Origin: Acidobacteriota bacterium
Lineage (GTDB): Bacteria; Acidobacteriota; Terriglobia; Bryobacterales; Bryobacteraceae
DNA: 33,614 nt
Reading direction: 5' to 3'
NCBI GenBank assembly: GCA_016870995.1
Contig: VFZU01000060.1
Span: forward strand, 1-33,614
Shown here piece after piece: positions 1 through 33,614 of this stretch. The notes beneath the pieces were generated by a model. It saw nothing but the letters and a program-made list of their open reading frames with translations, was not told the origin of the DNA and searched no databases. How positions within the stretch are numbered: position 1 is the first letter of the stretch; each line of letters starts with the position of its first letter. A program made the translations under genes and the position numbers.

Positions 1-64
1 GAGCCCCTGTCCGTAAGTATGCAGAATCAAACAAAAGTCGATTTTTACGTTTTTTGAGTCTTCG

Positions 65-271
65 CTACCCCTTCGCTTTTGCGGCGCTGTGAGGGTCGCT
101 GGAGGGCTGGTGAGAAATGCGGGCTAGCTCTTGCTCTGCTGCTACAAGGCGATCACGATGACGGCCGGTGATGGCGACTTTGGCACCAGCCTCGACCAAT
201 ATCTTTGCAATGGCCCGGCCGATACCGGAACTGCCGCCAGTGATGAGTGCGGTTGCGTTCGTGAGTTTCAT
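65..271 (-). pseudogene. truncated short-chain dehydrogenase (SDR), N-terminal part only
   Basis: The first ~50 residues are a classical SDR Rossmann start: the nucleotide-binding TGGSSGIG motif lies at residues 11-18, followed by a basic TGRHRDRL stretch that suggests NADP preference. A normal SDR has about 240-260 residues. This frame stops at 68, and the last ~19 residues (from ISHQ onward) do not look like SDR, so the Asn-Ser-Tyr-Lys catalytic part is absent. The start lies 7 bases after the stop of the lactonase-like gene, so the two were probably co-transcribed. The break falls near position 125. The DNA to its left is not recognised and may be the edge of an insertion or deletion. It is most likely a dead gene. 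A short real peptide or an assembly problem cannot be excluded. Confidence 0.6.
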
Positions 272-278
272 TTTGTTT

Positions 279-1325
279 CTATTGTGGAGCGAAGCGCAAG
301 CAAATGGGGCTGCCAGCTTTAACGGGGTCCCCCACTCGCGTTAGATTTCCGGATTTGGGGTCAACGCGATAGCTCTGAATGGTGTCTTCGTTCTGGCTTG
401 CCACCAATAGGAATCTGCCGTCAGGCGACAAGACAAAGCCGCGTGGCACTTTACCTACGGGAACATCAGCAATCTTGGTGAGCGTTTTGCCGATGCGAAA
501 GACAGCAATCGTATCGGCGCCTCGATTGGAGGCGTAAAGGACATTCTCTTTGGCGTTGATCACCAGTTCGGCGGCGGTTGTGCTTGCCTTGAATCCGGCG
601 GGAAGCATGCTGACCGTTTCGAGCAGTTTGCCAGCTTCGAACACACTGATGGAGGAGCCCATTTCGTTGAGGACGTAGATTCGCTTCTTGCCCAAAGCCA
701 GGTGCCTGGGGCCACCACCTTTGGGAGTCATGAGAGAAGGTTGAGGAGTGAGAGAACCGCTTTCGGCGTTGAAGGCGTAAACCTTCACTTCGTCGAGGCC
801 GAGGTCGGCGACATACAGAAGCTTGTTGTCGGATGAGAAATTCACGGAATGGGCATGAGGACCGGCTTGGCGAGATGGATCGATACTCTTGCCTTCGTGT
901 TGAACAAAACTCACAGGCTGGCTAAGGTTGCCGTTTGCTTCGATTCGATAGACGGCCGTGCTGCCGCTGGTGTAATTGGCGATGGCAACCCACTTTCCGG
1001 AGCGATCAATTTGGACGTGCGCGGGGCCTGCCCCTTTCGTGGTGACTTCGTTGAGCAGGCGAAGCTTACCAGAAGGTTCGATCTCGAAGGAGCGGACCAT
1101 GCCTTCTGCGCTGGCGACGACCGCGAACAAGAGCTTTCGAGAAGGATGAATGGCGAGGAACGACGGGTCGACGGTTTCAGCGGCCAGTTGAACATCCCGG
1201 AGAGAGCCTGAAGAGGGATCGAAGCGCATGCTGTAAATGCCCTGGCTGCGGCCCTCGCGGGTGCGGGTGCCAATGTAAACGGTGGAATCGGCTGCGATTG
1301 ACGCAAGTAGAAGTAGCGGAAGCAT
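279..1325 (-). CDS. secreted lactonase-family seven-bladed beta-propeller protein
   Basis: The 348-residue product has a short hydrophobic N-terminal leader (MLPLLLLASIAA), then repeated blade segments typical of the 6-phosphogluconolactonase/lactonase family (PF10282): TVYIGTRTREG, an AIHPSRKLLFAV-like blade, GAGPAHVQIDRSGKWVAIANY, GPHAHSVNFSSDNKLLYVADLG, GGPRHLAL, LYASNRGADTIAVF and PRGFVLSPDGRFLLVASQ. The family includes true 6-phosphogluconolactonases and many secreted members of unknown substrate. The signal peptide argues against a role in the cytoplasmic pentose-phosphate pathway. The open frame runs further upstream, but that part is not family-like and overlaps the divergent peptidase gene, so ATG 1325 is chosen. 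Its 5' end lies only 34 bases from that of the peptidase. Confidence 0.85.
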   Translation of the reverse strand: MLPLLLLASIAADSTVYIGTRTREGRSQGIYSMRFDPSSGSLRDVQLAAETVDPSFLAIHPSRKLLFAVVASAEGMVRSFEIEPSGKLRLLNEVTTKGAGPAHVQIDRSGKWVAIANYTSGSTAVYRIEANGNLSQPVSFVQHEGKSIDPSRQAGPHAHSVNFSSDNKLLYVADLGLDEVKVYAFNAESGSLTPQPSLMTPKGGGPRHLALGKKRIYVLNEMGSSISVFEAGKLLETVSMLPAGFKASTTAAELVINAKENVLYASNRGADTIAVFRIGKTLTKIADVPVGKVPRGFVLSPDGRFLLVASQNEDTIQSYRVDPKSGNLTRVGDPVKAGSPICLRFAPQ

Positions 1326-1359
1326 CGGTAGGGGCACTGTATCATGGCAAACTGAAAGC

Positions 1360-2598
1360 ATGTTTCGTTCGCGTCGCGGATTGAAAGAACTCGTCCAGGA
1401 AGCGGCCATACAGGACGCGCTGCGGCAGTTTGGTCGCGACCGAACGTGGATCCATGAGAAGCATCTGGAGTTGTGCCGGGTGCCCGCTCCCACCTTCTTT
1501 GAAGAGAAGCGCGCCAATTGGATGACGGCGCAACTGATTGCGTTGGGATACGAAGCGCGACTCGACCGGGCTGGCAACGTTGTGGCCTATTTACCTGAAG
1601 AGAGTGGTGGCCCGTGGGTTGCGGTAACCGCGCACCTCGATACGGTATTGGCTCCTCGAAATGGGGACGAAATTCGCGTAGCGCCGGATGGCAGATTTCT
1701 CGGGCCTGGAGTTGCCGACAACGGAGCAGGTCTGGCTGGATTGCTTGCGATTGCTCGCCAATACGCACTCAAGAGACCTCATGGAGGTCGACGCGGCCTG
1801 GTGCTTGTGGCCAACGTGGGAGAAGAAGGGGAAGGCAACCTCAGTGGCATGAGGTATCTTTGCCGCCAGAGTAGCTTAGCCGAACAAATTGAAGCGTTTC
1901 TTGTTTTGGACGGCCCAGGCGTGGAGCATTTGACGACTCAGGCTTTGGGTAGTCGAAGGTTTGAAGTGCTGTTCTCAGGCCCCGGCGGGCATAGCTGGAG
2001 CGATTCCGGGAATCCGAATGCCATCCATGCGGTGAGCAGGACAATTGCGGATTTTCTTGACTGCCACTCGAGAAGGGCCAGTTTTCTTCAAACCCGATAC
2101 GGGCGAAGCACGGTGAATTTCAGCCTGATCGATGGCGGAACAAGCATCAACTCGATTCCGACCTCCGCGAGGGCCAAGTTGGACTTGCGCAGTGAAAGCA
2201 CAGAGGTGCTGGACGAGCTATCCGAGCTACTGACAGATTGTGTGGAGCGGGCACTCATTTTCAAGAATGAGCGAGCCATCGCAAATCGGGCAAGCGGGCG
2301 ATTGACTGCAAAAATTCGTGAAATCGGCTCGAGGCCTGGAGGAATGCTTGCCAAAGATTCTCAGCTGATGCGCACGATGATTGAAGTCGATGAGCATTTG
2401 GGAATCCAGTCACGGGTCGATTGCGCCTCGACCGATGCGAACATTCCCCTCTCAATGGGTCTTGAAGCGGTCTCGATTGGAGCGGGTGGCGCTGGGGCCG
2501 GGGCGCATACCGAGGGCGAGTGGTATCACCCGGAAGGTCGAGAAATCGGCTTGCGGCGCATCTACCTCGCTCTTCATCAACTATTGCGGCAGCAATGA
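1360..2598 (+). CDS. M20-family metallopeptidase (PepT-like)
   Basis: This 412-residue zinc-dependent aminopeptidase/deacylase shows all expected metal and catalytic positions: H92 and D94 in TAHLDTV, bridging D120 in GVADNGAG, catalytic E155 and metal E156 in NVGEEGEG, D359 in STDANIP and H383 in GAGAHTEGEW. The dimerisation or lid domain lies between (GPGGHSWSDSGNPNAI region). The overall order fits tripeptidase-type M20 enzymes, but the exact substrate cannot be read. No signal peptide is seen, so it should be cytoplasmic. An in-frame start at 1282 would add 26 residues that are antisense to the lactonase gene and not peptidase-like, so ATG 1360 is chosen. Its stop overlaps the start of the next transporter gene by 4 bases (ATGA), which indicates translational coupling. 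Confidence 0.9.
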   Translation: MFRSRRGLKELVQEAAIQDALRQFGRDRTWIHEKHLELCRVPAPTFFEEKRANWMTAQLIALGYEARLDRAGNVVAYLPEESGGPWVAVTAHLDTVLAPRNGDEIRVAPDGRFLGPGVADNGAGLAGLLAIARQYALKRPHGGRRGLVLVANVGEEGEGNLSGMRYLCRQSSLAEQIEAFLVLDGPGVEHLTTQALGSRRFEVLFSGPGGHSWSDSGNPNAIHAVSRTIADFLDCHSRRASFLQTRYGRSTVNFSLIDGGTSINSIPTSARAKLDLRSESTEVLDELSELLTDCVERALIFKNERAIANRASGRLTAKIREIGSRPGGMLAKDSQLMRTMIEVDEHLGIQSRVDCASTDANIPLSMGLEAVSIGAGGAGAGAHTEGEWYHPEGREIGLRRIYLALHQLLRQQ

Positions 2599-3461
2599 GC
2601 AATCAAAGCAGGGGTGAAATCGCCATCGCCGTCTCAGCGATGATCTGGGGCTCGACGTTTGTAGTGGCAAAAGAGGCATTTCGGGACATCAGCCCGATTC
2701 TGTTTCTGGTGATTCGGTTCGCCGCTGGGGCCCTGCTGCTAACATTTTGGATCCGGAAACGGCCGTCCAGACAAATGGTGAAGGCCGGCCTGCTGATCGG
2801 AACGATCGTGGGATGCGGCATGATCCTGCAGATGAGTGGGCTGAAACTGAGTTCCGCCTCGAATGTCGGTTTTTTGACATCCCTATACATCCCGCTGGTA
2901 CCTTTTGTCGGGGCGCTCGTCTATGGGGTTAGAACGGGATGGAAAGAGCTGTTGGCGGTAGCGATTGCAAGCGTTGGATTGGGGCTGATGAGCTTCGACC
3001 CGTCCAGCTTTTCAGTGAACCGCGGAGACTTGATGACAGTTGCGGCAGCGGTTCTCTTCGCGTTTCAGATCGTGCTGGTAAGCCGGCTCGGTGTGGAAGG
3101 CGAGGAAGTTTGGATGGCGTGGTTCCAGGTGGCTATGACGGCGGTTGTCAGCGGAATTGCTTTACCGATGGAAAGTTCTTACATTCAATGGACGATGAGT
3201 CTGGTGTGGTCGATGGCAATATCGGTGATTGGGTCAACGGTTGCAGCGTTTTTGCTGCAAAGTTATGGGCAGCGGCGCACTACAGCCACACGAGCTGCAT
3301 TGATTTTTGCCACCGAACCCGTATTTGCAGGCATGGCGAGCTACTACTGGCTGGGCGAGAGGCTTACGATGCGCGGCTGGATTGGAGCAGCGCTGGTAAT
3401 GTTTGGAGTTCTCCTCGCGGAATTTAAACCCGGAGGGGAGAAAGAGCATAGTAGTAAGTAA
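2595..3461 (+). CDS. DMT-superfamily (EamA) transporter
   Basis: The 288-residue hydrophobic protein has about ten membrane segments in two EamA halves. The first half starts with AIAVSAMIWGSTFVVAKEAF, the usual WGSxF signature. The second half contains RTTATRAALIFATEPVFAG and ends in WLGERLTMRGWIGAALVMFGVLLAE, also typical. Family members export amino acids, metabolites or drugs. The substrate is unknown here, though coupling to a peptidase by an ATGA overlap would suit export of surplus amino acids or dipeptides (inference). The start at 2595 is chosen because upstream in-frame sequence is only the peptidase gene in another frame. The htrA gene follows within about 30 bases. Confidence 0.88.
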   Translation: MSNQSRGEIAIAVSAMIWGSTFVVAKEAFRDISPILFLVIRFAAGALLLTFWIRKRPSRQMVKAGLLIGTIVGCGMILQMSGLKLSSASNVGFLTSLYIPLVPFVGALVYGVRTGWKELLAVAIASVGLGLMSFDPSSFSVNRGDLMTVAAAVLFAFQIVLVSRLGVEGEEVWMAWFQVAMTAVVSGIALPMESSYIQWTMSLVWSMAISVIGSTVAAFLLQSYGQRRTTATRAALIFATEPVFAGMASYYWLGERLTMRGWIGAALVMFGVLLAEFKPGGEKEHSSK

Positions 3462-3488
3462 AAGATGTTTGAGGAGCAAAACACAACC

Positions 3489-5099
3489 ATGAAACTTTTC
3501 AGCAGAATGCGGGAACAGCGATTCCTGGGATTCAGCATGCTGCTTGTCACTTTATCCGTCGGAATTTTGATCGGCACATTGCTGACCACGGGGGTAAAAG
3601 CGGGACGAGAACAAGTGGCACCGGATGCGACGCCTCTTGTAGTCCCGAGCCCGGTACAGATGCAAAACGAATTCGCGCGGCTAGCCAAGAGAGCAGAGAG
3701 CTCTGTGGTTCACATCAATACTGTAGACGAAGGCAAACAGGCCGCGGCGGCGACTCCCAAGCGCGGACGCCCCCAGCAGGAAGAAGACGAAGATGATGAT
3801 CCGCAGATGGATTTGTTTAAGCGATTCTTTGGCGGCAACGCGCCCCAGGGTCGCGGCGGAATGGGGCCGATGCCGAAGCGAATGGGTACGGGCAGCGGCT
3901 TTATCGTCGACAAGAACGGTTACATCATCACGAATCATCACGTCGTTGAAGGTGCCGACAAAATCACTGTGAAAATTCACGGCGACACCACTGAGTACAA
4001 AGCCAGAGTGATCGGATTCGATAAAGAGACCGACCTTGCAGTCATCAAGATCTATTCTGAAAAAGGTTTAGCTCCGCTCAAGGTTGGCAACAGCGATTCC
4101 ACCCAGGTTGGCGATTGGGCGATCGCGATTGGCTCTCCGTTTGGGCTGGAAGCAACGGTAACTGCGGGCATCGTGAGCGCTAAGGGACGTGACTTTGCAG
4201 GCGCGCAGGCATTTCAACGCTTCATCCAAACCGACGCTGCGATCAACCCTGGCAACAGTGGCGGACCCCTGCTCAATTCCCAGGGCGAAGTGATCGGCGT
4301 AAATACAATGATCGCGACTCGTACGGGAGGTTATGAGGGCATTGGTTTTGCTTTGCCGATCAACATGGCTGTCAAAGTTTACAACCAACTGATCTCTTCG
4401 GGCAGGGTGACACGCGGCAGCATCGGCGTACAGTTCTCACGGGCTATCGATCCTGTCATGATAAAAGCCTTCAAACTTGAGGGTGGCGTGCCGGTCGAAT
4501 CGGTTCGCCCTGGCGGTCCTTCCGACAAGGCAGGACTGAAGACAGACGACATCATCACAAGCGTGAACGGACAACCCGTGAAGAATGGCGATGACCTGAT
4601 CGCGAAGGTAAGTGACTTACCGGTAGGTTCCAAGGCAAACGTCGAAGTGGACCGTCAGGGCAAGAAGCTGAAGTTTGATGTCGCAATCGCCGACCGAGCA
4701 GAGCTCTACGCGGATGATGCGATTGTAGGAAACGGCCGGAAACAAGAGGAGCTGTCGCAAAACAGCCAGCAGAGTGCCCAATTCGGCATTATGATCGCGA
4801 ATCTGCCAGAGGCGGAAGCCGAGAAGATGGGTATTGCTGAGAAGCGCGGTGTACAGGTGACTCGCACTGTGCCGGGTAGCTTCGCCGAAGAGATTGGCGT
4901 GATGGAGCGTGATGTTATCGTATCGATCAACCGTTCTCCAATGGCCAGTGTCGATGATGTGAAGCGCATCCAGCAGACGTTAAAGCCGGGTGATGCAGTC
5001 GCTTTCCGAGTGATGCGGGCTGTCCCTGGCACAAGGCGTGGAGGCGCAGCGGGCCAATGGCAGGGCATGTGGCTGAGCGGCATGCTACCCCGCGAGTAG
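3489..5099 (+). CDS. HtrA/Do-family serine protease with two PDZ domains
   Basis: This 536-residue periplasmic protease/chaperone of the DegP/DegQ type has a single N-terminal membrane segment (about residues 13-36) that serves as anchor or signal. A trypsin-like domain follows with catalytic H151 (TNHHVV), D182 (KETDLAVIKI) and S257 (NPGNSGGP). Two PDZ domains come next, the first from about residue 300 (GSIGVQFSR) and the second from about residue 430 (FGIMIANLPEAEAEKMG). A Gln/Glu/Asp-rich loop (residues ~95-107) precedes the FKRFFGG segment, where the flexible LA loop of DegP lies. The start at 3489 has GAGGAG 12 bases upstream; an in-frame ATG at 3465 is possible and adds 8 residues. A strong terminator follows the stop. 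Confidence 0.93.
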   Translation: MKLFSRMREQRFLGFSMLLVTLSVGILIGTLLTTGVKAGREQVAPDATPLVVPSPVQMQNEFARLAKRAESSVVHINTVDEGKQAAAATPKRGRPQQEEDEDDDPQMDLFKRFFGGNAPQGRGGMGPMPKRMGTGSGFIVDKNGYIITNHHVVEGADKITVKIHGDTTEYKARVIGFDKETDLAVIKIYSEKGLAPLKVGNSDSTQVGDWAIAIGSPFGLEATVTAGIVSAKGRDFAGAQAFQRFIQTDAAINPGNSGGPLLNSQGEVIGVNTMIATRTGGYEGIGFALPINMAVKVYNQLISSGRVTRGSIGVQFSRAIDPVMIKAFKLEGGVPVESVRPGGPSDKAGLKTDDIITSVNGQPVKNGDDLIAKVSDLPVGSKANVEVDRQGKKLKFDVAIADRAELYADDAIVGNGRKQEELSQNSQQSAQFGIMIANLPEAEAEKMGIAEKRGVQVTRTVPGSFAEEIGVMERDVIVSINRSPMASVDDVKRIQQTLKPGDAVAFRVMRAVPGTRRGGAAGQWQGMWLSGMLPRE

Positions 5100-5125
5100 T
5101 TACTGAAGCTTGAGGCGGAAAACAT

Positions 5126-5164
5126 GGGGCTGGCCCTTCGGGGCTGGCCCCCTTGTCGTTTTGG
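5126..5164 (+). terminator. intrinsic terminator after htrA with UUCG loop
   Basis: An 11-bp stem (GGGGCTGGCCC at 5126-5136 with GGGCTGGCCCC at 5141-5151) is closed by a C(UUCG)G tetraloop and followed by a U-rich CTTGTCGTTTT stretch. The two arms are nearly a direct repeat. The stem depends on two adjacent G-U wobble pairs, so on the other strand these become A-C mismatches and the hairpin is weaker. It should therefore act mainly on plus-strand transcripts leaving htrA. Confidence 0.75.
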
Positions 5165-5165
5165 G

Positions 5166-5500
5166 GTGGGGCCCATGGATCGCTTCGAAAAGCGAATGAA
5201 ACTTAAATCGAACGATACCTCTCGAGAAGTCGTTGCAGCTTGAGGTGAATGGGCTTCGATGTGGAATCAATGAGCAATCCGGGGAGAGGATTGCGACTTG
5301 CCAATCGGGTTTCTGCCCTAGACCTTCGTCGCTGAACTCGGCTTCTACACCTTGAATGGCGCACGCGCGAAACGAGAGCACTTTGGCCCGAAACAGGATC
5401 TCACGAGGATTGGAGAATTCAAGAAGACACGTTCATAGCCAGATCAAGGATTCACTCGAGGAATTGGCTTCGATGAAGGTTTGACCAGGAAGAAAAATCG
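5166..5500. other. gene-free stretch between htrA and the secreted propeller gene
   Basis: I see no convincing gene here. Short open frames on both strands, including one of 93 codons on the minus strand, have no signal peptide, no family motif and no ribosome site. The stretch lies between two convergent genes, so no promoter is required. The terminator just to the left belongs to htrA. It may be decayed sequence. Confidence 0.5.
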
Positions 5501-6631
5501 TCAGTTCTTTACAACGGTCGAGGCGCTGGTTGGGCACGGCACATCTGGATTAGGACATGCCAGATCGGGTTCCGGCTCGGGATCTTCGTCGCTGAAATTG
5601 ATCTTCCAATCGGAGATGCCCATCAGATAGAGGCGAGCGGTTTGGCCAGCAAGGTGGTCGGATTGGCCGGGCTCGAGGCCAAGCACTTGAGGATAATACC
5701 CGGGGTATCGGATGATGTCGGAATTATTGAGCAACCGGCGCGGAGGGCGCCAGGAGAATGGATCGGAAAGATCTGAGTTAAACGTAATGTCGATCCCAGC
5801 CTGCGGCCAGCCCGGATTGCAGCAGCTGCGATTCAGCAAGATCACGTACTTGTCGAGATGCGTGTTGTAATGGACCGCCGGCCCCCAATGTGAGTCCGTG
5901 TCAGAAGACTGCCAGGATCGAACAGCGGGGAAAATCGGGCTGACTTTGCCGCCGATACCGGGCTGATTAAAACGTCCCAGGTGAAACTTGAAGACTTTGC
6001 CAGAGGGGTTGAATCGATCCTCAAAGGCCATGCGCGCAGTGGCAACACCCTGCGACGAAACTGGGCCTCCGTAATTCGTGAAGAAGAAGTAAAAATACCT
6101 TCGATCCTTATCCAAAATGACGCTGACGTCGCCATGGCCACCAGAGAAAAAGCCATTCTTCGCATCACAATCGAGAGAATCACCAGACTCCAGCACGATT
6201 CCGAGGTCCTGCACCGTTGCTCCGTTATCAAGTGAAATGGCAGCTCCGATTTTCGGAGCCGTGAGGTTATCATCACCGCATCGCTTTTCAGGTTCGTGGT
6301 GGCAGAAGAGAAACAAAGTGCCGTCGTCGTCTTTCCAGACCGCTTCAAACCAGACCGGACTGTGCTCAACGGAGTCGAAGGAGACCTTGCGTGTGTTTCC
6401 AAGCTGGAACTGGTCGGGCCCGCTAGAAATATGAGGGACCCCCGTGGAATGGAACAGATGCATCACGCCGTCAGCCCAGAACGCTGCGCTGTTGCCATCA
6501 ATGACTGGAGGAAGTTCGACACGGTTTACAAGGCGCAGAGATGCCGATTGGGCAAACGCCATCGTAACCAAGATGAAATATACAGCAAAGAAGCGACGAA
6601 GCATCGAGACAAGAGTCTGATGATTAAACAC
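5501..6631 (-). CDS. secreted beta-propeller protein, glycosidase-like (GH43/GH32-type fold suspected)
   Basis: The 376-residue protein starts with an export signal (LRRFFAVYFILVTMAFAQS, cleavage expected after AFAQ). The body has the spacing and aromatic, Asp-rich strands of five-bladed propellers: PPVIDGNSAAFWADGVMHLFHS, HSPVWFEAVWKDDDGTLFLF, SGGHGDVSVILDKDRRYFYFFF and WGPAVHYNTHLDKYVILLNR. Conserved Asp and Glu residues would suit a glycoside hydrolase, but I cannot assign a family or substrate. Several Cys residues (HHEPEKRCGDD, DSLDCDAKNG, NRSCCNPGW, and LACPNPDVPC near the end) suggest disulfides outside the cytoplasm. The start shown is a GTG; ATG at 6604 would shorten the leader by 9 residues, and neither has a strong ribosome site. 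It diverges from the aroF leader. Confidence 0.7.
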   Translation of the reverse strand: MFNHQTLVSMLRRFFAVYFILVTMAFAQSASLRLVNRVELPPVIDGNSAAFWADGVMHLFHSTGVPHISSGPDQFQLGNTRKVSFDSVEHSPVWFEAVWKDDDGTLFLFCHHEPEKRCGDDNLTAPKIGAAISLDNGATVQDLGIVLESGDSLDCDAKNGFFSGGHGDVSVILDKDRRYFYFFFTNYGGPVSSQGVATARMAFEDRFNPSGKVFKFHLGRFNQPGIGGKVSPIFPAVRSWQSSDTDSHWGPAVHYNTHLDKYVILLNRSCCNPGWPQAGIDITFNSDLSDPFSWRPPRRLLNNSDIIRYPGYYPQVLGLEPGQSDHLAGQTARLYLMGISDWKINFSDEDPEPEPDLACPNPDVPCPTSASTVVKN

Positions 6632-6651
6632 AACTCGCTGTTACTTTGTTT

Positions 6652-6680
6652 TTGTAAAGAAGCGTTAAGCGTGGTATGAT
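6652..6680 (+). promoter_or_regulatory. predicted sigma-70-type promoter of the aroF operon
   Basis: TTGTAA (6652-6657, 4 of 6 consensus) and TATGAT (6675-6680, 5 of 6) are separated by exactly 17 bases. A transcript starting 6-8 bases after the -10 box would begin at 6686-6688, on or next to the A of the leader-peptide ATG at 6687. The mRNA would then be leaderless or nearly so. The promoter is read by eye and no start site has been measured. Confidence 0.6.
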
Positions 6681-6686
6681 TTTGCT

Positions 6687-6770
6687 ATGGCCCCACGCCA
6701 CTCGTATCGATTTTGGTATTGGTATTTCGCCCCGCGCGAACGAGTGGACTTGTCTGCCATGAAGAACTAA
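6687..6770 (+). CDS. aromatic amino acid leader peptide of aroF (attenuator peptide)
   Basis: This 27-codon open frame encodes a peptide whose centre reads SYRFWYWYFAPR. Of 10 residues at positions 7-16, seven are aromatic: Tyr7, Phe9, Trp10, Tyr11, Trp12, Tyr13 and Phe14. All three aromatic amino acids, the end products of the pathway opened by the downstream DAHP synthase, are represented. The frame starts at the predicted transcription start and ends with TAA 22 bases before the terminator hairpin. Its first part also encodes arm 1 and its later part arm 2 of the competing RNA hairpins. The short length, codon content and position fit a classical ribosome-stalling leader as in trp and pheA operons. 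There is no clear ribosome binding site, which fits translation of a leaderless mRNA. Confidence 0.85.
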   Translation: MAPRHSYRFWYWYFAPRERVDLSAMKN

Positions 6771-6826
6771 TCCCAATTTTTCCGGTTTAGTCAAAGGCCC
6801 ACTCGGATGTTCCGAGTGGGCCTTTT
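6698..6826 (+). promoter_or_regulatory. transcription attenuator of aroF with four competing RNA arms
   Basis: Four complementary arms are visible. Arm 1 is CCACTCGT (6698-6705), arm 2 ACGAGTGG (6740-6747), arm 3 CCCACTCGG (6798-6806) and arm 4 CCGAGTGGG (6812-6820). Arms 1:2 pair over 8 bases, 2:3 over 7 bases and 3:4 form the terminator, and these pairings exclude one another. A ribosome held on the Phe/Trp/Tyr codons (6711-6728) covers arm 1 and leaves arm 2 free to pair with arm 3, so the terminator cannot form. A ribosome that reaches the TAA at 6768 lets 1:2 form behind it, which frees 3:4 to terminate. The reading is that aroF is expressed when charged aromatic tRNAs are scarce. The pairings are seen in the sequence; the mechanism is inferred from known attenuators. 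Confidence 0.85.
6793..6826 (+). terminator. attenuator terminator before aroF
   Basis: A perfect 14-bp stem (AAAGGCCCACTCGG at 6793-6806 with CCGAGTGGGCCTTT at 6812-6825) has the 5-base loop ATGTT and ends in a TTTT run. It lies between the leader-peptide stop and the aroF start. An in-frame ATG for aroF in this loop at 6807 is therefore unlikely to be the translation start. Confidence 0.88.
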
Positions 6827-6851
6827 GGCGTTTCTGGATCGGAGTTTTGCC

Positions 6852-7652
6852 GTGAAATTATTAGTGAGCCGAGACGTACAACCCGAAAACAGCATTGTCC
6901 GCGTAGGCGACGTCGCCTTCGGAGATGGAAACTTCGTTGTGATGGCTGGCCCTTGCAGCGTTGAAAGCGAAGAACAACTCATGCAGTGTGCCGACGTGAT
7001 CGCAAGCAGCGGAGGGCAGTTGTTGCGAGGCGGAGCATTCAAGCCTCGAACTTCGCCTTATGAGTTTCAAGGGCTAGGTGAGGAAGGGTTACGATTGCTC
7101 GCCTTGGCACGAGAGCGATTTGGGCTTGGAATCGTCACTGAGGTCATGAGCGAAGCCGATGTAGATCTTGTGGCGGCATATGCGGACCTGATGCAGGTCG
7201 GCGCTAGAAACATGCAGAACTTTGCATTATTGCGAGCTTTGGGCCGTTGCGGGAAGCCAGTTTTGTTGAAACGCGGCCCCTCGGCAACCTTGAAGGAATG
7301 GATGATGGCCGCGGAGTACATCCTGGCCAGCGGCAACCCCGATGTGGTGCTCTGTGAGCGGGGAATTCGGAGTTTCGACTCTCATACGCGCAATGTCTGC
7401 GATATCGCTGCCGTGCCTGCAATGAAAGAAATGACACATCTGCCGGTGATTCTCGATCCTTCACACGCAACTGGGCGAAGAAGCCTGGTGACCCCGTTAT
7501 CGCGTGCGGCAGTGGCAGTTGGGGCCGATGGGCTGCTGGTGGAATGCCATCCCAATCCAGACACGGCGTTGAGCGATGGGGCGCAGAGCTTGACGCTTGA
7601 CCAGTTTCGAGCGCTGATGATGGAGTTGCCTTGCCGTATCCTGAAGTCGTGA
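6852..7652 (+). CDS. aroF: 3-deoxy-7-phosphoheptulonate (DAHP) synthase, type I-beta
   Basis: This enzyme condenses phosphoenolpyruvate and erythrose-4-phosphate to DAHP, the first step of the shikimate pathway. The 266-residue protein carries the family signatures [45 protein letters not shown] and [10 protein letters not shown] (metal- and PEP-binding segments) of the AroA/KDO8P-synthase barrel. Only about 30 residues precede the barrel, so the N-terminal ferredoxin-like feedback domain of the Thermotoga-type enzyme (about 338 residues) is missing. The enzyme may lack direct feedback control and rely on the attenuator upstream (inference). The start GTG 6852 has GGAG 7 bases before it; the ATG at 6807 sits inside the terminator. 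The next gene overlaps the stop by 4 bases (GTGA). Confidence 0.93.
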
Positions 7653-8287
7653 AGGCATGGTGGATCGTTGGCGCTGTAATGGTTTGCGGCGCATTCTATT
7701 TTTTGATTCAACGGGACCAGATGAAGTTGGTCGAGCAGGTGGGACACTTGCCGACCGATGATGGCATTTTCCTGTTAATTGAAGGGCCCGTGGTGAAGCA
7801 ACTGGCCGGACAAGCTGGAGGAGAAGAAGCCGAGTACAAAGAGTTTGTCGAGAAGACCGGCTTCGATTTTCGTCGAGATCTGGATCGGCTGGTTGCTGTG
7901 ATCGGGGAGCCGGATAGTTACTACATTGCGACGGGGCGTTTTGATTGGGCCAAGATTTCAGCCTACGTTGGCAACTGTGTTAAGGGAGTTTGCTCAATGG
8001 CGGCCAGCCAACAGGGCAAGTGGATTTCGTTGATGCAGTTGCCGAATGGAGGTCTTGCTATTGGGGTATCACCAAACCAGTTGGCTGTTGGTAAAGCGGA
8101 AGCCGTGCGCAAGCCACTGGTGGAGTACAAAGAGGTGCCGTTCATGATGAGGGGCCGCGGCCGCCATTTCTCAAGGTGGGGGTTAAGCGGAGAAGAAATG
8201 GTTGAGGCGAGATTGTCTCAAGAAGATTTGGTCCTGCAGGCTGGGTCTGTCACGCGGAGCATTCCGCTGAAAAAGATATTCGAATGA
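7649..8287 (+). CDS. hypothetical membrane-anchored protein in the aroF operon
   Basis: I do not recognise this 212-residue protein. It has one N-terminal membrane segment (about residues 3-20, [19 protein letters not shown]) followed by a soluble part that would lie outside the cytoplasm. The soluble part has a mixed, acidic-to-neutral composition with [29 protein letters not shown] and [20 protein letters not shown] segments. It contains two nearby Cys residues (NCVKGVC), which could form a disulfide or bind metal. GTG 7649 is chosen because it overlaps the aroF stop (GTGA). The upstream TTG at 7631 would add six residues. Its own stop overlaps the start of the PfkB gene by 4 bases, so the three genes are translated as one coupled unit. 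Confidence 0.75.
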
Positions 8288-9195
8288 AACTTTTAGTTGT
8301 TGGAAATTTGGTGCTGGATCTGCTGGCTTGGCCGGTGGAATCGATTCATTGGGATGGCACGGTGTGGGTGGAGCAATTTACCCGCAGTGTTGGAGGCAAT
8401 GGGGCCAACACGAGTTATACGCTGGCAAAGATGGGCGCCAGTGTTGCACTGGCCGGGGCGGTGGGACGAGACGAAGAGGGCTCGCAGTTGATCGACATTC
8501 TTACCCAAGCAGGCGTCGACGTGTCCCGCGTGAAGCGGTTGGCTTTGCCGACTCCAACAACGATGGCGCTCGTCAAGAAGTCAGGTTCAAGAGCATTTGT
8601 GCACCGCCCTGGAGCGAGCCGCGAGTCATTGGGCAAGGTGATTGCCATGAATGGTTTTTCCCATTTGCATGTTGCAAATCCTTTCGGAGTGGTGGCGTTA
8701 CGAAAGCTAGCCCCTGAGTTCCTAAAAAAAGCCAGAGCTGCGGGCCTGACAACTTCTATGGATACGGGATGGGATTCTCGCGGCGAATGGGGAAGCGTCG
8801 TCATGCCATGCCTTGAGCACGTGGACGTCTTGTTCTTGAACGAGGATGAGGCGAAGCGGATCGCTGGCGCCAGCAACTGGAAAGCCGCGCTGAAACAGTT
8901 GCCGGCTCAACATGTAGTGATGAAGCGAGGCAAGCGGGGAGTGATTGTAGATGGGGAACATGTAGCAGCATTCGAAGTGAATGCAATGGACACGACCGGA
9001 GCGGGCGATGTGTTCGCGGGCGCTTTTCTTGCCGCCTGGACAAGAGGATATTCTTTGCGAGATTCAGCCGAGTTCGGTAACGCGGCAGCGGCGATGAGTG
9101 TAGAGAAACTCGGCTCAATCGCGGGTGTGAAGAACTTCAAGCAGACGTTGCGGTGGATGAAGGGCCGGAATCCATCATCTTCGCCACAGGCTTGA
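8284..9195 (+). CDS. PfkB-family carbohydrate/nucleoside kinase
   Basis: The 303-residue ribokinase-like kinase has both PfkB signatures. The N-terminal glycine-rich segment (GGNGANTSYTLAKMGA, about residues 37-52) is present, as is the C-terminal DTTGAGDVFAGAF with the catalytic base Asp at about residue 242. A sugar, sugar phosphate or nucleoside is phosphorylated with ATP, but the substrate is not readable. It is coupled to the preceding gene by an ATGA overlap and is the last gene of the aroF operon. Its 3' end runs 59 bases into the convergent POT transporter gene. Confidence 0.9.
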   Translation: MKLLVVGNLVLDLLAWPVESIHWDGTVWVEQFTRSVGGNGANTSYTLAKMGASVALAGAVGRDEEGSQLIDILTQAGVDVSRVKRLALPTPTTMALVKKSGSRAFVHRPGASRESLGKVIAMNGFSHLHVANPFGVVALRKLAPEFLKKARAAGLTTSMDTGWDSRGEWGSVVMPCLEHVDVLFLNEDEAKRIAGASNWKAALKQLPAQHVVMKRGKRGVIVDGEHVAAFEVNAMDTTGAGDVFAGAFLAAWTRGYSLRDSAEFGNAAAAMSVEKLGSIAGVKNFKQTLRWMKGRNPSSSPQA

Positions 9196-10603
9196 TGAAG
9201 ATCGCAAAGATCAACGCGATGACAATGCAGAAAGCACCGATGCCACCGAAGAGTTGGGGCAGCGGCAATTTCTCATAGAACCCGGCAAGACGGCCACCGA
9301 TATAGTTACCGCTTGAAATCGACAGGAAGAACACGCCCATGATGAAGCCAGCCATGCGGGCAGGGGCCAGTTTCGTCATCGCACTTAAGCCGACGGGAGA
9401 CAGGCAGAGCTCGCCAATGGTGTGTAGCAGGTAGGTTCCAATGAGCCAGATTGGCGAGACGCGGGCGGAATCACTGGCAGATTGAGCTCCAAACATGAGC
9501 CAGACGTATCCAAGGCCGACGAAGATGAGGGCAATTGTGAACTTCGCAGGGACGCTGGGCTGCTTGTCACCCAGGCGAATCCAAAGGGCAGCAAAAACGG
9601 GTGCGAGGGGAATAAGGAAGAGCGAATTGAAGCTTTGGTACCAGGTGGACGGGAAGAGATTCTGAGTATTGTTTTCCGCAAATAGATTCAGAGTGCTGCC
9701 AGCTTGTTCGAAGCTGGACCAGAAGAGGGTTGAGATGAAAAAGAGGATGCAGACGACGGCCAGTCGGCGGCGCTCGTGAGCGTTGGGGCTACCGACCAAA
9801 AGCAGGCCGCCAAGGACCAGAACGACGATCGTGAGAAGGATGGCGCCGAAGCTATCGGCAAGGATTTCCACGCTGGGGATGAAGAGGAAAGCAGCGGCAA
9901 TGAGAGCGACGATCGCGGCAAGGCCGATTTTGAGGTAGCGAGAATTCTGTTGTTGCTCCAGGACGTTTGATGGCGGAATTGGTTTAAAGACATGTTCGGA
10001 GAAGTTTTTTGCGCCGAGATAGAACTGAATGAGCCCGATCGACATGAAGGCGGCTGCGACAGGAAAGCCGTAGCGCCAATTGACGCGTTGCGCCAAATAA
10101 CCAACGATCAGAGGCGAGACCAGCGCGCCAATATTGATTCCCATGTAATAGATGGAAAAGCCGGAATCTCGGCGTGGGTCCTTTTCGCCATAGAGAGTGC
10201 CAACCATGGTGGAGGCGTTGGTTTTGAGCAGGCCGGTGCCAAGAATGATGCCGGCTAGGCCGGCATAAAAAGTAGTGAGCCCCGGAAAGTACATAAGGCC
10301 ATTGCCGATCGCGATCAGGATGCCGCCATAGATCACTGCGGCGCGAAGGCCCAAGAACTTATCTGCCAGCCATCCACAAGGCAAGGCGAGCAAATAGTTC
10401 AAGGAAGCATAGAGGCTGTAAATGGCGCTGGCTTTGGGGATGGAGAAGCCAAGGCCCCCCGTGGCTGGGTCTGCTGTCATGTAGAGGACGAGAATGGCGC
10501 GGAGACCGTAGTAGGAGAAGCGCTCCCACATTTCAGTAAAGAAGAGCGTCGAAAGCCCTCGGGGGTGCCCGAAGAATGAGGTGTCGTTGTTTGGGGTAGC
10601 CAA
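9137..10603 (-). CDS. POT/PTR2-family proton-dependent oligopeptide transporter
   Basis: The 488-residue inner-membrane symporter for di- and tripeptides has the proton-coupling motif ExxER at residues 24-28 (FFTEMWERFSYYG) and the family segment GGILADKxLG-like (CGWLADKFLGLRAAVIYGG). It also contains DSGFSIYYMGINIGALVSPL and the late ELCLSPVGLSAMTKLAP motif, which are standard for bacterial POT proteins. About 13-14 membrane segments are visible. The likely start is TTG 10603, just 5 bases after the stop of the preceding DUF7009-like gene. There is no better ATG, so expression probably depends on coupling. The last 59 bases are antisense to the end of the PfkB gene. Confidence 0.92.
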   Translation of the reverse strand: MATPNNDTSFFGHPRGLSTLFFTEMWERFSYYGLRAILVLYMTADPATGGLGFSIPKASAIYSLYASLNYLLALPCGWLADKFLGLRAAVIYGGILIAIGNGLMYFPGLTTFYAGLAGIILGTGLLKTNASTMVGTLYGEKDPRRDSGFSIYYMGINIGALVSPLIVGYLAQRVNWRYGFPVAAAFMSIGLIQFYLGAKNFSEHVFKPIPPSNVLEQQQNSRYLKIGLAAIVALIAAAFLFIPSVEILADSFGAILLTIVVLVLGGLLLVGSPNAHERRRLAVVCILFFISTLFWSSFEQAGSTLNLFAENNTQNLFPSTWYQSFNSLFLIPLAPVFAALWIRLGDKQPSVPAKFTIALIFVGLGYVWLMFGAQSASDSARVSPIWLIGTYLLHTIGELCLSPVGLSAMTKLAPARMAGFIMGVFFLSISSGNYIGGRLAGFYEKLPLPQLFGGIGAFCIVIALIFAIFIKPVAKMMDSGPSSTATSA

Positions 10604-10608
10604 GCTAC

Positions 10609-10959
10609 TTATGTTAATGCAGTTGGATTGGGATAGGTGCCGTCGTTTGCTTCACCCTGTCGAGGGGTAGTGCAAGCCCAGTCTTTTTCGATCAGGATGT
10701 CGAGGCCAGCGGTTTTCGCCTGGCGGCCAACTACATCGTTGGTGGCCCATTCAACGGCCCAGGCGGAGGGTACTTCGACTCGAAGAGTATCTTGATCGAA
10801 CGTCGCAATGAGATCTTCGGCAGACGAAGAGACGACCTCGTAGTGAAAAGGGCGCGGAGTGGGAACTGTTTCCGACACAACGGAACCTGACGCGAGGCGG
10901 GCCACTTCGTGTTCGAGAAGACGAAGCCGAATCGTATTGGCGCGGAGGCGAAGTTTCAT
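10609..10959 (-). CDS. DUF7009-like conserved protein in the mqn cluster
   Basis: The 116-residue cytoplasmic protein begins with KLRLRANTIRLRLLEHEVARL and ends with a KDWACTTPRQGEANDGTYPNP segment. Both patterns match my memory of the small DUF7009 family, whose members start with an RIRxNSIRLRL-type motif and carry a late Cys before a DxYPNP motif. The function is unknown. It starts 2 bases after the mqnC stop and ends 5 bases before the transporter start, so it belongs to that transcription unit. The family name is recalled and should be treated as tentative. Confidence 0.75.
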   Translation of the reverse strand: MKLRLRANTIRLRLLEHEVARLASGSVVSETVPTPRPFHYEVVSSSAEDLIATFDQDTLRVEVPSAWAVEWATNDVVGRQAKTAGLDILIEKDWACTTPRQGEANDGTYPNPTALT

Positions 10960-10961
10960 AG

Positions 10962-12011
10962 CTAGTTGAGGAAATAGGTACGGTAGAGCGTATCGCGTTG
11001 TTTCGGCATGAAACCAGCGTCGCGAATGAGTCGACGCAGGTCTTCTTCAGATGCCTGGAAACGAGCTCCGGCCTGGGAGACAACGTTTTCTTCAATCATG
11101 ATGCTGCCGACGTCATTCCCGCCAAAACGCAGGCCCATCTGGCAAACCTTAAGGCCTGGTGTCACCCAGGAAGTTTGGATGTTCACGATGTTGTCGAGGT
11201 AGACACGACTGATGGCGAGCATCTTAAGGAACTCCACGGCGGTAGCTTCTTCTTTAACGAAGCGTCCGAGGGAGGTGCCTTCGCGCTGAAAGCTCCAGGG
11301 GATGAAGGCGGTGAAGCCGCCGGTTTCATCCTGGAGACGACGAATGTGCTCAAGATGATTGAGGCGGTGATCAAGGGTTTCGCCCGTGCCGAACATCATA
11401 GTGGCAGTAGTGCGGATGCCAAGCTGATGGGCTGTGCGGTGGACGTCGAGCCATTCTTCGGTATTGCATTTCAGGCGAGCAATGCGGTGACGCACCTCGT
11501 CGTCGAGGATCTCCGCACCCGCGCCTGGAATCGACTGAAGGCCAGCATCACGCAATCGAGCCAGTGTGTCGCGAACGGTGATGCCGGAGATTTGAGCGAT
11601 GTTGAGAATTTCAGGTGCAGAAAGGAAGTGGAGCCAGATGCGGTCACCGAACTTGTCCTTGATGGCGCGGCAAAGTGCCTCATACCATTCGATCTTGAGT
11701 TCAGAATGGAGGCCGCCTTGCATGAGTACGCCTGTACCGCCGAGGTCGATCGTCTCCTGAATCTTTTCGAAGATGGTGTCGTTCGAGAGGATATAGCCCT
11801 CGGGAGAATTCATCGGGCGATAGAAATTGCAGAACGTGCAGTACTCGGTACAAAAATTCGTGTAGTTGATGTTGCGATCAATGATGTAGCTAACGACACC
11901 TTCCGGGTGGTAGGCTTTACGCACCTGATCGGCGGCCATGCCGACGCCAATCAGATCAGGCGAGTGGAAGTAGTCGCGAGCTTGTTCACGCGTGGTTCGG
12001 GTTAGATTCAT
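10962..12011 (-). CDS. mqnC: cyclic dehypoxanthine futalosine synthase, radical SAM
   Basis: MqnC cyclises dehypoxanthine futalosine with a SAM-derived radical in the futalosine route to menaquinone. The 349-residue protein has the [4Fe-4S] motif CxxxCxxC at C54, C58 and C61 (NFCTEYCTFCNFYR). It also shows the MqnC-type segments GGTGVLMQGGLHSELKIEWY, LQSIPGAGAEILDDEVR, TTATMMFGTGETLDHR and TAFIPWSFQREGTSL. Its length is normal for the family. Its ATG overlaps the mqnA stop by 4 bases (ATGA). Other mqn genes (mqnB, mqnD, mqnE) are not in the window. The alternative 7,8-didemethyl-8-hydroxy-5-deazariboflavin synthase fits less well because of the mqnA neighbour. Confidence 0.95.
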   Translation of the reverse strand: MNLTRTTREQARDYFHSPDLIGVGMAADQVRKAYHPEGVVSYIIDRNINYTNFCTEYCTFCNFYRPMNSPEGYILSNDTIFEKIQETIDLGGTGVLMQGGLHSELKIEWYEALCRAIKDKFGDRIWLHFLSAPEILNIAQISGITVRDTLARLRDAGLQSIPGAGAEILDDEVRHRIARLKCNTEEWLDVHRTAHQLGIRTTATMMFGTGETLDHRLNHLEHIRRLQDETGGFTAFIPWSFQREGTSLGRFVKEEATAVEFLKMLAISRVYLDNIVNIQTSWVTPGLKVCQMGLRFGGNDVGSIMIEENVVSQAGARFQASEEDLRRLIRDAGFMPKQRDTLYRTYFLN

Positions 12012-12766
12012 GTGGGTTGTTCAGCCTCCATTTTCATGGCGTGTTCGATGTAGAGTTTCATTCCACGGCGGCATTCGTCTGTGATTTCGTACTTGATGAT
12101 CGAATTCAGGTACTCGTAGGCAAGGCCGGGCCAGATGTGGCGAGGAGCGGCTTCGGCCATCACGATTTCTTCAAGGGATTTACGGCCGGTCGCGTAGCTC
12201 TGCTCCAGAATGGCGGCGAGATCGGTGTTTTGCTGATGGCCGGCCCAGATCGCAAAAACCATGGGAAGGGCCGTGAGTTTCAACCATTCCTCGCCGAGGT
12301 CAAGGACGTGGAGGCCAGTGGCGTTCGGGTCGATGCGAAGGGCGGGATCTCCAATGATTAGGGCGGCGTCGGATTTGCCGAGCATGGCAGTGAGATCGGG
12401 GGCCATGACAGTGGTTTCGGGTACGACCTTATAGGCCTCGCTCAGAATGATGCGGGCCAGCATGACGGATGAGCGTGAAGATGAATCGAGAGAAAGGGTG
12501 CGGACCTCTGGAATGGGAACTTTGCTGAGCAGAAGGATACTCCGGACGGGGCCATGGCAGGCGATGCCGAGGGAGCCGATCTGGGTGAGATGCTGCCGGG
12601 CAGCTTCGATCACGGGAACGAGGCCAGCGTCGACTTCCTTGGCTGCCAAGCGGGCGGCGCAAACGGCGGGAAGATCGAAATCGAGCTTCAATTGTGGGGA
12701 TCCAGACATGAGGCCCCAAACAAGGGGGCGCGTATTTAGGTAACTCACTGCCGAAATATGCATCAC
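12008..12766 (-). CDS. mqnA: chorismate dehydratase (menaquinone biosynthesis)
   Basis: MqnA dehydrates chorismate to 3-enolpyruvyl-benzoate, the first step of the futalosine pathway. The 252-residue protein has the periplasmic-binding-protein-like fold of PF02621: the starting motif ISAVSYLNTRPLVWGL, the LAAKEVDAGLVPVIEA segment, LSLDSSSRSSVMLARIIL and DAALIIGDPAL. The start has two adjacent ATGs (12766 and 12763). Its stop overlaps the mqnC start. The 21 bases between it and the divergent secreted-protein gene leave little room for two separate promoters, so these probably overlap. Confidence 0.94.
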   Translation of the reverse strand: MMHISAVSYLNTRPLVWGLMSGSPQLKLDFDLPAVCAARLAAKEVDAGLVPVIEAARQHLTQIGSLGIACHGPVRSILLLSKVPIPEVRTLSLDSSSRSSVMLARIILSEAYKVVPETTVMAPDLTAMLGKSDAALIIGDPALRIDPNATGLHVLDLGEEWLKLTALPMVFAIWAGHQQNTDLAAILEQSYATGRKSLEEIVMAEAAPRHIWPGLAYEYLNSIIKYEITDECRRGMKLYIEHAMKMEAEQPT

Positions 12767-12787
12767 TACTATTAGGATGCGAAAATT

Positions 12788-13582
12788 ATGAGCGCGATGG
12801 TGAATTCGAAGATTCTGGTTGTTTACCTGGCCCTTTGCGCGGCGGCTCGGGCGGACGTGCGCTACACCCTGAAATGTGAAATTGAGAGCAGCGATAAGGT
12901 GATGGCACGCACCGGTGCGCTTCAGGATGCCATGAGAGATTGCTCATCTCAGATTCTGCAGACCGCAGAAAAGCAGTTGACCAGGAACGGGAAAGTGACC
13001 CAGATTCTTGAGTATGGAACTGAGAACCTGATCACCATTCACCATGAAAAGAAGACGTGGACGCGCAACGGAGCCGCGCAATCGGAGTTGGCGGCACAGG
13101 CTTCGATGCAGCAGCTCAAGCAGATGGGTGCCGTGTTTCGCATCGTGAGCAACCCGATCGCCGAACCAAAACAGGTAGCGGGATTCGATGCCAAGGGGAT
13201 TGTAAGCGTGCTTGAGATGTCATTCAACTATCCGGGCGTGCCATCGGGGATGAGTTCTCGGGCCCAAATGGAGTTCTGGGTCAGTGAAACGGCGCCTGGA
13301 GCCAAAGAGATCATCGCCGCCGCCAGCAAGAACGGAGCAGTGAGCTCACCCACGCTGAAGATCATGGGGCAATTTCTAGCTACAGTGCCTGGCGGACAAG
13401 AGATGTTGAACGATGCCGAGAAGCTCGTGGGTCAATTGGTTGAAATGACGATGCGTATGGAAACAAAGGGGCTGGCAGATGTTTTGAGCCTGAAAATGAC
13501 AATGCGAGCTGAAGATTTCAAAACAGTTGCGATCCCGGCGTCGGAGTTCGCGATTCCAGACGGCTATGTGGAAGTGAAGTAG
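12788..13582 (+). CDS. secreted protein of a tandem paralogous family, copy 1
   Basis: The 264-residue product has a signal peptide (about residues 1-22, ILVVYLALCAAARA) and a mature part starting DVRYTLK. It shares with the next two genes a common plan: a signal, a (D)xRYxxx strand start, a basic strand with a repeated T/D-H-x-K-K-T-W/Y motif (TIHHEKKTWTRN) and an acidic Met/Gln-rich helix. It ends IPDGYVEVK, as copy 2 ends PPQGYTEVK. The fold may resemble LolA- or DUF4412-like lipoprotein-binding beta proteins (inference). The role is unknown. AGGA lies 10 bases before the ATG. One Cys (KCEIES) and a second (RDCSSQ) could pair. Confidence 0.75.
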   Translation: MSAMVNSKILVVYLALCAAARADVRYTLKCEIESSDKVMARTGALQDAMRDCSSQILQTAEKQLTRNGKVTQILEYGTENLITIHHEKKTWTRNGAAQSELAAQASMQQLKQMGAVFRIVSNPIAEPKQVAGFDAKGIVSVLEMSFNYPGVPSGMSSRAQMEFWVSETAPGAKEIIAAASKNGAVSSPTLKIMGQFLATVPGGQEMLNDAEKLVGQLVEMTMRMETKGLADVLSLKMTMRAEDFKTVAIPASEFAIPDGYVEVK

Positions 13583-13585
13583 GGC

Positions 13586-14254
13586 ATGTTCAAGTTATTG
13601 ACAGTGCTATTGCTCGGCTTGAACCTGTGGGCCGATGCTCGCTATCGACTGGCATATGACATCAAGGCGAATGCGTTGATCCGGTTGGTGGCTGGGCTCG
13701 CGGGATTGAGCAAACTGTCAAGTGAGGGCGACGAGGTGCTGATGAAAGGCAGCCGAATGCTGGTTAAGGGGGAAAAGTCTTCGATCTTGCTGAACTATGG
13801 TAGTGGGCAGATGATGCTGGTCGACCATACAGACAAGACCTTCGAAAGGCTGCGCATCGAAGAAATGCGGAAACGGATCGAAGCCGATATTCCGGGGCCA
13901 TTGATCGAGGGGCTGAAGCGGTTGTTTCCAGGCGGCGGAAGCGGGATGACCATGGAGGTTAAGGCGGAGCGAATTGGAAACAAAACCACGATGCGAAGCC
14001 TTGACGCTTACAGAAGCAAGTATGGCCTGGCTTATCTTTTACCGGCGATGGAGAGCCTGGTGAGCTTGATGCCTGGAATCGAGAAGACTGTCGCGTCGAT
14101 CCGCGAGGGCGGCGAATTAGTGGATGCGATGCGGTTTCAGATCGGGGCGCAAGGAAAGATCCTCAATGGATTGGTTGAGGTGAAGAGTTATCGCGAGAGT
14201 CCTGTAGAAGAGAGCGAGATGGCCCCACCTCAGGGATACACCGAAGTGAAATAG
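13586..14254 (+). CDS. secreted protein of a tandem paralogous family, copy 2
   Basis: The 222-residue product has a short signal peptide (KLLTVLLLGLNLWA) and a mature part starting DARYRLAYD. Its middle is clearly homologous to copy 3: LMKGSRMLVKGEKSS here against YLKGSRMATASKSS there, followed by VDHTDKTFERLRIEEMRKRI against LTHDKKQYSTMTFEEMRQAM. It is shorter than copies 1 and 3, lacks cysteines in the mature part, and ends PPQGYTEVK. It follows copy 1 by 3 bases, so the two are one transcript. The function is unknown; tandem duplication is the simplest origin. Confidence 0.75.
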   Translation: MFKLLTVLLLGLNLWADARYRLAYDIKANALIRLVAGLAGLSKLSSEGDEVLMKGSRMLVKGEKSSILLNYGSGQMMLVDHTDKTFERLRIEEMRKRIEADIPGPLIEGLKRLFPGGGSGMTMEVKAERIGNKTTMRSLDAYRSKYGLAYLLPAMESLVSLMPGIEKTVASIREGGELVDAMRFQIGAQGKILNGLVEVKSYRESPVEESEMAPPQGYTEVK

Positions 14255-14294
14255 CTTTGAAGTTTTGGTAGATTCGGTGTGGAGGACAGAATTC

Positions 14295-15338
14295 ATGAAA
14301 CTATTCTGTGTTGGATTGGCGGCAACGAGCCTGTTGATGGCAGACTTCCGCTACGAGCAAACGACTCGCATCACCAAGGGGCTTGTCACGAAGATGGCGT
14401 TTGGCAAGAAGCCAGAGCCCGAGACCACGGTGAACTATCTCAAAGGCAGTCGCATGGCAACCGCCTCGAAGTCGAGCACCACGATTATCGATTTTGATAA
14501 GCAAACCATCACGACGCTGACTCACGACAAAAAGCAGTATTCCACGATGACTTTCGAGGAAATGCGGCAGGCGATGGAAGAGATGCAGGCCGAGATGAAG
14601 AAGAATAGCGGCAACTCGAAAACATCGATGGAAATGAAATTCGATGCCAAGGCCACTGGAGTTGAAAAAGAAGTGGGCGGAGTACCGGCCAAGCAGATGA
14701 TCTTCACGGTAGAGCCACTCGTTTCCGATGGAAAGCAAACGGCGGCAATGACGAAGATTGTCGCGGACAGCTGGCACAGCGAGGCGGTGCCAGGATACAG
14801 CGAATATCGGGCGTTTTTCGCACGAATGAAGGACAAGGGGAATTGGTTGGGTATATCAAATCCCATGGCGGCCATGGGCAACCAACCGGGGATGGCCGAA
14901 GCGATAAAAAAAATGGCTGAAGAGTCGCAGAAGACTCCAGGGATCCCCGTGTTGACGATGAGCAGGATTACGATGCCGGGAATGAATCTGGACTTCTCCA
15001 GCATGAAGACAGGGCCGGACGGGCAGCCACAGCAAGTGGATGTTGGCGGAGCGGCTAAGGAGTCCGCCGGAAGAGCTTTGGGCGGAGCGCTGGGAGGTGC
15101 CTTAGGCGGACGCTTGGGTGGGTTTGGCCGCAAGAAGAAAGAAGAAGCACCGAAGGTGGAAGCCCCGGCACCTACCCCACAGGCGCCTCCCCCAGCGCAA
15201 GGAGAAGGGTCGCTGCTGATGGAGTCTTTCACGGAGTCCAGCAACTTTTCTACGGCGGCAATCGACGAAAGCGTTTTTGCAACTCCCGGCGACTATGCCC
15301 GCGTGGAATCTCCGTTGAAGAGGATGCGCAAGCGGTAA
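14295..15338 (+). CDS. secreted protein of a tandem paralogous family, copy 3, with glycine/proline-rich insert
   Basis: The 347-residue product has a signal peptide (KLFCVGLAATSLLMA) and the same FRYEQTT and KGSRM core as copy 2. It differs by an inserted tail region: a glycine-zipper-like run (ALGGALGGALGGRLGG), a basic FGRKKKEE patch and a Pro/Ala linker (VEAPAPTPQAPPPAQGEG) before the C-terminal segment. Such a run can insert in membranes or pack helices. The C-terminal YARVESPLKRMRKR is basic and unlike the VEVK/TEVK ends of copies 1 and 2. GGAGG lies 9 bases before ATG 14295, so the in-frame start at 14265 is rejected. The function is unknown. Confidence 0.8.
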   Translation: MKLFCVGLAATSLLMADFRYEQTTRITKGLVTKMAFGKKPEPETTVNYLKGSRMATASKSSTTIIDFDKQTITTLTHDKKQYSTMTFEEMRQAMEEMQAEMKKNSGNSKTSMEMKFDAKATGVEKEVGGVPAKQMIFTVEPLVSDGKQTAAMTKIVADSWHSEAVPGYSEYRAFFARMKDKGNWLGISNPMAAMGNQPGMAEAIKKMAEESQKTPGIPVLTMSRITMPGMNLDFSSMKTGPDGQPQQVDVGGAAKESAGRALGGALGGALGGRLGGFGRKKKEEAPKVEAPAPTPQAPPPAQGEGSLLMESFTESSNFSTAAIDESVFATPGDYARVESPLKRMRKR

Positions 15339-15368
15339 CTCGCCGCGCTGAACCCGAGAAGGGTGTAC

Positions 15369-16625
15369 ATGTATGATGGCTTGGTGTCTGAACCAAGCAA
15401 TCTGGACGTGTTGCGATACGCTGCGGCGGCGATATTCATGCAGGTGTTATTGGGGATCCTTTACAGCTGGAGTGTATTTCGGGGTCCGCTGGAACAATTG
15501 CACGGATGGAGCCGCGCGCAGAGTGTGATGCCTTATCGGTATTCGTTGCTGGCGTTTGCGGCGGGTATGATCCTGGCTGGATTCTGGCAGGATCGCAAGG
15601 GCCCGAGGGTGGTGGCAACTGTCGGTGGCTTGCTGCTGGCGGCGGGCTGCCTGATCGCTGGACTGATGCACGAAACGGTGGCAGGCCTGGTGATCGGCTA
15701 TGGATTGGTGGCCGGAGTGGGCGTGGGGTTTGCTTATGTGACGCCAATTGCGATGTGCGTGAAGTGGTTTCCTGACCGTCGCGGAATGATTGTGGGGCTG
15801 GCGGTGATGGGGTTTGGGTTGGGGCCCCTCGTGTTCGGGCCGTGGCTGGAATGGATGATCGGCAAGGATGTGCAGGAGATGGGCACGACGATTCCACGGA
15901 CATTCTTCGTCTTGGCGGGGTTGTTTCTGGTGGGTGTTGTGGGAGCGGCGCAATTGTATGCGGTACCGCCGAAGGATTGGAAACCGGTGGGGTGGAATCC
16001 AGTAGCCGGCAAGAAGACAACGGTTGACTTGTCGCCGGCTCAAGTAGTTACAAACTGGCGTTTCTATGTGTTGTGGGCGCTCTATTTTGTGGGGACTTCC
16101 GTTGGGTTAACGGCAATTGGTGAGGCTTCTCCTTTGTTGCGCGAGGCTGCCAAGACAGGTGGCTTTACCAGCGCAGGGGCGGGGCTGGGTGTGATGAGTG
16201 TCTTCAATGGAGCGGGCCGGTTGGCGTGGGGCAGTGTGTCGGACCGGTGGGGGCGATTCCCTGCCCTGATGGGCATGTGCGGGGTGAGTGTGCTGACTTG
16301 CGCATTTGTCTTGCGAACGGTGGATGGTTTTGGCGGATTGTTGTTGGGTTTGTGCCTGGTGGCGTTTTCGTACGGAGGTTTTTTGGCTTTGATGCCCGCA
16401 ATGACGGCAGATTTGTTTGGGCCCAAAAATGTTGGCGCAAATTATGGACTTCTCTTCAGCGCGTGGGGTGTTTGCGGGTTTGTGGTGCCAGGGTACTTTG
16501 CGGGCATCCTCGATGCGGCGCGGAAGCAGAACGCTTTAGGTGCTGGGTATAGCGAGGTATTCGGTATGCTGGCGGTATTGGCCCTGGTGGGCGGAGGGCT
16601 GACGATACTGCTGCGGGAGCGATAG
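15369..16625 (+). CDS. MFS transporter, oxalate/formate-antiporter (OFA) type
   Basis: The 418-residue membrane protein has 12 predicted spans and OFA features: QVLLGILYSWSVFRGPLE in the first span, GYGLVAGVGVGFAYVTPIAMCVKWFPDRRGMIVGLAVMGFGLG around spans 4-5, and a RLAWGSVSDRWGR loop with DLFGPKNVGANYGLLFSAWG in the second half. Characterised relatives exchange small carboxylates such as oxalate and formate. The substrate here is open. AGAAGG lies about 7 bases before ATG 15369, preferred over the GTG at 15363. The TPR gene follows within 4 bases. Confidence 0.9.
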   Translation: MYDGLVSEPSNLDVLRYAAAAIFMQVLLGILYSWSVFRGPLEQLHGWSRAQSVMPYRYSLLAFAAGMILAGFWQDRKGPRVVATVGGLLLAAGCLIAGLMHETVAGLVIGYGLVAGVGVGFAYVTPIAMCVKWFPDRRGMIVGLAVMGFGLGPLVFGPWLEWMIGKDVQEMGTTIPRTFFVLAGLFLVGVVGAAQLYAVPPKDWKPVGWNPVAGKKTTVDLSPAQVVTNWRFYVLWALYFVGTSVGLTAIGEASPLLREAAKTGGFTSAGAGLGVMSVFNGAGRLAWGSVSDRWGRFPALMGMCGVSVLTCAFVLRTVDGFGGLLLGLCLVAFSYGGFLALMPAMTADLFGPKNVGANYGLLFSAWGVCGFVVPGYFAGILDAARKQNALGAGYSEVFGMLAVLALVGGGLTILLRER

Positions 16626-16628
16626 TGA

Positions 16629-17738
16629 ATGGTTTTGAAGGTGCTCATCCTGATCGTGCTGGCGCAGGCAAACTGGCGCACCGAAGTGGAGCGCTTGAAG
16701 CTGGCCGGGGATGCGACAGGGGCATTGCGCGTGGTGGAACTGCAGAGACCTCGCAGTTCGGCACTGGAAGATGAGGCTGGTTTTCTCCTGGCGGCGATGG
16801 GGCGGCGAGGGGAGGCGATTGGGCGGTTTCAAGAAGCATTGCGATTGTCGGCTGCGAATGCGTCCGCGCACTATCACCTCGGCGTAGCGCTGTGGCTCGA
16901 AGGGGATCGTGTACGGGCGGTGGAATCGCTGGCGGCGGCGGTGAAACGGGCTCCTGCCAATTTCGACTACTGGCAGCGTTATGCCATGGCCGAGCAGGAG
17001 ATGGGAGATCGAGCCAAGGCGCTCACCGCTTACCAACGCGTGGTTACCCTGCGGCCCAATTGTCTCGAATGCCGGAACTCATTGAGCTTCCTGCTAACCG
17101 ATCAGGGCATGGCGCTGAAGGGAGCCGCCGAGGCGCAGTTCGTGTTGCAGAAGTCGCCTGAGAATCTGGCCGCACTAAGTAACCTGGGCTTCTCTTACCT
17201 GCAGCAGAATGAACTCGCGAAAGCCATTGCCGTATATGAGCGAGGACTCGCCGTTGCGCCGCAATCGGCCGTCATGCACTACAACCTGGGGCTTTCTCAT
17301 AAGCAGAAAGATGACCTGGAGACGGCTAAGAAGCACCTGCTGCGAGCGCTGGAGCTCGACCCGCAACTGATTGAAGCTCATTACACTCTCGGCATCGTTT
17401 ACTGGCAAGATGGCGTTTTCGACGAAGCCGATCAGCACTTCGCCGCGGCCGTAAAGCTCTCGCCCGAATACGCCGAGGCGTGGGGCATGTACGGTACGGT
17501 GTTGCGTCAAAAGGGCTCGCTGGCCGAAGCGAAGGTGGCGCTCGAAACGGCCATTCGTCTCAAGCCGGAAGACCCCGGACCTTACTCACAGATGGGGCAA
17601 GTTTTGCGCCTCGAAGGGGATAGTCTCGGCAGCAGTAAGTACTTAGCCGAAGCGGCCACGCGAAAGGCCGCCAAGGAGAAAATGCAAACAGAGATGTTCG
17701 ATCGCGCCAGGGCGCAAAGGCCGAAAGTGATTCGATGA
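16629..17738 (+). CDS. exported TPR-repeat protein (first TPR/CRTAC1 pair)
   Basis: The 369-residue protein has a hydrophobic N-terminus (VLKVLILIVLAQA, likely a signal peptide) followed by about eight to nine tetratricopeptide repeats (for example ASAHYHLGVALWLEGDRVRAVESLAAAVKRAP and PENLAALSNLGFSYLQQNELAKAIAVYERGL). TPR arrays bind peptides or partner proteins. The last repeat ends in a basic, Lys/Arg-rich tail. Its stop overlaps the start of the CRTAC1 gene by 4 bases, so the two are made together and may interact. A second TPR/CRTAC1 pair with the opposite gene order lies just beyond. Confidence 0.85.
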   Translation: MVLKVLILIVLAQANWRTEVERLKLAGDATGALRVVELQRPRSSALEDEAGFLLAAMGRRGEAIGRFQEALRLSAANASAHYHLGVALWLEGDRVRAVESLAAAVKRAPANFDYWQRYAMAEQEMGDRAKALTAYQRVVTLRPNCLECRNSLSFLLTDQGMALKGAAEAQFVLQKSPENLAALSNLGFSYLQQNELAKAIAVYERGLAVAPQSAVMHYNLGLSHKQKDDLETAKKHLLRALELDPQLIEAHYTLGIVYWQDGVFDEADQHFAAAVKLSPEYAEAWGMYGTVLRQKGSLAEAKVALETAIRLKPEDPGPYSQMGQVLRLEGDSLGSSKYLAEAATRKAAKEKMQTEMFDRARAQRPKVIR

Positions 17739-19429
17739 AGAATCGGCGTGGGTTTCTGAAGTCGCTCTGCCGGACGGCGGCGGTCTACTCCTTCGATCAG
17801 TTGATGCAAGGGCAGCAGTTGCCTGTGAGCTTCGTGAACATAGCCCGGGAGGCGGGGCTGCGCGAGAAGACAGTGTTCGGCGACGAGAAAAAGAACCGTT
17901 ATCTGGTGGAGACCACCGGCTGTGGCGTAGCTTTCTACGACTACGATCACGATGGCTGGCTTGACCTGTTCTTTGTGAACGGGTCGCGATTTCAGGCCAA
18001 CTTCACCGGCGGACTGCCCTCCAACCGACTTTATAAAAATAACCGCGACGGCACCTTCACGGATGTTACTCGCAAGGCCGGCCTCTTGCATCACGGTTGG
18101 GGACAAGGCGTCTGCGTCGGCGATTATGACAACGATGGCCTGGATGATCTTTTTGTCAGCTACTGGGGCGAGAACAAGCTCTATAAGAACCGGGGCGATG
18201 GCACCTTTGAAGATGTCTCGCGTAAGGCCGGCATCACCACGGCGGGCGGCCGCATACCTCGTTGGAATACGGGCTGTGCCTTCGTCGACTACAACCGCGA
18301 CGGTCTGCTCGATCTCTTCGTGGCGAATTATATCGACTTCGACCTCAAGACCGTACCGGTGCCGGAGAACGGCACTTGCAAGTACAAAGGACTGCAGGTG
18401 GCTTGCGGGCCGCCGGGCTTACCGGGAGCCAAGAACATTCTCTTTCGCAACAATGGTGACGGGACCTTCAGTGATGTATCGAAAGCAGCGGGCATTCTGA
18501 ATACGCCTGGCACCTACGGACTGGGCGTCTTGGTGGCCGACTTCGACAATGATGGCTGGCCCGATATCTATGTCGCCAACGATTCCACTTCGTCGGCGCT
18601 CTACAAGAACAACCATGATGGAACTTTCAGCGAGATCGGGATTCAGGCCGGCGTGGCGTACTCGGCCGATGGCAAATCTCAGGCCGGCATGGGTGTGGAC
18701 GCCGCCGACTTCGATGGCGACGGTTGGCTCGATATCGTGAAGACCAATTTTGCCGGCGACACTTCGAGCCTCTATCGCAACCTGGGGGAAAACCATTTTG
18801 AGGATCAAACGTTTCAAGCCGGCCTAGGACGCAATACGCGCTTTCTTGGCTGGGGCGCGGCGTTCTTAGACTTCGACAACGATGGTTGGCCGGACATCCT
18901 GCTGGCCAATGGCCACGTGTATCCCGAAGTGGGCAATACCGATACCGAGGCCGGCTATAAACAGCGCAAGGTGCTGTACCGCAATCTAGGCAAGTCACGC
19001 TTTGCCGATGTCTCCCCGCAGACGGGGCCTGGGATCCTGGAGCAGGTGTCCGCGCGCGGACTGGCGGTGGGAGACTTCGACAATGATGGCGATCTCGATG
19101 TCGCCGTGAACTGCGTCAATGACGTGCCGCAACTGCTGCGCTGCGACAACACCACCGGCCGGCGCTGGCTGCAGGTGAAGCTGATCGGAACGGTCTCGAA
19201 TCGATCGGCGATTGGCGCCCGTGTGATTTGCCGCCATGGTGGACGCAACCAGATGGCCGAGGTGCGCTCGGGCGGGAGTTATCTTTCGCAGTCGGACTTG
19301 CGCTTGCACTTTGGCCTGGATCAAGCCGAAACGGCTGACCTGCAGATCCGATGGCCGAACGGCAAAGAACAGCAATTGAACGGAGTGAAGGCCAACCAGA
19401 TCTTGCGCATTGTGGAGCCCAAAGATTAG
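17735..19429 (+). CDS. CRTAC1-type FG-GAP/VCBS repeat protein with ASPIC/UnbV domain, Tat signal
   Basis: The 564-residue exported protein starts with a twin-arginine motif (NRRGFLKSL). Seven blades follow with DxDxDG calcium-loop motifs (DYDHDGWLD, DYDNDGLDD, DYNRDGLLD, DFDNDGWPD twice, DFDGDGWLD, DFDNDGDLD), as in integrin-alpha-like propellers. The C-terminal ASPIC/UnbV domain covers about residues 480-560 (GARVICRHGG, EVRSGGSYLSQSDLRLHFGL, RWPNGKEQQL). This family is abundant in Acidobacteria and Planctomycetes next to TonB receptors, and its role is not settled. The Tat signal suggests it folds before export. Confidence 0.88.
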   Translation: MKNRRGFLKSLCRTAAVYSFDQLMQGQQLPVSFVNIAREAGLREKTVFGDEKKNRYLVETTGCGVAFYDYDHDGWLDLFFVNGSRFQANFTGGLPSNRLYKNNRDGTFTDVTRKAGLLHHGWGQGVCVGDYDNDGLDDLFVSYWGENKLYKNRGDGTFEDVSRKAGITTAGGRIPRWNTGCAFVDYNRDGLLDLFVANYIDFDLKTVPVPENGTCKYKGLQVACGPPGLPGAKNILFRNNGDGTFSDVSKAAGILNTPGTYGLGVLVADFDNDGWPDIYVANDSTSSALYKNNHDGTFSEIGIQAGVAYSADGKSQAGMGVDAADFDGDGWLDIVKTNFAGDTSSLYRNLGENHFEDQTFQAGLGRNTRFLGWGAAFLDFDNDGWPDILLANGHVYPEVGNTDTEAGYKQRKVLYRNLGKSRFADVSPQTGPGILEQVSARGLAVGDFDNDGDLDVAVNCVNDVPQLLRCDNTTGRRWLQVKLIGTVSNRSAIGARVICRHGGRNQMAEVRSGGSYLSQSDLRLHFGLDQAETADLQIRWPNGKEQQLNGVKANQILRIVEPKD

Positions 19430-20268
19430 GGCTGCGTGATGCGGGCTTTGTAGTCGGCCTCGGCGCGGGCGGCTTCCGCGGTGCGGCCCAGAGCTCGATA
19501 GGCCTGGCTTAAGGGCAGCAGAAGCGCGGGGTCGGTTTTCGCGGCGACTTCCAGAGGTGGCACCGCATCGGCGGGGCGGCCCAACTCGATCAGCGCGCGC
19601 CCAAGCGCGGCTTGCGCCGGCAGCAGATTTGCATCCGCGGCCACTGCTTTTTCGAGCCAGGGTAATCCAGCTTCCGCGCCCTCCAGCCTGACGAGCGTAT
19701 CACCGTATTCGAACTGGAACTCGGCGTTGCCTTCGTACTTGTTCGTGAGCGAGGCGAAGAGCGGCTTGGCGAGCTCGTAGCGGCGAGCCATGCGCCAGCA
19801 GTGCGCACTCTGGCGCACCAGCCGAGCCTCCTGGGGTTCGAGCTTGGCCGCTTCCGAGTAGGCCTTGGCCGCTGCCTCCCAGCGCTGGCAGCCTTGATAG
19901 GCGTCGGCCAGTTCCGTCCATCGCGACTGCGGCTTCTGCGGCCACTGCAAAGCAGCTTCGAGCGGCGCAATGGCCTCGCACGGTTGTTGCAGCTTGAGCC
20001 GCGCTACGCCGAGGAAGAGGTGCGCGGGGCCGGGCTGTGGCTTGGCGCGCAGAAACTCCTCCAGGGCGCGTGCCGCGGCAGCGTGGTCGGCGGCGTAGAA
20101 GTGCGCCATGCCAAGGTTCAAGCGCCATATGGGATTGGCGGCGTCCTGGGCCACCAGCGTCTGGTAGGCACGCACGGCAACGGGATACTGCTTTGCGCGC
20201 ATTGCGGCAGCGCCTTCGGCGGAGAGACCGGCGGGGTCCTGCGCCAAGATCAGCAGCGCGACGATCAT
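19426..20268 (-). CDS. exported TPR-repeat protein (second TPR/CRTAC1 pair)
   Basis: The 280-residue protein has a short hydrophobic start (IVALLILAQ) and six or so TPR units (NPIWRLNLGMAHFYAADHAAAARALEEFL, PGPAHLFLGVARLKLQQPCEAIAPLEAAL, LLPAQAALGRALIELGRPADAVPPLEVAA). It is shorter than the TPR protein on the other side. Its ATG overlaps the stop of the CRTAC1 gene upstream of it by 4 bases, so here the order is CRTAC1 then TPR, the reverse of the plus-strand pair. Its stop overlaps that of the plus-strand CRTAC1 gene by 4 bases (19426-19429). Confidence 0.83.
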   Translation of the reverse strand: MIVALLILAQDPAGLSAEGAAAMRAKQYPVAVRAYQTLVAQDAANPIWRLNLGMAHFYAADHAAAARALEEFLRAKPQPGPAHLFLGVARLKLQQPCEAIAPLEAALQWPQKPQSRWTELADAYQGCQRWEAAAKAYSEAAKLEPQEARLVRQSAHCWRMARRYELAKPLFASLTNKYEGNAEFQFEYGDTLVRLEGAEAGLPWLEKAVAADANLLPAQAALGRALIELGRPADAVPPLEVAAKTDPALLLPLSQAYRALGRTAEAARAEADYKARITQP

Positions 20269-21818
20269 GGCGTCACCTTCACGATACGATTGGCCTCTAC
20301 GGCTTTCAAGATCTTAGTGGCGCCACCTGGCCAGATGACTTCGACATCGGCGGCCGTGGCCGCGCCAAGGCCGAAGTGCTGTGAAGCGACCACCGAAGAA
20401 GAATAGCCGCTGGCGGACGAGACGAAGTGCCACTGCGAGGTGCCAACGCGAATGCGCGCGCCGGGCGTACGAACATCGACGGCAAGCCAGCGCTGTGCGC
20501 CAGCGCATGGATGGCGGAGCACCTGTGGAGCGCCTTCGAGCGCCGTAAGCACCACGTCGAGACAGCCATCCTGGTTCAGGTCGGCCGCTGCGGCACCGCG
20601 CCACATTGCTTTCGGAAGAGTCTCCCAACCTGTGCCGTGTTCATATCTGCCTTTTTGCTGGCGAAACCAGGATGGCGGCTCCTTGGCGGCCGCGCCACGT
20701 CCACCGGTAACGGAGAGGGCGTCACTGCGTGCCGCGAGAATATCCGGTTGGCCATCGTTGTCCAGATCAGCAAACAGGATGCCCCAGCCGGCCATGAAGC
20801 GGCTGAGCACATTGAGCCGCGTGGCGGCCGTCACCTCCTCGAAGCTGCTGCCCGTGTTGCGATAGAGCGGAAACGTTTCGTCGCGCAGCGCGGAGTAGAT
20901 CAAGTCAGCGCGGCCATCGCCGTCGAAGTCCTGTGCATCGGTGCCCATGGAAGAAGGCGGATTGCCGTCGAGCGGCGCGGCCACACCCCAGGCGAAAGCC
21001 GCCTCTTCAAAGCGCTTGCCCTGGTCGCGGCTCAAGAAGAGCTGGTTGAAGACACGGTCGTTGGGGATGAAGAGGTCCGCATAGCCGTCGGCATCAAAGT
21101 CAGCAATCGCGACGGACATCCCTTTGCCGGGATGGGCGTTGAAGCCGGCAGCGGCAGAGACATCAGCGAACACGCCGTCGCCGCGATTCTCGTAAAGCGA
21201 GTGCGTCGTAGCCGCGTAGTGTTTGGGATGGCAGAAGTCCGGCCGGCCGTCAACAATGCACTGGCGCTCAGTGGCGGCATTCCAGGCGACGTAGTGGATG
21301 ACGATGAGGTCGAGATCGCGATCATTGTCTTTGTCGAACCAGCCGGCGGCCACGGCCCAGCGCTGGTCACCAGCAAGGCCTGCCGGCCTGGTTACGTCCG
21401 CAAACGTACCGTCGCCGCGATTGTGATAGAGCGTGACGCCGTGCAGGCCGGACACGAGCAGATCCACGTGGCCATCGGCATCGTAGTCGCCTGCGGTGGC
21501 GCCGAAGGCATAATCCGTACCGGTCACGCCGGCTCCAGTAGTGACGTCGGCAAAGCGCATTGCACCCAAATTGCGGAAGAGCCGATTGGCGTGTTCGGGC
21601 CTCGTCTTGCGCCCGGCGGGAAACTCGCCGCCATTGGCGAAGAAGAGATCGAGTCGGCCATCGCCATCGAAGTCGAAGATCGCCAAACCGCCGGGCATGG
21701 TGGCCGGTAGGGGCTTGCGCGCGAGCGTCTCGCCGGTCTTCAGCACCATGGGGAGCGGTTGCGGCGTCCACGAAGGAGTCACCGCCGCCAGCAGCACTAA
21801 GGAGGCGAGCAAGCGCAT
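20265..21818 (-). CDS. CRTAC1-type FG-GAP/VCBS repeat protein, second copy
   Basis: The 517-residue protein has a Sec-type signal (MRLLASLVLLAAVTPSW) and seven calcium-loop blades (DFDGDGRLD, DYDADGHVD, DKDNDRDLD with the Gly lost, DFDADGYAD, DFDGDGRAD, DLDNDGQPD, DLNQDGCLD). It ends in a shorter ASPIC/UnbV-like domain (GARIRVGTSQ, VASQHFGLGAATAADVEVIWPGG). It differs from the other copy in export route (Sec versus Tat) and is much diverged from it. ATG 21818 is chosen; the longer open frame begins with TTG at 21839 without family support. It is separated from the TonB gene by 80 bases that include a hairpin terminator. Confidence 0.85.
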   Translation of the reverse strand: MRLLASLVLLAAVTPSWTPQPLPMVLKTGETLARKPLPATMPGGLAIFDFDGDGRLDLFFANGGEFPAGRKTRPEHANRLFRNLGAMRFADVTTGAGVTGTDYAFGATAGDYDADGHVDLLVSGLHGVTLYHNRGDGTFADVTRPAGLAGDQRWAVAAGWFDKDNDRDLDLIVIHYVAWNAATERQCIVDGRPDFCHPKHYAATTHSLYENRGDGVFADVSAAAGFNAHPGKGMSVAIADFDADGYADLFIPNDRVFNQLFLSRDQGKRFEEAAFAWGVAAPLDGNPPSSMGTDAQDFDGDGRADLIYSALRDETFPLYRNTGSSFEEVTAATRLNVLSRFMAGWGILFADLDNDGQPDILAARSDALSVTGGRGAAAKEPPSWFRQQKGRYEHGTGWETLPKAMWRGAAAADLNQDGCLDVVLTALEGAPQVLRHPCAGAQRWLAVDVRTPGARIRVGTSQWHFVSSASGYSSSVVASQHFGLGAATAADVEVIWPGGATKILKAVEANRIVKVTP

Positions 21819-21837
21819 CAGAAATTCTATTCTCTCC

Positions 21838-21874
21838 AAAACAAGAACGGCTCGCCCCGGTAAAGGGCGGGCCG
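21838..21874 (-). terminator. intrinsic terminator downstream of the TonB receptor gene
   Basis: On the minus strand the arms CGGCCCGCCC and GGGCGAGCCG pair over 10 positions with one C-A mismatch (plus-strand 21865-21874 with 21848-21857). The loop is 7 bases, and the T-rich tail TTCTTGTTTT follows. It sits between the TonB receptor stop and the CRTAC1 start, so it may reduce rather than abolish read-through. The tail is imperfect. Confidence 0.55.
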
Positions 21875-21898
21875 CTTCGAGTTACTTTACTTTCGTGG

Positions 21899-24800
21899 CT
21901 AGAAGGAGTAGCGCAGACCCAACTGCACTTGGCGCGGAACGTAGCCGGTGAACGCACCGAAGATGCGGCCGGCTACACCAGGACAATCCACGCAGCCGTT
22001 GGGATCGGCGAGATTGGTCTTGTTCAGGAAGTTGAAGACCTCGGCGCGGAACTGGAGGTTGTGTTTTTCGGTGATCGAAAAAGCCTTGAACAACGACATG
22101 TCGAGTTGCTGGAACGAGGGTCCAAAGATCTCGTTACGGCCGACCGTGCCGAAGGTGCCGCGGGCTGGACGCTGCCAAACGCCGTCGGTCTGGAGGTTCG
22201 CCGTAAGCGGAGCGGAGGTAGTGCGGAACCAGCCAAACTGGCTTGGTTTGTCGAGCCGGTAGTCGCCCACCGAGTTCGGACGGCACCAGCCCGTATCACG
22301 ATCGGCGTTGCAGTCGCGATAGCTGGGCGTGAAGGGCCGACCGGACATCCAGTTGAAAGTGCCGTTCAGCTGCCAGCCGCCCAGGAAGAGTTCGGCGGCT
22401 TTGTGAGCATTGGTCATGTACTTGCGGCCCTTCCCGAAGGGCACTTCATAGACAGAAGCGAGGAACGCGACGATGGGACGATTGTTGTCCGATACGCCGC
22501 GCGCCAGCCTTGCGTCCTGCGGATAGTAGACGCCGGAGTAGTCGATGTTCTTCGAGAACGTATAGTGCGTCATCACCGACAGGCCGGACGCGAAGCGTTT
22601 GTCGAAGCGAAGCTGAATCGAGTGGTAGTTATTGCTGGCGTCGCTACCGTAGTAGCGCAGGTTTTGCGCCCAGCCGAACTTGTTGAAGAAGGGCTTGCGC
22701 TGGTTGGTGGTGAGCGTTCCAAAGCCGTTGATGCTGGCCTGATTCGGATCGTAGTCGCCGCCGTTGCCTGCAAAGACATGTGTGCCCTTGGTGCCGACGT
22801 AGCCGATTTCGGCGGACATGCCCTGTCCGAGTTGATGTTGAATGGTGAAGTTCCAGGCGTCGACGGTGGGGAAGCGAATGGGGTCACTGATCACAAAGGC
22901 CGTCACGCCGTTCGGCAGGCGATTGAAACCGTTCGGGCCCTTGGGCTGAGCGGCGAGGATCGAAGCGGGATCGAGGGCGGGTGGGCCACTGGACAGGTTG
23001 AAGACGGAATCGAAGTTGTTGGCAGGCTGCATGGACTGGATGCCCAGCACCGGCAGGTTCTGCGTCACGTTGTGGCCGAAGATGGAGCCAAAGACGCCAA
23101 GGTTGAAGCCACGGCCGTAGCCGGCGCGGATGACGGTCTTGGAATTCAACTGGTAGGCGATGCCGAGACGAGGCGCGAAGTTGGTCCACGGTGCCGTGAC
23201 GTTCAAGTCACGGCCTACGCCGCCCACGCCCGCCACCTTCACCTCGCCGGTGGCCAGATCCACGAAGCCGCCGTTACGATCCTCGTTGACGTACTGCGGG
23301 CGATAGATCTCCCAGCGCAAACCGTAGTTGATGGTCAGCTTCTTGGTGATGCGCCAGGAGTCCTGGCCGAAGAAGAACCAGCGATTCTGCGTTTCTCGCG
23401 CATTGAGTGAATTCGAGACGTAGCGTTCGAAGCGAGAGACGTCGCCAAGCAGGAAGGTAGCGAGGCCGGAGCCGCCGCTGGGGCCCTGCGTGCGGGCCAC
23501 GTCGAAGTTGAGTTCGCCGGAGCGGTGGCGGTCACTGGGTACGCGGAGGTTGAAGGCGCGGCGGATATCGGCGCCGAACTTGATGGTGTGATTGCCCTGG
23601 ATCTTGGTCCAGTTGTTGACGAACTGCACCTGCTTCTCATCCTGAATCAGCGGGCAGTTGCAGCCATTGACGCCGAGCGCATAGCCGAAGCGGAAGGGGA
23701 TTGCGCCGCCGCTGCCGTAGCCGTTGGCCCAGAAGCCGGGCATGCCGGAGGTGAAGTTGTTGTCCAGATTTAAACCTGGAATGCCCGCGTCTTTCGCCGG
23801 CGCGGTGCCGACGCCGTTGGGAGCGACCACGACGTTGTAACGCACCCAGCCAAAACGGAAGTCGGTGAGTAAGTTGGGGCGCATGGCGTAGTCAAAGCCG
23901 CCAGCGACCGACTGATTACGGGTATCAGACTTTCCCGCGAAGGCCGCAATGTTGCCCGAGGCGTCGAGGCCGCCGCCGCCCGCATCACCGTAGGAGCCGG
24001 GTGCCAGGATGCGGAACTGCTGCAGGGTGTAACGGCCGAAGACATGGAGCTTGTCGGTGGTGAAGTGGTCGACGCGGCCGGTGAAGGACTCGTCGTCATA
24101 CTTGACGCCGCCGGAAGAGGCAAAGTTAGGTTGATCGAGAATGGCCGGCGCGTTCGGCAGAGGGATCTGTCTCAGCAGGGCCTGGGATTGGGGCGAGAGA
24201 CGAGCGGCGGGAATGCGATCGCCCGGAAAGCGAGTGCGGGTAGCCGGCGTCGGGCCGCTGAGCGGATCGTAGATGGGAACGTTGAGACTGCTGAGATCGC
24301 CAGCGCGTTCGGGGGCCGAAGGGACCCGCAGCAGTGCTCCGCCGCCAGTATTGCGGCGGGTGCCCTGAAAGTCACCGAAGTAGAAGAGCTTGTTCTTGAT
24401 GATGGCGCCGCCAACGGCGCCGCCGAACTGATTCCACTGGGTGAGCGGAATCGTTCTGCCGTTGGAGCCGGGAATCACACGCGATTGCGTAAATGGGTTG
24501 CGCGCCTGCATCACGTTATTGCGGAGATACTCGAAGGCGCTGCCGTGAATCTGGTTGGTACCGGATTTGGTTTGCGCGCTAACCACGCCGGCGCTGGCAA
24601 CGCCGAACTCGGCGTCGTAGTTGGCAGTGGTGATCTTGGCTTCGGTGACGGATTCGAGCGTAGGATTAATGACAAGCCAGCCGAGCACGGCATCATGATT
24701 GTCGGTGCCATCGAGCAGGTGGCTGGTGCCGGCGAAGCTCTGTCCGTTGACGAGCATACGGAAGGAGCCTTGGGGATTTTCGGCCGCGGCGGCGGTAGCC

Positions 24801-25297
24801 GACGTGGGCCAGGAGACGACACCGGGCGTCATCAACTGCAGGTTGGAAAAGCGCCGGTTCGGCACCGGGATGTTGATGATGGTCTGGTCGCTAAAGGTGG
24901 TGGCGACGTCGGAGCGTTCGGTTTTGAGGATGGAGGCTTCACCCGTTACCTCCAACGTCTGCGTGACTTCACCGATCTGCATCGGGATGTCAACGCGGGA
25001 GTCGGTGTCGACCGAAACGCCTATGTTCTCCTGCACGTAGGTCTTAAAGCCGGGAGCCTCAACGCGGATGCGATAGCGGCCAGCGATGAGGAAGCGCTGG
25101 TTAAAGTTACCGGAGTCGTTGCTGGTGGTGTTCACCGAGACATCACGGCCCATGTCGGTGATGGTGAGTTTGGCGCCAGCGAGTACGCTGCCGGAGGAGT
25201 CCGTCACGGTGCCAACAATGCTGCCGTAAACGGCCTGCGAATAGCTGGCGGTTGACACCGCAAACAAGGCAGTTAGGAATACAAGTGCTCTTATCAT
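21899..25297 (-). CDS. Oar-like TonB-dependent receptor with N-terminal carboxypeptidase-regulatory-like domain
   Basis: The 1132-residue outer-membrane protein has a signal peptide (MIRALVFLTALFAVSTASYSQA). A CarboxypepD_reg/Ig-like domain follows at about residues 25-105 (YGSIVGTVTDSSGSVLAGAKLTITD). The plug region comes next, with ILKTERSDVATTFSDQTI and LLDGTDNHD motifs, and then a large beta-barrel ending LRYSF, the usual C-terminal Phe for BAM insertion. The family is expanded in Acidobacteria and is thought to take up large organic ligands. An AGGGAC site lies just upstream of ATG 25297. Upstream on the same strand lie genes for an HGSNAT-like acetyltransferase and an enolase-superfamily enzyme, which suits sugar-acid or polysaccharide use. 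Confidence 0.9.
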   Translation of the reverse strand: MIRALVFLTALFAVSTASYSQAVYGSIVGTVTDSSGSVLAGAKLTITDMGRDVSVNTTSNDSGNFNQRFLIAGRYRIRVEAPGFKTYVQENIGVSVDTDSRVDIPMQIGEVTQTLEVTGEASILKTERSDVATTFSDQTIINIPVPNRRFSNLQLMTPGVVSWPTSATAAAAENPQGSFRMLVNGQSFAGTSHLLDGTDNHDAVLGWLVINPTLESVTEAKITTANYDAEFGVASAGVVSAQTKSGTNQIHGSAFEYLRNNVMQARNPFTQSRVIPGSNGRTIPLTQWNQFGGAVGGAIIKNKLFYFGDFQGTRRNTGGGALLRVPSAPERAGDLSSLNVPIYDPLSGPTPATRTRFPGDRIPAARLSPQSQALLRQIPLPNAPAILDQPNFASSGGVKYDDESFTGRVDHFTTDKLHVFGRYTLQQFRILAPGSYGDAGGGGLDASGNIAAFAGKSDTRNQSVAGGFDYAMRPNLLTDFRFGWVRYNVVVAPNGVGTAPAKDAGIPGLNLDNNFTSGMPGFWANGYGSGGAIPFRFGYALGVNGCNCPLIQDEKQVQFVNNWTKIQGNHTIKFGADIRRAFNLRVPSDRHRSGELNFDVARTQGPSGGSGLATFLLGDVSRFERYVSNSLNARETQNRWFFFGQDSWRITKKLTINYGLRWEIYRPQYVNEDRNGGFVDLATGEVKVAGVGGVGRDLNVTAPWTNFAPRLGIAYQLNSKTVIRAGYGRGFNLGVFGSIFGHNVTQNLPVLGIQSMQPANNFDSVFNLSSGPPALDPASILAAQPKGPNGFNRLPNGVTAFVISDPIRFPTVDAWNFTIQHQLGQGMSAEIGYVGTKGTHVFAGNGGDYDPNQASINGFGTLTTNQRKPFFNKFGWAQNLRYYGSDASNNYHSIQLRFDKRFASGLSVMTHYTFSKNIDYSGVYYPQDARLARGVSDNNRPIVAFLASVYEVPFGKGRKYMTNAHKAAELFLGGWQLNGTFNWMSGRPFTPSYRDCNADRDTGWCRPNSVGDYRLDKPSQFGWFRTTSAPLTANLQTDGVWQRPARGTFGTVGRNEIFGPSFQQLDMSLFKAFSITEKHNLQFRAEVFNFLNKTNLADPNGCVDCPGVAGRIFGAFTGYVPRQVQLGLRYSF

Positions 25298-25327
25298 GGA
25301 GTCCCTTTCGTACAAGACGTGCGAAAA

Positions 25328-25356
25328 GAAATATCAGAACTCAAGGACGATTGCAA
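25328..25356 (-). promoter_or_regulatory. possible promoter of the TonB receptor gene
   Basis: On the minus strand a TTGCAA (25351-25356, 4 of 6 consensus) and a TATTTC (25328-25333, 3 of 6) are spaced by 17 bases, about 30 bases before the TonB start. The -10 box is poor, so this is only a candidate. Confidence 0.3.
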
Positions 25357-25365
25357 GCGAGTTAA

Positions 25366-26448
25366 TTAGACCTTAAGGAACCAATTGCGGCGATAGAAAA
25401 GGTAGGAGAGGCCCAGGTGGAGCAAAGAGTAGGAGAAAGCGAATAGAAAGCTGGCGAAGTTTCTGGGGCCGAGGGACGCAAAGACAGTCTCAAAGATCGC
25501 GCGGCGAAGGCCGAACATGTCGAGCAGGGTGATGAGGAATTCGCTGGTGAGGTAGATGGCAATCGCGTTCATGCCGAGGATGATCGCAGGGCGAAACGGC
25601 TCGACAACCTTCCGACCGTCGATGAGCCAGAGCATGGTGCCGAAAAGGATAAAGTCGATGCCTGCCATCAGGAGAGTGAACGATGAGGTCCAGAGCTTCT
25701 TGTTGATCGGGAGCCAGGTGTCGAGCATAAGGCCGCAGGCGACGAGGCCGCCGCCTATTGTGAGCAGGTGACGGGTGCGATCGTTGATATGCCAACCGAG
25801 CTTTAGAATGTGGCCGGCAAGAACTCCGAGCAAGCAGGTGGCGATGGCCGGAAGCGTTGAGACGATGCCTTCGGGGTCCCAGGTTTTCGTTTCGCCGTAA
25901 TTGTGATTGCCGAGCAGCATGCGATCAATGTAGTGCGCGAAGTTTCCTTCGACGGAGAGGTCGCCAGGAAGAAAACCGGGTGCAGGAATCAGTCGCATGA
26001 TAGCGGCGTAGGAGACTAGCAGAGCGGCGGTAATGATCATCTGGGCGCGAAGTCCGGTATGCAGAAAGATGAAGCTCGTGACGGCGTAACAGATCGCGAT
26101 GCGCTGTAGGACGCCGAGGATCCGGAAAGTGTCGAGCGGAAACGTGGGAAACGCATACAGGAACAAGCCAAGGGTGAATAGGATCACGGCGCGTCGGAAG
26201 ATATCGGAGTGCAGGGCTTGTTTGCTCACGTTCTGTTCAAGCTTGCGGCCGAGCGAAAGAGTGATGGCGACGCCGACGATCCAGACGAAGCTGGGAAAGA
26301 CGGCGTCGGTAATCGTCCAGCCGTGCCATTGCGCGTGGCGTAACGGTGGATAGATGTGATTGCCATCGCCGGGAGTGTTCACGAGCACCATCAGGAAGAT
26401 GGTGAGACCACGGAATGCGTCGAGAGCCTGGAGACGAGTGGAGAGCAT
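25366..26448 (-). CDS. HGSNAT/DUF5009-like membrane acyltransferase
   Basis: The 360-residue protein has about ten to eleven membrane spans and the family start RLQALDAFRGLTIFLMVLVNTPGDG, followed by GWTITDAVFPSFVWIVGVAITLSL. It resembles bacterial relatives of heparan-alpha-glucosaminide N-acetyltransferase (DUF5009/acyltransferase_3-like), which transfer acetyl groups to sugars across the membrane. The HGSNAT catalytic His-Asp arrangement cannot be confirmed by eye. It lies 9 bases after the enolase-superfamily gene and about 70 bases before the TonB gene. The acceptor sugar is unknown. Confidence 0.85.
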   Translation of the reverse strand: MLSTRLQALDAFRGLTIFLMVLVNTPGDGNHIYPPLRHAQWHGWTITDAVFPSFVWIVGVAITLSLGRKLEQNVSKQALHSDIFRRAVILFTLGLFLYAFPTFPLDTFRILGVLQRIAICYAVTSFIFLHTGLRAQMIITAALLVSYAAIMRLIPAPGFLPGDLSVEGNFAHYIDRMLLGNHNYGETKTWDPEGIVSTLPAIATCLLGVLAGHILKLGWHINDRTRHLLTIGGGLVACGLMLDTWLPINKKLWTSSFTLLMAGIDFILFGTMLWLIDGRKVVEPFRPAIILGMNAIAIYLTSEFLITLLDMFGLRRAIFETVFASLGPRNFASFLFAFSYSLLHLGLSYLFYRRNWFLKV

Positions 26449-26457
26449 GCGGAGTTT

Positions 26458-27573
26458 TTATTTTATGGTGGGATCGGTGGCCATACCGGGGACTTCGGGA
26501 GCGGTGACTTCGCCGTTGATCATGCGCGGCTGGGGCCCGCCGGTCTCCATGTAGATTGCATTGGGGACGGCACAAAGCATGTTCATGTTGACATCGCCGC
26601 CACCGTGGCTGGCGAGTTGGATGCCAGCGGCATCGGCGATGGCCGCGATCTCGAGCCACTCGGTGACGCCGCCGGCCCGGCGGTTATCAGGCTGAACAAT
26701 GTCGGCACCCTTGCGCTGGATTAAGTCGTTGAACTGGTATTTGGTGTAGAGGTTTTCTCCAGTGGCGAGGCGGATTTCGAGCTTGTCGGCAAGTTCGGCG
26801 TATCCGGCCATGTCTTGTGGCGGAAGCGGTTCTTCATACCAGAAGACGCCCATTTGTTGATAAATGTGGCCGCGACGAAGGGCTTCGTTGCGGGAGAAGA
26901 CCTGATTGGCGTCGAGCATGACGCGACGGTCTTTGCCGGCGAGATCTTGCGCGAGTCGGATGCGGCGTTCATCATCGGCCATGGAGTACTTGCCGGTCTT
27001 GATCTTGATGGCCCGGTAGCCATGTGCGAGGGCCTTCTCAATCTCAGCCTTGTACTGGGAGAGGTCATCGTCGTTGTCGTAATACCAACCGCACATCGAG
27101 TAGACCGGCATGCGATCGCGCATGGCACCGATCATGCGCCAGACCGGAAGATTGGCGTGCTTGCCGAGGATGTCCCAGATGGCGATGTCTGTGGCGGCGA
27201 TCGCGAACTGGGTAATGCCGGTGAGGCCTTGATACTGGAGGCCCTGATTGAGGATGGCGCGGATCTTGCGTGGAAAGGCCGGGTCCTGATTGAGGATCAG
27301 CGGCTTGACTTCTTCTTCGAGGATGGCGCGGAGGACTTTGGGGCCACCTTCCACTGTGCCGAAGCTGGATGAAGCCCAGCCGGTGATGCCGGCATCGGTC
27401 TTGATTCGGAGAGTGACGGTACCGGAATGGATGCCAAGGGCTTGGAGCGCATCGTAGTTAGGTTTGCGCGGCGGGTTGATCTTGAGGTCGGTTTCAAGAC
27501 CAACGATTTTGAGAGCCTTGCGCTGCTGGGCGGCAATGGCCAAGGGGAGCGTGAAAAGTGTTCTGCGCAGCAT
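26458..27573 (-). CDS. mandelate racemase/muconate lactonizing enzyme superfamily protein (enolase superfamily), exported
   Basis: This 371-residue enolase-superfamily enzyme probably dehydrates or epimerises a sugar acid. Superfamily landmarks are in order: the catalytic KxK-type site KIKTGKY, metal ligands in VMLDANQ, FWYEEPLPP and ATGENLYT, then QPDNRRAGG and the late His of SHGGGDVN. The N-terminus (MLRRTLFTLPLAIAA) resembles an export signal, unusual for this superfamily but common among acidobacterial members. The open frame could begin at TTG 27597, but ATG 27573 fits better. The VOC gene precedes it and the HGSNAT-like gene follows. The substrate cannot be read. Confidence 0.88.
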   Translation of the reverse strand: MLRRTLFTLPLAIAAQQRKALKIVGLETDLKINPPRKPNYDALQALGIHSGTVTLRIKTDAGITGWASSSFGTVEGGPKVLRAILEEEVKPLILNQDPAFPRKIRAILNQGLQYQGLTGITQFAIAATDIAIWDILGKHANLPVWRMIGAMRDRMPVYSMCGWYYDNDDDLSQYKAEIEKALAHGYRAIKIKTGKYSMADDERRIRLAQDLAGKDRRVMLDANQVFSRNEALRRGHIYQQMGVFWYEEPLPPQDMAGYAELADKLEIRLATGENLYTKYQFNDLIQRKGADIVQPDNRRAGGVTEWLEIAAIADAAGIQLASHGGGDVNMNMLCAVPNAIYMETGGPQPRMINGEVTAPEVPGMATDPTIK

Positions 27574-27602
27574 CGGTTGTTGCCGATGGTATCGCAAGAA
27601 AG

Positions 27603-27950
27603 CTATTCGAGTTCCTGACCGATGCGAATGAGATTGCCGTGGGGATCGATGATGGCAAATTCGCGCATGCCCCAGGGCTTGTCTTCGATGGGGTGGAGAT
27701 TCTGCAGGCCTGAGGCGGCAAGTTCCGCATGGAAAGCTTCAGCGTCGTCAACGCGCCAATAGCAACCGAAGAAACTCTCAGAGGGGTCGAGATGGCCCAT
27801 GAGGAAGAAGTGCATCTCCTGGCTTTCGCGAGCCAGGATCGCGTAGTCCCCATCGTGGCGGGACCAGACTTTGAAACCGAGCCTGGTGTAGTAGGCGATG
27901 GTCTCGTCAAGGTCGAGCGAGGGCAGGACCGGGATGGTGGACTTTATCAT
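27603..27950 (-). CDS. VOC-family (glyoxalase/bleomycin-resistance-like) protein
   Basis: The 115-residue single-domain VOC protein has the two beta-alpha-beta-beta-beta modules: IPVLPSLDLDETIAYYTRLGFKVWSR and DYAILARESQEMHFFLMGH in the first half, YWRVDDAEAFHAELAASG and MREFAIIDPHGNLIRIGQ in the second. The DPHGNLIRI segment and the first-half His are typical metal or ligand positions. Members detoxify methylglyoxal, bind antibiotics or are dioxygenases; bleomycin-type binding is as likely as catalysis. It sits 29 bases before the enolase-superfamily gene and 22 after the membrane protein gene. Confidence 0.85.
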   Translation of the reverse strand: MIKSTIPVLPSLDLDETIAYYTRLGFKVWSRHDGDYAILARESQEMHFFLMGHLDPSESFFGCYWRVDDAEAFHAELAASGLQNLHPIEDKPWGMREFAIIDPHGNLIRIGQELE

Positions 27951-27972
27951 TTATCTACTTCAGTGTAAGTGG

Positions 27973-29118
27973 TTAGGGAGCGTTGTAGGGGCCCTGGATG
28001 TGACTTAGAACGTTCAAAGCGATGGCAGCAAGGATCAGAGGGATTTGCAGGCGCGAGGTGGCCGGGGCGGCGAGAGCAGCCAGAACCAGCCTGGGGAGAA
28101 AGTCGATTGCATAGCGTTGGGTGACCCAACCAGTGCAGCAGAGAAAGCCCAGGATGGCGAGCGCTGGCAAGGCGAGGCGCCAGATGGGGCGCTGGGCCAA
28201 TGCGAATGGAGAGAGCCACAGGGCACCCATAATATTCTCGTGAAAGAAATGCGGCGGGATGATGGAAGTGTTGTTGCGAGGGATGGCGATGAAGGGAAAC
28301 TCGCGGAGCCAAGTCGGAGGTTCCAGCAGGAACAAATACAAGCTGGGGAGCAACCAGTCGACCTGAAAGCTAGGCTGTTGCTGGCCAGGGCCTGAGATGA
28401 GATATCGAAGGCCGAACTCGAAGGGGGAGCCGAATCGAAGTTGGTTGTATACGGCAGCGATGAGGAGTCCGATGGGGACGGTTAGCCAGCAACGCGGCTT
28501 GGCGAAGATTGCTGCGAGCAACAGATGGGGCCTTGATAGGACGACCAAGCCAAGGACGAAGCCACCCCAGCGGTTTTGGTTGCGGATCAACAACGCGGTA
28601 GCGATGGAAAGCGTTGCCTGGCCGAATGCGATTGCGACCTCGTAGACAAAGATGCGGTGCAGGAGGAATGGAATGCCGTTGGCGAGGCCCAGGGCAGCGA
28701 GTTGCAGTGGCGTTGTGGTGGGTTTGAGATGAAGCAGTGTAAGGGCGTTGGCGATGAATGCGATGGAGACGAAGAAGAAGACCGCGATGCTCTCCGGAAG
28801 ATCTTTGCCCGTGAGCTTCTTGTAGGGATAAAAGGCAGCAAGCGCGGGGCCAGCACCGTGATAGAGGTAGTAGCGCCCTTTGTAGAGAACCATGTCGTGG
28901 ATCTTGATCTCATCCGGGAGATTGGGGTCGTAGGGATTGGGTTGTGCGAGCAGCCGGGGATCGGGGGCAATTGGGACGTAGAGGTGGCCCTCGGCCCATC
29001 CTCGGGCGAGGTAGTTGTAGTAGCCGTTAGGCGACAGAGGGTTGAAGCGTTGCGAGGCCCAAAGATAATAGGCGCAGATCGCGAAGGCCACGAGCGCAAG
29101 AGATAACCTGGGCCGCAT
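27973..29118 (-). CDS. polytopic membrane protein, GT-C-like (glycosyltransferase 39-type suspected)
   Basis: The 381-residue protein has about nine to ten membrane spans. After the first span comes an outside loop, FNPLSPNGYYNYLARGWAEGHLY, with a YKGRYYLYHGAGPALAAFYPYKKLTGKDLPES segment. This pattern occurs in many bacterial lipid-linked glycosyltransferase-like membrane proteins. I see no clear catalytic DD/DE/ED motif, so enzyme activity is unproven and it may be a non-enzymatic relative. ATG 29118 is chosen; the frame upstream to 29175 is not hydrophobic. It is the first gene of the long minus-strand block. Confidence 0.65.
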   Translation of the reverse strand: MRPRLSLALVAFAICAYYLWASQRFNPLSPNGYYNYLARGWAEGHLYVPIAPDPRLLAQPNPYDPNLPDEIKIHDMVLYKGRYYLYHGAGPALAAFYPYKKLTGKDLPESIAVFFFVSIAFIANALTLLHLKPTTTPLQLAALGLANGIPFLLHRIFVYEVAIAFGQATLSIATALLIRNQNRWGGFVLGLVVLSRPHLLLAAIFAKPRCWLTVPIGLLIAAVYNQLRFGSPFEFGLRYLISGPGQQQPSFQVDWLLPSLYLFLLEPPTWLREFPFIAIPRNNTSIIPPHFFHENIMGALWLSPFALAQRPIWRLALPALAILGFLCCTGWVTQRYAIDFLPRLVLAALAAPATSRLQIPLILAAIALNVLSHIQGPYNAP

Positions 29119-29605
29119 GGGGCTATTGTACTTGTGGTGTTGCAACGTGGACGGCAACAACGATAGTGTCGTCATTCAGGCCGCAGGACTTGACGTCACC
29201 AGTGCGGCCGAAGAGACCATCGTTGCGGGCTTGGCGAGTTGGTGATTCTGTACACGGCTAAGTGGAATCTGAAGATGGGGAATTCACGAGATGGATGCTT
29301 CGCGAGGAATCTTCAGAAGGAGTGGCGCAAGGGCAATACGGATTCGAGAAGTTGGGAGCCACCCGCGCTGACAATACAATCGAAGTGAAGTGAGCAGAGA
29401 AATTGATTGCGCAAAGAACGTCTGCTGGGGTCCAGATTTTGCTAATCTTTCAAGTTTGAAGCATCAAGTAATGACTCGTGTGAATGCAGTCGCCATAGCC
29501 AAAGACTTTGCAATTCCGCTGCATGCGTAACCCGATTCAGAGAGCGTAAGGCCTTCATCAAGATTTCTCCCACCCTTCTCTTCAAACAAGAGTGAACTGA
29601 ACTCA
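29119..29605. other. gene-free stretch upstream of rfbC
   Basis: I see no convincing gene in this 487-base stretch between the divergent membrane protein gene and rfbC. One short open frame on the plus strand (about 52 codons, from near 29234) has no recognisable motif. The stretch presumably holds promoters for both flanking genes, but none is convincing by eye. Base composition is lower in GC than the genes to the left. Confidence 0.5.
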
Positions 29606-30163
29606 ATGCCAACATCCTTTCATCCCCTCGGCCTCGAAGGTCTCATCCTCATCGAACCGCAGATCTTCACTGACAGTCGCGGCTACTTCTTCGAGTCCTT
29701 TAAGGAATCTGGACTTCGAGCCAATGGAATTCCAGCTCATTTTGTCCAGGAAAATCACTCCTCTTCAACCGGTGGCGTCATTCGGGGTCTTCACTATCAA
29801 CGAGCCCCATACGCCCAGGCCAAGCTGGTCCGCGTACTTGCTGGAGCTATCTATGATGTGGTTGTTGATTTACGCGACACATCCCCTACTTGCGGCAAGT
29901 GGATCGGCATCGAATTGTCGGCTAGCAACAGAAAACAGCTCTATGTCCCGACAGGCTTCGCCCATGGTTTTTGCGTTTTGAGCGAACAAGCAGAAATTTC
30001 ATATCTCTGTACCGCAGAGTACTCCCCTCAAGCGGAGGGCGGCATCGCCTGGGACGACCCGACTCTCGCGATTGAGTGGCCAATTTCGAACCCAATGCTC
30101 TCAGCTAGAGACGAAACTTGGGGCGCGTTCAAACCTCTCCCTGCTGCAGAATGGCAAGGGTAG
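29606..30163 (+). CDS. rfbC: dTDP-4-dehydrorhamnose 3,5-epimerase
   Basis: RfbC epimerises dTDP-4-keto-6-deoxyglucose at C3 and C5 in dTDP-L-rhamnose synthesis for lipopolysaccharide or other surface sugars. The 185-residue cupin has the standard FTDSRGYFFESFKESG opening, the FVQENHSSSTGGVIRGLHYQ motif with the catalytic His, the LVRVLAGAIYDVVVDLR strand and GFAHGFCVLSEQAEISYLCTAEYSPQAEGGIAWDDP. Length is normal. It is on the opposite strand to rfbB and rfbA. Codon use favours TC-ending codons unlike the left half of the window, which fits later acquisition (inference). Confidence 0.95.
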   Translation: MPTSFHPLGLEGLILIEPQIFTDSRGYFFESFKESGLRANGIPAHFVQENHSSSTGGVIRGLHYQRAPYAQAKLVRVLAGAIYDVVVDLRDTSPTCGKWIGIELSASNRKQLYVPTGFAHGFCVLSEQAEISYLCTAEYSPQAEGGIAWDDPTLAIEWPISNPMLSARDETWGAFKPLPAAEWQG

Positions 30164-30233
30164 AGAATCCTGAATCGCAACAGCCTGTTGTTTGAGGGGC
30201 TACGTTCTTGGACTCCCGCCGATAGTGCTTTCT

Positions 30234-31244
30234 CTACCTACCGGCGTAGTTCAATTCATAGTATTTGCGGTATTCGCCACTGCGTACTCGCGCCAGCCAA
30301 TCGGGATTGGTGGCGTAGAAGTTCACGGTTTCTTCCAGCCCTTGCTCAAACGGGAGCAGTGGCTTCCAGCCGGTCATCGCTGTGAGCTTGTCGCAATTCA
30401 GTGCATACCGGCGATCATGTCCGGGCCGATCTGTCACGTATTTCATCAAGGATTCTGATTTTCCGGTAATCTTGAGAATTCGCTTCACAACTTCGATATT
30501 TGGCAAAGCAAGGCTGCCGCCGACATTGTAAATCTCGCCCGCTTGCCCTTTGTCAAGGACCGCCAGGATCGCTCTGCAGTGATCATCCACATAGAGCCAG
30601 TCGCGGATCTGCATACCGTCTCCATAGATTGGGAGCGGCTTATCTTCGAGCGCATTGGAGATCATGAGTGGAATCAACTTCTCAGGAAACTGGAACGGCC
30701 CATAGTTGTTGCTTGCACGCGTCACAGAAACGTCCATCTTGTAGGTGGTGTAGTAGCTGAGGGCAAGAAGATCTGAACCCGCTTTTGAGCTCGAGTAGGG
30801 ACTCGAAGTGCGCAACGGGTAGTTTTCATCTGCCTCGTAGGGTTCCTCAATGCTGCCATAAACCTCGTCCGTGGAGACGTGTACAAACTTGGCGATGCCC
30901 GTTCGCCGAGCCGATTCCAGCAACGAAAACGTTCCATTGAAGTTCGTACGGATCACGGGCTCGGGTGAGAGGATACTGCGATCAACATGGCTTTCGGCTG
31001 CGAAATGAACGACGACATCCGGCTTGGATTCGCTCATCAATTTCTCGACAAATGGCATGTCAGCGATATCACCACGCACAAAACTGTAGTTGGGATTTTG
31101 AGCGACAGAGCTGAGATTGTCGAGGTTTCCGGCATAGGTAAGCAAATCGAGATTCGTCACCTTCCAGTCCGGGTGTAGCTTGTGAACCAGACGTACGAAT
31201 GCGGAGCCGATAAATCCGGCACCGCCGGTTACCAAAAGCTTCAT
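30234..31244 (-). CDS. rfbB: dTDP-glucose 4,6-dehydratase
   Basis: RfbB converts dTDP-glucose to dTDP-4-keto-6-deoxyglucose. The 336-residue extended SDR has the NAD site TGGAGFIGS at residues 6-14, the HVSTDEVYGSI substrate segment and the catalytic Tyr-Lys pair in YSSSKAGSD. The NNYGPFQFPEKLIPLMI and GDGMQIRDWLYVDDHCRAI segments follow. It has normal length. The small unassigned open frame before it overlaps its start by 4 bases. The 70 bases between its stop and rfbC contain only a short weak hairpin. Confidence 0.95.
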   Translation of the reverse strand: MKLLVTGGAGFIGSAFVRLVHKLHPDWKVTNLDLLTYAGNLDNLSSVAQNPNYSFVRGDIADMPFVEKLMSESKPDVVVHFAAESHVDRSILSPEPVIRTNFNGTFSLLESARRTGIAKFVHVSTDEVYGSIEEPYEADENYPLRTSSPYSSSKAGSDLLALSYYTTYKMDVSVTRASNNYGPFQFPEKLIPLMISNALEDKPLPIYGDGMQIRDWLYVDDHCRAILAVLDKGQAGEIYNVGGSLALPNIEVVKRILKITGKSESLMKYVTDRPGHDRRYALNCDKLTAMTGWKPLLPFEQGLEETVNFYATNPDWLARVRSGEYRKYYELNYAGR

Positions 31245-31822
31245 GAGATCGGGACCCTTCCTGTTGAATGAGATTTGAATGCTGCATTAATGATTCTTCC
31301 AGATCGGGCGTGCTGAAGATCCGATTGGTATGCATCACGCGTCGCTTCGGCGCAGAACTCTGTAGAGAAATTAGCCGCGCGGCGGAGGCTGCGCTTCATC
31401 GTGTTGTTTCGCAAGTCAAGATTGGATTCGTGCCGGATCAGGCCATCAGCAATCACGGATGCAGGATTAGAATTCACTGCCCTAGCGCCAGCGGAGCATT
31501 TGATTCCAGGTACGAGCTTTGACACACCTTTGGTACAATCAATGCACTCGGAGATTCCGGGTGAATCAACAGGAACGCGTGCGACTGCCTGCTCCTTCTG
31601 ATCAGCCAGGAAAGGCATGATTGGCATCGAGCTTCGCTCTCGGTAATTTTGATACGCCTCAAGGAACCGAGAGACTCTATTGTTCTTTTGGATGTCGCCC
31701 CAGGAGATCATGTGCTGGTGTGAAAATCCAGCACGGCCTGGCACCTCGGCTGCGTATTCAAAATTTGTGGGAAAACCAAAGTGCGACGGTACGTCGTTGT
31801 GGTTCAACCTTCTGTCTTCCAT
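31241..31822 (-). CDS. uncertain 193-codon open frame between rfbA and rfbB
   Basis: I do not recognise this frame. In its favour are its length, its position where rfbD would be expected, and its stop overlapping the rfbB ATG by 4 bases. Against it, it has no dTDP-rhamnose reductase motif (no N-terminal GxxGxxG), no hydrophobic core pattern and no ribosome site, and other frames across the same DNA are also open in part. It may be a degraded gene or simply spacer. The 181 bases from 31823 to 32003 hold nothing clear. Confidence 0.25.
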   Translation of the reverse strand: MEDRRLNHNDVPSHFGFPTNFEYAAEVPGRAGFSHQHMISWGDIQKNNRVSRFLEAYQNYRERSSMPIMPFLADQKEQAVARVPVDSPGISECIDCTKGVSKLVPGIKCSAGARAVNSNPASVIADGLIRHESNLDLRNNTMKRSLRRAANFSTEFCAEATRDAYQSDLQHARSGRIINAAFKSHSTGRVPIS

Positions 31823-32003
31823 CCGAATTCTGAGCTTCTCACTTCATGATAGTTTACTGGCACCTTGCTCACATTGGGTGGATCGAATTGTTCTCCAGAG
31901 CTTCAGGCAATGGACCATCCGTTGGCGTTCTTGAGGGGTTCAGAAGGAACATCTCAGAAGCGGTGGACAACAATATGTCCAAATGCGCTTCCAGTTCGTG
32001 CTT

Positions 32004-32876
32004 CTAGTGTCGAAACTCCAGCAGCCCACGTAGATACTCCCCGTAAGCGGAGTTTTTATAGCGACTTGCCTGCTCAAGCAATTGCTCCGCATCGAGCCAT
32101 TTCATGTGGAATGCCACTTCCTCTGGGCATCCCACCTTCAGCCCCTGTCGCTGCTCAATCGTCTCAACGAAATTACCCGCCTGAAGGAGTGACTCGTACG
32201 TGCCGGTATCAAGCCAGGCGGTACCACGCCCAAGCAGTTCTACTCTCAAAGTTTTTTGTTGAAGGTATCGATTATTCACGTCCGTGATCTCCAATTCACC
32301 GCGAGGACTGGGCTTCACCTCGGCAGCAATTTGGGTAATGTTCTGATCGTAAAAATAGAGACCGACCACCGCGTAATGCGACTTCGGCTCCTTGGGCTTT
32401 TCAACAATAGAGATCGGTCTTTTGTTCTCGTCCAATTCAACCACGCCATACCGCTCCGGATCTTTCACCCAGTAGCCGAAAATGGTCGCCCCTTCCTGCT
32501 GTTGTGCCGCAACCTGCAACTGTTGGGAGAGCCCTTCACCATAGAACAAATTGTCCCCAAGGATTAGCGCCGCAGGCTCCCCATTGATAAAGTCCTTCCC
32601 AATATGGAATGCCTGAGCCAAGCCTTCGGGCTTGGGTTGAATTGCATATTCCAGTCGGATCCCAAACCGACTACCGTCGCCGAGCAGCCGCTGGTACAGA
32701 GGAACGTCAAATGGCGTAGAAATGACAAGTATTTCTCGAATTCCTGCCAGCATTAATGTCGTAAGCGGATAATAAATCATCGGTTTGTCATAAACCGGCA
32801 ACAACTGCTTGCTTACTGCTTCGGTAATGGGATGGAGCCGAGAACCACTGCCACCAGCCAAAATAATACCCTTCAT
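32004..32876 (-). CDS. rfbA: glucose-1-phosphate thymidylyltransferase
   Basis: RfbA makes dTDP-glucose from dTTP and glucose-1-phosphate, the first step to dTDP-L-rhamnose. The 290-residue protein has the nucleotidyl-transferase start [17 protein letters not shown], the [18 protein letters not shown] segment, [16 protein letters not shown] and [19 protein letters not shown], and ends with the usual [18 protein letters not shown] region. The start at 32876 is chosen because AAGGGG lies 7 bases before it; the ATG at 32882 would leave too little space. It is on the same strand as rfbB but separated by about 760 bases. Confidence 0.94.
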
Positions 32877-33323
32877 CTTCATACCCCTTGTGGAACGTGT
32901 CTTCTGACGAAACGAAAGAGGAATCGCTTTCGGAAAAGAGCCTTGGAAACGACGCTTAATAAAGTGATATTTGCCTCCAAATCGCTAAACCGTTGTAATC
33001 GTGCAGATCGTAGAACCTGATGTCTTGGTTCGCACAGTTGATTCCAAGTGAGTGAATAAGCAGCACTAGTCAAAGTCGGCTAGGGGTATTGTATTTTTCG
33101 GATCCCACCACTGCTTTTTCAACGATCTTCAACTGCGAGGCCCGCCGAATGGGAATCTTTACGATAGCACTTCTTGGAGTTTCGACCCGCAAGATTGCAG
33201 AAGCAGGGATACAGTTCCCTATTCCAGCAGAGTCTTTGCCTTCAGATCTGGAACCTTCGTCCAGAATCGGGCAGATGATGGAGTCATGCATGAGCCAGAA
33301 AGATCAAATCTGCTTAGGGAGGA
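32877..33323. other. gene-free stretch upstream of rfbA
   Basis: I see no supported gene here. Open frames on both strands (73 codons minus, part of 150 codons plus) have no recognisable motif and the longer one runs into the tRNA-like fragment. The part next to rfbA must contain its promoter, though no good -35/-10 pair stands out. Confidence 0.45.
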
Positions 33324-33373
33324 TGGTGGGCCTGTGCAGACTCGAACTGCAGACCTCTACCGTGTCAGGGTGG
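33324..33373 (-). tRNA. 3' fragment of a tRNA-Val(GAC)-like gene
   Basis: On the minus strand the 50 bases read as a tRNA from the anticodon arm to CCA. Anticodon stem CCACC/GGTAG has one C-A mismatch. The 7-base loop CTGACAC has anticodon GAC, and the 5-base variable region is AGGTC. The T arm TGCAG-TTCGAGT-CTGCA is perfect, and CAGGCCC followed by ACCA forms the acceptor end. The matching 5' acceptor half (GGGCCTG) and D arm are not present in the DNA to the right. A 3' tRNA piece of this kind is what an integrase-type attachment site or a cut by a mobile element leaves behind. Confidence 0.6.
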
Positions 33374-33542
33374 AATTCGACTGCTATGCTATTGATTCTA
33401 CATGGGATTGGGCCGCTTTCGAGGGCGCGAAACGGCAAAGGAAGCGCTTATCGCAGTGTTGTCGCAAAGGGCAGCCATCCGGTCCCGTGTTCCGCTCCGG
33501 ACGTGGTGGACAGCGCGTTGGGAGTGAATTATTGCCATTGAA

Positions 33543-33614
33543 TCACGCAGCAATTTTGAATTCAACAGAAAAATCGCGACGAGCTTGAGTTGGCGTTTTG
33601 TAGCCGAGACGCTC
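33543..33614 (-). mobile_element. C-terminal end of an IS3-type transposase, cut by the window edge
   Basis: Minus-strand translation of the last 72 bases gives 23 residues before TGA, with ERLGYKTPTQARRDF. This matches the LGYxTPxxARxxF motif at the end of IS3-family integrase-like transposases (DDE, rve domain). The rest of the transposase lies beyond the window. No inverted repeat was found by eye between the stop and the tRNA-like fragment. The C-terminal tail (SVEFKIAA) is not recognised. Confidence 0.7.

Follow-up and report, generated by a model that had tools for sequence, protein, structure and literature searches.

The region upstream of aroF in the window carries what we read as a classical ribosome-mediated transcription attenuator, acting on a leaderless transcript and regulating the one type I-beta DAHP synthase identified in the genome; we put the probability of this reading at about 0.9. 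The window is the whole stretch of 33,614 nt analyzed here, namely contig C60 from an acidobacterium resembling Bryobacter, whose genome spans 5.7 Mb. A promoter match, a leader peptide frame, pairing arms, three-way covariation, the spacing between codons and arms, conservation, and gene context were observed and form the basis of the reading. The features are listed in Table 1.

Table 1. Elements of the aroF leader region, with positions in the window
Feature	Position	Strand	Description
Sigma-70-type promoter	6652–6680	+	TTGTAA (6652–6657), 17 nt, TATGAT (6675–6680)
Leader peptide frame	6687–6770	+	27 codons, MAPRHSYRFWYWYFAPRERVDLSAMKN; ATG 6687–6689, stop 6768–6770
Arm 1	6698–6705	+	CCACTCGT; pairs with arm 2
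Arm 2	6740–6747	+	ACGAGTGG; pairs with arm 1 or arm 3
Arm 3	6793–6807	+	AAAGGCCCACTCGGA; 6799–6805 with arm 2, full stretch with arm 4
Arm 4	6811–6825	+	TCCGAGTGGGCCTTT; 3' half of the terminator hairpin
Terminator U run	6823–6826	+	TTTT, four U
aroF ribosome-binding site	6841–6844	+	GGAG, read from the sequence
aroF	6852–7652	+	GTG start; type I-beta DAHP synthase, 266 aa; 26 nt on from the arms

The predicted transcription start is the A of the leader ATG, with 6 nt between the −10 hexamer and the ATG. Codons 7–14 of the leader read Y R F W Y W Y F and are thus aromatic in seven of eight positions (Tyr7, Phe9, Trp10, Tyr11, Trp12, Tyr13, and Phe14), in agreement with the first-pass annotation, which had described a 27-codon leader with Tyr, Phe, and Trp at seven of these positions. 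The lengths given there for helices 1:2 (8 bp) and 2:3 (7 bp) hold, the latter being formed by CGAGTGG (6741–6747) and CCACTCG (6799–6805). The 14 bp given for the terminator helix is to be corrected to 15 bp, with three outer A–U pairs formed with the T run. The U run described before aroF is present, though it has only four U, and because it is so short, the terminator is not listed by a generic scan that wants five T in eight. An intrinsic terminator (15-bp hairpin and U4) is nevertheless present between the leader and aroF. The computed energies of helices 1:2, 2:3, and 3:4 are −9.4, −7.7, and −27.7 kcal/mol, respectively. In the window alone, the pairing of arms 1 and 2 is above that in all 100 shuffles, and the pairing of arms 2 and 3 is equaled or exceeded by 13 of 100. 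Since these 13 shuffles do as well, the support for helix 2:3 of the window comes from its relatives.

The element is no chance occurrence: it recurs upstream of aroF in numerous Acidobacteriota that belong to the same class as the window. The leader frame is present in all seven same-genus loci examined, the window included, and Tyr7, Arg8, Phe9, Tyr11, Trp12, and Tyr13 are invariant among them (7/7). A leader-plus-terminator rule is met in 114 of the 240 distinct regions upstream of aroF relatives, compared with 1/1200 dinucleotide shuffles, 1/240 reverse strands, and 1/602 other windows. The passes are 4/7 in the genus, 52/71 in the named loci, 17/35 in the family, 4/19 in the order, 22/66 in the class, 1/27 in the rest of the phylum, and 14/15 in the pattern loci; these are not unbiased frequencies, because the loci were picked by similarity to aroF of the window or by pattern. 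Some of the passes with long frames may be due to chance. The remaining 126 regions gave no call, and the rule also misses true cases, including three of the seven genus loci: the window itself, whose T run is too short, L003, and L007, where the aroF match begins at residue 64 and the gene start could not be placed. A looser rule does find the element of the window. With a stricter rule used earlier, 92 of 211 regions pass, compared with 3/633 shuffles, 0/211 reverse strands, and 1/493 other windows. A strict sequence pattern, GAGTGGCGT-N(15-45)-CCCACTC-N(3-12)-GAGTGGG, has matches in 28 of the 299 class genomes searched, and its reversed control has none; all 28 matches lie at aroF, as judged from the catalytic domain for 26 and from the FL start for two at contig ends. 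The genome of the window has no match to the strict pattern.

For the analysis of the arms, the window and L003 were added to the 114 passing regions to give 116 rows. Omission of L183 (whose long frame has no suitable arm 2), L040 (where arm 2 is mis-anchored), and L124 (a Tyr-only leader from outside the class) left 113 leaders. Of these sets, 97 leaders are non-redundant, 96 have the 45 nt of upstream sequence needed for the promoter and Shine-Dalgarno (SD) count, and 95 have a stem core recognizable for three-way covariation. The omitted L124, from the phylum sample, has the leader MSLLQGVYYYYSSYRPGP and a terminator before a DAHP synthase gene and is perhaps an independent Tyr attenuator. 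In other families of the class, L225, L228, L234, L237, and L244 are divergent, with a GCCCGCC/GGCGGGC stem, a different arm 2 position, and long leaders (32–45 aa) rich in aromatic residues. Nine loci are likely second aroF copies (L171 and L173–L180); five were not anchorable, and four were anchored and gave no call, so that no conclusion on second copies is drawn from four of nine.

The pairing between arms 2 and 3 ranks in the top 5% against shuffles in 87 of the 116 rows. The corresponding count for arms 1 and 2 is only 25 of 112, and helix 1:2 is therefore weakly supported as a feature of the family. In 58 diverse sequences, 82.8% of the cells in helix 2:3 are paired, compared with 34.1–46.9% when the arms are slid against each other. 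Nineteen cells are changed on both sides, a number reached in none of 500 shuffles, and the covariation score is reached in one of 500; pair count (170/500) and type count (25/500) are weaker measures. Slides by −1 to −3 columns give 20–33 both-sided changes as against 19, with far fewer pairs. In helix 3:4 of the same 58 sequences, 97.8% of the cells are paired and 30 are changed on both sides (0/500 shuffles), with pairs at 53/500 and types at 98/500; slides give at most three both-sided cells.

The bases at two variable positions of the stem core should be noted. The arm 2 base tracks the arm 3 base with Watson-Crick pairs in 75/81 and 77/92 sequences, and none of 5000 permutations is as high at either position. 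The 15 exceptions at the second position are all G–U. Where the second position is C and arm 2 is paired, G is found in both arm 2 and arm 4 (9/9 sequences). In three genus loci (L003, L004, and L006), arm 3 is changed and arm 2 does not follow except by G–U; arm 2 of these loci fits its own arm 3 no better than arm 2 of other loci does. Over the family, arm 2 pairs with arm 3 in an antiterminator exclusive with the terminator, with three-way covariation. The stem sequence is nearly frozen, presumably because one arm must match two partners. Conserved aromatic-rich short frames before aroF and covarying arms had been named at the outset as the signs to look for in related genomes; the frames lie in the right place, and arms 2, 3, and 4 covary.

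When 151 genomes of the class were searched with a covariance model spanning arm 2 to the terminator, 59 matches reached E ≤ 1e-6; 58 of them are at aroF, and many of the matched loci are in or near the seed alignment. Thirty of the 58 were placed by tblastn (one via the FL start only), three at contig ends via the FL start, four from further fetched loci, and 21 by the coordinates of aroF matches on the same contig. The single match elsewhere (L353 in G184) looks like a terminator between convergent genes. At E ≤ 0.1, matches are found in 119 of the 151 genomes. Nine weaker or off-contig matches without aroF were sampled (L352–L356 and L359–L362), and four of these were examined in detail; L352, L353, and L355 look like ordinary terminator hairpins between convergent genes. 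In L356, from the same family (G028:C33:434100-437400, approximately 1540–1700), the leader MTAGIAPRTHHHHHHGHRVSRRADG is closely preceded by a TATCCT box, and a hairpin that carries a T run stands before a frame resembling HisI by eye. This locus is probably a His attenuator. Rfam gave no match at the gathering score in the window, three weak and unrelated matches in ten loci up to E 1, and three unrelated weak matches in 6600–6900 up to E 10. A T-box or riboswitch is thus unsupported by the Rfam searches.

Judging from the sequences around the leader start, translation of the leader very probably takes place on a leaderless mRNA. In 68 of 96 leaders, including 36 with a distance of 9 nt, the best TAnnnT hexamer is 6–10 nt upstream of the first codon, and an SD-like site precedes only six of the 96 leaders as against 79 of 90 aroF starts. 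In Streptomyces lividans, the distance from the −10 hexamer to the start site is 6.3 nt on average (range 4–9), according to the available part of PMC8079986, and by this spacing transcription here would start at the ATG or within a few bases of it. The leader frame at the extreme 5' end of the transcript is a likeness to the leaderless trpL1 of S. lividans (same source) and trpL of Sinorhizobium meliloti (PMC10117765, available portion), both upstream of trpE; those leaders differ from the present one in carrying Trp only.

The positions of the aromatic codons relative to arm 2 are consistent with ribosome stalling. In the window, 14 nt separate the start of the last aromatic codon from arm 2. 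Among the 113 leaders, 67 have their nearest aromatic codon (counted from 6 nt upward) 14–17 nt before arm 2, which is about where a stalled ribosome would leave arm 2 free. This codon is closer than 12 nt in 24, chiefly divergent members in which arm 2 may be mis-assigned. The commonest distance is 14 nt in the genus (6 rows), 15 nt in a gp2-like group (15 rows), and 16 nt where arm 2 lies at the stop codon (70 rows), and therefore different layouts agree on nearly one distance; the other 22 rows, in which arm 2 falls at some other place within the frame, have a median of 8.5. Across the 113 leaders, the share of aromatic codons rises from 0.24 at 12–14 nt from arm 2 to 0.66 at 15–17 nt. The edge of a ribosome lies approximately 12 nt past the A-site base. 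With the edge assumed 12 nt on, the RNA preceding arm 4 is calculated to fold into helix 2:3 at −18.4 to −23.1 kcal/mol when the A site is at codon 7 or at codons 9–14, and at −8.4 kcal/mol or weaker when it is at codon 16 or beyond.

The following mechanism is proposed. RNA polymerase would start at the leader ATG, and ribosomes would begin on the 5'-terminal AUG. When charged Phe, Tyr, and Trp tRNAs are plentiful, the ribosome would run through the leader and cover arm 2, leaving helix 3:4 to form as the terminator. When any one of these charged tRNAs is short, the ribosome would stall at one of codons 7–14 and cover or separate arm 1, with arm 2 free just ahead; the free arm 2 would pair with arm 3, and transcription would read into aroF. 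If the leader is not translated, helices 1:2 and 3:4 would form and transcription would stop. Antitermination must win by kinetics in this scheme, because helix 2:3 is far weaker than the terminator.

The composition of the leaders should also be noted. Phe, Tyr, and Trp occur together in 103 of the 113 leaders, compared with 78.2 ± 4.3 after permutation (maximum 91 in 2000 permutations); the excess is no strict probability, because the leaders are related by descent. The residues amount to 352 Phe, 232 Tyr, and 167 Trp, with Trp in 107 and Tyr in 109 leaders. An R-[FY]-W core is present in 48 of the 97 non-redundant leaders, whereas shuffling of the residues gives an expectation of 4.6 and never more than 15 in 300 trials. 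Where Arg precedes two aromatic (or aromatic-Thr) residues, its codon is CGA in 44 of 75 cases, compared with 7% of the Arg codons of aroF, and Phe in the 97 leaders is encoded by TTT in 75%, compared with 28% in the aroF coding sequence. Slow codons, RNA folding, or a function of the peptide may account for this codon bias and for the core.

The readings differ mainly in what the leader senses. The codons would allow sensing of all three end products, and the mixed composition is conserved. To a tri-specific OR gate, in which shortage of any of Phe, Tyr, and Trp opens the common entry enzyme and which is leaderless, widespread in one class, and in the genus a replacement for the lost feedback domain, we give even odds. 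Codon content alone leaves the sensing unsettled, because the Phe-Tyr-Phe leader aroR of Corynebacterium glutamicum is reported to answer Phe and not Tyr (PMC11802643, in its available part). The attenuator could likewise sense effectively only one or two amino acids, Phe or Tyr foremost, with the other aromatic codons tolerated owing to fast decoding or to a constraint at the RNA level. This is a serious possibility, somewhat short of an even chance: Phe is the commonest aromatic residue, and its TTT preference points to some extra constraint, but Trp and Tyr occur in nearly all leaders, the joint presence of the three exceeds permutation, and Tyr7, Phe9, Tyr11, Trp12, and Tyr13 are invariant in the genus.

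Two further explanations set aside codon-by-codon sensing or the attenuator itself. In TnaC, the nascent peptide stalls the ribosome in response to Trp, and an R-[FY]-W core could by analogy stall it on a free amino acid. The core is indeed more frequent than the need for aromatic codons alone explains, but common descent probably accounts for it in many members, 49 of the 97 leaders lack it, an end product that induced in its free form would increase its own synthesis rather than reduce it, and the run of aromatic codons ends at the distance from arm 2 set by the ribosome edge, as fits codon-by-codon sensing; we consider such an arrest improbable. A plain terminator of an upstream transcript, accompanied by an aromatic-rich frame arising by chance, would be in line with the ordinary-looking hairpins among the weaker model matches. 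It is given almost no weight against the 114 of 240 real regions that combine leader and terminator, as opposed to 1 in 1200 shuffles, and the covariation of arm 2 with arms 3 and 4. The first-pass observation of an attenuator is thus confirmed and its interpretation supported; the leaderless start and the missing regulatory domain of the enzyme described below were absent from it.

The aroF product is a DAHP synthase, as had been annotated, with matches to PF00793 (264 bits) and NF006421 (425.7 bits; cut-off 335). The alignment with NF006421 starts at profile position 71 of 338; the catalytic domain is present and the N-terminal FL domain is absent. Only 27 codons are open upstream of the aroF start, and the FL domain was not found there. 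The N-terminal extension of one relative (L009) matches residues 1–86 of PDB 1rzm, which we take to be the Thermotoga maritima enzyme. According to the available part of PMC6362186, feedback by Phe and Tyr in the 1rzm-type enzyme is carried by a ferredoxin-like domain, and type I-beta DAHP synthases without a regulatory domain are generally not inhibited. The FL domain served as the anchor in 232 of the 240 distinct upstream regions; the other eight are six genus loci, L007, also of the genus, and L012, whose FL domain looks broken. In a gene tree of 75 of 112 rows, the six short enzymes form one clade (100/100), and their sister group is not resolved; the bootstrap of this tree had not settled. 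The bare catalytic barrel is a likeness to the type I-beta enzyme of Pyrococcus furiosus (PMC6362186, same part); the present case differs in that close relatives still have the ferredoxin-like domain and an attenuator accompanies the bare form.

Seven of the eight genomes of the genus have an aroF match at 81% identity or more, and the eighth (G402) has a KDO8P-like match only, with no aroF match. G484, with 6% contamination, has an additional, longer DAHP synthase copy at 58% identity. Second DAHP synthases encoded by longer open frames (337 and 360 aa) lie approximately 3 kb from TrpC in G001:C242 and G484:C241; the genome of the window does not show such a copy. In the latter genome, aroF is the sole type I-beta DAHP synthase found, and a second DAHP-synthase-like gene is a KDO8P synthase. 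The genes found there for the Trp and Phe branches encode an anthranilate synthase, TrpC, and prephenate dehydratase. Trp auxotrophy, raised by an empty search for the TrpE N-terminal domain, was ruled out by the TrpE-type anthranilate synthase and TrpC. No Trp-rich leader was seen in the stretches around the anthranilate synthase and TrpC genes. Another chorismate user is encoded approximately 3.3 kb from aroF, in the form of menaquinone genes of the futalosine route (mqnC and a VitK2_biosynth protein; 10962–12766, minus strand). Because the enzyme of the genus is without an N-terminal regulatory domain, the attenuator may be the main control of aroF there, and an exchange of enzyme feedback for RNA control in the genus is plausible.

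The system is of a known kind in a new place. In trpL and pheL of Escherichia coli, four arms pair exclusively, and the leaders have ribosome-binding sites. Both are named as attenuators in the available part of PMC11802643. The present element resembles them in its leader codons, its arms 1–4 with exclusive pairing, and its terminator; it differs in that those leaders are each specific for a single amino acid and regulate a terminal branch. The nearest precedents are C. glutamicum aroR and an aroF motif of Acholeplasma. The aroR leader is said to have been described by Neshat et al. in 2014. It lies upstream of aroF and resembles the present one in regulating a DAHP synthase gene through leader-peptide attenuation and in having aromatic residues of more than one kind; it differs in belonging to an actinobacterium and in its Phe-Tyr-Phe composition, with no Trp mentioned and a response to Phe, not Tyr, in the available parts of PMC11802643 and PMC4046766. 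The uORFC-13-1 motif upstream of aroF, with 24 representatives from Acholeplasma and environmental sequences (PMC8632094, available part), shares an upstream open reading frame with Phe, a terminator, and aroF; unlike the present element, it has a ribosome-binding site, is reported with at least one Phe, and occurs in other organisms. A partly available source has aroF leader candidates for Shewanella, and a survey of Actinobacteria names no aroF case in the parts covered. No leader attenuator in Acidobacteriota was found among the literature matches listed, which comprise titles and abstract openings; the 2010 Lopatovskaya survey could hold one.

The codon content of the present leader is broader than in the described aroF cases found. 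The family is a natural system in which to test whether three amino acids can be read by a single leader, and the genus, whose enzyme lacks the feedback domain, is a case in which the RNA switch has been kept.
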